A DNA stretch of 53,170 nucleotides, from the IMG/VR virus record IMGVR_UViG_3300018429_000006, positions 1 through 53,170 of that record, one strand, 5' to 3'. The position numbers and the translations under genes are program-made. Under the pieces are notes generated by a model, which saw only the letters and a list, made by a program, of their open reading frames with translations, was not told the origin of the DNA and searched no databases. This document shows, in pieces, positions 1 to 53,170 of this stretch (positions are counted from its first letter, which is position 1; each line of letters starts with the position of its first letter). Source of the stretch: a virus.

Positions 1-1749
1 GGTGCTGAGCGTCTGAAGCCGAAGAAGCCTGCCCCTTCTCCTGTGGAGACGGCGGACAAGCCGAAGCGTGGGCGTAGGGACTTCTCGGATGTGCCTGTCC
101 ACGATGCAAACGGTACGCAGATCAAGGCTGGAGACACTATCGGCCACAAGAGGCTTGGTCCTGTTGTGGTCACCGGGTTCCTTCCGGCTGCTGGACGTGT
201 AACCTACATCGACCCTAGCACAAACAAGGAAGCATCCGTCAAGGGCGATAACGTCTCCATCATCTCCGAAGATGTTGCTGCTTCTCCTGAAGCAACAAAG
301 ATCACCGGAGAGCCGGGAGATCGTTTCACGGACCTGACAACAGGTAAGCAGGGCTTCTACGGGGCCAGCGGTGAGCCGATCATCGTTGGACAGCGTGTCA
401 CCACCAGTGATGGTCGTTCCGGCCTTGTCAAGAGTGTCTACACGGCCAAGAGCGGTGTGGCATGGATTCCTGTACAATGGGATGACAACGGCAAGATTAC
501 CCGAGTCTATGGAAACCTGCTCAGCCTTGAAGGCGGATCAGGTGGCAACGGTGGTGGTGGAGGTTCCGCGGAACCTGAAGCCCCCGAGCCAACCGCTCCT
601 GAAGTACCCGAGACACCTTCTGTTCCGGAAGTAGCCCCTGCCCTGTCCATTCAGGATAGTGTAGAGAACTACTCCGGGACAGAGGGGTTCGCCTCTTCCT
701 ACGATCCGGAGACATTCTCAGGCAATCCTCTGAGCGCGTCGGGTATCCGACGCTTTGAAGAGATTACTCAAAACTGGTCAGAGCTTCGCCGTGATATGGT
801 GACCCAATATGATAAAGGTGCAGACGGAAGCACTCTTACTCATGGAGTCAAGGTATGGGCTGCGGATACCGGTGAGTACATGGGTCTTGTGCAGAATGTT
901 GAGGTCTACGCTGACGATATATCGATCCGAATCCGTAAGACCACTGAGCGGTACGAACGTGAGAAGACTGGACCTAATTATGATCCAGACTATCACAGCA
1001 AAACCACAGTATATGACCCGAAGGAACTGATCTCCAAACCACCTACCCTGTGGGACGGTAGCTACGTTGATTTCTCTCAGGCAGGGAGTGTTGAAGAGCT
1101 AAACTCTCTGCTCTTCAAGAACTACCCATCTGTACACTTCAATATTGCGGAGGATCTTGAGTTGAAGCAGGCCAAGTTGCTTGCCAAGGCGGTCTCAGCG
1201 AACTTCCGGAAGTTTCCGATGCTGGAGAACTCCATGAATGAGGTTACAACGGTCACACCAGACGATAACTCGATAGCGTCTCTAGGATCTATCATACCGA
1301 GTGTTGCGATCTTCAGTGACCAGCACTTGAACATCAACCCCTACTCAGCCGCCGAATTCAGGCAGCACGTCAATGACGGAAGGGGAGGCTGGTTTAACGA
1401 TGTACCTAACGGCAAGCAGGCTGACTATATCGTCACCCACGAAATGGGCCATGCTCTGGATGGGTTGACAGGCTGGACGGGTTCTGCTAGAGTGTATGAA
1501 CTGCTAAGAGAGTATTTGGCTGAGCAGGGCATCACAGGTCTATCCAACTCTGAGCTTGCTAAGTACTTGGTGGACAATGGAATGATCTCGGAGTACTCCG
1601 CTGAATTGTGGAATCGAGGCATTGATTCTGATGAAATGGTAGCAGAAGCGTTTGCAGATGTTGAAATCAACGGAATCAATGCCAAGCCGGTAAACAAAAT
1701 GATTCATAAGGAACTAATGACACGACTGGAAGGAATGATGCAAGGATGA
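1..1749 (+). CDS. Head protein, 3' part, with C-terminal HExxH metallopeptidase-like domain (partial)
   Basis: The frame is open from base 1, so the gene most likely starts upstream of the window. The GTG at 43 is only the first internal start-like codon and would give 568 residues. Two beta-rich modules that read like small KOW/SH3-like folds (about residues 18-70 and 110-165) are followed by a Gly- then Pro/Glu-rich linker. The C-terminal third holds a zinc-metallopeptidase signature HEMGH (H466, E467, H470, counted from 43) with a downstream acidic stretch (EMVAEAFADVE) that could supply a third metal ligand. It lies just upstream of the head genes, so it is probably a minor head or portal-linked protein. 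The metallopeptidase role is inferred from the motif. The stop overlaps the next start (ATGA). Confidence 0.7.
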   Translation, partial: GAERLKPKKPAPSPVETADKPKRGRRDFSDVPVHDANGTQIKAGDTIGHKRLGPVVVTGFLPAAGRVTYIDPSTNKEASVKGDNVSIISEDVAASPEATKITGEPGDRFTDLTTGKQGFYGASGEPIIVGQRVTTSDGRSGLVKSVYTAKSGVAWIPVQWDDNGKITRVYGNLLSLEGGSGGNGGGGGSAEPEAPEPTAPEVPETPSVPEVAPALSIQDSVENYSGTEGFASSYDPETFSGNPLSASGIRRFEEITQNWSELRRDMVTQYDKGADGSTLTHGVKVWAADTGEYMGLVQNVEVYADDISIRIRKTTERYEREKTGPNYDPDYHSKTTVYDPKELISKPPTLWDGSYVDFSQAGSVEELNSLLFKNYPSVHFNIAEDLELKQAKLLAKAVSANFRKFPMLENSMNEVTTVTPDDNSIASLGSIIPSVAIFSDQHLNINPYSAAEFRQHVNDGRGGWFNDVPNGKQADYIVTHEMGHALDGLTGWTGSARVYELLREYLAEQGITGLSNSELAKYLVDNGMISEYSAELWNRGIDSDEMVAEAFADVEINGINAKPVNKMIHKELMTRLEGMMQG

Positions 1750-2225
1750 TGGGACCGAACGCAACATGGGCGGACTACAGGGCGATTTACCAAAAGTCGC
1801 TCGACAACCCAGACAGGAAATTCGAGAACAACATTCTCGCTGACCCGAAGATCAGAGAATTCTCGGAAGGCAGGCCGGACGACGAAATCGTGCGCGAAGC
1901 TCAGCCGGATTTCGATGAGCCTGAGGGTGAACCCGATCCAGCCGAAGATCCTGAGTCCGGGCTAGGCAACAATGTTGCCTTCAACCTTGTGGTTGACGGG
2001 CTTGACAAGGTACACCTCCTAACCCGGACCAACCGTGAAGGAGGTACTCTTGAGTACCGCTCGAATGGTGAGTGGGTGCTAGTTACCCCTGAAGATGAGA
2101 TGCCAGTGCTGGACGAGTACCCTTTCACTCAGGTGGACGGTCAGGCAGTTGCCATCTGGGATTCGCTGGAAACGGCACCACGTAAGATTGACTTCGAAGC
2201 CACTCTTCTGGACGAATCCGACTAA
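1746..2225 (+). CDS. Hypothetical acidic protein of the head operon
   Basis: This 159-residue acidic protein starts at an ATG that overlaps the upstream stop (ATGA), so its translation is coupled to the metallopeptidase-domain head protein. The N-terminal third is polar with charged helices, the middle (about 50-70) is Glu/Asp/Pro-rich, and the C-terminal half looks like a small beta domain. I recognise no family motif. A strong terminator follows directly, so it is the last gene of its transcript. Position suggests a minor head or assembly accessory role, which is inference only. Confidence 0.7.
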   Translation: MMGPNATWADYRAIYQKSLDNPDRKFENNILADPKIREFSEGRPDDEIVREAQPDFDEPEGEPDPAEDPESGLGNNVAFNLVVDGLDKVHLLTRTNREGGTLEYRSNGEWVLVTPEDEMPVLDEYPFTQVDGQAVAIWDSLETAPRKIDFEATLLDESD

Positions 2226-2244
2226 TACAAATCTAACACTATGA

Positions 2245-2280
2245 GAGAGGCCCTGTCAACCGACGGGGCCTTTCTCTTTC
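2245..2280 (+). terminator. Rho-independent terminator
   Basis: A 9-bp stem (GGCCCTGTC at 2249-2257 with GACGGGGCC at 2262-2270, one T-G pair, loop AACC) is followed by a T-rich run. It ends the upstream head transcript. Confidence 0.85.
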
Positions 2281-2290
2281 GTGATATACT
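2279..2290 (+). promoter_or_regulatory. Extended -10 promoter candidate for the head genes
   Basis: TGATATACT (TATACT at 2285-2290) follows the terminator directly and is preceded by a T/C-rich tract. The same TTTC-R-TGATATACT string recurs before the major capsid gene (6454-6465). No clear -35 box is present. Confidence 0.45.
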
Positions 2291-2374
2291 TATAGCAACT
2301 TGTATAAAATTAGGATCAAGTGGGTCAGATGTCTGGAATCACTCGACTACCCATGACCTTGGAAGGCGAAAACT

Positions 2375-4777
2375 TTGGCTAACGATTACCACTGGCGCAG
2401 TACCAAAGCTAAAAAGCAACTTCGTGACCGACTTGGTCGATGGATTTCTCTGGGAGCCAACGTCCGCTACCGTGGCGACGGCATGGAACAGGCTGGCATC
2501 GTTACCAGTGTTATCAATGGCAAGGCGTACGTAGACCAGAAGAACCGTGACGGATCTGTCACGCAAAAAATCATTGACCCTAGTGCTATTCGTGTACTGG
2601 CATCTAAGGCAACACTTCCACCGAACGGCCAGAAGATCCACGATGAGAAGAACAACTTCTCGGAGGCACTGAAGTCTGAAGAATATGGTGCTGCCATGAA
2701 GGCTGGCGGCAAGGCCCTCATCGAACGTGCAGACGGTTATGCCCTCTCAGCAGCTTACGAGAACAAAGCCCTTGGTATGGACCAGAAAGCCCTTGACGGC
2801 ACTGAGACCCACGAGGACAAGGACGGGTCAAACCCGGTTCTGTATCAGCTTTTTGGTCCGGGAGGACGAAGCCTAGGCCAGTACTCCGAAGGCGCTGAGG
2901 ATGACTTTGATGACATGGTTGATGGGGACAAGGCTGACACTGCCCCTGACGGTAGCGGAGAAGCTGCCCCTGCCGGTGACGCCCCTGCTGCTGTAGCTGC
3001 CTCTGTTGAGGTTGTAGGTGAAGAGAAGCCCTTCCGCGTTCCTGAAGCTGTAAAGACTGAAATCACAGCAACCATTGCCAAGTACGGTGCGGCCTCTCTT
3101 TACGAGTTGGACAGGGAAGTCACTACCAGACTTCTCAATGACTCTACTGTATCTCTGTCCGATGTGAAATGGGTTCACGGCTTCTTTGCTCTGAATGACC
3201 TCTCAGAGGGCCTACGTGGTGGCTACAAGGGCCGTAAATGGGCTACCAAGATCGTTGACGCTACCTTCTCTCTGCATGATCCAGAAGAGGAAGTAGGGCA
3301 CCCTAAGTACCAGTTTGACGACGACGTGTACGCGTACTTCGCCATCGGCTCCGATCCCGGCTCCACTCGCGCAAACAAGCTAATTGCTGTAGACTATGAG
3401 TCCGGTGCTGTTCTCGCTTGGGGACCGGATGGCTTTGCCATCATCCCGGAGATGGATATAACAGAAGTGGACGAGCCTCAGATCATCCCGATTGACGAGA
3501 TGACGGCTGATACGCTCGCCCACTGGCTTGATTCCGCAACTGCGGAAGACTATGATCTTTTGGATGCTGACCCGGAAGAGCGCAACCTCTTTACTGTTGC
3601 TGCGTCCGAGCTAGACTTTGAAGAGCTTGATCGTGCATACACTATCATTGCTGCTGCCGGGGACGGTATATATACACCTACCGAGCGAGCACAGAATGCC
3701 AAGACACAGGGACGTGGCGCTGGTGGCAAGTTCGGTGAGACCCCTGACGCCCCTGAGGCCAAGACGGTCCTCGATCAGGTTGAGGATGAGAAGCAAGCCC
3801 CTAGGGTGCAGAAGGCCCGTCTTCCAGTTGCGCTGCCTCTGGTAGCCAATCCTGCTGCACGTATCGCTGAATGGCTCTCTACGGCTGCTGAGGCCCCTGT
3901 AGTGGCCGCTGGTGAGGCTCCGGTAGCGGAAGTGTACACCGAAGAAGATCAGGCCGTTGAGGACGCCGCTACAGGTCCCACAGACGAGGCCCTATACTTT
4001 GCCATCGTTGACGATATCGACAAGACCGCTGTCATGGATGCAATTGCCATCGTCAAGCAGGGTGGAGCGCCTTCAGCGTTCATCCGTGCACAGGGCGTGT
4101 GGACACCTTCACCTGATACACTGACCATCCTACAGGGATCTACCCCGCCACCTGTTGTCGAGCTTCCTGATCCTGCCACTGTTCAAACAGTGCTAAAGCA
4201 GATCGACGCGCACGACTCCGGAGCGGACCAGACTGAGGTCTCTGAAGAGATGGCCCCACAGGCAGGGGAAGTTCCCATTGCTGCCTCTGGTTTCGCCATG
4301 CCTGACGGATCATACACTATAATTGAACCTAGAGATATCGAAGAAGCAGTTGTCGCATCCGGTGCAGCAACTGACATCTTTGTCAAGGCTCACATCCGTA
4401 AGCGTGCTCGTGCATTGAACCGTATGGACCTTGTTCCCGCTGCTTGGCGAGAGTTCTCTCTTGCTGAGATCGGTGAGCTTTCTGCTTCCAAGAACCTGTA
4501 CGGCGAGTTCGGTGAGATCATCACTGCATCCGTTGGACCTAAGAAGGGCGGCACCGAGGCCCAGCTAAGAGCATACTGGACAACCGGCAAGGGTTCTCTC
4601 AAGGTCCGTTGGGGTACTCCCGGAGACCTGACCAGATGCCACAGGCACCTAGCTAAGTACGTTGGACCCCAGAGGTCTTGGTCACTGGCCCAGTCGTACC
4701 ACAAGTCACTGTTCGGTGTCTACAACCACACTCACGACGTAGCAACCGGCCAGTACGTCCCACGAAAGAAGAAGTAA
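2375..4777 (+). CDS. Large head protein with RYWT-x-GKG-type C-terminal domain
   Basis: This 800-residue protein starts at TTG 2375, with GGAAGG about 8 nt upstream. The N-terminus has the RDRLGRW pattern and a small beta module common in actinophage head proteins, and a second motif of this type (QGRGAGGKFGE) lies near residue 455. The middle is Ala/Pro/Glu-rich and probably flexible. The C-terminal 80 residues carry AYWTTGKG...KVRWGTPGD...CHRHLAKYV, a conserved basic domain of actinophage virion proteins encoded near the portal and protease. The exact role (MuF-like or capsid-associated) is not settled. It is followed almost immediately by the prohead protease, consistent with one head-assembly operon. 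Confidence 0.7.
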   Translation: MANDYHWRSTKAKKQLRDRLGRWISLGANVRYRGDGMEQAGIVTSVINGKAYVDQKNRDGSVTQKIIDPSAIRVLASKATLPPNGQKIHDEKNNFSEALKSEEYGAAMKAGGKALIERADGYALSAAYENKALGMDQKALDGTETHEDKDGSNPVLYQLFGPGGRSLGQYSEGAEDDFDDMVDGDKADTAPDGSGEAAPAGDAPAAVAASVEVVGEEKPFRVPEAVKTEITATIAKYGAASLYELDREVTTRLLNDSTVSLSDVKWVHGFFALNDLSEGLRGGYKGRKWATKIVDATFSLHDPEEEVGHPKYQFDDDVYAYFAIGSDPGSTRANKLIAVDYESGAVLAWGPDGFAIIPEMDITEVDEPQIIPIDEMTADTLAHWLDSATAEDYDLLDADPEERNLFTVAASELDFEELDRAYTIIAAAGDGIYTPTERAQNAKTQGRGAGGKFGETPDAPEAKTVLDQVEDEKQAPRVQKARLPVALPLVANPAARIAEWLSTAAEAPVVAAGEAPVAEVYTEEDQAVEDAATGPTDEALYFAIVDDIDKTAVMDAIAIVKQGGAPSAFIRAQGVWTPSPDTLTILQGSTPPPVVELPDPATVQTVLKQIDAHDSGADQTEVSEEMAPQAGEVPIAASGFAMPDGSYTIIEPRDIEEAVVASGAATDIFVKAHIRKRARALNRMDLVPAAWREFSLAEIGELSASKNLYGEFGEIITASVGPKKGGTEAQLRAYWTTGKGSLKVRWGTPGDLTRCHRHLAKYVGPQRSWSLAQSYHKSLFGVYNHTHDVATGQYVPRKKK

Positions 4778-4778
4778 C

Positions 4779-6365
4779 TTGAAACTCATGCCTCAGATTG
4801 ACGAGGAACTTGTCAAGTCCCTTGCATACAGTGAAGCCATGGTTGCTTCCGCCGCTGACTCTGCAATGGAATTCACTATTGCCCACGGTATTGAAGTACC
4901 AATCTATACTCTTGACAAAGATCTTGGAATGTATGTGGACGACAAGGGCAATGAGCCTGTAGTCGCCTCCCTCCTAGCTTCCGCTGTCGAGTCTTCTGGT
5001 GCTCGCTTTATCATCCCTATTGCGATACCTACTGAGACCTCTTCGGGTGATGAACGTTCCTTCAATAAGAACTCTATCACGTCCCGAGATCTTCCGCTAC
5101 CCCTTATGTGGCAGATCAAGACCGGAAGCGGTCACGATGGCTCCGTAGTGGTTGGTCGTATTGATACACTAGAGGTATTTGATGACGGCACAGTTGGAAA
5201 CGTACGCGGTGTATTCGATGTTGGTCCCTTTGGCCGTGAGGCTGAGCGTATGGTGCGTGGTATGTTCCTCCGTGGTGTTTCTGTTGACCTTGACAAGTTC
5301 AAGGCACAGGTTGAAGAACCAAGTGACGAAGACAAAGAGTTGTCAGACAAGAACACCATTGAGAATGAAAAGATTACCGTCAAGTCTGCACGCCTGATGG
5401 GAATCACCATTGTACCCAAGCCAGCATTTCAGGAGTGCTATATTATGATTGAAGAAGAGCCAACTCTGGATCTTGAAGAGGCACCCTTTGCGGAAGGCAT
5501 CTACGAGGAAATTTCAGAGGACTACGAGTACCAGCTAGCAACCATTGCTGCGTCTGCCGCTCCCATTGTTCCGCCCAAGTCGTGGTTCAAGGACCCCGGA
5601 CTGAACCAGCCTACACCACTCACCGTCACGGATGATGGCCGTGTGTTCGGGCACATTGCCGCATGGCAGACCTCCCACATCGGAATGCCGGGACGAAACG
5701 TCAAACCACCGCGCTCCGCTTCCCAGTACGCGTACTTCCGCAATGGAGTTCTGCGTACGGATGAGGGAGACATTCAGGTCGGGCAGCTTACCCTTGCTGG
5801 CGGACATGCCTCCCTCAGCGCCTCTGCTGAAGAAGCCATCAAACACTATGATGATACTAACTCGGCTGTAGCGGACGTTATTGCTGGCGAAGATCAATTC
5901 GGTATCTATGTCGCGGGTGCGCTGCGCCCAGAAGTCTCACCGTCCCAGATCCGTGCCTTCCGTGCGTCTTCACCTTCCGGTGACTGGCGTCCGATCAATG
6001 GCCGTCTGGAACTGGTTGCTGTCTGTAACGTCAATGTCCCCGGATTCCCGATTGCACGTGCTATCACTGCCTCAGGTGGTGTCCCCGGAGCGCTTGTAGC
6101 TGCCGGTGCTGCATTCCTAGCGGAAATCAAAGAGAATGGCCGTCTCTCCGATATGGAACGACGCCTATCCGCTGTGGAGCAGAACACCTTCTCAAGTGAA
6201 ATTGAGACTGCTCGTAGTCGAATGGCTGCGCTGGTGACGGCACGCAATGCTGAGCTTTCTTCTAAGGCACAGGATGCACGCGCTCGCATGGCATCTATGA
6301 AGACTTCAGAGGAACTAGAGCTTTCAAGCAAGTTAGCACAACTCCGAGCAAAATTCAATAGCTAA
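4779..6365 (+). CDS. Prohead (capsid maturation) protease with C-terminal coiled coil
   Basis: The N-terminal 270 residues match the HK97 prohead protease (S78-like) fold. His119 lies in the SGHDGS context and Ser168 in the RGVSVD motif, the usual catalytic His/Ser pair, after the typical GRIDTLEVFDDGTV strand region. The last 75 residues (about 455-528) form charged heptad-like helices that resemble a built-in scaffold segment. At 528 residues it is much longer than minimal proteases (about 200), so it is a protease fused to a larger head domain. The start is TTG 4779, just after the previous stop; ATG 4788 is an alternative. It would cleave the acidic capsid N-terminus during head maturation, inferred from the next gene. 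Confidence 0.8.
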   Translation: MKLMPQIDEELVKSLAYSEAMVASAADSAMEFTIAHGIEVPIYTLDKDLGMYVDDKGNEPVVASLLASAVESSGARFIIPIAIPTETSSGDERSFNKNSITSRDLPLPLMWQIKTGSGHDGSVVVGRIDTLEVFDDGTVGNVRGVFDVGPFGREAERMVRGMFLRGVSVDLDKFKAQVEEPSDEDKELSDKNTIENEKITVKSARLMGITIVPKPAFQECYIMIEEEPTLDLEEAPFAEGIYEEISEDYEYQLATIAASAAPIVPPKSWFKDPGLNQPTPLTVTDDGRVFGHIAAWQTSHIGMPGRNVKPPRSASQYAYFRNGVLRTDEGDIQVGQLTLAGGHASLSASAEEAIKHYDDTNSAVADVIAGEDQFGIYVAGALRPEVSPSQIRAFRASSPSGDWRPINGRLELVAVCNVNVPGFPIARAITASGGVPGALVAAGAAFLAEIKENGRLSDMERRLSAVEQNTFSSEIETARSRMAALVTARNAELSSKAQDARARMASMKTSEELELSSKLAQLRAKFNS

Positions 6366-6368
6366 ACT

Positions 6369-6401
6369 GAAAGGCCTCCCAATTGCGGGAGGCCTTTCCA
6401 G
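6369..6401 (+). terminator. Rho-independent terminator after the protease gene
   Basis: A perfect 12-bp stem (6369-6380 with 6387-6398, loop 6381-6386) begins GAAAGGCCTCCC. The T-tract is short (TTT then CC), so termination may be partial and allow read-through into the capsid gene. Confidence 0.75.
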
Positions 6402-6453
6402 TATACGGGGTTTGCCCAGATCTGTCAAGTAAACGTGTCACACCCCAATTTTT

Positions 6454-6465
6454 TCATGATATACT
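6454..6465 (+). promoter_or_regulatory. Extended -10 promoter candidate upstream of the major capsid gene
   Basis: TGATATACT (TATACT at 6460-6465) follows a T-rich tract and is nearly identical to the site at 2279-2290. It would give the capsid gene a leader of about 100 nt with a small hairpin (GGACA-ATC-TGTCC) near 6534. Confidence 0.45.
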
Positions 6466-6572
6466 GTAACCATACTTAAAGCGCAAGTGCAAAGGCCCTT
6501 GCCCTTCTGCCGCAGGATAACCCGTAAACGATGGACAATCTGTCCACCTCAATATATCAAAGGAGGGCCACT

Positions 6573-8525
6573 GTGGATTCAATCCGTGAAAACCTAGATC
6601 GTCTAGGCGATCTTTCTCCGGAAGAACTTCAGGCTCTACAGGACACGATTGTTACCGAATTCGGGACACTTTCGGAGTCAGTAGGAGACAACCCAACTCG
6701 CGAAGCCGTAGAAGCTATGAACGAACTTGCTGACGCCAACGATGTAGTCGTTGGAGAGCAAGGACGCCGTGTAGCTGAGGCCGCTGAACTCGCAACTGCC
6801 GCAGAAGCAGCTATTTCCCGTTTCAATAGTGGGGAAGACGCTACTGCTGAAGCTGAGACCGATGTCAGCGAAACAAGCGAAGAGACCGGTGAAGACGAAC
6901 TTACCGCAACAAAGGCTGACGATGAGGAAGAGGATAAGGAAGCTCCAGTAGCTGACGAAGCCCCTGCCGAAGAGGAATCCCCAGTTGAGGAAGCTCCAGC
7001 CGATGACGAAGACGAAGATGAGAAAAAGAAACTCAAAGAGTTCTCATCTGACTCCGACATCGCTGCCGAAGCCGTAGCAGAGGTCCCAGCACAAGCTGAG
7101 GCTGCTGTTGAAGAAGCCCCAGTCGAGACTGAGACTTCAGTAGAAACTCCAGAGGCTGAAAGCGCCCCTGAAACCCCCATTGAAAATGTAGATGAAGTTT
7201 CTACAGAAGATACTAACACAGAAAGTTCGGAGGAACCTGTGACTGCCTCTAACACCCCAGAATTCGAAGCACCAGAAGAGCTTCGCCCTACCGCCAAGGC
7301 CGCTGCGCCTGTAGTTATTACCGCTGGTGCTGACCTTCCGGGTATTACCGCAGGTTCCGAGCTTTCCAGCATTGCTGAAGTTGCTCAGGCTATCCTTACG
7401 CGCAAGCACGGCATGGGCCGCACATCCGGTGGAGACGGCGAACAGCACTCAGTTGCTCAGTTCTCCACAACCTTCCCGTCTGAGCGTTACCTTAACGCCA
7501 ACGACATTGAGGGCAACCGCTCCAAGGTCAACGCCGTTGTTTCTCCTGAAGCAATTATCGCTGCCGGTGGCCTTACCGCTCCTGTCGAGACTTCCTACGA
7601 CATCTTCGAGCTTGGCGAGACTTCTGTCCGTCCAGTCCGCGATGCTCTAGCAGTATTCGGCGCTGATCGTGGCGGTATCCGCTTCATGACCCCACCGGTC
7701 CTCGCTGACCTTGAAGGCGCTGTGTCCGTATGGACCATGCAGGACGACATCGACGCTTCCACACCGGAAGCTCCGAACCCCGTCAAGCCGTGCCTTCGCG
7801 TTGCAGCAGGCGTTGAAGTCACCGTCTACACAGACGCTATCCCGCTCTGCCTCACCTTCGGTAACCTAGGCGCACGCGCTTACCCGGAGCTTGTTGAGCG
7901 TCACCTTCAGCTTGGTATGGTTCAGCACGCACGTTTCTCCGAGATCCGTCTGCTTACCCGTATCGGTGCTCTTTCCACACCTGTTACCGCTCCTTCTCAG
8001 CTTGGTGCCGCTCGCGACATCTTCGTACAGCTTGAGCAGGCCGCTGCTGCTTACCGTAGCCGCTACCGCCTTGACCCTAAGGCTCCGCTCCGCGTACTCT
8101 TCCCTGAGTGGTTCAAGAACGCACTTCGTGCAGACCTGACCAAGCAGCTTCCGGGTGACGGTCGCGACGGTACGTTCAACCTTGCAGAAGCCGAGATCAA
8201 CAAGTGGTTCTCCACTCGTAACATCAACGTTGCATGGTTCCTCGACGGCGAAACCGGTCAGATCTTCGGATCACAGTCCGCTGGAGCACTTCTCGGATTC
8301 CCGACAAGCGTTATCTGGTACCTCTTCTCTGAGGGTACTTTCCTCTTCCTCGACGGTGGAACTCTTGACCTTGGACTCGTTCGCGACTCCACACTCAACG
8401 GTACCAACGATTACAAGATCTTCCTTGAGAACTTCGAAGGTGTTGCCAAGGTCGGCGTCGAGTCCCTCCGCGTAACAAGTGCTCTTGCAATCAAGGGTTC
8501 TTCTTCCGCTACCACAGCAGTCTAA
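6573..8525 (+). CDS. Major capsid protein with long acidic N-terminal region
   Basis: I place the start at GTG 6573 because a near-perfect Shine-Dalgarno (AAAGGAGG, 6559-6566) lies 6 nt upstream. The ATG at 6531, in frame, has no such site. The product is 650 residues. Residues 1-65 are helical. About 85-235 is very acidic and Ala/Glu/Pro-rich, resembling a delta or scaffold domain removed by the prohead protease. The C-terminal 400 residues have HK97-type capsid character, with an E-loop-like region (VSPEAIIAAGGLTAP) and long aliphatic beta regions. The neighbouring protease and connectors support the call. Codon use is strongly biased (CTT, GTT, CGT/CGC, TCC), as expected for an abundant protein. 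Confidence 0.8.
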   Translation: MDSIRENLDRLGDLSPEELQALQDTIVTEFGTLSESVGDNPTREAVEAMNELADANDVVVGEQGRRVAEAAELATAAEAAISRFNSGEDATAEAETDVSETSEETGEDELTATKADDEEEDKEAPVADEAPAEEESPVEEAPADDEDEDEKKKLKEFSSDSDIAAEAVAEVPAQAEAAVEEAPVETETSVETPEAESAPETPIENVDEVSTEDTNTESSEEPVTASNTPEFEAPEELRPTAKAAAPVVITAGADLPGITAGSELSSIAEVAQAILTRKHGMGRTSGGDGEQHSVAQFSTTFPSERYLNANDIEGNRSKVNAVVSPEAIIAAGGLTAPVETSYDIFELGETSVRPVRDALAVFGADRGGIRFMTPPVLADLEGAVSVWTMQDDIDASTPEAPNPVKPCLRVAAGVEVTVYTDAIPLCLTFGNLGARAYPELVERHLQLGMVQHARFSEIRLLTRIGALSTPVTAPSQLGAARDIFVQLEQAAAAYRSRYRLDPKAPLRVLFPEWFKNALRADLTKQLPGDGRDGTFNLAEAEINKWFSTRNINVAWFLDGETGQIFGSQSAGALLGFPTSVIWYLFSEGTFLFLDGGTLDLGLVRDSTLNGTNDYKIFLENFEGVAKVGVESLRVTSALAIKGSSSATTAV

Positions 8526-8545
8526 TAGTAGTTCAAACAGTAACA

Positions 8546-8655
8546 GTAGCTGGACTCAGAGTCAATTAAGGAATTAACATGGCACGCACTAACACAACCC
8601 TAGTCCCCACAGCGGGACTTGAGGTCGCCTCCTTTGGCATTCTGAGTCCAGCTAC
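8546..8655. repeat. 15-bp inverted repeat bracketing the start of the next gene
   Basis: GTAGCTGGACTCAGA (8546-8560) and its exact reverse complement (8641-8655) flank the ribosome binding site, start codon and first 20 codons of the 8579 gene. In RNA they could close an 80-nt loop. A translational role is inference. Confidence 0.6.
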
Positions 8656-9448
8656 CACTGTGTACAACCACAATGATAGCTTCTGGACCTCAGGTATTAC
8701 CTATGAGAACCAAGATGCTGGACTGGTAGTTGCTAACGGCTCCATCTATGGAGCCTCCCCTATGGAGGCTGTGACTGTCGTAGACAACACGGCTTCAAAG
8801 GAACTCTTCAAAACGTACTACCCTTTCGATGTAAAGGCCTCCGTAAAGGTTTCCACTTTTGGAACCGCCCCGGATGAGATCGAAGCCAGCGCGAAGAATG
8901 CGCTGGATATCGTAATGCAGAAAGCAATCGAGATTGAATTCTGGAATGGCGATATAGCTCAACTTCTTGACTCAGATAATGATAACAGATACCTCGCATC
9001 GGCACAAGCCGTTGACGTAACACCTACCGCTGGTACAGGAGTCAAGATCCGCTATGGACTTGGGCTTCTCGAAGAAGCACTCGGAAACGCCTCCCTAGGC
9101 GCTAAGGGTGTCATCCACGTACCTAGGTTGGTGGGATCTGCTCTAAACCTCGAAAAAGACGGTAAGAAGTTGGTAGCCCCGCTCGGAAACTCTGTAGTTT
9201 CCGGTGTTGGCTACTCCAAGAAGGGTCCTAACGGGGCAGACGCAGCCGCAGGCAAGGCATGGATGTACGCAACCGGCCCAGTCTCAGTCCGCATTGGCCC
9301 GACCATCGTAACACCTGAAAAGCTGAATCAGGCTATCAACACCCAGATCAACGAGATCCAGTATTTCGTTGACGGTTCAGCAGCGGTTACTTGGTCAACT
9401 ACCGATCTGTACGCAGTACTTGTTGATCTAACACTAGATTACGCTTAG
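8579..9448 (+). CDS. Second capsid-like structural protein (candidate pentamer or decoration protein)
   Basis: This 289-residue protein directly follows the major capsid gene. Its ATG is preceded by TAAGGAA. The N-terminus is beta-rich, then comes a helical region (about 95-125) with EIEFWNGDIAQLLDSDNDNRYL, and then the GVIHVPRLVGSAL segment, which resembles virion structural proteins. Some actinophages encode separate capsid hexamer and pentamer proteins in this position, and the length and place fit that. No single motif proves it. A minor capsid or decoration role is the alternative. A long inverted repeat spans its translation start. Confidence 0.5.
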   Translation: MARTNTTLVPTAGLEVASFGILSPATTVYNHNDSFWTSGITYENQDAGLVVANGSIYGASPMEAVTVVDNTASKELFKTYYPFDVKASVKVSTFGTAPDEIEASAKNALDIVMQKAIEIEFWNGDIAQLLDSDNDNRYLASAQAVDVTPTAGTGVKIRYGLGLLEEALGNASLGAKGVIHVPRLVGSALNLEKDGKKLVAPLGNSVVSGVGYSKKGPNGADAAAGKAWMYATGPVSVRIGPTIVTPEKLNQAINTQINEIQYFVDGSAAVTWSTTDLYAVLVDLTLDYA

Positions 9449-9466
9449 AATTAGGAGATATAACCC

Positions 9467-10108
9467 ATGGCACACGATAACGCTTCCAGCGTTGCGGGAA
9501 TGGCGATTCGTGTTACACGACTCGCCTCTTCCGGAGCACTTGTAACTGGACCCAGCGCTTCATATGTTACAAAAAAGTTTGTTTCGCTTGGCTTCACCCC
9601 CGAGTACGAAACAGGCGACGAATTCACAACCAAGGCCGCAGACGGTTCCGTTTGCGTTACTTGGAAGGCACCTGACACACTCAAGCGAGTCACCCTGAGC
9701 ATTGCTCTGTGTGATCCCGATCCTGAGTTCACCGAAATGATTTCCGGTGGTACCCTCCTTTCATCTGGCGGCGTGTCCGTTGGATACAAGGCCCCTCTCG
9801 TGGGCATCGATGCTACCCCTAACGGTGTTGCTATCGAAGTGTGGTCCATTGCGAACGTCAACGGTCGTCAGGCCGCAACTAACCCGTACTGGCACTGGGT
9901 ATTCCCATACGCTCAGATGCATCAGGCAGGCGAGCGTGCTATCCAGAACGATCTTCTGGCTACAAGCTTCGAGGGCTGGGGCGTAGGAAACACAGGCTTC
10001 GGAGACGGACCCGCAGTACCGCTGTGGCCATTCGCCGCTGATGCTCCTGTAGCATACGCCCGCACCACATCCGTTCCTGCGGGAACTGGCTACCAAACAG
10101 TAACATAA
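9467..10108 (+). CDS. Candidate major tail tube protein
   Basis: This 213-residue, mostly beta protein starts at an ATG with a good TTAGGAG site. The C-terminal half has WHWVFPYAQMH, then QNDLLATSFEGWGVGN, GDGP and a final PAGTGYQTV, a pattern I associate with actinophage structural proteins of the tail tube type. No other tube candidate exists between the connectors and the tape measure, which supports the call, although its position before the connectors is unusual. A terminator and a new promoter follow, so its level can be set separately from the connectors. A head-associated role cannot be excluded. Confidence 0.5.
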   Translation: MAHDNASSVAGMAIRVTRLASSGALVTGPSASYVTKKFVSLGFTPEYETGDEFTTKAADGSVCVTWKAPDTLKRVTLSIALCDPDPEFTEMISGGTLLSSGGVSVGYKAPLVGIDATPNGVAIEVWSIANVNGRQAATNPYWHWVFPYAQMHQAGERAIQNDLLATSFEGWGVGNTGFGDGPAVPLWPFAADAPVAYARTTSVPAGTGYQTVT

Positions 10109-10126
10109 TCCCAATAGCAGTAAACT

Positions 10127-10165
10127 AAACTGGCTGGTTCCTTCGGGAGCCAGCCAGTTTTCTTT
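10127..10165 (+). terminator. Rho-independent terminator
   Basis: A long stem (AAACTGGCTGGTTCC with GGAGCCAGCCAGTTT, one mismatch) is closed by a stable TTCG loop at about 10142-10145 and followed by TTTTCTTT. Confidence 0.85.
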
Positions 10166-10175
10166 ATGGTATAAT
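10164..10175 (+). promoter_or_regulatory. Extended -10 promoter (TATGGTATAAT) for the connector and tail operon
   Basis: A perfect TATAAT (10170-10175) with an upstream TATGG sits directly after the terminator hairpin, whose 3' arm would have to hold any -35 element. It is the same arrangement as at 49770-49780. Confidence 0.6.
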
Positions 10176-10199
10176 GGATTAACAGAGCATTGGAGAAAA

Positions 10200-10889
10200 A
10201 TGGCTACTCTATGGATTAGTGCCGCAGACACTATTGACCCAACCGGGCCATACACTGACTCTGCTGTACAGTACGCCAGCTTCATCCTTTACAAACTGTC
10301 AGCAGAGAAGTACACCGGAATTCAGACCACTACTGAAGTATATACATCCGAAAACTCACTGTCAACTGCAACCCGTCCCGAGATCATGAACGGGAACATG
10401 TACAATATTGCCCGCTTCTCGGAAGGCCACCGCAACCTTAGATTGCGACACACACCTGTCAGATCAGTAGGCTCTATCGCATATATGGGACGAACGCTTG
10501 ATCCCAGTGAATATTCCTTGCGAAACAGCAGCTACCTAGTCAGGCAAAACGCTCTTCCGTGGGTTCTGGACCCTGTGAACGAGCTTTCGATCACCTACAC
10601 ATACGGAACTCCACCGCCAGCAGCGGGACGAAGAGCAGCAATCCGACTGGCAAACGAGCTAATACTGGCAGACATGGGATCAAATGCATGTGCCCTGCCG
10701 GAACGTATTTCATCCGTTTCAAAGCAGGGTATGTCTTACACCGTCATGGACCCGCAAGAGTTCATTTCAAACGGAAAGGTCGGAATCTACGAGATCGATC
10801 TTTTTCTAGCAGCAGTCAACCCTAACAAGGCCAAAAAGAGGCCTAAGGTATTCTCGGTCGATAGGCCGAGGGGAGAGAGAATAAACTAA
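10200..10889 (+). CDS. Head-to-tail adaptor
   Basis: This 229-residue protein starts at an ATG with GGAG 4-5 nt upstream. It has the layout of phage head-tail adaptors (HK97 gp6 or gp15-like): an N-terminal helical stretch (SAVQYASFILYKLSAEKYTG), a central beta region, a helical RRAAIRLANELILA segment, and the C-terminal GMSYTVMDPQEF...KVGIYEIDLFL signature. The product would bind the portal and form the connector ring. It is the first gene of a tightly spaced connector cluster; its stop overlaps the next start (TAATG). Confidence 0.75.
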   Translation: MATLWISAADTIDPTGPYTDSAVQYASFILYKLSAEKYTGIQTTTEVYTSENSLSTATRPEIMNGNMYNIARFSEGHRNLRLRHTPVRSVGSIAYMGRTLDPSEYSLRNSSYLVRQNALPWVLDPVNELSITYTYGTPPPAAGRRAAIRLANELILADMGSNACALPERISSVSKQGMSYTVMDPQEFISNGKVGIYEIDLFLAAVNPNKAKKRPKVFSVDRPRGERIN

Positions 10890-11155
10890 TGAGCGCAACA
10901 GATCCATACGCAGCCCCAGATGCCCCTAACGTAGAGGAAGCTCGACTCCCTGTACCGGAACCCGTAGAGGCCCCTGTAGAGGCCGTAGAAGCCTCTCAGA
11001 TCGAGTTTCCAGTCGTCCCGGAGGGTTCCATCAAGACTGTCCTCGCTTGGGTCGGAGAAGACCGCACAAAGGCGCAGGCAGCACTCGCATACGAGATCGA
11101 CAATGAGGGTCGCAAGACTCTCATCAAAGAACTCAATAACCTTCTAAACGACTAA
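10889..11155 (+). CDS. Small connector-cluster protein
   Basis: This 88-residue protein is coupled to the adaptor by a TAATG overlap. The first half is Pro/Glu/Val-rich and unstructured. The second half (about residues 45-88) is a helical SAP/Rho-N-like module beginning EGSIKTVLAWVGED and ending with KTLIKELNNLL. Comparable small proteins occur beside actinophage adaptors, but the function is unknown. Confidence 0.7.
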   Translation: MSATDPYAAPDAPNVEEARLPVPEPVEAPVEAVEASQIEFPVVPEGSIKTVLAWVGEDRTKAQAALAYEIDNEGRKTLIKELNNLLND

Positions 11156-11171
11156 TTAACGGAGAACCGCT

Positions 11172-11717
11172 ATGCTAGACCCACAAGAGTTTGTCCAGAT
11201 AGCGGATCATCTTTACAACACAGTTGTAGCGACGTATGCCGATCATGGGGTAGCCCTTCCAGAACGAAGGTACCTCGCGGTTGGTGGGCAAGGTAGCACA
11301 GTTCACGATTGTGAACAAATGACGGTCTCCTTTGAGCAAGGGTACTCGGGTCTTCCGGGTACCCAAGCTCAGGAACCGGCCAAGTGCAACACACCACGCA
11401 CCGGAGTTTACATTGTAGAAGTGGTCCGAGCCATTCCCAACTCTAACACGACTGACGCTAGTCCTGCCACACTGGTACCATCACGATATGGTCAGACCGT
11501 TACAGGGTATCAGATGGTCCCTGCCGAGGTACAGAGCGAGCACGCCCGTAAGCAGATGGTTGATGCCATGCTGCTGCTGGATGCCGGTCTAAGGGCTGGG
11601 GAGACGACCCTGACAGGCTCCCTCGCTGATGTCTCAGCGGGCACACCACAGGGCGGCTTTCAGGCCATGACACTCATCCTCACCACGTCGGCACTGTCGA
11701 ACGTGTACGAAGGATAG
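11172..11717 (+). CDS. Head-tail connector or tail terminator candidate
   Basis: This 181-residue protein has a good GGAG site before its ATG. It lies between the adaptor and the tail completion gene, where head-tail stopper or tail terminator genes are found. Visible features are an N-terminal helix (DPQEFVQIADHLYNTVVATY), a central Cys/Gln region (DCEQMTVSFEQGY), a beta strand followed by RTGVYIVEVVRAIP, and a helix with ARKQMVDAMLLLDAG. The combination resembles actinophage connector proteins I know only as conserved. The assignment rests mainly on position. Confidence 0.5.
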   Translation: MLDPQEFVQIADHLYNTVVATYADHGVALPERRYLAVGGQGSTVHDCEQMTVSFEQGYSGLPGTQAQEPAKCNTPRTGVYIVEVVRAIPNSNTTDASPATLVPSRYGQTVTGYQMVPAEVQSEHARKQMVDAMLLLDAGLRAGETTLTGSLADVSAGTPQGGFQAMTLILTTSALSNVYEG

Positions 11718-11720
11718 ACT

Positions 11721-12104
11721 ATGGCTTATTTTGTTGCTGACGAAGCGGCAATGAAACGCCTCATGACCTCCCCTGACGGCGAAGTAGGGCGCTATCTCAC
11801 CAAGCTTGGTGCAAGAGTTGCCCTGCTCGCCAAGGCCCAAGTCGGAGTAGATACAGGAGCGCTCAAACGATCCATCAACTTCCGGCTGGTTCAGGGCGGT
11901 GGCGGACTCACAGCCGTCATCGGTTCTGACAACCGAATTGCACTCATGCACCATCAAGGAACTAGACCTCATATCATAACTCCGCGCAGAGCGCAAACAC
12001 TGAGGTTCTATTCTCGTGGTAGAATAGTGTATAGCAAACTTGTCCACCATCCGGGGACAAAACCCAATAGGTATCTCACAGATAACCTACGCAGAGTCAT
12101 TTGA
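11721..12104 (+). CDS. Tail completion / HK97 gp10-like protein
   Basis: This 127-residue basic protein matches the HK97 gp10-like neck or tail completion family: an N-terminal helix with AKAQVGVDTGALKRSI, then the conserved MHHQGTRPHIITPRRAQTLRF segment and VHHPGTKPNRYL. Such proteins join the tail to the connector. It begins 3 nt after the previous stop, with a GAAGGA site inside the upstream gene. Confidence 0.75.
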   Translation: MAYFVADEAAMKRLMTSPDGEVGRYLTKLGARVALLAKAQVGVDTGALKRSINFRLVQGGGGLTAVIGSDNRIALMHHQGTRPHIITPRRAQTLRFYSRGRIVYSKLVHHPGTKPNRYLTDNLRRVI

Positions 12105-12138
12105 CAGCAGACATCTTCACACGACATTAGGATACACC

Positions 12139-12477
12139 ATGGCAGCACGTAAGATCAAGTCCTTCATCTCTGAGACTGAAGAAGCACCGGTAGAACCCAT
12201 CGAGTTCGAACTGGTGAAGGGTGAAACATTCGAAGCATACGGGGAGGTCTCCGGAGCCGTCACCCTAGAGTTCATTGCAGCTACGAGCGGCGAGAACTCT
12301 GCCGACACGGCCAAGGGCATTCTCTCCTACCTGAAGGCTTCGATGGATGAAGAGAACTATAAGCGGTTCAATGCTATCATCCATAGCCCAGACCACAAAA
12401 TCAAGATCGAGCAGCTATCTCTTATTGTAGCCTACCTGATTGAGGAGCGTTCCTCGCGCCCTACGGAAGCGTCCTAG
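12139..12477 (+). CDS. Tail assembly chaperone (short form)
   Basis: The ATG at 12139 (AGGA site 6 nt upstream) gives 112 residues. The C-terminal part, with MDEENYKRFNAIIHSPDHKI...IVAYLIEERSSRP, is characteristic of actinophage tail assembly chaperones of the GP13 type, whose short form sits just upstream of the tape measure. As usual, a second ORF in the -1 frame follows without its own good ribosome binding site, so a fraction of ribosomes is expected to shift near the 3' end and make a long form. Confidence 0.75.
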   Translation: MAARKIKSFISETEEAPVEPIEFELVKGETFEAYGEVSGAVTLEFIAATSGENSADTAKGILSYLKASMDEENYKRFNAIIHSPDHKIKIEQLSLIVAYLIEERSSRPTEAS

Positions 12478-12794
12478 GGGTAGGGCGCGACTTCATCAAA
12501 TGGTGGCCGTACATTGACGGCCACCATCTCCGTAAGGGGATCAACCTCAAAAAGATGTTCAACGAGTTGGGCAGCGAGAGAACGTTCAATGTTATTGACG
12601 ATATTCTCGTAGAAGAAGCACTGAGAAACGCAGAGACTGAAGATACTCTGTTGAAGATCAGACTAGCGTTTGAAAAGATTTACACAACCAGAGATAGTGA
12701 TGATTCAACGGTTGAAATTGATTATAGCGATGTGGAGTACATTGAGCCATCGGATGATGGCTACGAGGGCCTCCCATTCGCACCGTTGAATTAA
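12444..12794 (+). CDS. Tail assembly chaperone, frameshift extension (-1 frame)
   Basis: The -1 frame is open from 12444 to 12794. Its only ATG (12555) has a poor ribosome binding site, yet the codons before it read as plausible protein (GRDFIKWWPYIDGHH), so they are probably translated. The fusion product would be the GP14-like long chaperone needed for tape measure and tail tube assembly. A CCCT at 12459-12462 allows a one-base back-slip of the Pro codon; no classic XXXYYYZ heptamer is present, so the slip site is uncertain. The start given is the beginning of the open frame, not an initiation codon. Confidence 0.55.
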   Translation, partial: GAFLAPYGSVLGVGRDFIKWWPYIDGHHLRKGINLKKMFNELGSERTFNVIDDILVEEALRNAETEDTLLKIRLAFEKIYTTRDSDDSTVEIDYSDVEYIEPSDDGYEGLPFAPLN

Positions 12795-12809
12795 GAGTTG
12801 GAGCACAGG

Positions 12810-15800
12810 TTGGCACTCATAGGATCTGCTTACGTTGAGATACGCGCACTAGATACAAATCTACAGCGTGACATCGACAATGCCGTGAAGAAGATCAAAG
12901 ATGTCACCCTGAATCTACAGACTGATGTCAACCTTGCTCCAGTTCGTAAAAAGATCCAAGATCTTCGAAAAGAACTCAAAAATGAACCACTCGTCTTCTC
13001 TACTGAGGTAGACGACTCCAAGGTTGTTGACAGTCTGGCTGACGCTCACCAGTTTTATGAGGACAACCCTCTAACCGTTGTCTCCACGACTGATACAGCC
13101 CAGATGGAGACTGCTCTCCAGAGTGTGCAAGAGCGGTACCGCTTCCTTGAATCCAACGTCAATGCAAATGCTAACACAGCAGCCGCTGAAGCACAACTTG
13201 GTGTTCTTGCGAGGCGACGTACAGCAACCATCGTTCCAAAGATCAAGATGGACCCTGAGACTCACAAGGCACTTAAAGGGCTAGCTTATGCGATGCTTGG
13301 TGCTGTACCTGCCCCGCTGATTAAGACAGCCATCGCGTCCGTTCTAGGGAACCTTGAGGGCCTTGCCGTAGGCATGGCAAAGATTACCACTGTCGTTGGG
13401 TCTGCCGGTGCTGCACTTCTTACGCTGGCCTCAAACACATTCACAGTCGGTTCAGGGCTTGCATCAATACTTGGCATTGTAGCAGTAGCACCAGCAATCT
13501 TCTCCGCATTCGGGGTAGGGGTTGTCTCTGCTGTCCTTGGATTCAAGGACTTCGGTGCGGCACTTTCTTCGGATGCAAAGAAGGCCGCTGAGGCTATGGC
13601 CAAGCTCCCTCCTGAAGCACAGGCGGCGGCAAAGTCGCTCAAGGGTCTGGGATCTGAAATCAGAAAGTCCTCCCAAGCCGCGTTCTGGAAAGAGCTTGGG
13701 ACATCCATTCAGGACTTCATGAAGCCTGCCTTCGATGTTATCAAGAAGGGGATGGAAGGGTCTTCCACAGCCACGGCAAAATTTGTCAAAGGCGCACTAG
13801 CGTCCTTCCAAGAATTTGCCGAAAACGGTGGAATGGATAAGCTGTTCACCAACATCAACAAGGGGCTTGAATCTGCCTCCAAGGCATCCAAGCCATTCTT
13901 TGATGCGATGAACACGATCTCTCTGACAGGTTCCAAGCATCTTGAGCGTTATGGGGAGAAGCTTACTGCCGCCGCAGAACGATTCGACGCATGGGCTACA
14001 CGTGTCTCCGAGAGCGGAGAGATGGATACGTGGATCAGGGAAGCTGGCGACAACCTTCATAATCTGGGTAAGGTTATTGGCGAGACTACCAACATCTTCA
14101 AGGGCCTCACCAATGCTGCTGCTGAATCCGGGGGCGCAACCCTAGCGGATATGGCTAACGGACTGAAGAATATTGCTGATACTGTTAACGGAGAGCCTTT
14201 CCACTCCAAACTTGTGATGGTTCTTGAGGGTGCACGAAGCGGCATGGACGCCCTTGGTGACGGCTTCGGGTCCATCATGACGGTGATAGGCAACTCTACT
14301 GTTGCAATCAGTAACTTCCTCAAGGTTGCAGGAGAAATTGGCGGGTCCTTCTTCAACAATTTCTCTAAGATCTTTGATGGAGGGGCTTTCGGCTCCGGGA
14401 TGGTTGACTTCCTTTTTGGCGTCAAGAAGGCAATGGATGACCTAGAGCCGACTTTCCGTAACATCGGCAAGATAATGGGAGACTTCGGGACCATTGCAGC
14501 AGTCATGCTTACGAGCATGGTTCCGGGCCTTAACAACCTTTTTGACACCATGTCTTCCGTGATTGGAGAACTCAAGCAGGGTGTAATCGATGTCATCCCC
14601 ATCTTCAATGAGTTCGTGCAGGGTATTCTCCTTGTAGCTGCACCAATTGCTATTGCAGTTGCCGATGCTCTCGGGAAGGTGCTAGAGTTCTTCGCGGGCC
14701 TACCGAGTTTCCTCCAGAACGCTATCATCGGTATAGGCCTCTTCCTCATTATTCTGGCCAAGCTCAAGGCCATGCTTATGAATACGGTCGATGGCCCCTT
14801 GACCGGATTCAGGAAAGCCATAGCTAATACCGGCGATATGCTCCGTAACACCTTCGGAAAGTCCTCCGACATTCATACGGGATTCTCGCTTATAGGTTCT
14901 TCCGCTGGTAATGCCGCACGTGTCACTGGGAAAGCTTTCGGCAACATCATGGACAGCGCCAAAATCGCTGGCATGTATATTGGTGATGGCTTCAAGAAGT
15001 CATTCAGCCAGTTTGGCGACCAGTTGAAGAAACTGGGAACACCTATCAAGGAATTCGGTTCCATGATGGGCAAGGTCATGGGTGAAGCCCTCTGGCCTCA
15101 GGATGTCCGTAATGGGTTCAAGCAGGTTGGTACAAAGCTAGCAGACGTGGCACGAATCTACACAGGCTACTTTACTGCTGCCAAAGATAAGATCATGGCC
15201 ATCGGCAGGTCAATCGCCTCTGCGTTCCCTGCCAGCCTGCTTGGCCCTGCGCTAAAAGCCCTTCCGGGTGAGATCGGAAAGACGTTTGCATGGGCTGGTG
15301 AAAAGGTAGCCTCCGGTGTAGCCAACATGGCTAAGATCCTAGCTGGACCACAGGTCGGCTTTGCTCTGGAAAAGATGAGGCAGGCCATTGCTGACCACTC
15401 CCTCTACGCTTCCAAGCGCCTTGAGGATATTGGCAAGGGTATGCAGAATGCGGTAACGGCCATTAAAAATGCCCCTGCCGCGATTGGCGCTGCCCTCTCC
15501 AAAGTCGGTTCCGTGGTTGCTGAGACGTTCGGCAGGATCAAGGAGTCGGTAGCTACAGCATTCAACTCTGCTGTCCTAGCAGCAGCAGTTCACCCCCTTA
15601 CTGCACCGTTTATTAGAATGGCTGACGCTGCCAAGACAGGTGCGGCAAATGCGCTGACCCATATCGGAAACATGGCTAAAGCTGTTGGAACAGCCGTCAA
15701 CACAATGACGGTACCCGCCCGAACTGCGTTTGCTGGGTTGGCTACTGTTGCTAGTATACATGCTGGAGTCATTGCTGATAGGTTCAAGATTGCTGCCGAA

Positions 15801-18278
15801 CGCGTTGGTGGAAACTTTGCTACAGCGTTTGGCAACGCCGGAAGGGATATTGCGAACGTAAGCTCCAATATCTCCAGTACACTTGGACGAGCTTTCTCAG
15901 GTGTGACGACAGCGGCGACCACTGCTGCCGCTGCGGTAAGCAGTACCTTCGGTGCGGCTGCTACACGTCTGAAAGAGAATTTCGCCCCTGCTGCGGGCGC
16001 AATCCGCGAGACCTTTTCTACAATCGGGCACCACCTTGCCCCTGCCGGTACCGCCCTTAGGGAGATTGGCACAGCCGCTAGCATGGCTGCTGGTAACATG
16101 GGAGCAGCCGCTGGAAAGGGGCTTGCAGGGGCTGCAAGCGGCCTTCTAGGCGTTCTTGGTGGCCCATGGGGCATCGCCCTCGCCGCAGCCACTGTGGGCC
16201 TTACAATGTATGCTGACAGCCTTGCACAGTCCAAGCAGAAGACAGACTCCCTTGCTGCATCTCTTGATCAGGCTTCCGGTGCAGTCACTGGTGCCACCAA
16301 GAACCTGCTTGCAACCAACGCTCTTGACGGTGCAACCAATGATTGGGATAACTTCTGGCGCGGGATTGCTCAGGGAAGTAAGTCAACTGAAGAAACCCTA
16401 GGGAAGCTGGGAACCACAACACAGGATTACGTTGACAAGCTTGCCGACTCATCTTCGCGTGATTCCTACGTCAAGGGCCTTGATGCAATCAAGACTGCTA
16501 TGCGAAACGGGGTACCTGTCACTGAGGAAATGGCTGCTGCCATCGGATCTACCAAGGAGGCCCTAAAGGGCGTCAATGGTAATGACATGGCGCACCTTTC
16601 AGAGAAGGCGAAGAACGCTGCCGACGAGCTAACCCGCGCTGAGCAGAAGATAAAGGGTATCGCGGCTGCCACTGGAACCTCCACTGTACAGGCCAAGATA
16701 CTTTCCAAGAACTTCGAGACACTTGCCAGCACCACCAGCACCGCAGCGGACAAATTCACTGCCCTCAAGCAGAACCTTGACCTCTTGAACGCAAGCTCAG
16801 AGATCAAGAACAGTAAGATGGGTGTAACTGTATCAGCGGAGAAGGCATACCAGCAGACTCTTTCGGACACAAAGACCTCGCTTACTGGCCTTATTGAAAA
16901 GAACGGCGGACTGCTGGGCAACCTCTACGAGGTTGGCAAGGGCTTCGAAATGACATCACAGGGTGGCCGTGATCTTCACACCGCCCTTGATGGCCAGTCA
17001 GATGCTATCCTTAAAATCGGTACCTCAGCAATGGATCAGGCCCTCAAGGCCGGTAAGAGTACATCCGACGCACAGGCTGCGGCAATCTCCGCTATGGCTC
17101 CGGGCGTTGCAGCGCTTATACAGACCATGAGGGATATTGGGCTGGAGCAGCCTGAGATTGATGCTGTTGTCAAGAGTTTCGGACTAATGCCTGACCAGAT
17201 CACTACGGCTATTGACGTGAAGGGTGCAGACGAAGCCCAGCGCAAGATTATCCTGACAAAGGCTGTTGCCGACGCATTCACCAACGGTAACTACAAGGCC
17301 ATGCTTGCAGCCCTCCCAGACGCGGCCAAGAAGGCTATTGCTGACGCAACCGGTAAGGGTAAGGAATATGCTGAGGGAGATTATGAGTCTGTTCTAAAGG
17401 CCTTTGATGGTACTGCTGGTGGACGTGAAGCGGCTCTTGCAGCTATTCTCGGTACCACGAATGGAGATTACAAAGCAGCACTCAAGGCTTGGGATGACAC
17501 TGTAGCAGGTAGGACAGCAGCATTCGAGTCCATCCTCGCAACCACAAATGGTGACTACAAGGCCGCTGTAGCCGCATGGGACGCGACAAGTCCCGGACGA
17601 GCAGCAGCCATCGAAGCTATCCTCAAAACCACGAACGGTGACTACAAGGCCGCGATCAAGACTTACCTTGATCAGGGCACAGCAGCAGCTACAGAGGCAG
17701 GCATCAGGACCATTGCAAACAAACAATATTCCGCCAGCATCAAACTACTCCTTGGGCCAGCACCCGCAATCCCTGCTGGAATTAGAGCACCAGCAGCGGC
17801 TAATGGCGCAATACTATCATCCGTGACAAATAGGGCCTCCCTATTGGCCGGGAACCTCCCCATGCAAGTAAAGGCGTTTGCAAATGGCGGGATTGAGCGT
17901 CATGTCGCACAGATAGCCCCCGCTGGAGCTATGAGGCTATGGGCCGAGCCTGAAACTGGGGGAGAGGCTTACCTACCTCTCGGAAAATCAAAGCGACCGC
18001 GCTCTCTCAAGATTCTTGAGCAGGTTGCTGAGATGTTCGGATTCTCGCTGGTCAAGGGGCTTAAGTTTGCAAATGGTGGAATTCTCTCCGGAATGAAGGC
18101 TAAATCTCCTTCAATCTCTAGGGAAGCCCTTTCCGCACGCACCACAGTGGCATCTATGGGATCAACAACCAGCCCAACAGTTATCACCAACGTTTATCCG
18201 TCTGCTGGCCTCAATGAGGAACAGGTCGCCAACTCAGTAAGTGAAAACATTTACTGGAAACTCTCTACTCAGGTTTAG
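12810..18278 (+). CDS. Tape measure protein
   Basis: I choose TTG 12810 (GGAG 6 nt upstream, giving MALIGSAYVEIRALD, a typical actinophage tape measure N-terminus) over TTG 12798. The product has 1822 residues, long alternating Ala/Lys/Gly helical segments, several hydrophobic stretches (about residues 170-250 and 600-660), and a C-terminal FANGGIERHVAQIAPAGA...WAEPETGGEAYLPL signature. Near the C-terminus (17380-17660) about four imperfect 31-residue repeats carry TTNGDYKAA. The protein sets tail length and is ejected with the DNA. It lies directly after the chaperones. Confidence 0.95.
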   Translation: MALIGSAYVEIRALDTNLQRDIDNAVKKIKDVTLNLQTDVNLAPVRKKIQDLRKELKNEPLVFSTEVDDSKVVDSLADAHQFYEDNPLTVVSTTDTAQMETALQSVQERYRFLESNVNANANTAAAEAQLGVLARRRTATIVPKIKMDPETHKALKGLAYAMLGAVPAPLIKTAIASVLGNLEGLAVGMAKITTVVGSAGAALLTLASNTFTVGSGLASILGIVAVAPAIFSAFGVGVVSAVLGFKDFGAALSSDAKKAAEAMAKLPPEAQAAAKSLKGLGSEIRKSSQAAFWKELGTSIQDFMKPAFDVIKKGMEGSSTATAKFVKGALASFQEFAENGGMDKLFTNINKGLESASKASKPFFDAMNTISLTGSKHLERYGEKLTAAAERFDAWATRVSESGEMDTWIREAGDNLHNLGKVIGETTNIFKGLTNAAAESGGATLADMANGLKNIADTVNGEPFHSKLVMVLEGARSGMDALGDGFGSIMTVIGNSTVAISNFLKVAGEIGGSFFNNFSKIFDGGAFGSGMVDFLFGVKKAMDDLEPTFRNIGKIMGDFGTIAAVMLTSMVPGLNNLFDTMSSVIGELKQGVIDVIPIFNEFVQGILLVAAPIAIAVADALGKVLEFFAGLPSFLQNAIIGIGLFLIILAKLKAMLMNTVDGPLTGFRKAIANTGDMLRNTFGKSSDIHTGFSLIGSSAGNAARVTGKAFGNIMDSAKIAGMYIGDGFKKSFSQFGDQLKKLGTPIKEFGSMMGKVMGEALWPQDVRNGFKQVGTKLADVARIYTGYFTAAKDKIMAIGRSIASAFPASLLGPALKALPGEIGKTFAWAGEKVASGVANMAKILAGPQVGFALEKMRQAIADHSLYASKRLEDIGKGMQNAVTAIKNAPAAIGAALSKVGSVVAETFGRIKESVATAFNSAVLAAAVHPLTAPFIRMADAAKTGAANALTHIGNMAKAVGTAVNTMTVPARTAFAGLATVASIHAGVIADRFKIAAERVGGNFATAFGNAGRDIANVSSNISSTLGRAFSGVTTAATTAAAAVSSTFGAAATRLKENFAPAAGAIRETFSTIGHHLAPAGTALREIGTAASMAAGNMGAAAGKGLAGAASGLLGVLGGPWGIALAAATVGLTMYADSLAQSKQKTDSLAASLDQASGAVTGATKNLLATNALDGATNDWDNFWRGIAQGSKSTEETLGKLGTTTQDYVDKLADSSSRDSYVKGLDAIKTAMRNGVPVTEEMAAAIGSTKEALKGVNGNDMAHLSEKAKNAADELTRAEQKIKGIAAATGTSTVQAKILSKNFETLASTTSTAADKFTALKQNLDLLNASSEIKNSKMGVTVSAEKAYQQTLSDTKTSLTGLIEKNGGLLGNLYEVGKGFEMTSQGGRDLHTALDGQSDAILKIGTSAMDQALKAGKSTSDAQAAAISAMAPGVAALIQTMRDIGLEQPEIDAVVKSFGLMPDQITTAIDVKGADEAQRKIILTKAVADAFTNGNYKAMLAALPDAAKKAIADATGKGKEYAEGDYESVLKAFDGTAGGREAALAAILGTTNGDYKAALKAWDDTVAGRTAAFESILATTNGDYKAAVAAWDATSPGRAAAIEAILKTTNGDYKAAIKTYLDQGTAAATEAGIRTIANKQYSASIKLLLGPAPAIPAGIRAPAAANGAILSSVTNRASLLAGNLPMQVKAFANGGIERHVAQIAPAGAMRLWAEPETGGEAYLPLGKSKRPRSLKILEQVAEMFGFSLVKGLKFANGGILSGMKAKSPSISREALSARTTVASMGSTTSPTVITNVYPSAGLNEEQVANSVSENIYWKLSTQV

Positions 18279-18285
18279 GCCCAAA

Positions 18286-19173
18286 ATGTATTTGAAGACT
18301 GACAGAATCGTAGTGACAATTAAAGACGTTGTGTTTCGCACCTACCGATCAGGTACAGTTGGTCAGTATGTTCTTGACCCAACTGCCCTGACGGGCTGGG
18401 ACGACGGTACCAATATCCGCCGAAGCGCTACAGTGCGACCGGTGTCCGCTGGTGACTTTGCTGAGCCTTACACTTTCTCTGCCCGCGTTATAGCGCTGAG
18501 CGGGACTGCCGTTGCCAGAGACCGCTCCGAACTTCAGAGAATGCGTGATAACCTTGCGGGTCTCCTGAAGGAAGGCGAGTATGGGCAGATCTCCGTTGAA
18601 ACCGCAGCAGGGACCCGCTACGCTACGGTGGGGCTGGAGGGCAAGGTTGAGTGGGTACAGCAGCTTGACAATGTTGCAGTGTTCAGGGTTGAATTCTATG
18701 CCCCGGACCCATACATCTACGGCTACGAGCAAGTCATAACAATTGGAACTGGCTCCGGAACCTCCGCTGGCGGCGGACTCACATACCCGCTGAAGTACGC
18801 TCTGGATTATAATGCTCAGAATAAAGAGCAGACCGCTTCCACCATCACCAACAACGGCAATGTTGCTGCATGGCCAAAGTTTGTGATTACAGGGGACTAC
18901 TACTCCGGTTTTACTATTACGGATGGGAAAGACAAATCGGTGACCTACAACGGGATGGTCACCCCGCAATCTCCCGTCACCATCGATATGGCAAAAGGCA
19001 CGGCGATGCAGAACCGAATCGATAAGAGCACAAACCTGTCTGAACGGGAATGGTTTTCTGTAGCCCCTGCCCAAACTATGAAGCCGAAGTTCCTACCTAT
19101 AGCAGATGTGACCGGAGGGCCTGTCTGGCTCACCGGTTGGTGTGATATAATTATACGAGATACTTTCATATAG
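18286..19173 (+). CDS. Distal tail (Dit-like) minor tail protein
   Basis: ATG 18286, 7 nt after the tape measure stop, is preferred over the overlapping GTG 18241, which lacks a ribosome binding site. The 295-residue product has an N-terminal beta domain with DDGTNIRRSATVRPVSAGDFAEPY and a helix RDRSELQRMRDNLAGLLKEGEYG, then VEFYAPDPYIYGYEQ and a C-terminal beta domain. This is the usual order for Dit-like hub proteins encoded just after the tape measure. It would form the ring at the tail tip. Confidence 0.7.
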   Translation: MYLKTDRIVVTIKDVVFRTYRSGTVGQYVLDPTALTGWDDGTNIRRSATVRPVSAGDFAEPYTFSARVIALSGTAVARDRSELQRMRDNLAGLLKEGEYGQISVETAAGTRYATVGLEGKVEWVQQLDNVAVFRVEFYAPDPYIYGYEQVITIGTGSGTSAGGGLTYPLKYALDYNAQNKEQTASTITNNGNVAAWPKFVITGDYYSGFTITDGKDKSVTYNGMVTPQSPVTIDMAKGTAMQNRIDKSTNLSEREWFSVAPAQTMKPKFLPIADVTGGPVWLTGWCDIIIRDTFI

Positions 19174-19195
19174 TATAGAAAATGAGGAATGACAG

Positions 19196-20101
19196 ATGAC
19201 TTCAGGATGGGGCGTTGACGCCACAGTAAACGGATCGGGAGACGTAACTTCTGGTACAGAATCTTCCGATGTTAGAAAGGTCTGGGGAGCGCTCTACTCT
19301 CCCGGCGTAGTGTCCGGTGCAACTATCACACGCTCGGCCAGCGCCATGACCTACCAAGTTGCTTCCGGAGTCGTAGCAATCAAGACTGTCACCGGAGAAG
19401 TAGTGATGACGCCCGTACAGGGTTCCACACTCACGGTAGCATCCCCTCCCGGAACCGGCTCCCGCTTCGACGTTATTTTTGCCCAACAGCGTTTTCCTTC
19501 GGACGGAGACTCTTACTCCATATACAGGTTCCTCTCCTTCACAACTGAGGCCGGTATCAGCCTACCTGCAAATAGTCAGGAAGTAAAACGCTATCAGGTT
19601 CTTGCTGGACCAGCCAACACCAACGCTGCCGTTCTCAAGGGTGGAGTCAACTATTCCATCCCATACGGAGCTAGCTTGGGGCGACTTCACTACTACCAGT
19701 ACGCGTCAGGAATCGGCTCTGTTCTTCCACAGTTCCAGCGAGTAGGGGCTGGTAGCTTCTGGCTCCCTACAGATAGAAGAATCCGCTTCAAGGTTCACGC
19801 GGTGATGGGGGCCTCTAATGCATCTGGATTTGATAATTCGAAATACTGTGAGTATGGGTTCATCCCCAGCCTCAACACTTCGGACTTCATTCTCTGGTCT
19901 TCTGGAGGCTTGCACCAAGCGTGGCAGACATTTTACTTTGAAACAACTATCAATGCGCCTCAAGGGGAGAATACGTGTAGCATTATTCTCACCAAGCTGG
20001 TTGGCCCCGGAACCCCTGTTGTATACAAGGGTGCAGGTGGGGATGGTTACGGTCGAACCGGTATTGAATTCACCGTTGAAGATGTTGGACCGGCAGTTTA
20101 A
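19196..20101 (+). CDS. Minor tail protein
   Basis: This 301-residue beta-rich protein has a GAGGAA site before its ATG. The N-terminal 150 residues resemble appendage proteins of actinophages (SGWGVDATVNGSGDVTSGTE, then VASGVVAIKT and RFDVIFAQQRFP). The C-terminal half has the look of a separate jelly-roll or binding domain. It sits between the Dit-like protein and the Gp37-like hub and is therefore a baseplate or fibre-base component. Its stop overlaps the next start (TAATG). Confidence 0.6.
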   Translation: MTSGWGVDATVNGSGDVTSGTESSDVRKVWGALYSPGVVSGATITRSASAMTYQVASGVVAIKTVTGEVVMTPVQGSTLTVASPPGTGSRFDVIFAQQRFPSDGDSYSIYRFLSFTTEAGISLPANSQEVKRYQVLAGPANTNAAVLKGGVNYSIPYGASLGRLHYYQYASGIGSVLPQFQRVGAGSFWLPTDRRIRFKVHAVMGASNASGFDNSKYCEYGFIPSLNTSDFILWSSGGLHQAWQTFYFETTINAPQGENTCSIILTKLVGPGTPVVYKGAGGDGYGRTGIEFTVEDVGPAV

Positions 20102-21216
20102 TGTGGACGGCACATCTCTTTCAAGTCAGCACAGGTCTGATTGGTCCTAAGCTACAGTGGGAGTCGATGGACTGGTCTATGGAGCTAAACGGTACTGAGA
20201 GTATCAACATGAGGCTACGCAAGAGCGAGCTTCCCAAAGTAGATCTCAAGTACTGGCTCTCCCCTTGGTGGGCGGGTGTCGTTGTGTTTTGGGGCAACAA
20301 ACCCTTTGTAGCTGGGCCGATCATTACCCGTCCATCAGAATCATTTGATTTTGTGACCATTGGCTGTGGCGGAATACGCTCGGTTCTGGCAAAAAGACTG
20401 GTTTCTTATGAACCTGAGGGTGAGGACTTTGAGATAAAGTTCCCGACGTTGAGAATAAAACTCGAAGGGCTGTCTCTCGGCACTATCGCCAAACGTGTTG
20501 TAGACTACAGTCAGAGGAAGATGGGCGGGCAACTGCCGATCACTTACGCCCTCGCGGATATGGTGGGAAACCACGAGCGTACCTATAACGCCTTCAACGT
20601 TTCGAACATCAGTGGAGATGATGTCCTAACAAAACTGTCCAACGTGCTCGGTGGACCTGATATAATGTTTAGACCAAGACTTGTGCGTGACAACCTGCTC
20701 ACATTTGATATGTGGACAGGAACGGACGGACAGCCAAGGATCGCCCAGAAGTACTCTCCGGTCTGGGACACTACCCCAGCCAAAGGGATGGTGACAAATA
20801 TGAACGTCATTGTGACCGGAACATATCAGACCGACAGGGTATACGCCATTGGGGCAGGTCAGGACGAAGGAACAGTAATCAGAATTGCTACTGACCCTGC
20901 CCATACCAATAAAGGGTACCCGTTGCTGGAAACAACCATCAATGAGGGTAGCAGTGAAAACCCAACTGTGGTGAGGGACCACGCTCGTGCCGAGCTTTCA
21001 GCGAACAATGGTCCGCTTCTAGAGGTACAGATGACTGTTCGCGGTGACACGGATACCCCGTTCGGGACTTTCTGGCCCGGTGACTTGGTGGAAGTGGTAA
21101 CAAAGGGTTGGCTCTCCCTCCCTGATGGTAGTACTCGAATGAGGCTACTTAGCTTGACCGGTGATCACACCAACAGCGTGAAAGTAAGTCTTCAGCTAGA
21201 AGACAAATTCACATAA
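20101..21216 (+). CDS. Minor tail protein, Gp37-like baseplate hub
   Basis: This 371-residue protein is coupled to the previous gene by TAATG. The N-terminal region (WSMELNGTESINMRLRKSELP...YWLSPWWAGVVVFWGNKPFVAGPI) and the C-terminal FGTFWPGDLVEVVTKGWLSLPDG...LLSLTGDH are typical of the siphovirus Gp37-like family, the tail hub (Tal-like) of many actinophages. No peptidase or lysozyme signature is visible. It would close the tail tip and hold the large tail protein that follows. Confidence 0.75.
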   Translation: MWTAHLFQVSTGLIGPKLQWESMDWSMELNGTESINMRLRKSELPKVDLKYWLSPWWAGVVVFWGNKPFVAGPIITRPSESFDFVTIGCGGIRSVLAKRLVSYEPEGEDFEIKFPTLRIKLEGLSLGTIAKRVVDYSQRKMGGQLPITYALADMVGNHERTYNAFNVSNISGDDVLTKLSNVLGGPDIMFRPRLVRDNLLTFDMWTGTDGQPRIAQKYSPVWDTTPAKGMVTNMNVIVTGTYQTDRVYAIGAGQDEGTVIRIATDPAHTNKGYPLLETTINEGSSENPTVVRDHARAELSANNGPLLEVQMTVRGDTDTPFGTFWPGDLVEVVTKGWLSLPDGSTRMRLLSLTGDHTNSVKVSLQLEDKFT

Positions 21217-21240
21217 CGACATAACGATGAGGCAGTAAAG

Positions 21241-24200
21241 ATGGTAGCACACAGACGTATTGGGCCAGACGGAGGATTCATCCGTGAGTTCACCGATGTC
21301 AGGAAAAGGGTTCAGCACCTTGAAACCCGCCCTTCGGGTAACATTGTCATCCGGGAGACGATGGAGACGACTGACCCTGTGACCGGCGTCAAAACTGTCT
21401 TCGGGGCGCTCCCTGATGGGACGTTTGGTATCCAGCCCTTCATTTTTGACATCACGCCTCCTCCAGTTGCTACGGCACCTACTGTATCGGTGATTCCCGG
21501 TATCTTCAGTGTCTCATGGGATGGACTCTTTGTCAACAACGGAGTACTCCCGCGTGACTTTGAATGTGTAAACATCATCGGGCACAAGATGAATGGTGCT
21601 GCCACTGTCTCAAGTGCACCCCTTGGAGCCATTACTCGCCCTCTCGACATCACCTACATTACTCAGGATGTCTGCCTTGTTGGTGAATACTGGCAGTTCT
21701 CCCTTGAGTCTGAGGACTACAACGGAAACAGGGCTGAATGGAGCGCCAGAAGCGCTACCGTTCGTATGGAGTCTGTTGTGTCCGACGCGGGCGTTACAGA
21801 GGCTCTTGAGGCCCTGCAAGAGGCCGCTGACGCTGCTGCACTTGCCGCGCAGGCCGCACGAGATGCTGCCGATGACGCACAGGATGATGCAGACGCTGTT
21901 GCCGCTAGCCTAACCTCAACAAATGCTGCGGTAGCCGCTGCTCAGCTAAAGGCTGATCAGGCATTCAATAACGCTGCCTCTGCCTCCACTGCGGCTGGGG
22001 AAGCGCAGACAACTGCATCAGGCAAAAACCGTAACTGGTACATTGACACTCCTCCTACAGGAATCGGCCATAAAGATGGCGATCAGTGGTTTGATACCAA
22101 TGACGGAAACCGTCTGTACCTCTGGAAGGGTGAACCAGATAACCAGTGGGTAAACTTCCAAGACGCGGCTATTTCTGCCGCCTCTCAGGCTGCTACAGGT
22201 GCGCAGGCTTCCGCCGATGGTAAGAGCACAAATTACTATGAGCCGATAGCGCCCACCAACGTCCCAGTCGGTAAGATCAAAAAGGGAGATACATGGTACG
22301 ACACTGCCAATGGGTACAGACTCTCCACATGGAGCGGGACCGCATGGCAGACCACTCAGGATATGGCCGCAGCGCTCCTTGAGACTGCCACCAAGTCTGT
22401 AGTCTACACTCAGAACACTACGCCTCCTGTGGCAGCACGTCTGCCTCAGACAATCTGGAATGATACAAGTCTAGGTCTTGACAAGATTGTTGTCAAGGTC
22501 TGGATCGGTTCGCCAACCAACGCATGGACTGCGCTAGCGGACAAGGCGGCTACTGAAGCACGTTCAACTGCTGATGCCAAGAGCGAGACCATCTATTCTG
22601 ATACTGCCCCAAGCGTTGCTCAGCGCCTCCCACAAAACCTTTGGATTGATACCACAGGTGGAATCAACATCAATAAGCGCTGGGATGGGAGTGGTTGGGT
22701 TGTAGTTGTTGACTCTCGTATACCGGCCACCGCCACGGCTGTAACTGCTGCTGACGGCAAGGCTCAGACTGCTCTTGACACTGCGCTGGCTAAAGGTACA
22801 ATATATACTCAGGCCTTCGCACCGCCTGTCGAAGCACGCCTTCCGCAGAACCTATGGGTAGACACGTCTCTAGGGCTGAATAACTCTGTCACCAAGTACT
22901 GGAACGGAGCTTGGACAGCAATAGCCGATAAGGTTGCAACTGACGCTGCCACGCTTGCCGGAACTAAATCCCAGATCATCTACGGGGCCACAGCGCCTAC
23001 CGGTGTAAACGCAAACGTACTTACACTATGGATCGACACAACTGGTGGGGCCAATACGCCCAAGAAATGGGTATCTGGCACGACTTGGGCTGCTATCACT
23101 GATAAGGTCGCCACGGACGCCGCTGCCCTCGCTGCCACCAAAGGTAAGGTTCTTATTCAGTCTGATACGCCTGCTGCTGCGGACCAGCTTATTCAGAACC
23201 TCTGGATTGACACCACAGCGGGTGTAAATATCCCGAAGCGCTGGAACACGTCTGGCAACTCTTGGGATATCGTAACTGACAAGACTGCCACCGATGCGGC
23301 TGCTGCTGCCTCTGCTGCACAGACAACTGCAAACACCGCCGTAACAAACGCTGCTACCGCTGATAGTAAGGCAGTAACAGCCCAGACCGCTGCGGGCACT
23401 GCCTCCTCTGCTGCCTCTGCTGCACAGACAACTGCAAACACCGCCGTAACAAACGCTGCTACCGCTGATAGTAAGGCCGCTCAGGCGCTTGCTGATGCCC
23501 TCGCTGCAAATAACCTTGCTGTATCTAAGGGTAAGGTACTTTACCAGACTAGCGCACCAACCGGTGTAGATGCAAACCTCCAGACTCTCTGGATCGACAC
23601 AACTTCAAACCTCAACACACCTAAACGATGGATATCCGGGACCACATGGAATGCCGTCACAGATAAGGTGGCTACTGACGCTGCCTCTCTTGCGGCTACC
23701 AAGGGTAAGATCATCTACAGCACCACCGCCCCTACAGGGCTGGACGCTAACCTCCTTACACTATGGATCGATACCACAGGAAACGCTAATACTCCAAAGA
23801 AATGGGTCTCCGGGACCACATGGCAGTCGCTGACTGACAAGGTTGCCTCCGACGCTGCGGCTCTTGCTGCAACAAAGGGTAAGATTCTTTTCCAGACTAC
23901 AGCACCGACAGGTGCAGATGCAAGCCTTCTCACGCTCTGGATTGACACTACAGGTGGTGCTAATACACCCAAAAAGTGGGTATCAGGTACAACATGGACC
24001 GCGATCACCGACAAGGTGGCTCTGGATGCCGCTCAGGCGGCTGCTGCTGCCGCTCTAGCGGCCTCGGGGGCACAAGGTACAGCAGATACTGCTGTCACCA
24101 ATGCGGCAACCGCACAGACGCTCGCACAGCAGGCTTTCAATAACGCCGCACTTGCTTCTACTGCTGCTGGGACTGCACAACTCGCTGCTGACGGCAAGAG

Positions 24201-27200
24201 TACCGTCTGGAATCAGGATAACGCCCCGGCCGGTACGGGACACCGTGCAGGAGATCTCTGGTTCGACACCAACGACGGCAACAAGCCGTACGTCTGGGTG
24301 ATCACCGGTACGCCTGCTTGGACTTCGGCACGTGACGCGACAATCGCTACTGCTCAGATAAAGGCTGATACAGCCTTCACTATAGCCAACGGCAAGACTA
24401 CCACATACTATCAGGACGCACAGCCCTCTGGCGGAACTTACGTCAAGGGTGATATGTGGTTTGATACCAATGATGGGAATAAACCATACGTCCACAATGG
24501 GACTATATTCGTTGTGGCGCAGGACGCTGCCATCTTTGAGGTACAGCCTGCCGTTACCACCGCGATCAGCAACGCTGCCAACGGTAAGAACAAGGTAGTC
24601 TACTCTACTCTTGACGCCTCCGGGACAGGCTATGTCGCTGGCGACACTTGGTTCAAGCGTGACGGTGCTGGTACAATCATTGCTCAGTGGGAATTCACCA
24701 CGTCATGGCAGTCCCGCACTATCAACGAGGCGGTCATCGGCAACCTCAGCGCCGGAAAGATCGTTACAGGTACACTCGATGCTGACCGTCTGGGAGCCAA
24801 TACTATCTCGGTTGAGAAGCTTTTGGTGGGTTCTTTCGATAACGTAATATCTGACCCGTCATTCCTTGCTGGGAACTTGGCTTGGCCTGCTATCTCGTCC
24901 TCAACTCTATTGCCGACGGGCGGTCTGAACGGCGCACCTGCACTACGTCTAACTGGTAACAGTGTAGTCGCTTCGCTATACAACAAGCCTCAGGCTCTCC
25001 CAGTTGACGGTGGCGCGTCTTTCAAGCTGTCCACTCGATTCAAAACATCTGCTGCACTGGCCGCTGGAAGTATCTGGGTATTTGCCCGTTGGAGGAACGC
25101 GGCAGGTACATACACGTACACCGATGTTGAGTCTGTGCTGTCGGTGACAGGTGTATGGACTGACCTCACCGGCCTAGTCACCGGGCCTGCTGACGCGGTA
25201 TCTGTCTCATTTGCTGTCAGTATTCGTGCAAACGTCACAGCCGGTCAGTACGTTGACTTCGATTTCGTCTCTGCAATCCGTGCCGCCAACGGGAAACTCA
25301 TCGTTGATGGTGCAATCACCGCAGGATCTGCTATCATCGGCAACGCTGCAATCGGCAATGCTCATATTGCAGACATACACGCTGATAAGATCACAGCGGG
25401 CACAGTTGCCGCTGCCCGTCTCGATGCAGAAACCATCAAGGCCAAGCTCATCGATGCCTCTTTGATCGATGCTGTAGACATCCTTGTCTCAGGGTCCATC
25501 ACGGCAGCCAACGGTATCATCGGATCTATCGATGCCTCAAAGATCTCCGTAGGAACACTAGCTGCTGCTCGAATCGGTGCCAAGTCTATCACAGTTGACA
25601 AGCTACTTGTCTCATCCTCTGATAGCCTAATAGTTGAGGGTGATTTCGGCGGATCTGGCGCTAGCTGGGAGCTTCCAACTAACTTCATTATCAACGCGAC
25701 CGCTGGGCGTAACTCGCTCCCGGCCATGGTTATCACCAACACTGCATCACTCCAGACATCCTACAACGCAGTCGGTGCGCCTACTAAGGTTGCCATCGAA
25801 ACCATGTCGGACGTTGCAAATGCATACCGTATCACCGGCTGGGTGAAGACATCTGTGTCTGCCCCTGCGAATAGTGTGCTGCTCAACGTCAGGTTCCGCC
25901 TGTCTACAGGATCATACGCGACACTACAGAGTGTTACGTACACTACAGGTACACCGGCTGTTGCTACAATCATCCCGGCTAACACTTGGGTTGAGATCAA
26001 TGGAATGGTTACAGCCCCGGCCAACACTATCTCGGTTGCTTTCTCTGTGTCAACTACGTCTGCACTGGCTACGGGTACAACCACGTTTGATATGATCTCT
26101 GCTACTCGTGCTTCCAGCGGCGAGCTAATCGTTGACGGAGCCATTGACGGTAAAACTATCACTGGTGCACTTATCCAGACGATTGTTACGGCTTCGCGCG
26201 GTATAAAGTTGACCAGCACCGAGCTTGCAGGCTATGATGCTTCTGGAGTCAAGAACTTCTCCCTTACATCTGCCGGTGCCCTTACGATCAAGGGTGACAT
26301 CACTTCTGGCTCTACCATCACAGGTGCCCGACTAACCGGTACCGGGATCGAAACTTCGGCCACTGCTCTTAGCGGTGTAAAGCTGTCATCCTCTGGAATC
26401 ACAGCATACAACAGCAGCAATGAACTCACCTTCCGTGTAGATGCTGCCACCGGTCTTGTTGAAGCCCCCGGCCTGAAGGCCAATACCATCAAGGGCGATA
26501 TGATTGACGCGGGAACTATCTCCGCGAGTAAGCTGATCATCGGTGCCGGTGACAACCTGATCCCTGATCCGGGCTATCAGGTCGCCAACATGACAGCAAT
26601 GCGTAACTCTGCCTCCACAATGGCCGTGTCCAAAAATGTCACAACTGGTAACCTTGATCTGGTCCTGCCGGGAACAGGTAACTATTACCTTCGCCCGACA
26701 GGCATTGCTCAAACTGCTGCTGCGTTCGCTGACTGGCTCCCGGTTAGCCCCGGAGAGTCATATCTCTTCTCGGCTACAATATCCACATCCGGCACAGGAG
26801 ATCTGCGCTTCACTGGTCGTACAAAGGACGGCTCTGCAACCAGCATTGCGTTCTCAACCCTGAGTGCGTATCCGACAATCGTATCGGGTGTCCGCACCTA
26901 TTACAAGGGAATCGTCCCGGCTGACTGCTACTGGATGTTGCCTGAGATCCGTCTCTCAGGGTGGACCGGAACCGCTACAATTGCACCTAACGCTATGAGC
27001 CTTCGCCAGATGGCTACAGGTGAGCTAATTGTTGACGGAGCCATTGACGGTAAGACTATCACAGGCGCTTTGGTCCAGACCGAAGCGACTGCCTCACGCG
27101 GAATCAAGCTTACCAGTGCTGAACTGGCTGGCTATGATGGTGCTGGAGTCAAGAACCTATCGCTCACGAGCGCTGGAGTTCTCACCCTCAAAGGTGCCAT

Positions 27201-30006
27201 CGAAACAGGCTCCACCATCACAGGTGCAACGATGACCGGTAGCACTGTGCAGACATCTGCAACTGCTCTCAGCGGTATCAAGATGGCTTCTACAGGAATC
27301 AAAGCTTACGATGCTGGCAACAACCTAACGTTCCACTTGGACGCCACCACAGGCCTTCTAGAGGTTCCGGGCATCAAGTCCAACGCCATCACTGGCGATT
27401 TGATCGCGGCCAACACTATTACTGCCGATAAGGTTATTATTTCTGGGTCAAACCTCCACACGGACCCCGAGTTCCGCGATACAGGTAGCTGGTTCACAGA
27501 TCCGGGTATTACGTTCTCGGCTACCGGTGGGCGTACTGGCGGTGCAATCATGACGATTGCTACCAACTCTGTGCAGACTGGTGCATATTACGCTACTAGC
27601 TCTCCTACTAAGCGTATGCCTGTTGTGTCCGGAGGGTTCTACCGAGTGTCTGTATGGGTCAAGGGCAGCGTTAACATACCTATTGGTGGGGCATCCATCT
27701 ACCTCAGGGCGTACAAACCTGACAATACTTGGTCACAGTCTACACCTACGAACATCAGCAACACGTCTATAATCACTTCCGGTGTTTGGACAGAGATCTC
27801 AGGAACGTTCGAAATACCCGCTGGGTATACACAGGCCACGGCTGGCCTCTACAAGCAGTCACTATACACGACTGGCACAACAGTATTCTCTGACCTGTTT
27901 GTTCAGCAGGCGTCTTCGGGAGTACTTATCGTGAACGGGGCCATCACCACCAACCACATGACCTCTGGCACAATTGATGCTGGTGTTCTAACCGCTGGAA
28001 GTATTACAGGTCTTCAGATCAAGGCAGGCACCATATCTGCCCAAAACATGTTGGTCACCAGCCAAGACAACCTTGTCGAGAATGGCGGATTTGAGTACGA
28101 CTTTACCCAGTGGTCCTCATACACGGCTGCGTTTACGGTTGATGCCACTGCTGGTAGGCTGGGAGGTAAGGCTCTCAAGGTTACCGGAATTACTGCCAGA
28201 AACTTTGGCCCGGTCAGTGATGCGTATACCGCTATCGAGAATGCCAACGACCAGTTCCGTCTCTCAGGGTGGATAAAGACTACGGCCACAACAGGGCATC
28301 GCGCAGAGCTTTGCCTATACTACTACAACGCTGGCGGAACCCTCCTATCTAACACCAACTATAACGTTGAACCTACCGGGAACGTGGACTCTACGGGGAC
28401 TGTTGCTAGTCCTCCCGGAATCCCGCTGGACAGCACATGGAGGTACTTCTCCAAAATGTTCCAGCCTCCCGCTACTGCTGCTAAGATGCGCGTTCGTCTC
28501 AACTCAACCATGACTTCATCCGGCAACACCATGTGGTTTGATGACATCTCACTTGTCCGTGCTGCTGGTGGAAGCCTCATTGTTGATGGCGGCATTTTGA
28601 CACAGCACATGACATCTGGTACAATTGATGCTGGTGTGCTGACCGCTGGGTCCATCACTGGTACTAAGATTGCCGCCAAGTCTATCGCTGTGGACAACCT
28701 AGTAGTGTCTTCGACTGACAACCTTATCGTGGAAAGCAACTTCGAACACCCAACGACTCCGGGTTCTTCGTGGACACGTGGTACCAACCAGATCATCCAG
28801 CCTACAGGTGGACGCTCCGGTGCAGCAGCCATGCGTCTTACTGGTACAACTTCTATCAACTACACCTACAACTTGGCTAATAAGGTGACTGTGGATGCTG
28901 ACAACAGATTCAGGGTCTCCATGTGGGTCAAGACCAACGTTGCATACGCAACAGATAAGATCCGCTTTGGCATCAAGCCTTGGTCGGGAACAACACTGAA
29001 TACTAACGTTGCACTATTCCGTAACTCGTCTGTAACCACCAGTCCCGCATATGTTCCGGGGACAAACACTTGGACACAGATCAGCGGTATCACGGACGCA
29101 CTCCCGGCAGGGACTACGGCTGTTGAGTTCTTCATCAACTGCTCATCCCCATCAACGTCTGCTTATGTGGACATCGACTCTGTTGCTGTGACTCGCGCTG
29201 CTGACGGAAACCTCGTGGTTGATGGAGCTATTGACGGTAAAACCATCACAGGTGCTCTCATTCAGACAACTGCTACGGCAGATCTTGGTGTGAAGCTTGA
29301 CGGACTCGGCTTGAGGGCATATGACCCTGCGGGGAACACTGTGTTCGATATGAGTTCGACAACAGGGAACGTTCTTGTTACAGGAAAGTTCCAGACCGGC
29401 GATGCCGCTGCTGGAATTATCATGGATAGCTCCATCTGGGAGGGTAAGCCGGGACTCCTATTCCTGACTGGGACATCGGAGGAACTCAAACCTGTCATCT
29501 TCGCGGCGGCCCCTACTAGTACGACCTTCGAAACAGGTGCGTTGGTACTTCTTGGGACAGAGATGGTGACCAACTCGACAGGTCGCTCGCAAATCAAAAT
29601 ATCCCCAGAAGGTGGCGGTACGCGTATCAGTAACGCCTTCGGTCCCTACAACGGGACGGCTGTTGAGGTAGGAAATGCGGGGCAGGTTTACGCGAATGCT
29701 GGAACTGAGTTGATCCTTAGGGGTGACACTATTGAACTACGTGGTAAGACTAGGGCAGGCGGGGCGTCTAATGATACAATAGTCTACGGACAGACAGCGA
29801 TGACCCAGTCTACGGGCGGAACGTACACGTGCACCTATTTTGCACCTGCTCCGACAGGGGATAGGAAGCCGTTCGTTACCGCCGATGGTGTCGCCCCAGC
29901 CCAATTTATCACCCAAGTCAGGTCTGCTGCGGGCTTCACTATCGTATACTCCAGCCCAGCAAACAACAACCTAAGCTTCAACTATATGGCAGTATGGAGA
30001 GACTAA
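21241..30006 (+). CDS. Giant modular minor tail protein (receptor-binding fibre candidate)
   Basis: At 2921 residues this is the largest protein in the window. Domains in order: N-terminal anchor; fibronectin III-like region (about 75-180); Ala-rich helix (about 185-255); about 13 degenerate modules with W-(F/I/Y)-D-T (about 260-1160), most opening with a KGK-(V/I)-(L/I)-(Y/F)-x-T-x-APTG-like line; then about six repeats of a jelly-roll, carbohydrate-binding-like module (e.g. LIVESNFEHP...GGRSGAAAMRLTG), alternating with GELIVDGAIDGKTITGALIQT linkers; and a C-terminal beta domain. The layout fits a central tail fibre that recognises host surface glycans, which is inference. It contains a 68-bp exact in-frame DNA duplication. 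Confidence 0.8.
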   Translation: MVAHRRIGPDGGFIREFTDVRKRVQHLETRPSGNIVIRETMETTDPVTGVKTVFGALPDGTFGIQPFIFDITPPPVATAPTVSVIPGIFSVSWDGLFVNNGVLPRDFECVNIIGHKMNGAATVSSAPLGAITRPLDITYITQDVCLVGEYWQFSLESEDYNGNRAEWSARSATVRMESVVSDAGVTEALEALQEAADAAALAAQAARDAADDAQDDADAVAASLTSTNAAVAAAQLKADQAFNNAASASTAAGEAQTTASGKNRNWYIDTPPTGIGHKDGDQWFDTNDGNRLYLWKGEPDNQWVNFQDAAISAASQAATGAQASADGKSTNYYEPIAPTNVPVGKIKKGDTWYDTANGYRLSTWSGTAWQTTQDMAAALLETATKSVVYTQNTTPPVAARLPQTIWNDTSLGLDKIVVKVWIGSPTNAWTALADKAATEARSTADAKSETIYSDTAPSVAQRLPQNLWIDTTGGININKRWDGSGWVVVVDSRIPATATAVTAADGKAQTALDTALAKGTIYTQAFAPPVEARLPQNLWVDTSLGLNNSVTKYWNGAWTAIADKVATDAATLAGTKSQIIYGATAPTGVNANVLTLWIDTTGGANTPKKWVSGTTWAAITDKVATDAAALAATKGKVLIQSDTPAAADQLIQNLWIDTTAGVNIPKRWNTSGNSWDIVTDKTATDAAAAASAAQTTANTAVTNAATADSKAVTAQTAAGTASSAASAAQTTANTAVTNAATADSKAAQALADALAANNLAVSKGKVLYQTSAPTGVDANLQTLWIDTTSNLNTPKRWISGTTWNAVTDKVATDAASLAATKGKIIYSTTAPTGLDANLLTLWIDTTGNANTPKKWVSGTTWQSLTDKVASDAAALAATKGKILFQTTAPTGADASLLTLWIDTTGGANTPKKWVSGTTWTAITDKVALDAAQAAAAAALAASGAQGTADTAVTNAATAQTLAQQAFNNAALASTAAGTAQLAADGKSTVWNQDNAPAGTGHRAGDLWFDTNDGNKPYVWVITGTPAWTSARDATIATAQIKADTAFTIANGKTTTYYQDAQPSGGTYVKGDMWFDTNDGNKPYVHNGTIFVVAQDAAIFEVQPAVTTAISNAANGKNKVVYSTLDASGTGYVAGDTWFKRDGAGTIIAQWEFTTSWQSRTINEAVIGNLSAGKIVTGTLDADRLGANTISVEKLLVGSFDNVISDPSFLAGNLAWPAISSSTLLPTGGLNGAPALRLTGNSVVASLYNKPQALPVDGGASFKLSTRFKTSAALAAGSIWVFARWRNAAGTYTYTDVESVLSVTGVWTDLTGLVTGPADAVSVSFAVSIRANVTAGQYVDFDFVSAIRAANGKLIVDGAITAGSAIIGNAAIGNAHIADIHADKITAGTVAAARLDAETIKAKLIDASLIDAVDILVSGSITAANGIIGSIDASKISVGTLAAARIGAKSITVDKLLVSSSDSLIVEGDFGGSGASWELPTNFIINATAGRNSLPAMVITNTASLQTSYNAVGAPTKVAIETMSDVANAYRITGWVKTSVSAPANSVLLNVRFRLSTGSYATLQSVTYTTGTPAVATIIPANTWVEINGMVTAPANTISVAFSVSTTSALATGTTTFDMISATRASSGELIVDGAIDGKTITGALIQTIVTASRGIKLTSTELAGYDASGVKNFSLTSAGALTIKGDITSGSTITGARLTGTGIETSATALSGVKLSSSGITAYNSSNELTFRVDAATGLVEAPGLKANTIKGDMIDAGTISASKLIIGAGDNLIPDPGYQVANMTAMRNSASTMAVSKNVTTGNLDLVLPGTGNYYLRPTGIAQTAAAFADWLPVSPGESYLFSATISTSGTGDLRFTGRTKDGSATSIAFSTLSAYPTIVSGVRTYYKGIVPADCYWMLPEIRLSGWTGTATIAPNAMSLRQMATGELIVDGAIDGKTITGALVQTEATASRGIKLTSAELAGYDGAGVKNLSLTSAGVLTLKGAIETGSTITGATMTGSTVQTSATALSGIKMASTGIKAYDAGNNLTFHLDATTGLLEVPGIKSNAITGDLIAANTITADKVIISGSNLHTDPEFRDTGSWFTDPGITFSATGGRTGGAIMTIATNSVQTGAYYATSSPTKRMPVVSGGFYRVSVWVKGSVNIPIGGASIYLRAYKPDNTWSQSTPTNISNTSIITSGVWTEISGTFEIPAGYTQATAGLYKQSLYTTGTTVFSDLFVQQASSGVLIVNGAITTNHMTSGTIDAGVLTAGSITGLQIKAGTISAQNMLVTSQDNLVENGGFEYDFTQWSSYTAAFTVDATAGRLGGKALKVTGITARNFGPVSDAYTAIENANDQFRLSGWIKTTATTGHRAELCLYYYNAGGTLLSNTNYNVEPTGNVDSTGTVASPPGIPLDSTWRYFSKMFQPPATAAKMRVRLNSTMTSSGNTMWFDDISLVRAAGGSLIVDGGILTQHMTSGTIDAGVLTAGSITGTKIAAKSIAVDNLVVSSTDNLIVESNFEHPTTPGSSWTRGTNQIIQPTGGRSGAAAMRLTGTTSINYTYNLANKVTVDADNRFRVSMWVKTNVAYATDKIRFGIKPWSGTTLNTNVALFRNSSVTTSPAYVPGTNTWTQISGITDALPAGTTAVEFFINCSSPSTSAYVDIDSVAVTRAADGNLVVDGAIDGKTITGALIQTTATADLGVKLDGLGLRAYDPAGNTVFDMSSTTGNVLVTGKFQTGDAAAGIIMDSSIWEGKPGLLFLTGTSEELKPVIFAAAPTSTTFETGALVLLGTEMVTNSTGRSQIKISPEGGGTRISNAFGPYNGTAVEVGNAGQVYANAGTELILRGDTIELRGKTRAGGASNDTIVYGQTAMTQSTGGTYTCTYFAPAPTGDRKPFVTADGVAPAQFITQVRSAAGFTIVYSSPANNNLSFNYMAVWRD
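23305..23372 (+). repeat. 68-bp direct repeat, copy 1
   Basis: It is identical to 23410-23477. The 105-bp period keeps the reading frame, duplicating 35 residues of the Ala-rich linker. Confidence 0.9.
23410..23477 (+). repeat. 68-bp direct repeat, copy 2
   Basis: It is identical to 23305-23372, inside the giant tail gene. Unequal recombination between the copies would change the linker length by 35 residues. Confidence 0.9.
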
Positions 30007-30570
30007 ATGACAGAATATACAGTACAAAAGATTGACGGAGTTGAGTACATCATCCTCCAACAAGGTACCGCGATCCATCAAATTGATGTGGGGGCCATAT
30101 CTTCGTGGGGCGTTCTGCTAGGTACCACAGATACTCGGGAGATCCTTGAGGCCATCCTCAAGGAGGGAAGATCGTCGGAAAATCTAATTGACTGGGAAGA
30201 ACTCTATAGCGCTCTTGGGAATAATCTGGATGAGATGTCTAAGGCGGGAGTCCCGGTGGAATTCTCCGAGATTCTGCTAGATCCGGAACTAGGTTCTCCG
30301 GTTCCCGGAAAGGATAAGGTGGATAGGTTGGAAAATGCCCGTCAGAAGGTGAGGGATGATGTCGCTGATGCCCCAGACGGAGCGATACTTCTTACTTCAA
30401 AAATGTGTGACGAGATTCGGGAAGAGATCCTTTCCCAGAAGCCTGAGAGGCTGGAACAAGCTCGTCTTGACTTCATTGATGAACTATCCCCTGAATACGA
30501 GATACGACCTGTGGCCCCAGTCCAAGATGAGTCTTCCGTCTTCCAAACCGGTGGCGTGGATGAGGTATAA
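30007..30570 (+). CDS. Hypothetical protein after the giant tail gene
   Basis: This 187-residue acidic protein has its ATG at 30007, directly after the stop of the giant tail gene. The N-terminal part is a short beta region (TVQKIDGVEYIILQQGTAIHQI). The rest is charged helices (about 100-165). I recognise no family. Its position at the end of the tail operon suggests a tail fibre accessory or chaperone, but nothing in the sequence proves it. The stop overlaps a TATAAT hexamer. Confidence 0.65.
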   Translation: MTEYTVQKIDGVEYIILQQGTAIHQIDVGAISSWGVLLGTTDTREILEAILKEGRSSENLIDWEELYSALGNNLDEMSKAGVPVEFSEILLDPELGSPVPGKDKVDRLENARQKVRDDVADAPDGAILLTSKMCDEIREEILSQKPERLEQARLDFIDELSPEYEIRPVAPVQDESSVFQTGGVDEV

Positions 30571-30571
30571 T
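30566..30571 (+). promoter_or_regulatory. -10 box (TATAAT) candidate
   Basis: GAGGTATAATAG overlaps the stop of the previous gene and lies 32 nt before the next ATG. No convincing -35 box is present. Confidence 0.35.
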
Positions 30572-30602
30572 AGATGGGTACATACGACGAAAGAAGATAG
30601 AC

Positions 30603-30842
30603 ATGTCAGCACTACCCACAATCGACCCGCTCAAGGTTGCCCAGCGCTCCATTCAGAAGCTGGAAGCAGGCCTCAAGGAATCCCAGAACAACGAAACCCA
30701 TCTAGAGATTCTGGCTGAGGCTCTTCGCGACGAGCGGGATGAGCTTGATACTAAGCTCACGGAGGCTCTCTCCAAGCTTGCAGGGCTTGAGACAACAGCG
30801 CTGGACCCCACACAGGTGGAGAATATTACTACTCTCCCGTAA
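30603..30842 (+). CDS. Small coiled-coil protein
   Basis: This 79-residue protein follows a weak AAAGAAG site. Residues 12-62 form a long amphipathic charged helix, probably a coiled coil (QRSIQKLEAGLKESQNNE, then ALRDERDELDTKLTEALSKL). The function is unknown. It is the last gene before a strong terminator, at the border between tail and replication regions. Confidence 0.65.
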   Translation: MSALPTIDPLKVAQRSIQKLEAGLKESQNNETHLEILAEALRDERDELDTKLTEALSKLAGLETTALDPTQVENITTLP

Positions 30843-30860
30843 TACATCACCACCAATAGA

Positions 30861-30888
30861 GAGGCAGGTCTTCGGACCTGCCTTTCTG
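30861..30888 (+). terminator. Rho-independent terminator at the end of the virion gene block
   Basis: A perfect 8-bp stem GGCAGGTC / GACCTGCC closes a TTCG loop (30871-30874) and is followed by TTTCTG. Confidence 0.85.
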
Positions 30889-30890
30889 CA

Positions 30891-30916
30891 TTGTCGTTTC
30901 TTTCATACGATATAAT
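30891..30916 (+). promoter_or_regulatory. Promoter candidate for the replication region
   Basis: A perfect TATAAT (30911-30916, in GATATAATAG) follows a T-rich stretch after the terminator. The -35 region is weak. It would give a leader of about 55 nt for the next gene. Confidence 0.5.
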
Positions 30917-30976
30917 AGAAGGTAGACCCGTTACCAGATTAGCGTGGCTTTGACAAATTGATGAGAGAAGTATGAC

Positions 30977-31453
30977 ATGAAATATTACGTAAGAGACGGC
31001 GTAAGAACCCTAGAATTCAGTGGTGCCAAGCTTGCCGAAAGTTCCAGCAGAGAACCGGGAAAGCCCCGATGGGTAGAGTTTGAACTCTACAAAACTCCAA
31101 AGAACCAGTACGTCCTCGCAAGAATCGGTGTCAGTGTTTTCTACCACTCCGAAGATTGCCAAACAGTATCACGAAATAAGCTCTCCGCAGTAGACGGCGC
31201 AGAACTCTCTCCCGCATATGTTCCGTGCGGTTTCTGCTCGCCGGATCGTATGGACGTGGACGGTGTCTACCCTGAAACACCGCGTTACTCAGCCTACGTT
31301 TGCACAGATTCCGTTGGTGTGGTAGCATCGTTGATGAAGAAAGACAACAACAGCACCGAGTACCTGACCAATGTTGCACGTCGCCTCCTGACTGAGGCCT
31401 CCAGACTTGATCTGGATATCCGTGACGCCTTCTACACAGATCGCATCGAGTAG
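30977..31453 (+). CDS. Conserved actinobacterial/phage protein of unknown function
   Basis: This 158-residue protein (AGAGAAG site before the ATG) belongs to a type I have seen in actinobacterial genomes and phages: the N-terminal TLEFSGAKLAESSSREPGKPRWVEFELYKT, a Cys/His group that may bind zinc (HSEDC, then PCGFCSPD, about residues 54-92), and a helical C-terminus (YLTNVARRLLTEASRLD). Its biochemical role is unknown to me. It opens the replication region under its own promoter candidate. Confidence 0.65.
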   Translation: MKYYVRDGVRTLEFSGAKLAESSSREPGKPRWVEFELYKTPKNQYVLARIGVSVFYHSEDCQTVSRNKLSAVDGAELSPAYVPCGFCSPDRMDVDGVYPETPRYSAYVCTDSVGVVASLMKKDNNSTEYLTNVARRLLTEASRLDLDIRDAFYTDRIE

Positions 31454-31479
31454 ACTTTCGCCCTCAACCATGCTACAAT
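31451..31479 (+). promoter_or_regulatory. Promoter candidate (TAGACT-17-TACAAT)
   Basis: TAGACT (31451-31456) and TACAAT (31474-31479) are separated by 17 nt and overlap the stop of the upstream gene. The start of transcription would lie about 15 nt before the next ATG. Confidence 0.45.
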
Positions 31480-31500
31480 GTAGGCTGACGAAAGGACACT

Positions 31501-32322
31501 ATGTATATTATTCTTGACCGACCCTCTAATGACGAGTTCGACCGGATCTACGACCACATCAACAACCTTGACGATAAGATTATTGGCTCTGATACGGATG
31601 CTGAGGAGTACGTTCCGAACGGACCTGAGCATGTGGTCTACCCTATCAACCAGTTGGCGGAAGAGCCAGACCGATGGTCAAGCCTCTACCTCGCCTCCCT
31701 TGGTGCACGACTCTACAGTAACCATGTAGACGAAAACCACTGGATGTTCAACTCCCCCATCTTCGCTGGGCCGATCCCTGCTGCCGACAAGACCCGCAAG
31801 GTTGCCGTTGACGGAGCCTTTGCTGAGGGTCGGGCTAGCTATTTCCGCCAGTTTGGTGTAAACTATATTGGTCGTGCAAATGTTGATCCGCAGAACATCT
31901 TCGTTCTGGACAACAAGAAGGGTAATCCCCTTCATGACCCGATCAAGGATGCCTCTCTGGAGGCCCTGTACGCCTCTCTCCCGGACGATTGGTGGCAGTT
32001 GTGTGGATTTGTATCCACGCCTAATATCAAGCGGCTAGAGGCCTTTTTTGAGGCTGTCCCTAGCATCATCCCGATTGCCTTCACCACTGGTGCGAAAGCC
32101 AAGATTAGCTTCTGCGGCTTTGACTATGTGGACGGCATTGCTCCTAACCCTGACTCGACGTATGGGGTCCGGGTTCGGGATTCGGTCAACCGTCTCAGCT
32201 ACAGGTTGAGCCTCACACCTGAACAGCGTGAAGCCTATGAAAAGGCTGAGGAAGACCAAAAGCTGGAGCATGAGCGGCGAACAGCGCTAGCTCGAAAGAG
32301 GGCGCTCGGAATAACAGAATAA
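31501..32322 (+). CDS. Hypothetical protein
   Basis: This 273-residue protein has a good AAAGGA site before its ATG. The sequence looks like a compact alpha/beta domain (about residues 100-230, with NIFVLDNKKGNPLHDP, PDDWWQLCGFV and IIPIAFTTGAKAKISFCGFD) followed by a charged C-terminal helix (EQREAYEKAEEDQKLEHERR). I recognise no catalytic motif or family. It is the gene before the DNA polymerase, in the same direction with a 22-nt gap. Confidence 0.65.
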   Translation: MYIILDRPSNDEFDRIYDHINNLDDKIIGSDTDAEEYVPNGPEHVVYPINQLAEEPDRWSSLYLASLGARLYSNHVDENHWMFNSPIFAGPIPAADKTRKVAVDGAFAEGRASYFRQFGVNYIGRANVDPQNIFVLDNKKGNPLHDPIKDASLEALYASLPDDWWQLCGFVSTPNIKRLEAFFEAVPSIIPIAFTTGAKAKISFCGFDYVDGIAPNPDSTYGVRVRDSVNRLSYRLSLTPEQREAYEKAEEDQKLEHERRTALARKRALGITE

Positions 32323-32344
32323 TACAACACAACAAAAGGAAATA

Positions 32345-34141
32345 ATGCCGAGACTACCGGAAGACACGAGCCTTAGGCTTGTGACATGTATTGATGATCT
32401 CTTCGACATGAAGAGATGGATGGGCGAGCGGCGTGATGTGCTTGGACTCGACACCGAAACATCAGGTCTAAATCCTTGGGAACCGGGGGCTAAGCTGAGG
32501 CTGGTCCAGATCGGGGACCATCGAGCGGGCTGGGCTGTGCCGTGGGAAGGCTGGGGAGGCGCGGCCATTGAACTTATGGACGCGTGGACTGGAGATTTCA
32601 CACTTCACAACGCCTCATTCGATGCCAAGTGGCTCAAAGTCCACGCGAACTGGGATATGCCTTGGGACAGGACTCACGACAGCATGATCATGACCCAGAT
32701 CGAGAACCCTTCCATGCCTGCCGACCTGAAGACGCTATCCACTCGATACGTCGATCCGATGGCTGATGCTGGGCAGAAGGATCTCAAGGCTGCAATGAAG
32801 GCCCACAACTGGACATGGGCGACCATTCCGGTGGATTTCCCGGCCTACGCCTTGTACTCAGCACTTGATCCTGTGCTGGCTGCTCATTTGTGGAGCCATT
32901 TGAGAACAGATCTCTCTTTCCCGGTAGCCTATGACCTTGAAATGTCCGTTCGCCGTATCTGTACGGAGATGGAGATGAATGGTATGCGCGTTGACCTTGA
33001 GTATTCCCAGAAGCGGTTCGATGAACTGAAGCTTCAGGTGGAGCAGGCCAAGGCGTGGGCCAAGGAAAACTGGGGTATTGCTATCGGTTCCAACCCTCAG
33101 CTTGCCAAATTCTTCGAGGAAGATCTTGGGGCGAAGTTCGAAGTTTTTTCAAAGACTTCAGGTAAGCCCTCTGTGGACAAGAATCAGATGGAACTCTTTC
33201 TCCACTCTGAGGATGACACCGTTCGTTCGGTAGCACGGTTCATCAACGAAACCCGTAACGCGGACAAGATGTCGAACAGCTACTTCAAGAACTTCCTTGA
33301 GATGAACAACGATGGTATTGTGCACCCGTCTGTAAAGACCATGGGCGCACGTACCGGACGTATGTCGGTGACCTCTCCTGCCTTGCAGACCATCCCTAAA
33401 GATGATACGATGGGTGTACGTAAGGCTTTCATCTCCCGTAATCCGGGCGATATCTTGATCTCCTGTGACTACTCTCAGGTTGAAATGCGTCTTCTGGCGC
33501 ACTTCTCCGGAGATGCTGCTCTTCAGGCTGCATTCAAGGAAGCTGACCTGACCGGTGGAGACTTCTTTGTATCCATTGGCCGACAGGTGTACAATGATCC
33601 TACGTTCTCTAAGAAGGACCCGCGTCGTGGTCTCATGAAGGGTGTCATGTATGGAGCCGCTTATGGTTCCGGCATCCAGAAGATGGCTGACACCGCTGGT
33701 GTCCCATTTGACGAGATGAAGAAGGTATCTGACGATATCTTCGGAGCATACCCCGGAATCAAACGGTTCATGCAGGAAACTGAAGCCTTGGGCAAGCAGC
33801 GTGAAGAGTCTGAAGGCGTCGGCTACATTGTAACCGGAACCGGACGGCACATCCCCGCTGATCCGGGTAAGATGTATACCCTTACGAACTACACGCTTCA
33901 GGGAACTGCGGCGGAACTGATGAAGAAGGCCATAGTAAGATTGGACGCGGCGGGCTATGGTCCGTACCTCCAAATGGCCATCCACGACGAGATGATCTTC
34001 TCCATGCCTCCAGAGATGGTGGAGAAGGCTCTTCCTGAGATTGAGGCAATTATGTCCTACTGCAATGGAGAATTTGCTGTTGACCTTCCGGCTGAGCCTG
34101 AAGTGATTGGTGAGTGCTGGGGGTTGAAGTACGCCGCATGA
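32345..34141 (+). CDS. polA: DNA polymerase I (family A) with 3'-5' exonuclease domain
   Basis: This 598-residue replicative-type enzyme lacks the 5'-3' exonuclease domain, as in many phages. The exonuclease domain is N-terminal: Exo I LDTETSGL (D36, E38) and Exo II HNASFDAKWL near residue 90. The polymerase domain has motif A SCDYSQVEMRL (D375), motif B KGVMYGAAYGSG (about 433-445) and motif C IHDEM (H547, D548, E549). A good AAAGGA site precedes the ATG. Downstream genes overlap or abut it and encode other replication and repair enzymes. Its stop overlaps the next start (ATGA). Confidence 0.93.
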   Translation: MPRLPEDTSLRLVTCIDDLFDMKRWMGERRDVLGLDTETSGLNPWEPGAKLRLVQIGDHRAGWAVPWEGWGGAAIELMDAWTGDFTLHNASFDAKWLKVHANWDMPWDRTHDSMIMTQIENPSMPADLKTLSTRYVDPMADAGQKDLKAAMKAHNWTWATIPVDFPAYALYSALDPVLAAHLWSHLRTDLSFPVAYDLEMSVRRICTEMEMNGMRVDLEYSQKRFDELKLQVEQAKAWAKENWGIAIGSNPQLAKFFEEDLGAKFEVFSKTSGKPSVDKNQMELFLHSEDDTVRSVARFINETRNADKMSNSYFKNFLEMNNDGIVHPSVKTMGARTGRMSVTSPALQTIPKDDTMGVRKAFISRNPGDILISCDYSQVEMRLLAHFSGDAALQAAFKEADLTGGDFFVSIGRQVYNDPTFSKKDPRRGLMKGVMYGAAYGSGIQKMADTAGVPFDEMKKVSDDIFGAYPGIKRFMQETEALGKQREESEGVGYIVTGTGRHIPADPGKMYTLTNYTLQGTAAELMKKAIVRLDAAGYGPYLQMAIHDEMIFSMPPEMVEKALPEIEAIMSYCNGEFAVDLPAEPEVIGECWGLKYAA

Positions 34142-34593
34142 AATTTTGTAAGTGTGGTTGCCGCTTCCTGCTCTCCATCGACCCCGGATTCTTGACAGGT
34201 GTCTGCATGATCGACTTGATCGATCCGGAGAACCCTGTCAAGGTCTGGGCGGCGGAAGTGACAATGGAGGAATTCTATGATAAGATCGAAGACCTCATCA
34301 AGCAGGAATCCACACATGTGGTCTTCGAACGCTTCAAGATTACTGAGGAAACTCCGGACTCTCCATGGTCGCTTGAACATATCGGAACAATCAAGCTCTT
34401 CTGTTACCGGTATGGGAAGAAGTGGGATCAACAGACACCATCCGATGCAAAGGAGTTCTCCACCAGCGAAAAACTGCAATCCGTTGGATTCTGGCACGTC
34501 GGTGGGGATGGACACGCAAACGATGCTTTCCGCCACGCCATGCTGTGGTACGTGCGCCGGAATGCCCGTTGGACAAAGAAGCTGCTTGTGTGA
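34138..34593 (+). CDS. RuvC-like Holliday junction resolvase
   Basis: The ATG at 34138 overlaps the polymerase stop (ATGA) and is preferred to the in-frame GTG 34114. The 151-residue product has an RNase H-like fold pattern: SIDPGFLTG with D15 as first acidic ligand, FERF with E64, and a C-terminal HANDAFRHA helix with H126, D129 and H133. This layout is common in actinophage resolvase-type nucleases. An N-terminal CKCGC cluster is unusual. The enzyme would cut branched DNA during recombination-linked replication. Confidence 0.75.
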   Translation: MKFCKCGCRFLLSIDPGFLTGVCMIDLIDPENPVKVWAAEVTMEEFYDKIEDLIKQESTHVVFERFKITEETPDSPWSLEHIGTIKLFCYRYGKKWDQQTPSDAKEFSTSEKLQSVGFWHVGGDGHANDAFRHAMLWYVRRNARWTKKLLV

Positions 34594-34599
34594 TAGAAT
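34569..34599 (+). promoter_or_regulatory. Weak promoter candidate (TTGGAC-19-TAGAAT)
   Basis: TTGGAC (34569-34574) lies in the end of the resolvase gene and TAGAAT (34594-34599) just after its stop. The spacing is 19 nt, or 18 if the box is read TGGACA. It could serve the helicase gene. Confidence 0.35.
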
Positions 34600-34629
34600 A
34601 AGGGACTACAGAGAAAATAACAGGTAATA

Positions 34630-36495
34630 ATGGCAGAAATTTATGCTGAGATCGATGAGAAACATCCTCACAAAATCAAGATATCGGAGTTCGAGTGGAA
34701 GTACAAGGTTCTTCTGAACAATGTCCCTTCCTCGCATTTCAACTCCAAAGGTTCCTACTGGAACTATAGCCTTACATGGCAAACCTGTCTAGCCCTTCAG
34801 AACACCTTCAAGGAGAAACTGGAGGTAGGCCCGAATCTCAAAGCATGGATGATGGACCTTTACGGGAAGACCGTACTGCCAGCCTATAACATGCGCATGG
34901 AGATCACGCCTCAGGGCTGGGAAGAGATCATGCCCGACATTGGGCTGTATCCTCACCAGAAGGGTGACGTAGCGTTCCTGACTACGGTCAAGCGTGGTAT
35001 GCTGTTCAACGGCATGGGTAGTGGCAAGTCCATCTCATCCATGTCCGCTGTCCGGTTCCACGCTGCAAACGGTGCTGATGTGTTCCCGATGCTCATTGCC
35101 TGCCCGAACTCCACAAAGTTCTCGTGGGCCAAGGAGATCGAGAAGGCATGGCCGGGACTGAAGATCCACGTGATCGATGGTAACGCAACCCAACGGCGCA
35201 AGCTGCTGGAGGAGGAAGCGCATATCTATATTTTGAACTGGGAGAGCATTAGGTCACACTCCAAGCTCAAGGCTTATGGCCCTGTTGCTTTGAAGCGTTG
35301 CCCGGAATGTAAGGGACTTGATCATACCGTAAAGGTGACCTCCTGTGAGGCCCACGTGCGGGAACTGAACAACATCCAGTTCAAGACCGTGATCGGTGAC
35401 GAGATCCACCGCATCAAGGACCCAGCATCAAAAACCTCTCGGGCCTTCAAGGCCGCTACAGGTGACGCAGAATTCAGGATTGGACTGTCGGGTACCCCGA
35501 TTGCTTCTACCCCTGAGGATCTGTTCTCGCCGCTGAACTGGCTGTTCCCGGAGGCCTACCCTTCCAAGAAGGACTACATCGAGCGGTTCTGCCTCACAGC
35601 GGAATCCGGCTGGGGACCGAAGATCGTCATTGGTCTTCGTCCTGAGATGGAGCAGGAATTCTTCTCGGGCATTGATCCGTTCACGCGGCGCATGGCCAAG
35701 GAAGTGATCCTGCCGTTCCTGCCACCAATCGTGTACGAACGTCGCGACGTGGTGATGGGCATCAAGCAGGCCAAGGCCTACAAGCAGATGCAGGAGCAGA
35801 TGATTGCCGAAGTCTCTGACGGTGAAGTTGTCTTTACAACCTCTCCGCTGACCAAGGCTACCCGGATGCTCCAGTTCTCTTCCTCATACGCTGAGGTCGA
35901 GTACAGGGATGTCTACGACGCTGAACTGGATATGGTGGTCAACAAGCAGTACGTCCGCCTGTCTGACCCGTCGTGTACACTTGACGCGTTCATGGATGAC
36001 CTCTCCGACTACGGTGACGAATCATTGGTAGTCTTTGCAGTATCTTCCCAGCTTATCAACATGCTATCAGCACGTCTCGAAAAGCTAAAGATCCCGCACG
36101 GACTTATTACCGGTGATCAGGATGCCAAAGAGCGAGAAATGCATATGATGAATTTCCAAGCCGGGAAGACAAAATACATCCTGTGCACCATTGCTGCCGG
36201 TGGCACCGGTATTACCCTCACAAAGGGCAGTACAGCCGTCTTCCTTCAGCGTTCTTGGTCCATGATCGATAACCTTCAGGCTGAGGCGCGAGTACACCGT
36301 ATCGGTTCGGAGATCTATGACTTCATCCGAATCGTTGATTACGTCACCAAGGACACGTCTCAGGAGGTCGTAATCCAAGCCGTTGCCGAAAAATCTGACC
36401 AGCTAGAGAAGATTCTACGCGACAAGGTTCTCCTTGAGAAGTATCTAAGGGGAGAACTATCCGAAAAACCAGATAACCAGAAAGACGCCGCATGA
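34630..36495 (+). CDS. SNF2-family DNA helicase/translocase
   Basis: This 621-residue protein has all superfamily 2 motifs: Walker A NGMGSGKS (about 127-134), a DEIH box (257-260), motif III RIGLSGTPI, and in the second RecA domain LCTIAAGGTGITL and QAEARVHRIGS (about 555). The lineage resembles the SNF2-type helicases of actinophages. A Cys-containing insertion (RCPECKGLDHTVKVTSCEAH, about 222-241) before the DEIH box may bind zinc. The N-terminal 100 residues resemble a HARP-like small domain. It would remodel or unwind replication and recombination intermediates. The stop overlaps the thyX start (ATGA). Confidence 0.88.
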   Translation: MAEIYAEIDEKHPHKIKISEFEWKYKVLLNNVPSSHFNSKGSYWNYSLTWQTCLALQNTFKEKLEVGPNLKAWMMDLYGKTVLPAYNMRMEITPQGWEEIMPDIGLYPHQKGDVAFLTTVKRGMLFNGMGSGKSISSMSAVRFHAANGADVFPMLIACPNSTKFSWAKEIEKAWPGLKIHVIDGNATQRRKLLEEEAHIYILNWESIRSHSKLKAYGPVALKRCPECKGLDHTVKVTSCEAHVRELNNIQFKTVIGDEIHRIKDPASKTSRAFKAATGDAEFRIGLSGTPIASTPEDLFSPLNWLFPEAYPSKKDYIERFCLTAESGWGPKIVIGLRPEMEQEFFSGIDPFTRRMAKEVILPFLPPIVYERRDVVMGIKQAKAYKQMQEQMIAEVSDGEVVFTTSPLTKATRMLQFSSSYAEVEYRDVYDAELDMVVNKQYVRLSDPSCTLDAFMDDLSDYGDESLVVFAVSSQLINMLSARLEKLKIPHGLITGDQDAKEREMHMMNFQAGKTKYILCTIAAGGTGITLTKGSTAVFLQRSWSMIDNLQAEARVHRIGSEIYDFIRIVDYVTKDTSQEVVIQAVAEKSDQLEKILRDKVLLEKYLRGELSEKPDNQKDAA

Positions 36496-37253
36496 CTGAA
36501 CAGCCCGTAGATATTGACAAGATGGAACTCACTCCCGTAGAGTTCCGCAGTGACGTGAAGGCCGTCCTCATGGATTCCATGGGCGGGGAAGGCTCTATCG
36601 TCCGCAGAGCGCGTGTAAGTACTGAAGGGGCCGGAAGTGTCAAGATCCCTCAGGCAGTCCTTGAGGGGTCCGATCTGGGCCTCCTGAAGTGGCTCTACCG
36701 GAACCAGCACGGCACGCCGTTTGAAGGTCCGGAGTTTGAGTGGTACTTTGAAGTACCGATCTTTGTCTCCCGCCAGATCGTCAAGCATCGCCTCTCGTCC
36801 ATCAATGAGGAATCAGGCCGGTATCGTGAGATGAAGGGTGTATTTTACGTTGTCCCTGAAGAGGGCCGTAGCATCGTTCAGGTCGGCAAGACTGGAGACT
36901 ACGAGTTCGAAGAAGGCCGTCCAGACCAGCTTGAAGCCCTCCGTGGTGTGCAGATGGGGATGGCTGAGGCTGCTTGGATCAACTACCAGAAGCTGATTGC
37001 CTACGGTATTTCCAAGGAGGTTGCTCGAATGCACCTTCCTGTCAGCCTTTACTCGTCCATGTACTTCAAGGTGAACCTTCGTTCGCTGCTCAACTTCTGC
37101 TCACTCCGCAAGGATTGGGGAGACACAGCCGTACACGCTTCAAAGGCACAGCACGAGATCGCACTCCTGACGGATCAGATCGCTGAAGTACTCAAAGAAA
37201 AGGTCCCTAACGTATGGAATCTCTTCGTGGAAAGCGGCTATCAGGCCGTTTGA
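36492..37253 (+). CDS. thyX: Flavin-dependent thymidylate synthase ThyX
   Basis: This 253-residue enzyme methylates dUMP to dTMP using FAD and methylenetetrahydrofolate. The ThyX signature is KHRLSSINEESGRY (from residue 98; Lys replaces the usual first Arg of the RHR motif). C-terminal elements SLYSSMYFKVNLRSLLNFCSLR and QHEIALLTDQIAEVL also fit the family. It overlaps the helicase gene by ATGA. It belongs to the same dNTP supply programme as the nrd genes downstream. Confidence 0.93.
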   Translation: MTEQPVDIDKMELTPVEFRSDVKAVLMDSMGGEGSIVRRARVSTEGAGSVKIPQAVLEGSDLGLLKWLYRNQHGTPFEGPEFEWYFEVPIFVSRQIVKHRLSSINEESGRYREMKGVFYVVPEEGRSIVQVGKTGDYEFEEGRPDQLEALRGVQMGMAEAAWINYQKLIAYGISKEVARMHLPVSLYSSMYFKVNLRSLLNFCSLRKDWGDTAVHASKAQHEIALLTDQIAEVLKEKVPNVWNLFVESGYQAV

Positions 37254-37278
37254 CATATAAACAAAGTTAGGCTAAAAT
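37250..37278 (+). promoter_or_regulatory. Promoter TTGACA-17-TAAAAT overlapping the next start codon
   Basis: A perfect -35 (37250-37255) and a TAAAAT -10 (37273-37278) have optimal spacing. The -10 box overlaps the ATG at 37277, so transcripts would begin near 37285, inside the ORF. Confidence 0.6.
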
Positions 37279-38254
37279 GGAGTATAACACAGAGCCTTTC
37301 TTGGGGAGAAATCCGGAGTCGGTGTCAATCACCAACTCCGAGATTCAGACCTTCAAGGATTGCAGGCGCAAGTGGTGGCTAGGTAACTATCGTGCCTTGA
37401 AGCCGAAAAAGAAGACGGTCATGGGACCTTTGTCCCTTGGTAACCGTGTTCACAACTCCCTTGAACTGTACTACACTACTGGTGAGAATCCTGTGGACGC
37501 TTACGAGCGGTTCAACAGGGCTGACAACCAACTCTTCCTTGCCTCTCCGGATGCTTCATTTCCGGAGAACGTGAAGAAGTACAACAGTGAAGCAGAACTG
37601 GGACGTATCATGCTTGAGGGCTATATGGACTGGATGAGGGATGAGAATCCCGATGCTGATATTGAGGTTATCGGCGCAGAGCAGAAGCTTTCCTACCGGC
37701 TTACCGACTTCGACCCGCGTGTTGAGATCATGGGTAAGACGGACCTCAAGGTGAAGAGGCGTTCCAACGGTAAGCACGCGTTGCTTGACCATAAGACGGC
37801 TCAATCCTTCAGCATGTATTACGAAACCTCTCACATGTCTGAGCAGCTTATGCTCTACGTCATGCTTGAGAAGCTGGACACCGTGAATGGTGATCCAAAG
37901 GTTGACGGCGGAATTTACAGCCTTATCAAAAAGGTCAAACGTTCCGGCACAGCCAAGCCCCCGTTCTATGAACGACTCGACGTGCGCTTCAACGACAAGC
38001 AGCTACAGTCATTCTGGATTAGGACTTTGGGTACTGTTCGTGATATAATGGAGGTACGAGATCAGCTAGACGCTGGCGGTGACCACAGGTTTATCGCTTA
38101 TCCTAGCCCCACACGAGACTGCACTTGGAAGTGTGACTTCTTCAAGGTCTGCACAATGTTCGATGATGGCTCGTCTGCGGAAGCTATGCTGGAAGATTTC
38201 TATGAGCCAGTAGATCCCAATGCTCGATATGAAGATACAAATGATACACCATAA
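37277..38254 (+). CDS. Cas4/RecB-like PD-(D/E)XK exonuclease
   Basis: This 325-residue protein has the SITNSEIQTFKDCRRKWW N-terminus (C29), a nuclease core with GKTDLKV (about 153-159) and ALLDHKT (D171, K173), a QLMLYVML helix and a C-terminal CTWKCDFFKVC cluster (about 281-291). The four Cys fit the iron-sulphur site of Cas4/AddB-type nucleases. It probably resects DNA ends for the Sak4-like recombinase that follows. Because a good promoter overlaps ATG 37277, the functional start on that transcript may be GTG 37322 (310 residues), which keeps the whole conserved region. Confidence 0.82.
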   Translation: MEYNTEPFLGRNPESVSITNSEIQTFKDCRRKWWLGNYRALKPKKKTVMGPLSLGNRVHNSLELYYTTGENPVDAYERFNRADNQLFLASPDASFPENVKKYNSEAELGRIMLEGYMDWMRDENPDADIEVIGAEQKLSYRLTDFDPRVEIMGKTDLKVKRRSNGKHALLDHKTAQSFSMYYETSHMSEQLMLYVMLEKLDTVNGDPKVDGGIYSLIKKVKRSGTAKPPFYERLDVRFNDKQLQSFWIRTLGTVRDIMEVRDQLDAGGDHRFIAYPSPTRDCTWKCDFFKVCTMFDDGSSAEAMLEDFYEPVDPNARYEDTNDTP

Positions 38255-38268
38255 GAAAGCGGTACTAA

Positions 38269-39075
38269 ATGTCCGATAGAGCACTAAGTATTCTTGTGCA
38301 TGGACTGGCTGGAGCAGGTAAAACTACCTTCGGAGCCACTGGCCCAAAGCCTATTCTCATCCTTGACGTTGAGAAGGCTGCACGATTCATCAAGGGCCGT
38401 AAGGTCAAGTGGAATCCACTCGCTGATGCCCCTCCCGTTGCTGACGGTAGTTGGGATATTTGCACGGTCTCCGTTGACTCTTTCGACAAGGCCCTGAAAG
38501 CCTATGAGTATCTGAAGAGCGGTCGTCACCCGTTCAAGACTGTTGTCGTTGACTCCATCTCTGAACTACAGTCTAAGGCTGTAGAGAAGATCAAGGGTCG
38601 CCAGCAGCTTCAGACTCAGGACTGGGGAAAGCTTCTTTCCGCAATGTCGTTCTTCTGTCGAGATCTTCGTGACCTCACGGATGACGAGAACATTATTGAG
38701 GCAGTCATCATCACCGCCATGTCTCGCGACTACGACGGTATTATCAAGCCCTATCTTCAGGGCCAGATTGCCTCTCAGGTTCCGTACTGGATGGACATCA
38801 CAGGTTACCTGTATGTCACTCAGGCTCCGGACCCTGCAACGGGGGAAATCAAGGATACCCGCAACCTTCTGATCGGTAATCACCCTAACTACGAGGCTAA
38901 GTCTCGTGTTCCGGGTCTGCCAACAGTGATTGGTGATCCTGATGTCTCCCGAATGCTGAACGAAATCTTCGGTGAAGACGTAGCCCAGCAGAGTTTCGCG
39001 GACCCGACTCATGTTGCTCCAGTTGAGCAGCCTGTTCCGGTGGCCTCGGGGATGCCTGAAAAACCAAGCATCTAG
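38269..39075 (+). CDS. Sak4-like RecA-type ATPase (single-strand annealing recombinase)
   Basis: This 268-residue protein has Walker A HGLAGAGKTT (11-20), Walker B TVVVDS (D95) and a conserved IITAMSRDYDG strand, as in the Sak4/AAA_24 group of phage recombinases. The C-terminal tail (about 245-268) is Pro/Val-rich and probably binds a partner. Its neighbours, a Cas4-like nuclease upstream and a probable single-strand binding protein downstream, make up the classic phage recombination set. The ATG follows the previous stop by 14 nt. Confidence 0.82.
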   Translation: MSDRALSILVHGLAGAGKTTFGATGPKPILILDVEKAARFIKGRKVKWNPLADAPPVADGSWDICTVSVDSFDKALKAYEYLKSGRHPFKTVVVDSISELQSKAVEKIKGRQQLQTQDWGKLLSAMSFFCRDLRDLTDDENIIEAVIITAMSRDYDGIIKPYLQGQIASQVPYWMDITGYLYVTQAPDPATGEIKDTRNLLIGNHPNYEAKSRVPGLPTVIGDPDVSRMLNEIFGEDVAQQSFADPTHVAPVEQPVPVASGMPEKPSI

Positions 39076-39139
39076 TAGTAATAATCAACAACCTAGCACA
39101 ACAAAACACTAACAACAAGAACTGAACTAAGGAATAACA

Positions 39140-39775
39140 ATGCCCGCAATGGACTGGACAACTCTCAGGAACAAAGCTGAAGAAGGCGCAAAGGAATTTG
39201 CTCTTCTCGGTGAAGGTATGTACACCTTCGTCATCAAGGACGCGGCCAAGGTCGGCCAGACAAACAAGGAGAACCCCAAGTTCTCCATCAACCCTTCGGT
39301 CGAATCCGGTGAGCGTGCGAACGCCCGAGTCTGGCACGACTTCTCTGTAAGCGACAGCGCTTACGCAATGAAGACCTACTTCTTCGGTGAACTGGCCGCT
39401 CTCGGCCTTGGTAACGATTTCTTCGACACCAACCCGACTGAACAGCAGATCGCACAGGCTCTTCAGGGTCGCCGCTTTGTTGCTGAGATCTTCCACGAGA
39501 CCGGCAACGACAATGTGGTACGCGCTAAGATCAAGAGCGGGTCCATCCAGCCTGCTGTTGGTGCAGCACCCGCAGCCGGTGTTCCCGGTGGCCTGCCTGC
39601 TGCCCCTGTAGCGGCCTCTCACAGCCTCCCGGCTCCGGTTGCTCAGACTGCCCCTGTTGTAGCCTCACAGGCCCCTTCAGGCGCTCCTGAGAACCCTTGG
39701 GGTCCGGTAGCTACTGCCACACCGGCACCGGCTCCCGCAGCCAACTCGGTTCCGCTGCCGCCGTCCTTCGGCTAA
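39140..39775 (+). CDS. Probable single-strand DNA-binding protein (Sak4 partner)
   Basis: This 211-residue protein has an N-terminal domain (about 1-135) with KAEEGAKEFALLGEGMYTFVIKDA and QGRRFVAEIFHETGNDNVVRAKI, which resembles phage OB-type proteins encoded beside Sak4. The C-terminal 75 residues are a low-complexity Ala/Pro/Val tail ending PLPPSFG, in place of the acidic tail of bacterial SSB. It would coat single-stranded DNA and load the recombinase. AAGGAA precedes the ATG after a 64-nt A-rich leader. A terminator follows. Confidence 0.65.
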   Translation: MPAMDWTTLRNKAEEGAKEFALLGEGMYTFVIKDAAKVGQTNKENPKFSINPSVESGERANARVWHDFSVSDSAYAMKTYFFGELAALGLGNDFFDTNPTEQQIAQALQGRRFVAEIFHETGNDNVVRAKIKSGSIQPAVGAAPAAGVPGGLPAAPVAASHSLPAPVAQTAPVVASQAPSGAPENPWGPVATATPAPAPAANSVPLPPSFG

Positions 39776-39787
39776 GCATTACCACCT

Positions 39788-39830
39788 AAAGTGCGGCCCT
39801 GTGACTTCGGTTGCAGGGCCGTACTTTTCC
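39788..39830 (+). terminator. Rho-independent terminator after the recombination genes
   Basis: A long stem (AAAGTGCGGCCCTG at 39788-39801 with CAGGGCCGTACTTT at 39814-39827, one mismatch) has a TTCG-containing loop and runs into TTTT. Confidence 0.8.
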
Positions 39831-39839
39831 CTATACACT
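39811..39839 (+). promoter_or_regulatory. Promoter candidate (TTGCAG-17-TACACT) in the terminator arm
   Basis: TTGCAG (39811-39816) lies in the 3' arm of the terminator and TACACT (39834-39839) follows at 17 nt. It would start a short-leader transcript for the mazG-like gene. Confidence 0.5.
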
Positions 39840-39853
39840 AGAAAGAAGACGCA

Positions 39854-40276
39854 ATGACTGAGAACAACGTATTTGACAGCTTCCGCTACCTAACTGAGCA
39901 TTGCGGATCTGCATCTGCATCCAAGGGATGGCATGATGGCCGTCCAGAAGATCCGGCCATGCTGGGGCACTGGCAGGGTAACAAGCTCATGCTGATGGTG
40001 TCAGAGCTTGTAGAAGCCCATGACGAGCTTCGCAATGGCCGCGCAGCCAGCGAAACCTACTACCCGACGTCGATCATCGACAGTGATGGAGAGCCGTCGC
40101 ACACTAAGGCAGGGGCACTCCACAAGCCTGAAGGCGTTCCGTCTGAACTGGCCGACACCGTGATCCGCATCTTTGACTTCTGCTACACTGAGAAGATTGA
40201 CCTCGGCGCAATCATTGAAGAGAAGCTTGCCTACAACGTGACCCGCGAAATGATGCACGGTGGAAAGAAGTTCTAG
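39854..40276 (+). CDS. MazG-like nucleotide pyrophosphohydrolase
   Basis: This 140-residue all-helical protein has metal-binding acidic residues in the MazG/dUTPase-like arrangement: SELVEAHDE (E51, E54, with D57/E58) and SELADTVIRIFD (E98, D101), then the closing MMHGGKKF seen in many phage MazG-like proteins. It would hydrolyse (d)NTPs to monophosphates, adjusting pools or ppGpp-like signals. An AAAGAAG site precedes its ATG. The next gene starts at the base after its stop. Confidence 0.75.
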   Translation: MTENNVFDSFRYLTEHCGSASASKGWHDGRPEDPAMLGHWQGNKLMLMVSELVEAHDELRNGRAASETYYPTSIIDSDGEPSHTKAGALHKPEGVPSELADTVIRIFDFCYTEKIDLGAIIEEKLAYNVTREMMHGGKKF

Positions 40277-40747
40277 ATGCTCACCTTCACTGAAGAGCAT
40301 GACAATCTCCGATCCCGGATGATCTCGCTAGGCTATGGCGGCTACCGTGGGGACGACAAGAAAGTGGTGGACGCCCTCATTGCCGTCCACCTGACCCTAG
40401 AGAGCTACAAGCTCTCACCGAACGCCCAGAACGTCGTTCTGGATCTGCTGAGTAAGAACGGACGAGCATCCTTGGACAACACACCAGACTGGGACGAAGA
40501 TTCGTGGATTGATTTTGACTACGGAAACGTCAAGCAGGGCGAGTTCGTCCGGGTCAAGCCAGACGCTTACGACTCCGAATCCGGGGCAAAGCACAACGGT
40601 TTGGTGGGCGTTTTGCAGTTCATGAAGAACCGCGTCTGCACCGTAGACTACATCGGATTGGCCACCGGAAACAGCCTCAAGCACCCGATGGAGAAACTGC
40701 AATCTCTCAAAGGCGCGTATAATAGAAGACCATCTCAAAACACGTAG
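40277..40747 (+). CDS. Hypothetical protein upstream of nrdH
   Basis: This 156-residue protein starts immediately after the mazG-like stop and is probably translationally coupled. The N-terminal part is helical (EEHDNLRSRMISLGYGGYRGDDKKV...). The middle has an acidic Trp-rich stretch (DNTPDWDEDSWIDFDYGN), then a beta region that reads like a small barrel (EFVRVKPDAYDSESG...LVGVLQFMKNRVCTVDYIG). I know no family. A TATAAT within its last codons probably belongs to the nrd operon. Confidence 0.65.
   Translation: MLTFTEEHDNLRSRMISLGYGGYRGDDKKVVDALIAVHLTLESYKLSPNAQNVVLDLLSKNGRASLDNTPDWDEDSWIDFDYGNVKQGEFVRVKPDAYDSESGAKHNGLVGVLQFMKNRVCTVDYIGLATGNSLKHPMEKLQSLKGAYNRRPSQNT
40718..40723 (+). promoter_or_regulatory. 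-10 box (TATAAT) candidate for the nrd operon
   Basis: GCGTATAATAGAAG lies inside the end of the upstream gene, 36 nt before the nrdH ATG. The -35 region is poor. Confidence 0.4.
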
Positions 40748-40759
40748 GAGTACCCCTAA

Positions 40760-41008
40760 ATGGTGACAGTTTACACCAAACCCAGTTGCGTCCAGTGCAC
40801 CGCAACTTACCGCGCACTTGACAAGGCCGGAATCGCATACCACAGCGTTGACATCACAAAAGATACAGAAGCATTTGACCGCCTGAAGGCGCTTGGACAC
40901 CAGTCCGCACCTGTGGTAGAGTCTCCCGTTGGAGATTGGGCAGGCTTCCAGCCCGACAGGATCACCGAACTCAAGTCCCACTTCGAAACCTCAAACGCCC
41001 TAGGATAA
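40760..41008 (+). CDS. nrdH: NrdH glutaredoxin-like redoxin
   Basis: This 82-residue thioredoxin-fold protein has the redox motif CVQC (C10, C13) after VTVYTKPS and the family segment QSAPVVE. It supplies electrons to the class Ib ribonucleotide reductase encoded downstream. AGGAG lies before the ATG. Gene order nrdH-nrdI-nrdE-nrdF is the standard class Ib order. Confidence 0.92.
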   Translation: MVTVYTKPSCVQCTATYRALDKAGIAYHSVDITKDTEAFDRLKALGHQSAPVVESPVGDWAGFQPDRITELKSHFETSNALG

Positions 41009-41010
41009 CC

Positions 41011-41415
41011 ATGATCGTGTTCTTCTCCAGTACGAGCGAGAACACGGCTAGGTTCATAGAAAAACTCGACCTACCTGCTTTGAGACTCCCCCTGAAGACC
41101 GCCGATGCTGGACTTGTCCGCATTGATCAGGACTTCGTTCTAATCACTCCCACCTACGGGAGCGCTAGATCCGGGTTTGTCCCAAAGCAGGTAGTCGCGT
41201 TTTTGAATCAGGAGCAAAATAGGGTAAGATGTAAAGGAGTAATCGGAGCAGGGAATCTCAACTTCCTTGGAGATTACTGCCGTGCCGCAGATATCATCTC
41301 GGCCAAGCTACAAGTACCTCTACTCTACCGCTTTGAACTAGCCGGTACCCCAGAAGACATAACTAAGACACAAGAAGGATTGGACATATTTTGGAAGGGC
41401 CTACAGGATACATAG
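41011..41415 (+). CDS. nrdI: NrdI flavodoxin-like protein
   Basis: The ATG at 41011 (AGGA site, 2 nt after the nrdH stop) gives 134 residues. The flavodoxin-like pattern is clear: IVFFSSTSENTARFIEKL for FMN phosphate binding, LITPTYGS, and GVIGAGNLNFLGDYCRAAD. NrdI helps form the manganese-tyrosyl radical cofactor of NrdF. Its end overlaps the N-terminal part of a homing endonuclease gene that separates it from nrdE. Confidence 0.92.
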   Translation: MIVFFSSTSENTARFIEKLDLPALRLPLKTADAGLVRIDQDFVLITPTYGSARSGFVPKQVVAFLNQEQNRVRCKGVIGAGNLNFLGDYCRAADIISAKLQVPLLYRFELAGTPEDITKTQEGLDIFWKGLQDT

Positions 41416-41705
41416 AAGGTAGATACTTCATATGGTCCTCCACCAATGCTTGCATCAACTGTAAAAAAGAGATGTACAAGCCGGGAAACCGGGTAGAAGG
41501 TAAGGTCAGGTATCACGCAAAAGGCCTATGCAGTGGGTGTTACATCAGGAAGCGTCTCGGAACCTCCCCTAGAAGGTATATACACTTCGATGAACACGGT
41601 CAAACTTGCAGTAAGTGTGCTATCTACCAGCCATTTACGTCCTTTACACTGAAGGATAGTCGAACCTTAGTGGGTACTATTCTTGGTGTAGGACATGCCA
41701 AGTAA
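41391..41705 (+). CDS. N-terminal zinc-finger part of a frameshifted endonuclease VII-type HNH protein
   Basis: The ORF starts at TTG 41391 inside nrdI (GAAGGA 11 nt upstream) and runs 104 residues. It holds two Cys-pair units (CINC...CSGC near residues 21-50 and CSKC near 72), the N-terminal part of endonuclease VII-like homing nucleases. After TLKDSRT the frame goes astray. The expected continuation (SGYYSWCRTC) is encoded in the -1 frame from 41660 and runs straight into the HNH ORF at 41705. A one-base loss near 41657-41668 has split one gene, or the shift is programmed or a sequence error. Confidence 0.65.
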   Translation: MEGPTGYIEGRYFIWSSTNACINCKKEMYKPGNRVEGKVRYHAKGLCSGCYIRKRLGTSPRRYIHFDEHGQTCSKCAIYQPFTSFTLKDSRTLVGTILGVGHAK

Positions 41706-41989
41706 TGTATAAGTTCAGTATCTCTAAAGTTGAGTACGATAAGCTGTTAGAGGATCAGGGTGGGGTTTGTGCCATCTGCCGGTCTCCTTCATCGGAGGAC
41801 GGTAAGGCCCTGTCGGTTGATCATGACCACTCCTGCTGCCCGTCAGGTAAATCATGCGGAACGTGCATCAGAGGTCTTCTCTGCTCATCCTGTAATAAAG
41901 GGATAGGATTTCTTGGGGATGACTCCGAGAGAGTATTTTTAGCATATAATTATTTGAAAGAGAGAAACATTGTCGTCAAAAGTAAGTAA
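41705..41989 (+). CDS. HNH endonuclease VII domain (C-terminal part of the split gene)
   Basis: This 94-residue ORF carries the catalytic part of an endonuclease VII-type homing nuclease: [27 protein letters not shown], and [19 protein letters not shown], with the zinc Cys pairs and the HNH His residues intact. Its ATG overlaps the upstream stop (TAATG), so it could be translated alone, but the frame is open upstream to 41660 and encodes the missing linker. Insertion between nrdI and nrdE is a typical site for phage homing endonucleases. The nrdE start lies inside its 3' end. Confidence 0.75.
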
Positions 41990-44111
41990 TGAAAGCCCGG
42001 TTGAACTGAACGCAGCGCTGAACCTTTATGGTCCAGACGGAAAGATTCAGTTCGAAAAGGATAAGGAAGCAGCACGTCAGTTCTTCCTTCAGGACGTGAA
42101 TACGTCAACCCAGTTCCACTACAGCCTAGAGGAAAAGCTAAAGTTCCTCTTCGACAACGAATACTACGAGCGCGAGGTCTTTGAGCAGTACGACTTTCAG
42201 GATCTGAAGGATCTCTACAAGCTGGTATATAGCTACAAGCCGCGCTTTGAATCCTACTTCTCCGCGTTCAAGTACGACAAGCAGTACGGTATGAAGTCCT
42301 TCGACGGCAAGACCCGTCTGGAGCGCTTTGAGGACCGTGTTGTCGCCAACGCAGCCCTGCTGGGCCGTGGAAACATCGAGCACGCCCGGAAGATCGCTGT
42401 GGAGATCGTCACAGGCCGTCTTCAGCCTGCTACGCCTACGTTCTCCAACGCGGGTAAGGCACAGCGCGGAGAGTTCGTATCATGCTTCCTGCTCCGTCTG
42501 GAAGACAACATGGAGTCAATTGGTCGCTCGATCAACTCTGCCCTCCAGCTTTCCAAGCGTGGTGGTGGAGTAGCACTGCTTCTGTCCAACATCCGTGAGT
42601 CTGGTGCGCCTATCAAGCACATCGAGAACGCCTCATCCGGTATCATCCCCATCATGAAGATGCTGGAGGATGCTTTCAGCTATGCCAACCAGCTTGGCAC
42701 CCGTCAGGGCGCTGGAGCGGTCTACCTGAACGCACATCACCCGGATATCGCTCTCTTCCTTGACACCAAGCGCGAGAACGCCGACGAGAAGATCCGAATC
42801 AAGACGCTCTCGCTGGGTGTTGTTGTACCGGATATTACGTACGAGCTTGCAAAGAACAATGAAGAGATGTACCTGTTCTCACCATATGATGTGGAACGCG
42901 TATATGGAAAGCCTTTCGGTGATATTTCTGTGACGGAAAAGTATCGTGAAATGGTTGCGGACGCCCGGATCAAGAAGTACAAGTTCGAGGGTGGCGCTCG
43001 CGGGTTCCTCCAGACAACCGCTGAACTGCTGTTCGAATCCGGCTACCCGTACATCCTCTTTGAGGACAACGCAAACCGCGCCCACGCGAACGACAATCTT
43101 GGGCGTATCAACATGTCCAACCTCTGCACCGAGATCCTTCAGGCCAACACTGCATCCACGTTCAACGCTGACCTGTCTTACGACACCATGGGCCGGGACA
43201 TCTCCTGTAACCTTGCGTCGATGAACATTGCAAAGGCTATGGAAGGTGGAGACCTCGCGGGTACCGTTTCTACGGCCATCCGTGCCCTCTCTGCCGTCTC
43301 AGACCTGTCCTCCATTGACTCGGTGCCATCTGTCCGTGAAGGTAACAACCAGAGCCGCGCTATCGGACTTGGCCAGATGAACCTTCACGGTTTCTTCATC
43401 AAGCACGGCTGGAAGTACGGTAGCCCGGAGTCTCTGGACTTCACCAATGCCTACTTCATGACTGTTGCGTACCACGCATACAAGGCATCCATGGAACTCG
43501 CCAAGGAGACCGGAAGCCCGTTTGACGGATTCGAAGGCTCCAAGTATGCTGATCCCGAGCACCTTACGGAGAAGTACAGCCGACCGGAGAACATCGAATT
43601 CGAGTACAAGACACTGGATGTCTTTGAAGACTATGGAATCTACGTTCCGTCCCGGTTCGACTGGATTGAGCTTGCCCAGCAGATTGCTGAGCATGGTCTC
43701 TACAACGCCTACCTTCAGGCAATCCCGCCTACCGGTTCGATCTCCTACGTCAACTACAGCACAAGCTCCATTCACCCGGTAGCTCAGGCTGTGGAGACCC
43801 GCAAGGAGGGTCTGACAGGCCGCGTTTACTTCCCGCAGCCGTACGTGACCAATGAGAATTTCGCTGACGTGGAGGATGCCTATCAGGTTGGTCCGGAACG
43901 CACGATTGCGGTTTACGCAGAAGCAACAAAGCACGTCGATCAGGGACTCTCGCTGACGTTGTTCTTCCCGGACACGGCAACGACCCGCGACATCAACAAG
44001 GCTCAGATTCTGGCTTGGCGCTCTGGAATTAAGACGCTCTACTACAGCCGCGTCCGACAGGGTGACCTCGCCGGAACGGAAATGGACGGCTGCGTTTCTT
44101 GCGCACTATAG
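41970..44111 (+). CDS. nrdE: Class Ib ribonucleotide reductase, large subunit NrdE
   Basis: This 713-residue enzyme reduces ribonucleoside diphosphates. Its length equals the bacterial class Ib subunit. Active-site features: C172 (EFVSCFL), N384-x-C386-x-E388 (SNLCTEI) and the C-terminal redox pair C708/C711 (CVSC). Substrate-binding segments [12 protein letters not shown] and RQGDLAGTE are present. It starts at TTG 41970 within the end of the HNH gene, with an AGAGAG site. No N-terminal ATP cone is present, as expected for class Ib. Confidence 0.95.
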
Positions 44112-44123
44112 TCTAAAGTACTT

Positions 44124-44158
44124 TGGGCCATCTACGATTTGACTTTGTAGGTGGCCCA
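44124..44158 (+). terminator. Hairpin between nrdE and nrdF (attenuator-like)
   Basis: A 12-bp stem (TGGGCCATCTAC with GTAGGTGGCCCA, one wobble, loop 44136-44146) has no T-tract after it. It may act as a processing or weak termination site that sets the nrdE/nrdF ratio. Confidence 0.55.
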
Positions 44159-44189
44159 TTGTAGTCTTATCACACATAATATCGAGTAA

Positions 44190-45152
<963 letters not shown>

Positions 45153-45155
45153 CCC

Positions 45156-45184
45156 TTGACACTTTGGTGCCCGGTGGTTACACT
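45156..45184 (+). promoter_or_regulatory. Promoter TTGACA-17-TACACT
   Basis: A perfect -35 (45156-45161) and TACACT -10 (45179-45184) at optimal spacing lie directly after nrdF. Transcription would start near 45191, 33 nt before the next gene. Confidence 0.65.
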
Positions 45185-45223
45185 CAGCGTGTAAGCACTA
45201 TCACACTAGAGAAGAGAGGAACC

Positions 45224-45586
45224 GTGTTTTGGGAAATAGTATTTGGCGCTATGGCAGCATATACGGCAGGCGGGATACTCTGTCTGAGGACCCTGACAAG
45301 GGATGAATACCGGAGGATGAGGTTGAAGTCTCCGGGCAAGTCCGAGTTGGAGGTCCGTTCTGAGGCCGCAACGCAAGGATGGGGTAACTCCCTGTTCTGG
45401 CCTGTGTTCCTTATGATGCATATCAGTGAGCAGGCCCTCGACAGGGACGCCAAAGTGGATGAGATCGATAAGCGAACTCAACAGATCCTTGGTGAACTTC
45501 GTGATCCTCTTGGCTGGGAGCATCAGTTCCACCAGACGGAGAAGGAAGTCCACGAAAAGAAGTTCCTCTCTGGCGAAGGCAAGTAA
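45224..45586 (+). CDS. Small membrane-anchored protein
   Basis: GTG 45224 with a GAGAGGA site is preferred to the upstream in-frame GTG. The 120-residue product begins with a single hydrophobic helix (WEIVFGAMAAYTAGGILCL), then a basic stretch (RTLTRDEYRRMRLK), a second apolar patch (SLFWPVFLMMH) and a charged helical C-terminus. Topology suggests an N-terminal anchor with the rest in the cytoplasm. The function is unknown. It has its own strong promoter and a terminator. Confidence 0.65.
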   Translation: MFWEIVFGAMAAYTAGGILCLRTLTRDEYRRMRLKSPGKSELEVRSEAATQGWGNSLFWPVFLMMHISEQALDRDAKVDEIDKRTQQILGELRDPLGWEHQFHQTEKEVHEKKFLSGEGK

Positions 45587-45591
45587 CAGAG

Positions 45592-45630
45592 GTCCAACTG
45601 TCCGGTATTTCCGGATGGTTGGACTTTTCT
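45592..45630 (+). terminator. Rho-independent terminator
   Basis: Stem GTCCAACTGTCCGG (45592-45605) with CCGGATGGTTGGAC (45611-45624), two central mismatches, then TTTTCTGTG. Confidence 0.8.
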
Positions 45631-45654
45631 GTGTTTGTAGGGTAAGCTGTAAAC

Positions 45655-46002
45655 ATGGAAACGGAAATTGAACTAACCAAGTGCCCCGATTGTCAGGTTG
45701 AACCGGGAAATCGACACCAAGACGGGTGTGATGTTGCTCGCTGCAAGCACACCGGAAAGCAGATGCTATCTTGCTTTTTGGTGGCATTCGATGAGGATGG
45801 TGGTATTGACTTCATCGAGGATACCAGCCATGAGTGCGGACCTGACATCTGGACCGGAGAGTGGCCCGGAGTCAAGGTCTGCCGCGAGAACAACTGGTAT
45901 ACTGCTCCGGAGTCGATCTACGGCTACATGGAAGATCTCAACAGTGTCCCGTCTCGTGCTGTGTGGAACCCTGAGATTGAAGACTGGGAGGCCCGTAAAT
46001 GA
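45655..46002 (+). CDS. Small Cys-rich protein, possible zinc-binding
   Basis: This 115-residue acidic protein has CPDCQVEPGNRHQDGCDVARC near its N-terminus (Cys10, Cys13, then His and two more Cys), a pattern that could hold one zinc. The rest is an acidic beta-rich domain with several Trp (DIWTGEWPGVKVCRENNWY). I recognise no function. The -10-like TAAGCT at 45643-45648 would place a transcript start near the ATG, so leaderless translation is possible. Its stop overlaps the next start (ATGA). Confidence 0.65.
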   Translation: METEIELTKCPDCQVEPGNRHQDGCDVARCKHTGKQMLSCFLVAFDEDGGIDFIEDTSHECGPDIWTGEWPGVKVCRENNWYTAPESIYGYMEDLNSVPSRAVWNPEIEDWEARK

Positions 46003-46424
46003 AAATCGGAATCGACATTGGACGAGTACTAATGGGCGGCGAGGGAGAGGATACCGTCTTCAACGAGGAGAACTATCTGCTCACTCCGGAGGTTCCCGGA
46101 GCCTACAGAGCCGTAAGCAAGCTCGCTAAGCAGCGGCATGAGCTTCACATCATCTCCAAGTGTGGGGAAGTTGTCGAGGAGCGGTCCATGGATTGGCTGG
46201 ATGCTGAGGGATTCTTCTACCATATCCTCCCGCACCGTGTACACTTTGTCCGGAAACGCCCCTTGAAGGCTCCAATGGCGCAGGCTCTTGAGCTTGACAT
46301 CTTCATCGATGACCGCAAAGACATCATCGATTCTCTGCATGGAGTCGTCAAGTACCCGATCCTGTTCACGTCGTGGGAGCAGACCAACGCGGAACTGGTG
46401 AAGATCTTTGCTTCGAACGGGTGA
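45999..46424 (+). CDS. HAD-superfamily phosphatase-like protein
   Basis: This 141-residue protein has the HAD layout: motif I IGIDIGRVLM with the nucleophile Asp6, motif II HIISK, and motif IV FIDDRKDI (about 107-109). The second Asp of motif I, which normally acts as general acid/base, is Gly8, so hydrolysis may be weak or lost. It may be a nucleotidase or a 3'-phosphatase-like end-healing enzyme. It overlaps the previous gene by ATGA and shares 17 nt with the next small ORF. Confidence 0.65.
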   Translation: MKIGIDIGRVLMGGEGEDTVFNEENYLLTPEVPGAYRAVSKLAKQRHELHIISKCGEVVEERSMDWLDAEGFFYHILPHRVHFVRKRPLKAPMAQALELDIFIDDRKDIIDSLHGVVKYPILFTSWEQTNAELVKIFASNG

Positions 46425-46566
46425 TATAGTCAAGATCGTCTGCCCGAACAAGGGAGACAAGCTCGGTTTGATTTCTGACGTGGTAGATGATAGAATGGTA
46501 CTCATCGGAAAGAACTGGTTCGACCTCCAAGATTGCGAAGTAACTTTGCTTCACAGGGAGAGTTGA
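46408..46566 (+). CDS. 52-residue KOW/SH3-like small protein
   Basis: This short ORF starts at TTG 46408 inside the HAD gene (GGTGAAG upstream) and stops at 46564-46566. Its sequence (GDIVKIVCPNKGDKLGLIS then MVLIGKNWFDLQDCEVTLL) reads as one small beta barrel with KOW-like spacing of Gly residues. KOW-type domains often bind RNA or RNA polymerase; here that is inference. The stop codon overlaps the -35 box of the first Y RNA/tRNA promoter. Confidence 0.5.
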   Translation: MLRTGDIVKIVCPNKGDKLGLISDVVDDRMVLIGKNWFDLQDCEVTLLHRES

Positions 46567-46592
46567 CACGGACTCCGAGAACGTGGTATAAT
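46563..46592 (+). promoter_or_regulatory. Strong promoter for the first Y RNA and tRNA cluster
   Basis: TTGACA (46563-46568), 18-nt spacer ending GTGG, TATAAT (46587-46592). The predicted start, 7 nt downstream at 46599, is the first base of the Y RNA outer helix. Confidence 0.8.
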
Positions 46593-46598
46593 AGATGT

Positions 46599-46670
46599 AC
46601 ACGAAGCGCCAGTAAGAGTTACTCCCAAACTATTTATTTGATAAAACACTCTAACTACCATTTCTCGTGT
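46599..46670 (+). ncRNA. Y RNA candidate Y1 (72 nt)
   Basis: The outer helix is ACACGA (46599-46604) with TCGTGT (46665-46670), followed inside by AGCG on the 5' side and preceded by TTTC on the 3' side. The inner helix is AGAGT (46615-46619) with ACTCT (46648-46652), and a TACTCCC motif stands where the other copies have TACTTC. The loop is A/T-rich with no tRNA-like part. The CGAAG context at the helix end is the known Ro60-binding feature of Y RNAs. It starts at the predicted transcription start and ends 3 nt before tRNA-Trp. Confidence 0.65.
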
Positions 46671-46673
46671 CTT

Positions 46674-46746
46674 AGGTCAGTAGCGTAACGGCTAACGCAA
46701 CGCTCTCCAAAAGCGTAGATTGCAGGTTCGAATCCTGTCTGGCCTG
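46674..46746 (+). tRNA. tRNA-Trp (CCA)
   Basis: A full cloverleaf: acceptor AGGTCAG/CTGGCCT, D-arm GCGT/ACGC, anticodon loop CTCCAAA on an ACGCT/AGCGT stem, T-loop TTCGAAT, discriminator G. Confidence 0.92.
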
Positions 46747-46750
46747 CAAG

Positions 46751-46780
46751 TTTGCACAAACTATAAATGTGTGGTAGAAT
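46751..46780 (+). promoter_or_regulatory. Promoter candidate before tRNA-Pro
   Basis: TTTGCA (46751-46756), 18-nt spacer ending GTGG, TAGAAT (46775-46780). The architecture matches the stronger promoters of this region. Confidence 0.55.
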
Positions 46781-46794
46781 AGTAAGAACAATCC

Positions 46795-46868
46795 CGGTGT
46801 GTGGGAAAATTTGGTAATCCGCGTCGTTTGGGGCGATGAGAGTGCAGGTTCAAATCCTGTCACACCGA
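46795..46868 (+). tRNA. tRNA-Pro (TGG)
   Basis: Acceptor CGGTGTG/CACACCG, anticodon loop TTTGGGG, T-loop TTCAAAT, discriminator A. The next Y RNA candidate starts 2 nt downstream. Confidence 0.92.
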
Positions 46869-46870
46869 CT

Positions 46871-47044
46871 TTGACCGAAGCGATTGAAAAAGATACTTCA
46901 CATGAATGAATATGTCAGTATCGAGTCAGGGGAAACTCTGGCTCCTAGCGTAGGAACCTTCCTACTTGTTTTTCGTTTCACAATGTAGTACCCTTGTAAT
47001 ACCTAAGCAGTACCCAAACTCTTTTTCTGGTATTTCTCGGTCAA
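46871..47044 (+). ncRNA. Y RNA candidate Y2 (174 nt)
   Basis: The outer helix is 8 bp: TTGACCGA (46871-46878) with TCGGTCAA (47037-47044). Inside it are AGCG (5') and TTTC (3'). The inner helix is also 8 bp: GAAAAAGA (46886-46893) with TCTTTTTC (47020-47027), followed by TACTTC (46894-46899). The large interior forms its own hairpins (GATACT/AGTATC, GAGTCAG/CTGGCTC) but no D- or T-arm. A hairpin with a T-tract (46950-46973) inside it could end some transcripts early. It begins 2 nt after tRNA-Pro. Confidence 0.65.
46950..46973 (+). terminator. Possible internal terminator within Y2
   Basis: GTAGG / CCTAC with a 6-nt loop is followed by TTGTTTTT. The stem is short, so termination would be partial at most. 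Confidence 0.4.
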
Positions 47045-47050
47045 TAATTT

Positions 47051-47147
47051 TTGAAAGAAGTGTAGGACTCCGTTCCTTCGGTTAACGCAGCCCACAAGCT
47101 GCCAGCGGTTCAAACCCGCACATCGGGGTCCGTCTTTCCTCTTTCAA
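47051..47147 (+). ncRNA. Y RNA candidate Y3 (97 nt)
   Basis: Outer helix TTGAAAGA (47051-47058) with TCTTTCAA (47140-47147); inside it AGTG (5') and TTTCC (3'). Inner helix GGACTCCG (47065-47072) with CGGGGTCC (47124-47131), then TTCCTTC in place of TTACTTC. The interior has a GCAGC/GCTGC hairpin and a T-arm-like GCGG-TTCAAAC-CCGC. It superficially resembles a tRNA with GGACTCC/GGGGTCC as acceptor, but the T-arm and anticodon spacing do not fit. It ends 3 nt before tRNA-Gly. Confidence 0.6.
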
Positions 47148-47150
47148 TAT

Positions 47151-47223
47151 GCAGAAGTAACTCAGTTGGTAGAGTGCCTTCCTTCCAAGTAGGATGTCGC
47201 GAGTTCGAGTCTCGTCTTCTGCT
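47151..47223 (+). tRNA. tRNA-Gly (TCC)
   Basis: Acceptor GCAGAAG/CTTCTGC, anticodon loop CTTCCAA, T-loop TTCGAGT, discriminator T. The anticodon stem has one T-T mismatch (30-40). Confidence 0.9.
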
Positions 47224-47225
47224 CT

Positions 47226-47294
47226 ATTCTAGATGTGCAGTATCAAGTTACTTCATTTGGCGAAACAACACTTGACACATACGTTCCCTAGGAT
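47226..47294 (+). ncRNA. Y RNA candidate Y4 (69 nt)
   Basis: Outer helix ATTCTAG (47226-47232) with CTAGGAT (47288-47294, one T-G pair); internal TGTG (5') and GTTCC (3'). Inner helix TCAAG (47243-47247) with CTTGA (47271-47275), followed by TTACTTC (47248-47254). It is small like Y1, with no tRNA-like part. It begins 2 nt after tRNA-Gly and is the last RNA before the Ro60-like gene. The match to the consensus is looser than in Y1 and Y2. Confidence 0.5.
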
Positions 47295-47357
47295 CTCCGC
47301 TTTACCCTGTAATCAGACAACTGTCTGAATCGAAAATGACGAAAGGTATACAAAAAC

Positions 47358-48983
47358 ATGTCCAAGTTCAATACTGCCGCTGCACGATCACGTGCTGGCG
47401 TCGGACCAATCAAGTCCGAATCAACTTCCACTCTCAACACCTTCAACGGTGCTCAGGGCTTTGCCCGCGACTCCAAGTCCGAACTCTTCCTTGCCGCTGT
47501 CTCTGACTTCGGTGGAGAGGCAACCTTCTACGAGTCTGCTGACAACCGCACCAAGCGCATTGCCAAGCTGACCCATGAGGTCGCTGTACAGGACCCTGAG
47601 TGGATCACCAACTTCACCACATGGCTCCGCAACGAAGCCAACCTCCGTACCATCTCTCTGACCATTGCTCTTGAGGGTGCCAAGGCGCTCAACAAGGCTG
47701 GTGTTCCGGGTGGACGTACGCTGGTTGCCGGGTCGATCCGTCGTGCCGATGAGGCCGGTGAGGCTCTGGCCTACTGGATGGGCAACTTCGGTCGCAAGAT
47801 CCCTTCTGCTGTCAAGCGCGGTATCGCTGACGGGGCTGTCAAGTCCTTCAACGAATACTCCCTTGCCAAGTACGACACGTCGTCCCACGGCTTCCGTTTC
47901 GGTGACGTGATCGAACTGACTCACCCATCTCCTAAGGATGCCAAGCAGTCCGAACTCTTCAAGTTTGCCCTTGATCGTCGTCGTGACGCGTCCGCAGAGC
48001 CTTCCGAGTCTCTGACCATGCTTCAGGCTCGTAAGGAATTCCTTGCCCTGTCCCCTGCCGAAAAGCGCAAGCTTGTCGATTCGGGAGATGCTGTCATGGT
48101 TCTCGACAACGCTGGCCTCACGTGGGAAGTTCTCGGTTCCACTATCGAGGGCGGCATGGACGCCAAGGCGTGGGAAGCTGTGATCCCTTCAATGGGGTAT
48201 ATGGCGCTGCTGCGTAACCTCCGCAACTTCGAAGATAAGGGCGTCTCCAAGGTTGTCCTTGCTCAGGTTGCTGAGCGGATCTCCAACCCTGAAGAGGTTG
48301 CCAAGTCCCGCCAGCTTCCGTTCCGCTTCCTGTCGGCCTACAACGCGAACTCCGGTTCGCTGCGTTGGGGATTCCCGCTTGAAGAGGCTCTGAACGCGTC
48401 TCTGGCTAACGTTCCTTCTCTGGATGACACCCTTATCCTCGTGGACCGTTCCGGCTCCATGTTCATGACGCGTTCCAAGAACACGGACCTGACTAGCGCG
48501 GACTCCGCTGCTATCTTCGGTACTGCCTTGGCTCTCCGTGGTAACCGCAACACGCTGGTACAGTTCGGATCTACTTCCTCTGAGATCACTCTCAAGAAGA
48601 CGGACTCCGTTCTGAAGACGCTGGAGAAGTTTAGCGCCCTTGGTGGTACGGCGACGTACGACGCCATTGTGAAGCACTTCAAGCCGGGAGTCCACAAGCG
48701 TGTTGTCCTCGTCACTGACGAACAGGCAAACGGGTTCTACCACCGTCTGAATGGCAGGAACGCGAGCTACTGGGACGGTTACGACCGTGTACAGGGCAAC
48801 GTTCTCGACGCACTCCCTTCAAACGTCCCTACCTACACGTGGAACCTTGAAGGCTACACTGCCGGTCAGGGTGAGTCCAAGCCAAACCGCACGTACCTCG
48901 GCGGACTGTCCGATCAGGCTTTCAAGCTGATCCCTCTCGTAGAAGCGGGCTATGACGCTGGCTGGCCTTGGGAAACCAAGTGA
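47358..48983 (+). CDS. Ro60/TROVE-domain RNA-binding protein
   Basis: This 541-residue protein matches Ro60 (bacterial Rsr). The N-terminal 330 residues form a helical-repeat TROVE ring (FARDSKSELFLAAVSDFGGE, LRNEANLRTISLTIALE, IPSMGYMALLRNLRNFEDKG). The C-terminal von Willebrand A domain has a complete MIDAS: D363-x-S365-x-S367 (DRSGS), T431 and D454. Ro60 holds misfolded RNA ends in its central hole and Y RNAs on its outer surface, and can link them to PNPase or other RNases. Its surroundings, seven Y RNA candidates and many tRNAs, fit this exactly. The site AAAGG precedes the ATG at a long spacing. A 24-residue ORF overlaps its stop. Confidence 0.92.
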   Translation: MSKFNTAAARSRAGVGPIKSESTSTLNTFNGAQGFARDSKSELFLAAVSDFGGEATFYESADNRTKRIAKLTHEVAVQDPEWITNFTTWLRNEANLRTISLTIALEGAKALNKAGVPGGRTLVAGSIRRADEAGEALAYWMGNFGRKIPSAVKRGIADGAVKSFNEYSLAKYDTSSHGFRFGDVIELTHPSPKDAKQSELFKFALDRRRDASAEPSESLTMLQARKEFLALSPAEKRKLVDSGDAVMVLDNAGLTWEVLGSTIEGGMDAKAWEAVIPSMGYMALLRNLRNFEDKGVSKVVLAQVAERISNPEEVAKSRQLPFRFLSAYNANSGSLRWGFPLEEALNASLANVPSLDDTLILVDRSGSMFMTRSKNTDLTSADSAAIFGTALALRGNRNTLVQFGSTSSEITLKKTDSVLKTLEKFSALGGTATYDAIVKHFKPGVHKRVVLVTDEQANGFYHRLNGRNASYWDGYDRVQGNVLDALPSNVPTYTWNLEGYTAGQGESKPNRTYLGGLSDQAFKLIPLVEAGYDAGWPWETK

Positions 48984-49054
48984 GCATAGCTCTGCTTCTC
49001 TTCGGCTTCTTCCTAGCTTTGCTGGGTTGGGGCAAGCTACCTGAAAACTGGTAG
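48980..49054 (+). CDS. 24-residue membrane peptide coupled to the Ro60-like gene
   Basis: GTG 48980 overlaps the Ro60-like stop as GTGA. The peptide (MSIALLLFGFFLALLGWGKL then PENW) is a single hydrophobic helix with a short polar end. Overlap-type coupling and the clear membrane-helix composition favour a real gene, but length alone makes it uncertain. I know of no relative. Confidence 0.35.
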   Translation: MSIALLLFGFFLALLGWGKLPENW

Positions 49055-49062
49055 CCCATGCT

Positions 49063-49096
49063 ACACTCCGGAAGTTGACACCAGCTTCCGGAGTGT
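49063..49096. repeat. Perfect 12-bp inverted repeat around a -35 box
   Basis: ACACTCCGGAAG (49063-49074) and CTTCCGGAGTGT (49085-49096) flank a 10-nt spacer that starts with TTGACA. It could be an operator, or a terminator stem for the Ro60-like transcript without a T-tract. Confidence 0.75.
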
Positions 49097-49104
49097 GGTA
49101 TAAT
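49075..49104 (+). promoter_or_regulatory. Strong promo­ter for the second Y RNA and tRNA cluster
   Basis: TTGACA (49075-49080), 18-nt spacer ending GTGG, TATAAT (49099-49104). The start of transcription at about 49111 coincides with the outer helix of Y5. Confidence 0.8.
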
Positions 49105-49109
49105 AGAAT

Positions 49110-49235
49110 TACTGAAGCGCTAGAGATGAGTTACTTCCTCATATGAAAAAGTTCTGGGTTCGAGTCCCAGTCACGGTCCTTGGCCGTGGTAGATTAATTG
49201 GCAAATCAAACACTCGTCTCATCCATTTCTCAGTA
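49110..49235 (+). ncRNA. Y RNA candidate Y5, tRNA-mimicking (126 nt)
   Basis: Outer helix TACTGA (49110-49115) with TCAGTA (49230-49235); AGCG inside on the 5' side, TTTC on the 3' side. Inner helix GATGAG with CTCATC, then TTACTTC. The interior is a permuted tRNA-like unit: T-arm CTGGG-TTCGAGT-CCCAG, acceptor-like 3' strand TCACGGT, a short turn, acceptor-like 5' strand GCCGTGG, TA, then D-arm GATT-AATTGGCA-AATC. This is the YrlA type of bacterial Y RNA, in which the Ro-binding helix takes the place of the anticodon arm. It ends 3 nt before tRNA-Thr. Confidence 0.75.
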
Positions 49236-49238
49236 TAT

Positions 49239-49311
49239 GCTTCCTTAGCTCAGATGGTAGAGCACCTGTCTTGTAAACAGGATGTCGCCGGTTCGACCCC
49301 GGCAGGAAGCT
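49239..49311 (+). tRNA. tRNA-Thr (TGT)
   Basis: Acceptor GCTTCCT/AGGAAGC, D-arm GCTC/GAGC, anticodon loop CTTGTAA on CCTGT/ACAGG, T-loop TTCGACC, discriminator T. Confidence 0.95.
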
Positions 49312-49315
49312 CGTA

Positions 49316-49467
49316 GTTCAGATGTGATTGACTCCTGTTACTTCTATTGCACAGAAAGTATGTCGGTTCAAGTCCGGCTGCGTCTCTCCTTGCCGTTGGT
49401 GAGGTTCGAGACGTATGATGTAATTGGCTAACACTTATAAACACAGGAATCGCCTAGTTCTCTGGAC
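49316..49467 (+). ncRNA. Y RNA candidate Y6, tRNA-mimicking (152 nt)
   Basis: Outer helix GTTCAGA (49316-49322) with TCTGGAC (49461-49467); TGTG inside on the 5' side, GTTC on the 3' side. Inner helix TCCTGT (49333-49338) with ACAGGA (49443-49448), then TACTTC. The tRNA-like unit has a T-arm GTCGG-TTCAAGT-CCGGC (49362-49378), acceptor-like TGCGTCT (49379-49385) pairing with AGACGTA (49409-49415) across a 23-nt loop, and a D-arm-like TGT-AATTGGCTA-ACA. The order is permuted relative to tRNA. It begins 4 nt after tRNA-Thr. Confidence 0.7.
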
Positions 49468-49476
49468 AACTAATTT

Positions 49477-49617
49477 CATATCGAAGCGCAGTAACGGGAT
49501 ACTTCAATGGAAACCCTAGGTCGTAGGTTCAAATCCTGCTCCCCCGACTCATCGGGGGGATAGCTCAGTCTGGTAGAGCGAGAGTAAATAGCACCCGGTA
49601 CGTCCTTTCTCGATATG
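49477..49617 (+). ncRNA. Y RNA candidate Y7, tRNA-mimicking (141 nt)
   Basis: Outer helix CATATCGA (49477-49484) with TCGATATG (49610-49617); AGCG (5') and TTTC (3') inside. A short inner helix CGGG/CCCG is followed by TACTTC. The tRNA-like unit has T-arm GTAGG-TTCAAAT-CCTGC (49523-49539), acceptor-like TCCCCCG (49540-49546), a 6-nt turn, CGGGGGG (49553-49559) with one extra G, and a canonical D-arm GCTC-AGTCTGGTA-GAGC. A tRNA finder may report pieces of this as a broken tRNA. It lies 5 nt before tRNA-Phe. Confidence 0.75.
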
Positions 49618-49622
49618 AGTAT

Positions 49623-49696
49623 GGCACCTTAGCTCAGTAGGACAGAGCGCTAGATTGAAACCCTAGAGGTCATCGGTTCGAATCCGATAGGTGCCA
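49623..49696 (+). tRNA. tRNA-Phe (GAA)
   Basis: Acceptor GGCACCT/AGGTGCC, anticodon GAA, T-loop TTCGAAT, discriminator A. The anticodon stem has an A31-C39 mismatch. Confidence 0.92.
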
Positions 49697-49697
49697 C

Positions 49698-49768
49698 TCC
49701 CCTGTAGTGTAACGGCAGCACTAGAGATTTTGGCTCTCTCAGCCTAGGTTCGAATCCCAGTGGGGGAT
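49698..49768 (+). tRNA. tRNA-Gln (TTG)
   Basis: Acceptor TCCCCTG/TGGGGGA, anticodon loop TTTTGGC on AGAGA/TCTCT, T-loop TTCGAAT with an A51-C63 mismatch in the T-stem. It starts 1 nt after tRNA-Phe. Confidence 0.9.
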
Positions 49769-49769
49769 C

Positions 49770-49780
49770 TATGGTATAAT
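49770..49780 (+). promoter_or_regulatory. Extended -10 promoter (TATGGTATAAT)
   Basis: TATAAT at 49775-49780 lies directly after tRNA-Gln. Any -35 element would be inside the tRNA gene. It serves the small gene at 49813. Confidence 0.5.
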
Positions 49781-49812
49781 GATAGAGTTACGTAACAACA
49801 CTAGGAGTAAAA

Positions 49813-49989
49813 ATGGCTAATCCAGCTACCAACAAGGTGTCAGAAGACACTCTCTTCACCCAGCAGGGCGCTCTTCCAACAGAGGTGTCCGAAAACGAAC
49901 GCATCAACATTCAGGACCTGTCCACAGGCGAAGTTGAAGCTACTGAGAACTCGGAAAACAAGCGTATTGCGACCGTAGTCTACCCGTAA
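49813..49989 (+). CDS. 58-residue polar protein
   Basis: ATG 49813 has a good CTAGGAG site and the ORF ends at TAA 49987-49989, followed by a strong terminator, so it is a complete transcription unit with its own promoter. The protein is hydrophilic and acidic, with no hydrophobic core (MANPATNKVSEDTLFTQQ, then ENERINIQDLSTGEVEATEN). The function is unknown; it may be disordered. Confidence 0.6.
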   Translation: MANPATNKVSEDTLFTQQGALPTEVSENERINIQDLSTGEVEATENSENKRIATVVYP

Positions 49990-50002
49990 TCTTACCGATT
50001 GA

Positions 50003-50037
50003 GGGGCCGACTACCACATGTAGTCGGCCCCTTTTTT
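50003..50037 (+). terminator. Strong Rho-independent terminator
   Basis: A perfect 12-bp stem GGGGCCGACTAC / GTAGTCGGCCCC (loop CACAT) is followed by TTTTTT. Confidence 0.95.
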
Positions 50038-50040
50038 CAT

Positions 50041-50112
50041 TCCGATGTAGGGTAATGGTATCCCGTCTGATTCTGGATCAGGAGATTCTAGGTTCGAGTC
50101 CTAGCGTCGGAG
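50041..50112 (+). tRNA. tRNA-Gln (CTG)
   Basis: Acceptor TCCGATG/CGTCGGA, anticodon loop TTCTGGA, T-arm CTAGG-TTCGAGT-CCTAG, discriminator G. It starts 3 nt after the T-run of the terminator, so read-through or an unseen promoter must supply it. Confidence 0.92.
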
Positions 50113-50124
50113 CGCAGTAATAAG

Positions 50125-50197
50125 GGTCGCTTAGCTCAGCAGGTAGAGCGCCACTCTGATAAGGTGGATGTCGTGGGTTCAAGTCCCACAGTGGCCA
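50125..50197 (+). tRNA. tRNA-Ile (GAT)
   Basis: Acceptor GGTCGCT/AGTGGCC, D-arm GCTC/GAGC, anticodon loop CTGATAA, T-arm GTGGG-TTCAAGT-CCCAC, discriminator A. Confidence 0.93.
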
Positions 50198-50227
50198 CGC
50201 AATATCTCAACGACGAAAGGAAACACA

Positions 50228-50413
50228 ATGGACGCACTTGGTCTCGTACTAGCAGTTGTAGTTGGAGTTTTCTTTCTAGCTGTGGTATCGTTTATAGTGT
50301 TCGTGGCAGTACAGGTCTTCAAGATCCGACGACGCATCAAGAAAAATCAGACTGATTTTGATCGACGCTTCGTCAAGGACTTTGACCGCAAGCCACCACG
50401 TTCATATAAGTAG
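50228..50413 (+). CDS. Small single-pass membrane protein
   Basis: ATG 50228 with an AAAGGA site gives 61 residues. Residues 3-31 are one long hydrophobic helix (LGLVLAVVVGVFFLAVVSFI...), followed by a strongly basic C-terminal half (KIRRRIKKNQ, DRRFVKDFDRK). By the positive-inside rule the tail is cytoplasmic. It might be holin-like or a membrane tether, but no family is recognised. Confidence 0.65.
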   Translation: MDALGLVLAVVVGVFFLAVVSFIVFVAVQVFKIRRRIKKNQTDFDRRFVKDFDRKPPRSYK

Positions 50414-50431
50414 TATTAGTAGTGTAATTTA

Positions 50432-50503
50432 GCCCTCATCGTATAGTGGTAAATATCTCGGACCTTCACTCCGAAGACTGGAGTTCGAATCCCCATGGGG
50501 GTA
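50432..50503 (+). tRNA. tRNA-Glu (TTC)
   Basis: Acceptor GCCCTCA/TGGGGGT, anticodon stem TCGGA/TCCGA, loop CCTTCAC. Position 33 is C instead of the near-universal T, and the T-stem has an A52-C62 mismatch. Confidence 0.88.
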
Positions 50504-50521
50504 CGCATAGGAAGTGGAAAG

Positions 50522-51148
50522 ATGACCGTAGGTGTTTACGCGTTCTTCGATCAGGACGGTAACTGCCTCTACGTAGGACAGTCCGGTGATATCGAGGGAC
50601 GGCACAAGCAACACATTAATCAACTCCGTGGAGGCTATCATAGACGATCAGACTTCAATGAATGGTTTTCTTCTCACGGAGAATCCAAGTTGTCGTTCAA
50701 GTTGCTGGAGAAATGTTCCAATGATGTTGACTCTAGGAATTACCTAGAGATCGAGTATTTTAACCAACTAAACCCCATGTTCTATGGCCAAATCCCCTCC
50801 ATGAGTAATAGATTTGAGCACTCAGATGAGACTCGTACTCGGATCGCTGAGTCAGTTAGAAAACGTCTGGAAGATCTAGGAGTGTATGAAACTCGGAAAT
50901 GTCCTTGTGGAAGCGAATTTACAGCCTTGGTAAGGAGAACGACTAAGTACTGCTCTAGAAAATGTGTAGTGGATGACCGAAAATCCGTTCTCGACTGCAC
51001 CACTGTTTATGATCTGTATATGTCTGGTTTGACACTTACCCAAGTAGGAGATATACTTGGAGTAAGCTACAGAACAGTCCATAGCTTCATGGTAAAGCAC
51101 AACATACCTAGACGAGCTAGTGGACCGAAAGCAAATTTGCCCCTATAG
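50522..51148 (+). CDS. GIY-YIG homing endonuclease
   Basis: ATG 50522 (GGAAGTGGAAAG upstream) gives 208 residues. The GIY-YIG nuclease domain is N-terminal: VGVYAFFD (GVY 4-6), CLYVGQSGDIEGRHKQH (YVG 17-19, R27) and LEIEYFNQLNP with the catalytic Glu. A Cys4-type finger (CPCGSEF then YCSRKC, about 130-150) and a C-terminal helix-turn-helix (LTLTQVGDILGVSYRTVHSF) provide DNA binding, as in SegA-like enzymes. It lies between two tRNA-Glu genes, and its stop codon lies inside the second one, marking a recent or tightly fitted insertion. Confidence 0.85.
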   Translation: MTVGVYAFFDQDGNCLYVGQSGDIEGRHKQHINQLRGGYHRRSDFNEWFSSHGESKLSFKLLEKCSNDVDSRNYLEIEYFNQLNPMFYGQIPSMSNRFEHSDETRTRIAESVRKRLEDLGVYETRKCPCGSEFTALVRRTTKYCSRKCVVDDRKSVLDCTTVYDLYMSGLTLTQVGDILGVSYRTVHSFMVKHNIPRRASGPKANLPL

Positions 51149-51209
51149 TATATTGGCAGTACGACAGATTCTCAATCTGTTAGGACGGGATCGATACCCG
51201 TTAGGGGTA
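51139..51209 (+). tRNA. tRNA-Glu (CTC)
   Basis: Acceptor GCCCCTA/TAGGGGT, anticodon loop TTCTCAA on ACAGA/TCTGT. The T-loop is ATCGATA, with A in place of T54. The first 10 nt overlap the endonuclease gene. Confidence 0.88.
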
Positions 51210-51211
51210 CT

Positions 51212-51279
51212 GAATGTCTGGGAAGGAACCGGAAAACCGATACAGTCTTAGGATCGGCGCGACGGGAGTTCAGACATTC
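51212..51279 (+). ncRNA. tRNA-like RNA of unknown type, copy 1
   Basis: A 9-bp terminal helix GAATGTCTG / CAGACATTC encloses GAACCGGAAAACC, a hairpin CCGAT/ATCGG with an 11-nt loop, and GCGACGGGAGTTC, which looks like a truncated T-arm. It cannot fold as a normal tRNA. It lies 2 nt after tRNA-Glu and 3 nt before tRNA-Ser, so it should be excised with them. A related element is at 52989-53074. Confidence 0.45.
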
Positions 51280-51282
51280 TCT

Positions 51283-51368
51283 GGAAGGTCCAGCCGAGGG
51301 ATGGCGACGGCAACTGATTTGAAACCAGTTTGGGGAAACCCGTAGGAGTTCGATCCTCCTACCTTCCG
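51283..51368 (+). tRNA. tRNA-Ser (TGA)
   Basis: Type II tRNA with acceptor GGAAGGT/ACCTTCC, anticodon TGA, long variable arm, T-arm AGGAG-TTCGATC-CTCCT, discriminator G. The anticodon stem has an A31-C39 mismatch. Confidence 0.92.
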
Positions 51369-51441
51369 CTCGTGTTGGTCGAAATTCGCGTAATCGACTA
51401 GGGTAGCAACCTGTGTATGTGCACTCTCACAAATAGCTTAT

Positions 51442-51524
51442 GGAGAGTAACCCTGTGAGGTTCAGGTCACGCTTGGAAAGCGTGTAGTGGTGAAAGCCAT
51501 GGGATTCGAGTTCTCTGCTCTCCG
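51442..51524 (+). tRNA. tRNA-Ser (GGA)
   Basis: Type II tRNA with acceptor GGAGAGT/GCTCTCC, anticodon loop TTGGAAA on CACGC/GCGTG, variable arm GTGGTGAAAGCCA, T-loop TTCGAGT, discriminator G. An upstream ACTCTC (51423-51428) can pair with its 5' strand and could compete with folding. Confidence 0.88.
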
Positions 51525-51530
51525 CTTGAG

Positions 51531-51559
51531 TTGTACATCGTCACATACTTTGATAGACT
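51531..51559 (+). promoter_or_regulatory. Promoter candidate (TTGTAC-17-TAGACT) for the ligase gene
   Basis: TTGTAC (51531-51536) and TAGACT (51554-51559) at 17-nt spacing would start transcription about 30 nt before the ligase ATG. Confidence 0.45.
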
Positions 51560-51596
51560 GTGAATGTACTCAACCAATACAAAGAAAAGGGTAGAC

Positions 51597-52559
51597 ATGT
51601 TTATCGAACCAATGCTGGCGTCCACGACTCCTGAGAAGAAGCGTGCCACGCTGTCAGACAAGACCGGCTACGTGCTGGAACCAAAGCACGACGGTATGCG
51701 GGCCATCATCTCCAAGCACAACGGAGAGGTCAAGATCTACAGCCGTGTCGGTCTGGAGTATCAGGAACACCTTCCGGCTCTTGTCGAACAGGCCAGCAAG
51801 CTTCTCGATGGAACTGTCATCGATGGTGAACTCATGGTCGTCAAGTCGTGGGAAGTCATCAATGGTCGTCCGGTAGCTGTAGCAAACTTCAACCAGACCA
51901 TGCGGATCATGGGTTCCGGCCCGGAGAAGGCAATCGCCCGTCAGGAACAGCACGAGATTGAGTTCTGTGCTTTTGACCTGATCAAGCTCGATGGTCGCTC
52001 GATGGAAGGCAGCACGTACCTAACCCGTACCACTGCCTTGTCAGTGGTTCTGGAAAAGCTGAATGCCCCGTCCATCTTCAAGAACGCGATCATCGATCAG
52101 TGGGATGATTCCGTGATCGATGAACTATGGGAAGCTGGTATTGAGGGCGCGATCCTGAAGCAGATTGGCTCCGAGTACATTGCTGGCAAGCGACGTGCAA
52201 ACACTTGGTACAAGGTCAAGGCCGAACTCACCGCTGATGTGGTCCTCATGGGCTTCACGGACGCCAAGGAAGGCAAGACAGGCAAATGGCTGGGAAAGGT
52301 AGGGGCACTAGTTTTCGGTGCCTACAATGACCAGCAGGAGCTTGTGGAGGTCGGCCAGTGCTCGGGCATGAACGACGCAGAGCGTGACCGTTGGACCGCA
52401 ATCCGCGACTCGGGAGACACGTCCGAACGAGTCATCGAAGTGAAGTACAATGATCTGGTTGGTTCCGGTACGTTCGGAACACCACGCCATCCTCAGTTCA
52501 AGATCGAGCGGATCGACAAGAACCCCGCTGACTGCACCATGGAGCAATTCAAGCTGTAG
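51597..52559 (+). CDS. ATP-dependent DNA ligase
   Basis: ATG 51597 with an AAAAGGG site is preferred to the in-frame ATG 51564. The 320-residue protein has the nucleotidyltransferase motifs: motif I EPKHDGMRA with the adenylated Lys30, motif III-like EFCAFDLIKLDG, motif IV EGAILKQ and motif V WYKVKAE. A C-terminal OB domain follows (VVLMGFTDAKEG...). It seals nicks with ATP. Length and motifs fit compact phage ligases. It lies alone among the tRNAs, away from the other replication genes. Confidence 0.92.
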   Translation: MFIEPMLASTTPEKKRATLSDKTGYVLEPKHDGMRAIISKHNGEVKIYSRVGLEYQEHLPALVEQASKLLDGTVIDGELMVVKSWEVINGRPVAVANFNQTMRIMGSGPEKAIARQEQHEIEFCAFDLIKLDGRSMEGSTYLTRTTALSVVLEKLNAPSIFKNAIIDQWDDSVIDELWEAGIEGAILKQIGSEYIAGKRRANTWYKVKAELTADVVLMGFTDAKEGKTGKWLGKVGALVFGAYNDQQELVEVGQCSGMNDAERDRWTAIRDSGDTSERVIEVKYNDLVGSGTFGTPRHPQFKIERIDKNPADCTMEQFKL

Positions 52560-52589
52560 TTGACGCCGCCCCTCAAAAGGTGGTATAAT
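52560..52589 (+). promoter_or_regulatory. Strong promoter for the third tRNA cluster
   Basis: TTGACG (52560-52565), 18-nt spacer ending GTGG, TATAAT (52584-52589). It starts at the last base of the ligase stop codon. Confidence 0.8.
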
Positions 52590-52637
52590 AGTAATAACGT
52601 ATCAGGTAGACAGTTCGGGATCTGTTAAAATCCCTTC

Positions 52638-52710
52638 GGTTCTTTAGCTCAGTTGGTAGAGCGCCAGTTTTACATACTGGATGTCGTCAGTTCGACCCTG
52701 ACAGGAACCA
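52638..52710 (+). tRNA. tRNA-Val (TAC)
   Basis: Acceptor GGTTCTT/AGGAACC, D-arm GCTC/GAGC, anticodon loop TTTACAT on CCAGT/ACTGG, T-arm GTCAG-TTCGACC-CTGAC, discriminator A. A small GGGAT/ATCCC hairpin precedes it. Confidence 0.95.
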
Positions 52711-52736
52711 CTGGAGGTCGTTACGGCATCCAACTT

Positions 52737-52819
52737 GCTCTCGTGGTGGAATGGCAGACACGCCGGTCTCAAAATCCGGTGCCTTGAAAAGCGTGTGGGT
52801 TCAAGTCCCACCGGGAGTA
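52737..52819 (+). tRNA. tRNA-Leu (CAA)
   Basis: Type II tRNA with acceptor GCTCTCG/CGGGAGT, anticodon CAA on a CCGG/CCGG stem (T31-T39 mismatch), variable arm, T-arm GTGGG-TTCAAGT-CCCAC, discriminator A. Confidence 0.9.
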
Positions 52820-52827
52820 CGTAACAA

Positions 52828-52900
52828 TGGGCCATAGCTCAGCGGGTAGAGCACCGAACTCATAATTCGAGGGTCGCGGGTTCAAGTCCCGCTGGCCCAA
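52828..52900 (+). tRNA. tRNA-Met (CAT)
   Basis: Acceptor TGGGCCA/TGGCCCA, anticodon loop CTCATAA, T-arm GCGGG-TTCAAGT-CCCGC, discriminator A. The first pair of the anticodon stem is C27-A43. It may be elongator Met or a lysidine-modified Ile tRNA; sequence alone does not tell. Confidence 0.9.
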
Positions 52901-52913
52901 CGCAACACAATAC

Positions 52914-52986
52914 GCCTTTATAGCTCAGCGGATAGAGCGACGGATTACGAATCCGTAGGTCGGGGGTTCGAATCCCTCTAAGGGCA
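52914..52986 (+). tRNA. tRNA-Arg (ACG)
   Basis: Acceptor GCCTTTA/TAAGGGC, D-arm GCTC/GAGC, anticodon loop TTACGAA on ACGGA/TCCGT, T-loop TTCGAAT, discriminator A. A34 would need TadA deamination to read CGC. Confidence 0.95.
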
Positions 52987-52988
52987 CT

Positions 52989-53074
52989 GAAACAGGGGCG
53001 GTCAATTGAAAACCCTGAGGCTCATTAAGGGTCCGACATTGCGAACGGAATCCTCTAGTACCTAGCCCTGTTTC
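52989..53074 (+). ncRNA. tRNA-like RNA of unknown type, copy 2
   Basis: A 9-bp terminal helix GAAACAGGG / CCCTGTTTC encloses TTGAAAACC, a hairpin CCCT/AGGG with an 11-nt loop, and GCGAACGGAATCC, in the same order as the element at 51212-51279. It lies 2 nt after tRNA-Arg and 3 nt before tRNA-Ser. Confidence 0.45.
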
Positions 53075-53077
53075 TTT

Positions 53078-53162
53078 GGAACCGTGTCCGAGAGGCCTAT
53101 GGTACAACTTTGCTAAAGTTGTGTGGGTAACACCACCGAGAGTTCGAATCTCTCCGGTTCCG
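53078..53162 (+). tRNA. tRNA-Ser (GCT)
   Basis: Type II tRNA with acceptor GGAACCG/CGGTTCC, anticodon loop TTGCTAA on CAACT/AGTTG, variable arm, T-arm GAGAG-TTCGAAT-CTCTC, discriminator G. Confidence 0.95.
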
Positions 53163-53170
53163 CATGGATA

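What the first reader, a model, noticed from the sequence alone, without database searches (positions are those of the whole stretch)
46599..49617. A phage-encoded Ro60/Y-RNA system with an expanded set of seven Y RNA candidates
Seen: a TROVE/vWA protein gene (47358-48983) is flanked by seven RNA elements (46599-46670, 46871-47044, 47051-47147, 47226-47294, 49110-49235, 49316-49467, 49477-49617). Each has an outer helix of different sequence but conserved pairing, (C)GA-AGYG just inside it on the 5' side and TTYC on the 3' side, a second covarying helix, then TACTTC or a close variant. Known: Ro60 orthologues bind Y RNAs, bacterial Y RNA genes often lie near the ro gene, and human Y RNAs share a CCGAAG context at the binding helix. 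Inference: these are Y RNAs and the phage makes a Ro RNP. A set of seven, interleaved with tRNAs, is to my knowledge unusual.
Basis: partly seen in the sequence, partly recalled or inferred. Interest (0 to 1): 0.93.

Follow-up and report, generated by a model that had tools for sequence, protein, structure and literature searches.

The report
Phage Ro60 gene with seven Y RNAs
A bacterial virus carries a gene for Ro60, a ring-shaped RNA-binding protein also known as a human autoantigen, set among seven small Y RNAs interleaved with its tRNA genes, the largest such set found here, which suggests that viruses have turned a simple RNA-handling particle into a modular kit.

Summary
Seven RNA elements flank a TROVE/vWA (Ro60) gene at the stated coordinates. 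A strict form of the motif occurs five times in the region, against 0.005 in shuffled sequence, and never on the other strand. Comparison with related phages settles the identity. The outer helix covaries strongly (95% paired, 68 compensatory cells against 25 expected). The same tRNA slots hold Y RNAs in Arthrobacter phage Atuin and in environmental relatives. Three sister phages that lack ro keep the tRNA order but have none of the elements, so ro and the Y RNAs come and go as a unit. Perfect promoters place the predicted transcription start on the first base of elements 1 and 5.

Orthologues in one slot swap modules.

Y RNA arrays next to ro prove general in actinobacteria (mostly 2-3) and their phages (4-5); seven is the most I found. 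Phage Ro60 and phage YrlA were already known: a new variant of a known kind. Transcription, Ro binding and function remain untested.

The parts
46563..46592 (+). promoter P1, TTGACA-N18-TATAAT with TG before the -10; ends 6 nt before element 1
   Evidence: only two 12/12 sites in 53 kb, 0 in 100 shuffles; conserved in Atuin, L006, L007, L008, L011
46599..46670 (+). Y RNA element 1 (slot A, before tRNA-Trp), short apical hairpin, variant TACTCC
46674..46747 (+). tRNA-Trp(cca), 3 nt after element 1
46795..46869 (+). tRNA-Pro(tgg), 1 nt before element 2
46871..47044 (+). Y RNA element 2 (slot B), long (174 nt) with a multi-hairpin apical domain of unknown kind; conserved in four relatives
47051..47147 (+). 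Y RNA element 3 (slot C), tRNA-like module in normal (unpermuted) order: acceptor-like inner helix, D-like region (the TTC/GAA hairpin is degenerate in this copy), anticodon-like hairpin, T-arm
47151..47224 (+). tRNA-Gly(tcc)
47226..47294 (+). Y RNA element 4 (slot D), short apical hairpin TACTTC-N7-GAA; outer helix ATTCTAG/CTAGGAT
47358..48983 (+). ro gene: Ro60 orthologue, 541 aa, TROVE + vWA; Lys171 and His189 (aligned with Ro Lys170 and His187) and the MIDAS residues invariant or nearly so
49075..49104 (+). promoter P2, TTGACA-N18-TATAAT; ends 5 nt before element 5
49110..49235 (+). Y RNA element 5 (slot E, before tRNA-Thr), permuted tRNA-like (YrlA-type) module; Atuin and L006 have a short RNA in this slot
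49239..49312 (+). tRNA-Thr(tgt)
49316..49467 (+). Y RNA element 6 (slot F), permuted tRNA-like module with enlarged acceptor loop
49477..49617 (+). Y RNA element 7 (slot G, before tRNA-Phe), permuted tRNA-like module; best Rfam YrlA match (35.7 bits, E 2.3e-5)

Best explanation
A phage-encoded Ro60 ribonucleoprotein system. The phage makes a Ro60 ring protein and, from the same tRNA-bearing transcripts, seven Y RNAs. Each Y RNA pairs its two ends into a basal stem with a conserved asymmetric internal loop, the presumed Ro60 docking site. Each then presents a different apical domain on an inner helix and a TACTTC junction. RNA polymerase would start on the first base of elements 1 and 5, and tRNA processing would free the others. 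The apical modules, several of them tRNA mimics, would recruit effectors: the host exoribonuclease PNPase as in the Deinococcus RYPER particle, and/or tRNA-handling enzymes. This would turn Ro60 into a set of particles that degrade or survey structured RNA during infection. Shown here: anatomy, covariation, promoters, synteny and joint absence with ro. Inferred: transcription, binding, effectors and benefit to the phage. I put the identity as Y RNAs at about 0.93, and the PNPase or structured-RNA-decay role at about 0.4.
For: Motif far beyond chance. Outer helix covaries, tRNA-like modules covary (97.9% paired, 12 of 15 pairs compensatory), inner helix covaries. Same slots in Atuin, L006, L007 and L008. 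Ro and all elements absent together in Racecar, Mimi and Talia1610, which keep the tRNA order. A covariance model of the short elements also hits elements it was not built from, beside ro in Streptomyces and Gordonia phages. Motif beside ro in most actinobacterial chromosomes examined. Promoters with predicted start on the Y RNA 5' end in all 11 relevant slots. Ro fold and key residues. Published precedent: Y RNA tethers Rsr to PNPase, and the YrlA tRNA-like domain is a substrate of DusA and TruB (PMC8394870, PMC8058203).
Against: No transcript, binding or phenotype data. Rfam YrlA scores (35.7 and 24.5) are below the gathering score of 69. The predicted model superposes on Ro structures only moderately (TM-score 0.55-0.70). 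No phage PNPase was looked for. An RNA-repair partner is not consistently present: Atuin has no Pfam RNA_ligase match.
Confidence: 0.85

Rival explanations
1. Y RNAs that act mainly as tRNA decoys: Ro60 stabilises them, and the tRNA-like modules titrate host tRNA-binding or tRNA-modifying enzymes, or anti-phage nucleases that recognise the tRNA elbow, so protecting the phage's tRNA set.
For: At least four of seven carry an intact T-arm (GGTTCRA), and the permuted ones also a D-arm, but no decoding anticodon. The array is interleaved with tRNA genes 1-9 nt apart. YrlA is modified by DusA and TruB (PMC8394870). A decoy role against a tRNA nuclease has been proposed for Salmonella YrlA (PMC7790460).
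Against: Elements 1 and 4 have no tRNA mimic, so decoying cannot explain the whole set. The need for Ro is unexplained by decoying alone. Sister phages keep the tRNAs without any decoys.
Confidence: 0.3
2. The elements are processing spacers or transcription control structures of a tRNA operon and do not bind Ro.
For: They sit tightly between tRNA genes; one terminator-like hairpin lies inside element 2.
Against: Ro-less sister phages have the same tRNA operon with 4-73 nt gaps and none of the elements. In Streptomyces and Gordonia phages and chromosomes the elements lie beside ro, in many cases without neighbouring tRNAs.
Confidence: 0.04
3. Degenerate tRNA genes or chance inverted repeats.
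For: T-arm-like sequences in elements 3, 5, 6 and 7.
Against: Compensatory changes keep all helices, conserved non-tRNA motifs GA[AT]GYG and TACTTC, shuffles give nothing.
Confidence: 0.01

Closest known systems
Bacterial Rsr/Ro60 with YrlA RNA (Salmonella rsr-yrlBA-rtcBA, Deinococcus RYPER)
   Same: TROVE/vWA protein; adjacent Y RNAs; paired ends as basal stem; permuted T-arm, acceptor, D-arm module in elements 5-7 (PMC8394870, PMC7790460)
   Different: seven RNAs instead of one or two, on both sides of ro, inside a tRNA array and from promoters that start on the Y RNA; short and unpermuted designs alongside YrlA; no rtcBA among the genes shown beside ro
Chromosomal ro loci of Streptomyces and other actinobacteria (80 loci)
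   Same: same 5' motif and TACTTC junction; RNAs in tandem upstream of ro
   Different: 0-4 copies, mostly 2-3; almost all upstream of ro; motif GGTGCG/GATCTC rather than GAAGCG/TTTCTC in the prophage examples read
Arthrobacter phage Atuin and IMG/VR relatives L006, L007, L008
   Same: same array, same slots, same promoters
   Different: 6-7 elements; slot B or D missing in some; slot E short in Atuin and L006 but tRNA-like in the window and L007
Thermus phage phiLo Ro60 (PDB 9l5y; 9kop is nearly the same chain by sequence score)
   Same: phage-encoded Ro60; best fold and sequence match in the PDB
   Different: 28% identical; its Y RNAs were not examined here
Metazoan Ro60 and Y RNAs
   Same: ring fold, His187 and Lys170 equivalents, basal-stem binding site with CGAAG-like context
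   Different: barely detectable in sequence (18-21 bits); human Y RNAs number four (PMC4030889) and have no tRNA module (own knowledge)

Membership tests
Ro60/Rsr protein (TROVE + vWA) | TROVE domain | tested here: met
   PF05731 68.3 bits, cut-off 23; fold match to Ro and Rsr structures
Ro60/Rsr protein (TROVE + vWA) | vWA domain with MIDAS DxSxS...T...D | tested here: met
   VWA_2 27.5 bits, cut-off 27; D363, S365, S367 and D454 invariant, T431 invariant and at least 90%
Ro60/Rsr protein (TROVE + vWA) | residue needed for Y RNA binding (His187; H187S loses binding, PMC11277228) | tested here: met
   aligned with His189, invariant in the 26 sequences aligned
Y RNA | 5' and 3' ends pair into a stem with a conserved, interrupted Ro-binding helix | tested here: met
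Y RNA | genetic linkage to ro | tested here: met
   shared presence and shared absence
Y RNA | binds Ro60 | not testable with these tools
   needs pull-down or CLIP
YrlA (elements 5, 6, 7) | tRNA-like module of T-arm, acceptor and D-arm without anticodon arm, in permuted order | tested here: met
   22-sequence alignment, 97.9% of cells paired
YrlA (Rfam RF02553) | curated gathering score of 69 bits | tested here: not met
   35.7 bits (E 2.3e-5) and 24.5 bits (E 0.04); hence called YrlA-type, not filed in RF02553
YrlA (element 3) | permuted order of tRNA arms | tested here: not met
   order is inner helix, D-like region, middle hairpin, T-arm
RYPER (Rsr-Y RNA-PNPase) | Y RNA tethers PNPase | not testable with these tools
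   no PNPase was looked for in the phage; host unknown
RNA-repair operon (rsr-yrl-rtcBA) | RtcB/RtcA beside ro | not tested
   RtcB was not searched for by profile; no rtc genes appear among annotated neighbours of Atuin ro, and RNA_ligase PF09414 is absent in Atuin and the window

The most novel reading that the evidence does not exclude
These phages carry an expandable kit of Ro60 guide RNAs: one docking stem, with interchangeable heads that include two topologies of tRNA mimic (permuted, and normal-order) and an unclassified 100-nt head. Heads are swapped within a slot, and the permuted heads may have arisen from the junction of two tandem tRNA genes. The phage would thus deploy several Ro particles with different effectors at once, from one tRNA operon.
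Probability: 0.35. Interest if true: 0.85.

Novelty: new variant of a known kind. Interest (0 to 1): 0.68.

Why it matters
The function of bacterial Ro60 RNPs is largely open, and only a few Y RNAs have been studied. A phage with seven Y RNAs of several designs, and sister phages that lack the whole set while keeping the tRNAs, gives a natural knock-out pair (Atuin against Racecar, Mimi or Talia1610, all isolated on Arthrobacter globiformis). The covarying motif (helix-GA[AT]GYG ... TACTTC ... TTTC-helix) marks a large set of actinobacterial Y RNAs that Rfam does not report at its own cut-off, and shows that at least two GenBank phage 'tRNAs' are parts of Y RNAs.

Tried and rejected
Rfam at gathering score found no Y RNA here (tRNAs and one antisense-tRNA match) and nothing in seven chromosomal ro loci, so Rfam alone would miss these RNAs. 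A degenerate-tRNA reading fails on covariation. A processing-spacer reading fails on the ro-less sisters. My first motif finder found no array in the Streptomyces and Gordonia phages; reading the spacers showed that their docking motif differs slightly (GATGCG...TTTCTAG), and a TACTTC-anchored pattern then found them. Model R1 (permuted module) also scores junctions between tandem tRNA genes (up to about 45 bits), so its weaker hits are not Y RNAs; only the strongest hits and those inside elements were used. An RNA ligase partner was tested and does not track ro. A general TACTTC-loop-GAA mini-hairpin is enriched but not universal (134 of 320 against 33 at random positions). The key papers (Chen 2014, Sim 2020) are not held, so the largest published Y RNA number per genome could not be checked.

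Full report
Observation. A strict motif finder returns five of them and nothing else in the region. Shuffled copies of the region give 0.005 on average, and the minus strand gives none. The gene between them encodes a 541-aa protein with TROVE and vWA domains. Its predicted fold (pLDDT 85) matches Ro60 structures from Thermus phage phiLo, Deinococcus, Xenopus and human (TM-score 0.55-0.70, so moderate). The residue aligned with His187, whose change to Ser abolishes Y RNA binding in mouse Ro60 (PMC11277228), is invariant in the 26 sequences aligned, as are the residue aligned with Lys170 and the MIDAS residues (T431 nearly invariant).

Context. The window is a 53-kb virus record. Its nearest isolate is Arthrobacter phage Atuin (Ro 69-73% identical), with closer environmental relatives L006, L007 and L008 (75-81%). 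In all of them the Y RNAs lie in the same slots between the same tRNA genes: A before Trp, B after Pro, C before Gly, D after Gly, E before Thr, F and G after Thr, H before Phe. There are six in Atuin and seven in L006, L007 and L008. Gaps between neighbouring Y RNAs and tRNAs in the window are 1-9 nt, which points to a common precursor.

Promoters. The window holds exactly two perfect TTGACA-N18-TATAAT promoters. They end 6 and 5 nt before the first base of elements 1 and 5. The same arrangement (TTGACA or TTGACC, then TATAAT or TACAAT) precedes slots A and E in all relatives that could be read. Transcription would therefore start on the Y RNA itself.

Covariation. On 26 distinct elements the outer helix pairs in 95.2% of cells, with compensatory changes in six of eight pairs. 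Shuffled and slid controls are far lower. The two invariant pairs (GA/TC) are part of the conserved site next to [AT]GYG and TTYC.

Four kinds of head. Elements 1 and 4 end in short hairpins. Elements 5, 6 and 7 carry a T-arm followed at once by a closed acceptor-like hairpin and then a D-arm: the permuted, anticodon-less tRNA mimic of YrlA. Over 22 such modules 97.9% of cells pair, and 12 of 15 pairs show compensatory changes. Rfam YrlA recognises elements 5 and 7 weakly. Element 3 and its five orthologues instead have the inner helix in the acceptor position, then a short D-like hairpin region with GG in its loop in most copies, then a hairpin in the anticodon-arm position whose sequence differs in every copy, then a T-arm: tRNA order, not permuted. 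L008 adds a further hairpin there. Element 2 has a 100-nt head of three or more hairpins; six of its family's 42 predicted pairs show compensatory changes. Slot E is short in Atuin and L006, permuted tRNA-like in the window and L007, and T-arm-bearing without the full permuted module in L008. The heads are exchanged while slot, promoter and docking stem stay.

Natural absence. Phages Racecar, Mimi and Talia1610 share the tRNA order Trp-Pro-Gly-Thr-Phe-Gln with Atuin but have no TROVE gene anywhere, no motif at the locus and no hit of the Y RNA model R2 in the whole genome. The Gly-Thr gap is about 50-73 nt instead of 1.9 kb, and the Thr-Phe gap is 4 nt instead of about 440. The elements are therefore tied to ro, not to the tRNAs. 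In Atuin, L007 and L008, model R2 finds elements only at the ro locus.

Breadth. With a TACTTC-anchored pattern, tandem Y RNAs appear beside ro in Streptomyces phages (5 in GiJojo, pSt2308 and LuckySocke; 4 in BRock), Gordonia phages (4 in Rabbitrun and Neville) and IMG/VR contigs. In 80 bacterial loci, mostly Streptomyces, the count upstream of ro is 2 (40 loci), 3 (30), 1 (5), 4 (2) or 0 (3), and almost none lie downstream. In the whole set of loci the pattern occurs 320 times on the ro strand and 12 times on the other. These counts are lower bounds: the pattern misses variants such as elements 1 and 3 in this window. Seven, on both sides of ro, is the most I saw.

Mechanism. [quoted passage not shown] By analogy the phage stems dock Ro60 and the heads recruit host partners. 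Which partners is open. PNPase (structured-RNA decay) is my first choice at about 0.4, tRNA-enzyme decoys about 0.3. Nothing here shows expression, binding or effect.

Novelty. Phage Ro60 and phage YrlA are on record (PMC7824862; PMC7765460 citing Sim and Wolin 2018; PDB 9l5y). I found no account of a multi-member phage Y RNA array, of transcription starting on Y RNAs within a tRNA operon, or of a normal-order tRNA-like Y RNA. The central papers could not be read, so 'new variant of a known kind' is the fair rating.

Noticed in passing
L002 4769-4843 (Streptomyces phage GiJojo 'tRNA-Arg(cct)'); L041 2774-2847 (LuckySocke 'tRNA-Ser(gct)'): Two annotated phage tRNAs are really the 5' half of a Y RNA (docking motif, TACTTC and T-arm); tRNA finders appear to mistake Y RNA heads for tRNAs also in L012 and L016.
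   Followed up: partly
window 49062-49097; L006 5706-5745; also L001 4416-4434: Perfect inverted repeats (12-13 bp) enclose the -35 box of the slot E promoter in the window and L006 with different sequences; a 7-8 bp repeat fills the spacer of the slot A promoter in Atuin and L006. Variable sequence but kept symmetry is odd for an operator.
   Followed up: partly
L037-L039 and other tandem tRNA pairs: The permuted-module model scores junctions of tandem tRNA genes (3' half of one, 5' half of the next) up to about 45 bits, suggesting YrlA heads could arise from such junctions.
   Followed up: no
window 46950-46974 inside element 2: Terminator-like hairpin with T run inside Y RNA element 2; its stem is kept by compensatory changes in relatives and could attenuate transcription into ro.
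   Followed up: partly
window 52560-52590: A near-perfect promoter precedes the second tRNA block (Val, Leu, Met, Arg, Ser).
   Followed up: no
window 52828-52901, minus strand, and tRNA genes of related loci: Rfam RF04354 'Plastid-ycf2' matches the antisense of tRNA genes throughout, once above its gathering score; that family looks like antisense tRNA.
   Followed up: no

What the first reader, a model, noticed from the sequence alone, without database searches (positions are those of the whole stretch)
46599..47294. Four Y RNA candidates without tRNA-like parts, upstream of the ro gene
Seen: the elements before the ro gene (72, 174, 97 and 69 nt) share the helix plan and motifs but differ greatly in their interiors: A/T-rich loop, multi-hairpin, T-arm-like hairpin, and minimal loop. 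The three behind the ro gene are tRNA mimics. Inference: a shared Ro-binding handle with exchangeable cargo domains, like adaptors that direct Ro to different partners.
Basis: inference. Interest (0 to 1): 0.7.

Follow-up and report, generated by a model that had tools for sequence, protein, structure and literature searches.

The report
Phage Y RNAs with exchangeable interiors
A soil phage carries seven small RNAs around its gene for the ring-shaped protein Ro; all share the same predicted Ro-binding stem but differ in what the stem holds, and the same mixed sets turn up beside Ro genes in most related phages and actinobacteria examined, which suggests interchangeable attachments for one RNA-handling machine.

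Summary
The four elements exist at the stated places (46599-46670, 46871-47044, 47053-47149, 47226-47294; 72, 174, 97, 69 nt) and share one architecture: outer stem, GA[A/U]G[C/U]G, inner stem, UACUUC 17 nt after the core, 3' UUCUC. A descriptor of it finds 7 elements in the ro region against 0.05 per shuffle. At the first position behind ro, the window and Arthrobacter phage Atuin share 95% of the handle but 26% of the interior (tRNA mimic versus bare loop); a second position in Streptomyces phages behaves alike. Most other positions keep their interior class, so exchange is occasional. The mixture is not a phage peculiarity: 80 actinobacterial ro loci hold 198 such RNAs within 900 nt upstream (103 tRNA mimics, 60 without tRNA parts, 34 with a T arm only; one in shuffles). 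DNA scans for the short type that did not use Ro recovered ro loci, apart from one orthologous coding match. Element 2 is a lineage-specific multi-hairpin with compensatory changes. Element 3 has a T arm, so 'without tRNA-like parts' is too strong. Phage Y RNAs are already known; the non-tRNA interiors and their exchange are a new variant. Ro binding and partners are untested.

The parts
46563..46592 (+). sigma-70-type promoter TTGACA-18-TATAAT (TG before -10) directly upstream of element 1
   Evidence: 12 of 12 consensus matches; equivalent promoter read at the same place in L001, L015, L016, L017
46599..46670 (+). Y RNA candidate E1, 72 nt, short A/U-rich loop, no T or D arm; holds a 4-bp/7-nt-loop hairpin CAAA(CUAUUUA)UUUG at 46626-46640
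   Evidence: descriptor hit; fold; orthologues in L001, L015, L016, L017, L020
46871..47044 (+). Y RNA candidate E2, 174 nt, multi-hairpin interior, no T arm
   Evidence: fold z -3.1; six sequences, 97.3% of cells paired, 6 pairs changed on both sides, slid controls 0; orthologues L015, L016, L017, L020, L127; absent in Atuin
47053..47149 (+). Y RNA candidate E3, 97 nt, small hairpin plus T-arm-like hairpin, no D arm or acceptor stem
   Evidence: fold z -3.8; orthologues in L001, L127, L015, L017, L020
47226..47294 (+). Y RNA candidate E4, 69 nt, short loop UUC(AUUUGGC)GAA at 47252-47264
   Evidence: descriptor hit; orthologues in L016, L017, L020, L127; absent in Atuin; single-sequence fold not better than shuffles (z -0.9)
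47358..48983 (+). ro gene (Ro60/Rsr-like, TROVE + von Willebrand A domains)
   Evidence: Pfam PF05731 and PF13519, PHROG 850, PDB TROVE entries 9L5Y and 9KOP, 69% identical to Atuin 'Ro-like RNA binding protein'
49075..49104 (+). sigma-70-type promoter TTGACA-18-TATAAT directly upstream of E5
   Evidence: 12 of 12 consensus matches
49110..49235 (+). Y RNA candidate E5, tRNA mimic here; the position where relatives hold other interiors
   Evidence: Rfam YrlA 24.5 bits for part of it, below cut-off
49316..49467 (+). Y RNA candidate E6, tRNA mimic
49476..49618 (+). Y RNA candidate E7, tRNA mimic
   Evidence: Rfam YrlA 35.7 bits over its tRNA-like part, below cut-off 69

Best explanation
The four elements are Y RNAs: small RNAs that the phage Ro ring most likely holds by a common handle (outer stem with GRUGCG / UUCUM core, inner stem, UACUUC). 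What sits beyond the handle sets what the Ro particle does. Full tRNA mimics (E5-E7) would bring in partners that recognise tRNA, such as PNPase or tRNA enzymes; short-loop types (E1, E4) would occupy and gate Ro's RNA-binding face without recruiting such a partner; E3 is a half mimic with a T arm; E2 is a lineage-specific structured module with an unknown partner. Shown: the elements, the conserved handle, its linkage to ro, the distinct interior classes, and exchange of interiors at two positions. Inferred: that they are transcribed, that the handle binds Ro, and that each class has its own role.
For: Seven elements against 0.05 per shuffle. Two related phages with the same tRNA order but no ro, Racecar and Talia1610, lack them. 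424 elements at 166 ro loci: outer-stem positions 5 and 6, not required by the finder, pair in 96% and 84% against 48% and 40% expected from independent columns. 218 handles found without using UACUUC: 200 have it, 195 at 17-18 nt from the core. DNA scans of 2.9 million viral contigs for the short type, using no Ro sequence: 24 of 24 and 14 of 17 lie just upstream of ro on the same strand; the other three are one orthologous coding match without a handle stem. Same handle and same mixture at 80 actinobacterial ro loci. Interior exchange. E2 covariation.
Against: No expression, binding or partner data. Rfam's YrlA model does not recognise any of the four. E1 and E4 fold only weakly alone (z -1.6, -0.9). 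Interiors of E1, E3 and E4 diverge nearly to the null, so part of an interior may be free to drift. Elements 1, 3 and 4 of the window each deviate by a base in a conserved motif.
Confidence: 0.72

Rival explanations
1. Only the handle matters; interiors are spacers that close the stem and drift or are replaced freely, so the four RNAs are redundant copies that raise the dose of one Ro ligand.
For: Class changes are tolerated at two positions; interiors of E1, E3, E4 are near the null identity; phages differ in copy number (2 to 7).
Against: E2 interior is 79% identical and shows compensatory changes; 72 of 88 non-redundant short-type RNAs close UUC with GAA/GAG against 37 in shuffles; most chromosomal sets hold a mimic together with a short or T-arm-only type.
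Confidence: 0.3
2. They are decoys or sensors in tRNA-directed conflict: RNAs that imitate parts of tRNA soak up host anticodon nucleases or tRNA-targeting defences, with Ro as the carrier.
For: All lie inside a phage tRNA array; phage tRNAs are reported to counter tRNA-targeting defences (PMC10264068 and PMC11555353, abstracts); a 7-nt-loop, U33-containing hairpin follows UACUUC in a subset.
Against: The same sets are chromosomal in many actinobacteria; E1, E2 and E4 have little tRNA likeness; in Salmonella, YrlA was not cut by the RecA-dependent anticodon nuclease (PMC7790460).
Confidence: 0.2
3. They are processing or spacer hairpins of the tRNA operon, unrelated to Ro.
For: They alternate with tRNA genes; two have a promoter just upstream that could serve the whole cluster.
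Against: Ro-less relatives keep the tRNA operon without them; chromosomal and Gordonia phage copies sit next to ro with no tRNA genes between; Ro-blind DNA scans recover ro loci.
Confidence: 0.03
4. They are decayed tRNA mimics: E1 and E4 are deletion remnants of YrlA-type RNAs under no selection.
For: Short types can be derived from mimics by loss of T, acceptor and D arms; the E5 position shows such a difference in Atuin and L015.
Against: Short types are common at ro loci across phages and chromosomes (60 of 198 chromosomal, 75 of 195 viral elements), with a preserved handle.
Confidence: 0.08

Closest known systems
YrlA, bacterial Y RNA with tRNA-like domain (Rfam RF02553; Chen et al. 2014 RNA 20:1715, cited in PMC7790460 and PMC8394870)
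   Same: Encoded next to a Ro orthologue; stem of the 5' and 3' ends with a further module beyond it; E5-E7 have the permuted T arm - acceptor - D arm.
   Different: E1, E2, E4 lack the tRNA-like module and E3 has only a T arm; none reaches the Rfam cut-off. Chromosomal actinobacterial copies also stay below it (best 49.7 against 69).
YrlB, second Y RNA of the Salmonella rsr-yrlBA-rtcBA operon (PMC9879122, PMC7790460)
   Same: A second Y RNA next to YrlA in one Ro locus, i.e. more than one type per Ro.
   Different: Its structure could not be checked here (source paper not held); Salmonella has two, this phage seven.
Deinococcus Y RNA in RYPER (Ro-Y RNA-PNPase; reviewed in PMC4726728, PMC8394870)
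   Same: Model for the mechanism: handle on Ro, other module tethers a nuclease or gates access.
   Different: Shown in Deinococcus; no evidence yet in phages.
Putative Y RNAs of mycobacteriophages and of Listeria phage CKA15 (PMC12282133)
   Same: Phage-encoded Rsr with abundant small RNAs nearby.
   Different: There suggested from transcription and HHpred; the passages read describe no handle, classes or exchange.
Vertebrate Y RNAs (hY1, hY3, hY4, hY5)
   Same: One Ro60, several Y RNAs with a common lower stem and different loops.
   Different: Bacterial Y RNAs are not homologous to them (PMC4726728); different core motif.

Membership tests
Ro-associated bacterial/phage Y RNAs (broad sense) | Encoded next to a Ro/Rsr gene | tested here: met
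   All four within 760 nt upstream of ro; Ro-blind DNA scans of the short type find ro next to it in 38 of 41 places, the rest being one orthologous coding match
Ro-associated bacterial/phage Y RNAs (broad sense) | 5' and 3' ends form a stem with a conserved core shared with chromosomal Y RNAs | tested here: met
   Core G-R-W-G-Y-G / UCUM plus UACUUC at fixed distance, common to phage and 80 chromosomal ro loci
Ro-associated bacterial/phage Y RNAs (broad sense) | Bound by Ro in vivo or in vitro | not testable with these tools
   needs immunoprecipitation or gel shift
Ro-associated bacterial/phage Y RNAs (broad sense) | Transcribed as small RNA | tested here: inconclusive
   12-of-12 promoters end 7 nt before E1 and 6 nt before E5; no transcript data
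YrlA (Rfam RF02553) | Covariance-model score at or above gathering (69 bits) | tested here: not met
   No match for E1-E4; E7 35.7 and E5 24.5 bits
YrlA (Rfam RF02553) | tRNA-like domain (T arm, acceptor-like stem, D arm) | tested here: not met
   E1, E2, E4 none; E3 T arm only; E5-E7 complete
YrlA (Rfam RF02553) | Tethers Ro to PNPase | not testable with these tools
   needs biochemistry
tRNA | ARAGORN / Rfam tRNA match | tested here: not met
   None of the seven elements is called in the window

The most novel reading that the evidence does not exclude
Phage and actinobacterial Ro is a general RNA-loaded hub: a constant Y handle carries swappable RNA modules (short gate, anticodon-arm-like hairpin, T-arm half mimic, complete permuted tRNA mimic, or the lineage-specific multi-hairpin of E2), each of which directs the same ring to a different nuclease or tRNA-handling partner, and phages assemble arrays of up to seven of them by exchanging modules on fixed handles.
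Probability: 0.3. Interest if true: 0.8.

Novelty: new variant of a known kind. Interest (0 to 1): 0.57.

Why it matters
Bacterial Y RNAs are usually discussed as tRNA mimics. Here RNAs with the same handle and no tRNA domain are nearly as common as the mimics next to actinobacterial ro genes, and phages exchange interiors on a constant handle. That turns the question of what the non-Ro part of a Y RNA is for into a testable one: the relatives supply natural domain swaps at one locus (window, Atuin, L017). The descriptor also recovers a set of RNAs that Rfam's model misses and that annotators sometimes label as tRNA.

Tried and rejected
Rfam at permissive threshold: nothing for E1-E4. A stricter 3' core (UUCUC only) missed Streptomyces-phage elements, which use UUUCUA, and the chromosomal form, which uses GGUGCG; extending it brought them in. 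E2 outside this phage group: a viral-contig pattern scan gave 11 hits; 5 are in ro-bearing contigs of this group, 6 are coding-like matches without the handle. Pairing of 5' GAAG with the CUUC of UACUUC as a pseudoknot: rejected because GAUG variants keep UACUUC unchanged. 'E1/E4 loops imitate one particular anticodon': loops vary too much. Chen et al. 2013/2014, Sim and Wolin 2018 and Wang et al. 2018 are not held, so their exact consensus and any mention of non-tRNA Y RNAs could not be checked.

Full report
Setting. The window is an IMG/VR virus fragment of 53,170 bases. Its nearest named relative in the ro region is Arthrobacter phage Atuin (Ro 69% identical over the whole length; locus). 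The ro gene at 47358-48983 encodes a TROVE plus von Willebrand A protein whose solved relatives are TROVE proteins. It lies inside a tRNA array.

Observation. Reading the sequence and a descriptor search confirm the four elements at 46599-46670, 46871-47044, 47053-47149 and 47226-47294, with the stated lengths, and three more behind ro (49110-49235, 49316-49467, 49476-49618). The plan is: outer stem; GA[A/U]G[C/U]G; inner stem; UACUUC immediately after the 5' strand of the inner stem; interior; 3' strand of the inner stem; UUUCUC; outer stem. In the ro region 7 hits are found against 0.05 per dinucleotide shuffle. Motif deviations in the window are UACUCC (E1), UCCUUC (E3) and UUCCC (E4). Alone, E2 and E3 fold better than shuffles (z -3.1 and -3.8) and E1 and E4 do not clearly (z -1.6, -0.9); the case for E1 and E4 rests on comparison, not on folding energy.

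Comparison with near relatives. Viral contigs L015, L016, L017 and L127 (L020 is cut inside ro) and Atuin keep the array. Racecar and Talia1610 have the same order of tRNA genes but no ro, short gaps, and no element. Atuin has E1, E3, E5, E6, E7 and one further T-arm-bearing element, but lacks E2 and E4. At the E5 position handles are 76-95% identical in all pairs. Interiors are a tRNA mimic in the window, L016 and L127, a T-arm-only hairpin set in L017, and a short loop in Atuin and L015. Window against Atuin is 95% (handle) and 26% (interior). In Streptomyces phages the position nearest upstream of ro shows the same: about 150 nt with full mimic in L004, L007, L131 and L134, about 110 nt with a T arm only in L027, L028 and L042. 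Two Gordonia phages share the second handle while its element is 148 or 195 nt long. At the remaining positions the interior class stays the same; E2 (79%) and E7 (81%) interiors are well above the null (57-59%).

Element 2. Six sequences support one structure: 44 pairs, 97.3% of cells paired, 6 pairs with a change on both sides (14 cells; the shuffle control averages 5.0, and sliding the partner by 1-3 columns gives none). The both-side changes lie in two interior hairpins plus the terminal pair of the outer stem. A pattern scan of IMG/VR finds it only in ro-bearing contigs of this phage group. It is thus a selected, lineage-specific interior with no counterpart among the loci examined.

The general pattern. 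A scan of genomes gave 80 actinobacterial ro loci. Reading seven of them shows the same plan with GGUGCG as 5' core and CUCGG as 3' core, and the same UACUUC. The descriptor finds 198 elements within 900 nt upstream of ro and 1 in shuffles: 103 tRNA mimics, 60 without tRNA part, 34 with a T arm only, 1 other. In 91 further distinct viral ro loci there are 195 elements upstream (75 without tRNA part, 75 mimics, 38 T arm only, 7 D-like only) and none in shuffles. Over 424 elements at 166 loci, outer-stem positions not required by the search still pair (96% and 84% against 48% and 40%). UACUUC is not an artefact of the search: 218 handles found without it carry it in 200 cases, 170 at exactly 17 nt and 25 at 18 nt from the core. 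Searching 2.9 million viral contigs by DNA pattern for the short type alone, with no Ro sequence, gave 24 of 24 (GGUGCG form) and 14 of 17 (GAUGCG form) directly upstream of ro on the same strand; the remaining three are one orthologous coding match with no handle stem.

Expression signals. The only two perfect sigma-70 promoters in the region end 7 nt before E1 and 6 nt before E5, and equivalent promoters can be read at the same two places in Atuin, L015, L016 and L017, so the transcript should start at or next to the handle. This is a prediction.

Mechanism. Described in Deinococcus: Y RNA tethers Rsr to PNPase and gates RNA access (PMC4726728, PMC8394870), and the tRNA-like part of YrlA is described as the PNPase-binding module. 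By analogy the handle is the Ro-binding part here, the mimics tether tRNA-recognising partners, and the short types gate Ro without tethering. E2 would bring in something else. The association, handle and classes are shown; Ro binding and the roles are inferred.

What is known. Phage and bacterial Y RNAs near Ro are known (PMC12282133; PMC7790460). The abstract of Chen et al. 2014, as I remember it, says that at least one Y RNA per species has a tRNA-like domain, which leaves room for others. The paper is not held, so the claim that the non-tRNA class, the UACUUC element and the interior exchange are new could not be checked. Hence 'new variant of a known kind'.

Limits. Interior classes rest on sequence patterns for T and D loops; a few elements are misclassified (D-like matches in short loops). 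The sample is actinobacterial because the query Ro was. No transcript or binding data were available.

Noticed in passing
window 46626-46640 and 47252-47264; 424 elements in L-loci: A hairpin with a 7-nt loop of anticodon-loop type (C-U-N-N-N-A-A; e.g. CUGUUAA, UUUGGGA) often follows or starts in UACUUC. Non-redundant sets: short type 14 against 1.8 in shuffles (U33 14/14), mimics 18 against 3.5 (U33 18/18, R37 17/18); 5-bp stem anchored at UUC in mimics 14 against 1.8. The YrlA description read here names only D, T and acceptor arms.
   Followed up: partly
L004:4769-4843, L007:4774-4847, L011:4745-4835: Public records annotate parts of Y elements as tRNA genes (GiJojo tRNA-Arg cct, LuckySocke tRNA-Ser gct, Frankenweenie tRNA-Pro tgg).
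   Followed up: partly
RF02553 on five actinobacterial genomes (L207-L214): Rfam's YrlA model finds the actinobacterial ro-linked Y RNAs only below its gathering score (best 49.7 of 69 bits), so the clade is missed by standard annotation.
   Followed up: partly
L008:4688-4882 and L009:4729-4876: Gordonia phages Rabbitrun and Neville share one handle (same 5' and 3' ends as printed), but the element is 195 or 148 nt long, a further case of a changed interior.
   Followed up: partly
L011:4500-4925: In Streptomyces phage Frankenweenie (Ro 39% identical) the set appears with a variant core (CCGGAGCG ... GUUGGCCGG) that keeps UACUUC; a short type, a T-arm type and a mimic follow each other.
   Followed up: no
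L002:4309-4381: In ro-less Racecar the tRNA-Gly to tRNA-Thr gap, where ro sits in the window, holds a hairpin CATAGAAGCG ... CGCTTCGTATG of unknown nature.
   Followed up: no
window 45999-46424: ORF just before E1; the gene at this place in Atuin is labelled 'phosphatase', and the ORF matches PHROG 420 (unknown function).
   Followed up: no
window 50495-51148: GIY-YIG homing-endonuclease-like ORF between two tRNA-Glu genes of the array; no such gene is annotated at this place in Atuin.
   Followed up: no
window 49813-50036: Small ORF between the tRNA-Gln genes, also present in Atuin, L015, L016 and L017, preceded by TTACGTAACA and followed by a strong hairpin with a U run.
   Followed up: no

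What the first reader, a model, noticed from the sequence alone, without database searches (positions are those of the whole stretch)
49110..49617. Three Y RNA candidates carry circularly permuted tRNA-like domains
Seen: in 49110-49235, 49316-49467 and 49477-49617 a canonical T-arm comes first, then the 3' acceptor-like strand, a turn, the complementary 5' acceptor-like strand and a D-arm with GG in its loop. The acceptor pairs are TCACGGT/GCCGTGG, TGCGTCT/AGACGTA and TCCCCCG/CGGGGGG (one extra G). Known: YrlA-type bacterial Y RNAs mimic tRNA in this permuted order. Inference: each is a different mimic, perhaps of a different tRNA, which could attract tRNA-modifying or tRNA-binding proteins to the Ro RNP.
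Basis: partly seen in the sequence, partly recalled or inferred. Interest (0 to 1): 0.85.

Follow-up and report, generated by a model that had tools for sequence, protein, structure and literature searches.

The report
Phage Y RNA array between tRNAs
Next to its own gene for a Ro-type RNA-binding protein, this phage appears to carry about seven small Y RNA genes packed between its tRNA genes; three of them imitate a tRNA in a rearranged order, a known trick found here in an unusually large and mixed set.

Summary
All three segments have a T-arm, 3' acceptor strand, turn, 5' acceptor strand and D-arm with GG, inside a terminal stem shared with other Y RNAs near Ro genes. The Ro/TROVE gene is at 47358-48983. 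Relatives keep 7/7 acceptor pairs in 12 of 12 modules of slots g2-g4 although sequences differ. The isotype inference fails: Y modules resemble the phage's own tRNAs no more (33.1) than real tRNAs resemble a different isotype (32.8).

The window has seven Y RNA candidates (46597-49617): three with the permuted domain, one with a T-arm only, two short, one long. Five related genomes have 6-7 each, against 0-5 in 36 other Ro-bearing phage loci and 0-3 in 80 Streptomycetaceae loci. They lie 0-8 nt from neighbouring tRNAs or Y RNAs at 44 junctions. Two consensus promoters sit directly before a Y RNA. Two related phages without Ro keep the tRNAs but show no Y RNA.

Permuted tRNA mimicry in phage Y RNAs is already published; the tRNA-interleaved seven-member array looks like a new variant. 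Function is inferred.

The parts
46563..46592 (+). promoter 1, TTGACA-18-TATAAT with TG before the -10, ends 4 nt before g0
   Evidence: 12 of 12 consensus bases; similar site before g0 in all five clade genomes
46597..46672 (+). Y RNA candidate g0, short, no tRNA-like domain; 1 nt before tRNA-Trp
   Evidence: stem signature; training row of model R1; covariation of its group
46871..47044 (+). Y RNA candidate gA, long (174 nt), no tRNA-like domain
   Evidence: stem signature; fold z -3.45; mean column identity 86% in five relatives; R1 only E 0.19
47051..47147 (+). Y RNA candidate gB, T-arm only
   Evidence: stem signature; fold z -3.43; R1 E 0.021 with filters off
47226..47294 (+). Y RNA candidate gC, short
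   Evidence: stem signature; training row of R1; fold z only -0.86
47358..48983 (+). Ro/TROVE protein gene, 541 aa, with VWA domain
   Evidence: Pfam TROVE 9.3e-19, VWA_2 5e-6; 69% identical to Atuin Ro-like protein; PDB TROVE chains 4.6e-30
49075..49104 (+). promoter 2, TTGACA-18-TATAAT with TG before the -10, ends 3 nt before g1
   Evidence: 12 of 12 consensus bases; similar site before g1 in all five clade genomes
49108..49237 (+).
   Evidence: R1 45.5 bits, E 9.9e-9, not in training
49315..49468 (+). Y RNA candidate g2 (segment 2), permuted tRNA-like type with a hairpin in the acceptor turn: T-arm 49362-49378, acceptor 3' 49379-49385, acceptor 5' 49409-49415, weak D-arm 49419-49433
   Evidence: acceptor covaries in 5 of 5 orthologues; not found by R1 in the window
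49477..49617 (+). Y RNA candidate g3 (segment 3), permuted tRNA-like type: T-arm 49523-49539, acceptor 3' 49540-49546, acceptor 5' 49553-49559, D-arm 49563-49579
   Evidence: partial Rfam YrlA match 35.7 bits; orthologues found by R1
49239..49312 (+). tRNA-Thr(TGT) between g1 and g2
49623..49697 (+). tRNA-Phe(GAA) after g3

Best explanation
The three segments are tRNA-like (YrlA-type) members of a set of seven Y RNAs that serve the phage's own Ro protein. The set is transcribed, at least in part, from two strong sigma-70-type promoters as transcripts that alternate Y RNAs and tRNAs; cutting at tRNA ends would release the Y RNAs (inferred). The terminal stem binds Ro (inferred from the conserved signature and co-occurrence with Ro). 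The permuted T-arm/acceptor/D-arm module folds into a tRNA-like elbow that serves as a handle for host proteins: TruB and Dus-type enzymes, and a tether to host PNPase as in RYPER (by analogy). The short, T-arm-only and long Y RNAs lack the full handle, so the phage would make Ro RNPs of several compositions that tune RNA decay or quality control in the infected cell (inferred). Shown: anatomy, covariation, co-occurrence with Ro, packing against tRNAs, promoter motifs. Not shown: expression, Ro binding, modification, PNPase contact.
For: Permuted domain in all three. Acceptor own partners 7/7 in 13 of 13 listed modules, swapped partners 4.1 of 7. Stem covariation 0.758 against 0.225 in shuffles. 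Model R1, trained on short Y RNAs only, finds tRNA-like ones (L003 g1 3.7e-9, window g1 9.9e-9, L001 g2 1.8e-5). In 29 of 37 other phage Ro loci and 62 of 80 bacterial Ro loci R1 matches, always upstream of Ro. Talia1610 and Mimi: same tRNA order, no TROVE, no R1 match genome-wide, gaps closed. Junctions of 0-8 nt in 44 of 44 listed cases. Two perfect promoters.
Against: Rfam YrlA is far below its cut-off (35.7 and 24.5 against 69 bits), and adjacent tRNAs give false matches of 19-26 bits. R1 does not find the window's g2 and g3. Segment 2 has a weak D-arm; g3 and gC have poor fold z-scores. L003 g1 has a shortened acceptor and L132 g1 an irregular one. No expression or binding data. No PNPase-type domain in nine phage records, so a tether would need the host's.
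Confidence: 0.7

Rival explanations
1. Each Y RNA mimics a particular tRNA isotype to capture isotype-specific proteins.
For: The three acceptors and D-arms differ; slot g3 is closest to tRNA-Pro in 3 of 4 own-genome comparisons.
Against: Mean best score 33.1 (n = 13) equals the 32.8 that real tRNAs reach against another isotype (n = 84). Slot g2 has no consistent isotype among orthologues. There is no anticodon arm and no free 3' end.
Confidence: 0.07
2. The phage Ro and Y RNAs form an RNA repair or anti-nuclease module that protects or replaces tRNAs cleaved by host defence; the tRNA-like domain competes for the nuclease.
For: Placement in the tRNA array. Salmonella rsr-yrlBA-rtcBA is an RNA repair operon, and YrlA is suggested there as a possible competitive inhibitor of the nuclease (PMC7790460, passages). 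RNA_ligase PF09414 occurs in 6 of 9 records.
Against: The RNA ligase does not track Ro: present in both Ro-less phages, not found in complete Ro-bearing Atuin. RtcB in 0 of 9. The modules lack an anticodon arm, the usual target of anticodon nucleases.
Confidence: 0.15
3. The segments are permuted or decayed tRNA genes, or chance tRNA look-alikes in a tRNA array.
For: Neighbouring tRNAs do give acceptor pairings of 6/7 or better in 24 of 267 cases and weak descriptor hits in Ro-less arrays.
Against: Shared Ro-linked terminal stem with covariation, conserved slots in relatives, absence from Ro-less relatives; no anticodon arm, and ARAGORN and Rfam call no tRNA there in the window.
Confidence: 0.04

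Closest known systems
YrlA-type bacterial Y RNA (Rfam RF02553; Salmonella, Mycobacterium smegmatis)
   Same: Beside a Ro gene; long terminal stem; tRNA-like domain with T-arm, acceptor and D-arm in permuted order (features of YrlA as given in PMC8394870, passages; the permuted order is partly recalled).
   Different: Below Rfam's cut-off; three tRNA-like copies plus four other Y RNA candidates for one Ro; packed between tRNA genes; one copy has a hairpin in the acceptor turn.
Salmonella rsr-yrlBA-rtcBA
   Same: One Ro gene with more than one Y RNA in one locus (PMC7790460, passages).
   Different: Seven candidates instead of two; no RtcB found; tRNA array instead of a repair operon.
Phage Ro/Y RNA loci in the collections (Streptomyces, Gordonia and Arthrobacter phages)
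   Same: Ro gene with 0-5 Y RNA motifs, mostly upstream and often in a tRNA array.
   Different: The window's clade has 6-7, on both sides of Ro, with tRNAs between them.
RYPER (Deinococcus radiodurans Rsr-Y RNA-PNPase)
   Same: Candidate working model: a Y RNA tethers Ro to PNPase (PMC8394870 and PMC4726728, passages).
   Different: PNPase would have to come from the host; not tested.

Membership tests
Bacterial Y RNA with tRNA-like domain (YrlA type) | encoded near a Ro/TROVE gene | tested here: met
   Ro at 47358-48983; Y RNA candidates absent from two Ro-less relatives
Bacterial Y RNA with tRNA-like domain (YrlA type) | terminal stem joining 5' and 3' ends, with the conserved Ro-side signature | tested here: met
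   R1 matches (not for the window's g2 and g3)
Bacterial Y RNA with tRNA-like domain (YrlA type) | T-arm, acceptor and D-arm in permuted order | tested here: met
   segment 2 has a weak D-arm
Bacterial Y RNA with tRNA-like domain (YrlA type) | binding to Ro | not testable with these tools
   none
Bacterial Y RNA with tRNA-like domain (YrlA type) | dihydrouridine and pseudouridine from tRNA enzymes | not testable with these tools
   T-loop TTCRA in all three; GG in the D-loop region of 48 of 50 phage modules (the descriptor favours GG)
Rfam RF02553 YrlA | score at or above the curated cut-off of 69 bits | tested here: not met
   best 35.7 bits, partial; no YrlA match at E <= 0.001 in L001-L004, 43.7 bits in L005
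Isotype-specific tRNA mimic | closer to one tRNA isotype than unrelated tRNAs are to each other | tested here: not met
   33.1 against 32.8
Permuted tRNA gene | anticodon arm formed by the two halves | tested here: not met
   the place of the anticodon arm is taken by the Ro-type stem; no tRNA called there by ARAGORN or Rfam
RYPER component | tethering of PNPase | not testable with these tools
   no phage-encoded RNase PH domain in 9 records; host unknown

The most novel reading that the evidence does not exclude
A phage makes a repertoire of Ro RNPs from one Ro and six to seven Y RNAs cut out of mixed tRNA/Y RNA transcripts by the tRNA-maturation machinery. The tRNA-like module is exchangeable: the orthologous slot g1 carries the permuted module in some phages (window, L003, L132), only a T-arm in L004 and none in Atuin and L002. 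The balance of handle-bearing and handle-less Y RNAs would set how much Ro is tied to host PNPase or tRNA-binding enzymes.
Probability: 0.4. Interest if true: 0.65.

Novelty: new variant of a known kind. Interest (0 to 1): 0.5.

Why it matters
Why one Ro should have several Y RNAs is not settled in the passages I read. Here is a compact natural set, with orthologous slots that gained or lost the tRNA-like module and close relatives that lack Ro and show no Y RNA. Deleting single Y RNAs in a cultivated relative such as Arthrobacter phage Atuin would test directly what the tRNA-like module adds. The array also suggests tRNA processing as a way to mature Y RNAs. Practically, some annotated phage 'tRNAs' next to Ro genes appear to be Y RNAs.

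Tried and rejected
Isotype mimicry: compared 13 clade modules with the tRNAs of their own genomes and 25 listed modules with 286 phage tRNAs; rejected as a general rule.

Permuted or decayed tRNA genes: rejected (no anticodon arm).

Rfam as proof: scores are too low, and neighbouring tRNAs give false YrlA matches of 19-26 bits. The control search also rings weakly in 13 of 14 unrelated genomes.

Descriptor scan alone as proof: six hits occur in two Ro-less tRNA-array regions.

RNA repair module: RNA ligase does not track Ro, RtcB not found.

The strict stem scan missed g0 and g1 in the window; a relaxed rule (TTACTCC allowed, 6 of 8 pairs) found them. R1 did not find the window copies of g2 and g3. 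Two Y counts for the 80 bacterial loci differ slightly with the rule: 0/1/2/3 in 10/50/12/8 and 12/52/7/9. My automatic classifier called L003 g1, L132 g1 (T-arm only), L004 g2 and L004 gB (nothing) differently from my reading by eye. One search reported no Y modules because a variable was overwritten in my script; corrected. RNAalifold on 34 mixed modules did not recover the acceptor, whose columns MAFFT had not kept in register. One search, a two-row alignment, was of no use.

Full report
WHAT IS THERE. The window is a 53,170-base virus record. It carries phage-type replication genes (DNA polymerase A, helicase, ThyX, ribonucleotide reductase) and 16 tRNA genes from 46674 to 53163. A 541-residue Ro/TROVE protein with a VWA domain lies at 47358-48983. 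The nearest annotated relative is Arthrobacter phage Atuin, whose Ro is 69% identical and whose tRNA order around Ro is the same.

THE THREE SEGMENTS. Each has, in order, a T-arm with TTCRA loop, a 3' acceptor strand, a turn, the complementary 5' acceptor strand and a D-arm with GG. All three acceptors are 7/7 paired. Segment 2 has a hairpin in the turn and a weak, 3-bp D-stem. Minimum-energy folds of the domain show all three arms for segments 1 and 3, and T-arm plus acceptor for segment 2. In 500 shuffles the descriptor gave one hit of 29 or more. Real tRNA arrays are a harder control: 24 of 267 listed tRNA neighbours have acceptor strands that pair at 6/7 or better, and the regions of two Ro-less phages give six hits. 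I therefore did not rely on the descriptor.

THE TERMINAL STEM. All three share a signature, GA-WGYG-N(7-13)-TACTTC, on the 5' side and a pyrimidine-rich 3' strand that closes on a terminal helix. The same signature reveals four more Y RNA candidates in the window: g0 46597-46672 (short), gA 46871-47044 (long), gB 47051-47147 (T-arm only) and gC 47226-47294 (short). The strict version of the rule gave 26 hits in 40 shuffled windows, both strands, about 0.65 per window; in the real window it found five of the seven, all between 46871 and 49617 on the + strand, and nothing else. The relaxed rule, applied to 46300-49700, found all seven.

COVARIATION. On 11 short Y RNAs (slots g0, gC and short g1) the two stem helices have 93.5% of cells paired, 10 of 14 pairs with changes on both sides, and a covariation score of 0.758 against 0.225 in shuffles and at most 0.156 when slid. 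These rows were collected with a rule asking for 6 of 8 terminal pairs, which favours helix 1; helix 2 was not part of the rule and has 6 of 8 pairs with two-sided change. A covariance model (R1) built from these rows alone finds Y RNAs with tRNA-like domains that were not in it: L003 g1 (3.7e-9), window g1 (9.9e-9), L003, L001 and L002 g3 (2.4e-7 to 6.9e-6) and L001 g2 (1.8e-5). It does not find the window's g2 and g3, and finds the window's gA only at E 0.19. With filters off the window's g1 scored only 19.0 bits, over a shorter stretch. For the acceptor, own partners pair 7/7 in 13 of 13 listed modules (slots g2 5, g3 4, g4 3, g1 1), swapped partners on average 4.1 of 7 (n = 156). Slots were defined by the terminal stem, not by the acceptor. 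Two further g1 modules, L003 (shortened acceptor) and L132 (irregular), were not in that count.

LINK TO Ro. In 37 other Ro-bearing phage loci R1 gives 43 matches at E <= 1 in 29 of 37, all within 1 kb upstream of Ro on its strand. One of these loci, L007, is a fragment of the same clade and contributed a training row. In 80 Streptomyces/Kitasatospora Ro loci (the best 80 of 361 found) it gives 63 matches in 62 of 80, all upstream of Ro. The sharpest test is natural: Arthrobacter phages Talia1610 and Mimi have the same tRNA order there but no TROVE protein in the whole genome. They have no R1 match at E <= 0.01 in the whole genome and none at E <= 10 in the region. Their gaps are shorter: Pro-Gly 68 and 67 nt (114-305 in five Ro-bearing genomes), Gly-Thr 49 (1882-2014, including Ro), Thr-Phe 4 (296-437). 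Ro and the Y RNAs thus come or go together at several places in the array.

ARRAY ARCHITECTURE. Five genomes (window, Atuin, L002, L003, L004) have 7, 6, 7, 7 and 7 candidates in eight orthologous slots; L132 and L007 are fragments of the same clade with five and four. By one motif count, per Ro locus: clade 6-7 (n = 5); 26 other viral contigs 0-4; 10 annotated Streptomyces/Gordonia phages 0-5; 80 bacteria 0-3; the minus-strand control is mostly 0. The motif comes from this clade, so counts elsewhere are lower bounds. Junctions with a neighbouring tRNA or Y RNA are 0-8 nt in all 44 listed cases; the list takes gaps under 150 nt and so leaves out the interval that holds Ro. Perfect TTGACA-18-TATAAT promoters end 4 nt before g0 and 3 nt before g1, with similar sites in all five genomes. 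Slot g1 has the permuted module in the window and L003, a T-arm only in L004, and no tRNA-like part in Atuin and L002; L132 has an irregular module there.

DIFFERENT tRNAs? Comparing acceptor, D-arm and T-arm, Y modules score 33.1 on average against the best tRNA of their own genome (n = 13); real tRNAs of these genomes score 32.8 against the best tRNA of another isotype (n = 84). Slot g3 leans to tRNA-Pro, within background. Isotype mimicry is not supported as a rule. The test is blunt: these parts name the right isotype for 193 of 286 real tRNAs.

MECHANISM. Most likely the phage Ro is loaded with several Y RNAs cut from tRNA/Y RNA transcripts. Those with the tRNA-like module would bring tRNA-binding or modifying host proteins, or host PNPase, to Ro; those without would gate Ro only. 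That YrlA is a substrate of DusA and TruB, and that the tRNA-like domain binds PNPase, is from a review passage (PMC8394870); the Deinococcus tether is also in PMC4726728 (passages). No PNPase-type domain was found in nine phage records. RNA ligase is present in 6 of 9 and does not follow Ro; RtcB is in 0 of 9.

WHAT IS KNOWN. Y RNAs with tRNA-like domains are established, including in phages: PMC12282133 (passages) says they were identified in mycobacteriophages and suspects them in a Listeria phage; PMC7765460 (passages) says phages are reported to have YrlA; PMC7824862 (passage) notes TROVE proteins in jumbo phages. The primary paper, Chen et al. 2014 (RNA 20:1715), could not be read; from recall it reports likely Y RNAs near Ro in more than 250 bacterial and phage species. 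I found no description of a seven-member array between tRNAs in the listings of eight library searches, but that library lacks the main papers. The segments therefore have the features of YrlA-type Y RNAs (below Rfam's cut-off, Ro binding untested); the array organisation looks like a new variant.

Noticed in passing
L040:2269-2343, L043:2274-2347, L046:2204-2275, L047:2245-2335: Annotated tRNAs just upstream of Ro (GiJojo tRNA-Arg, LuckySocke tRNA-Ser, VanLee tRNA-Arg, Frankenweenie tRNA-Pro) overlap permuted tRNA-like modules found by the descriptor. Rfam lists no tRNA at that place in L040 (the others were not tested). They are probably misannotated Y RNAs.
   Followed up: partly
window 46871-47044 and orthologues in L002, L003, L004, L007, L132: The long Y RNA candidate gA has no tRNA-like part but a strongly conserved body (86% mean column identity, fold z -3.45). 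What its extra hairpins do is unexplained.
   Followed up: partly
window 50495-51148: A GIY-YIG endonuclease-like ORF sits between two tRNA-Glu genes (Pfam 6.9e-10), possibly a homing endonuclease in the array.
   Followed up: no
window 49813-50033: A 58-codon ORF followed by a strong terminator-like hairpin (50001-50033) lies between two tRNA-Gln genes; Talia1610 and Mimi have a small annotated CDS in the same interval.
   Followed up: no
window 52828-52901, minus strand: Rfam family Plastid-ycf2 (RF04354) matches the antisense of tRNA-Met above its cut-off and other tRNAs below it. This looks like a database artefact.
   Followed up: no
L041:4579-4742: A near-threshold manA RNA match (49.7 against 55.2 bits) between two tRNA-Lys genes of Streptomyces phage BRock.
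   Followed up: no
L048:1729-2481: In Streptomyces phage Kela an annotated RNA ligase lies directly upstream of Ro.
   Followed up: no
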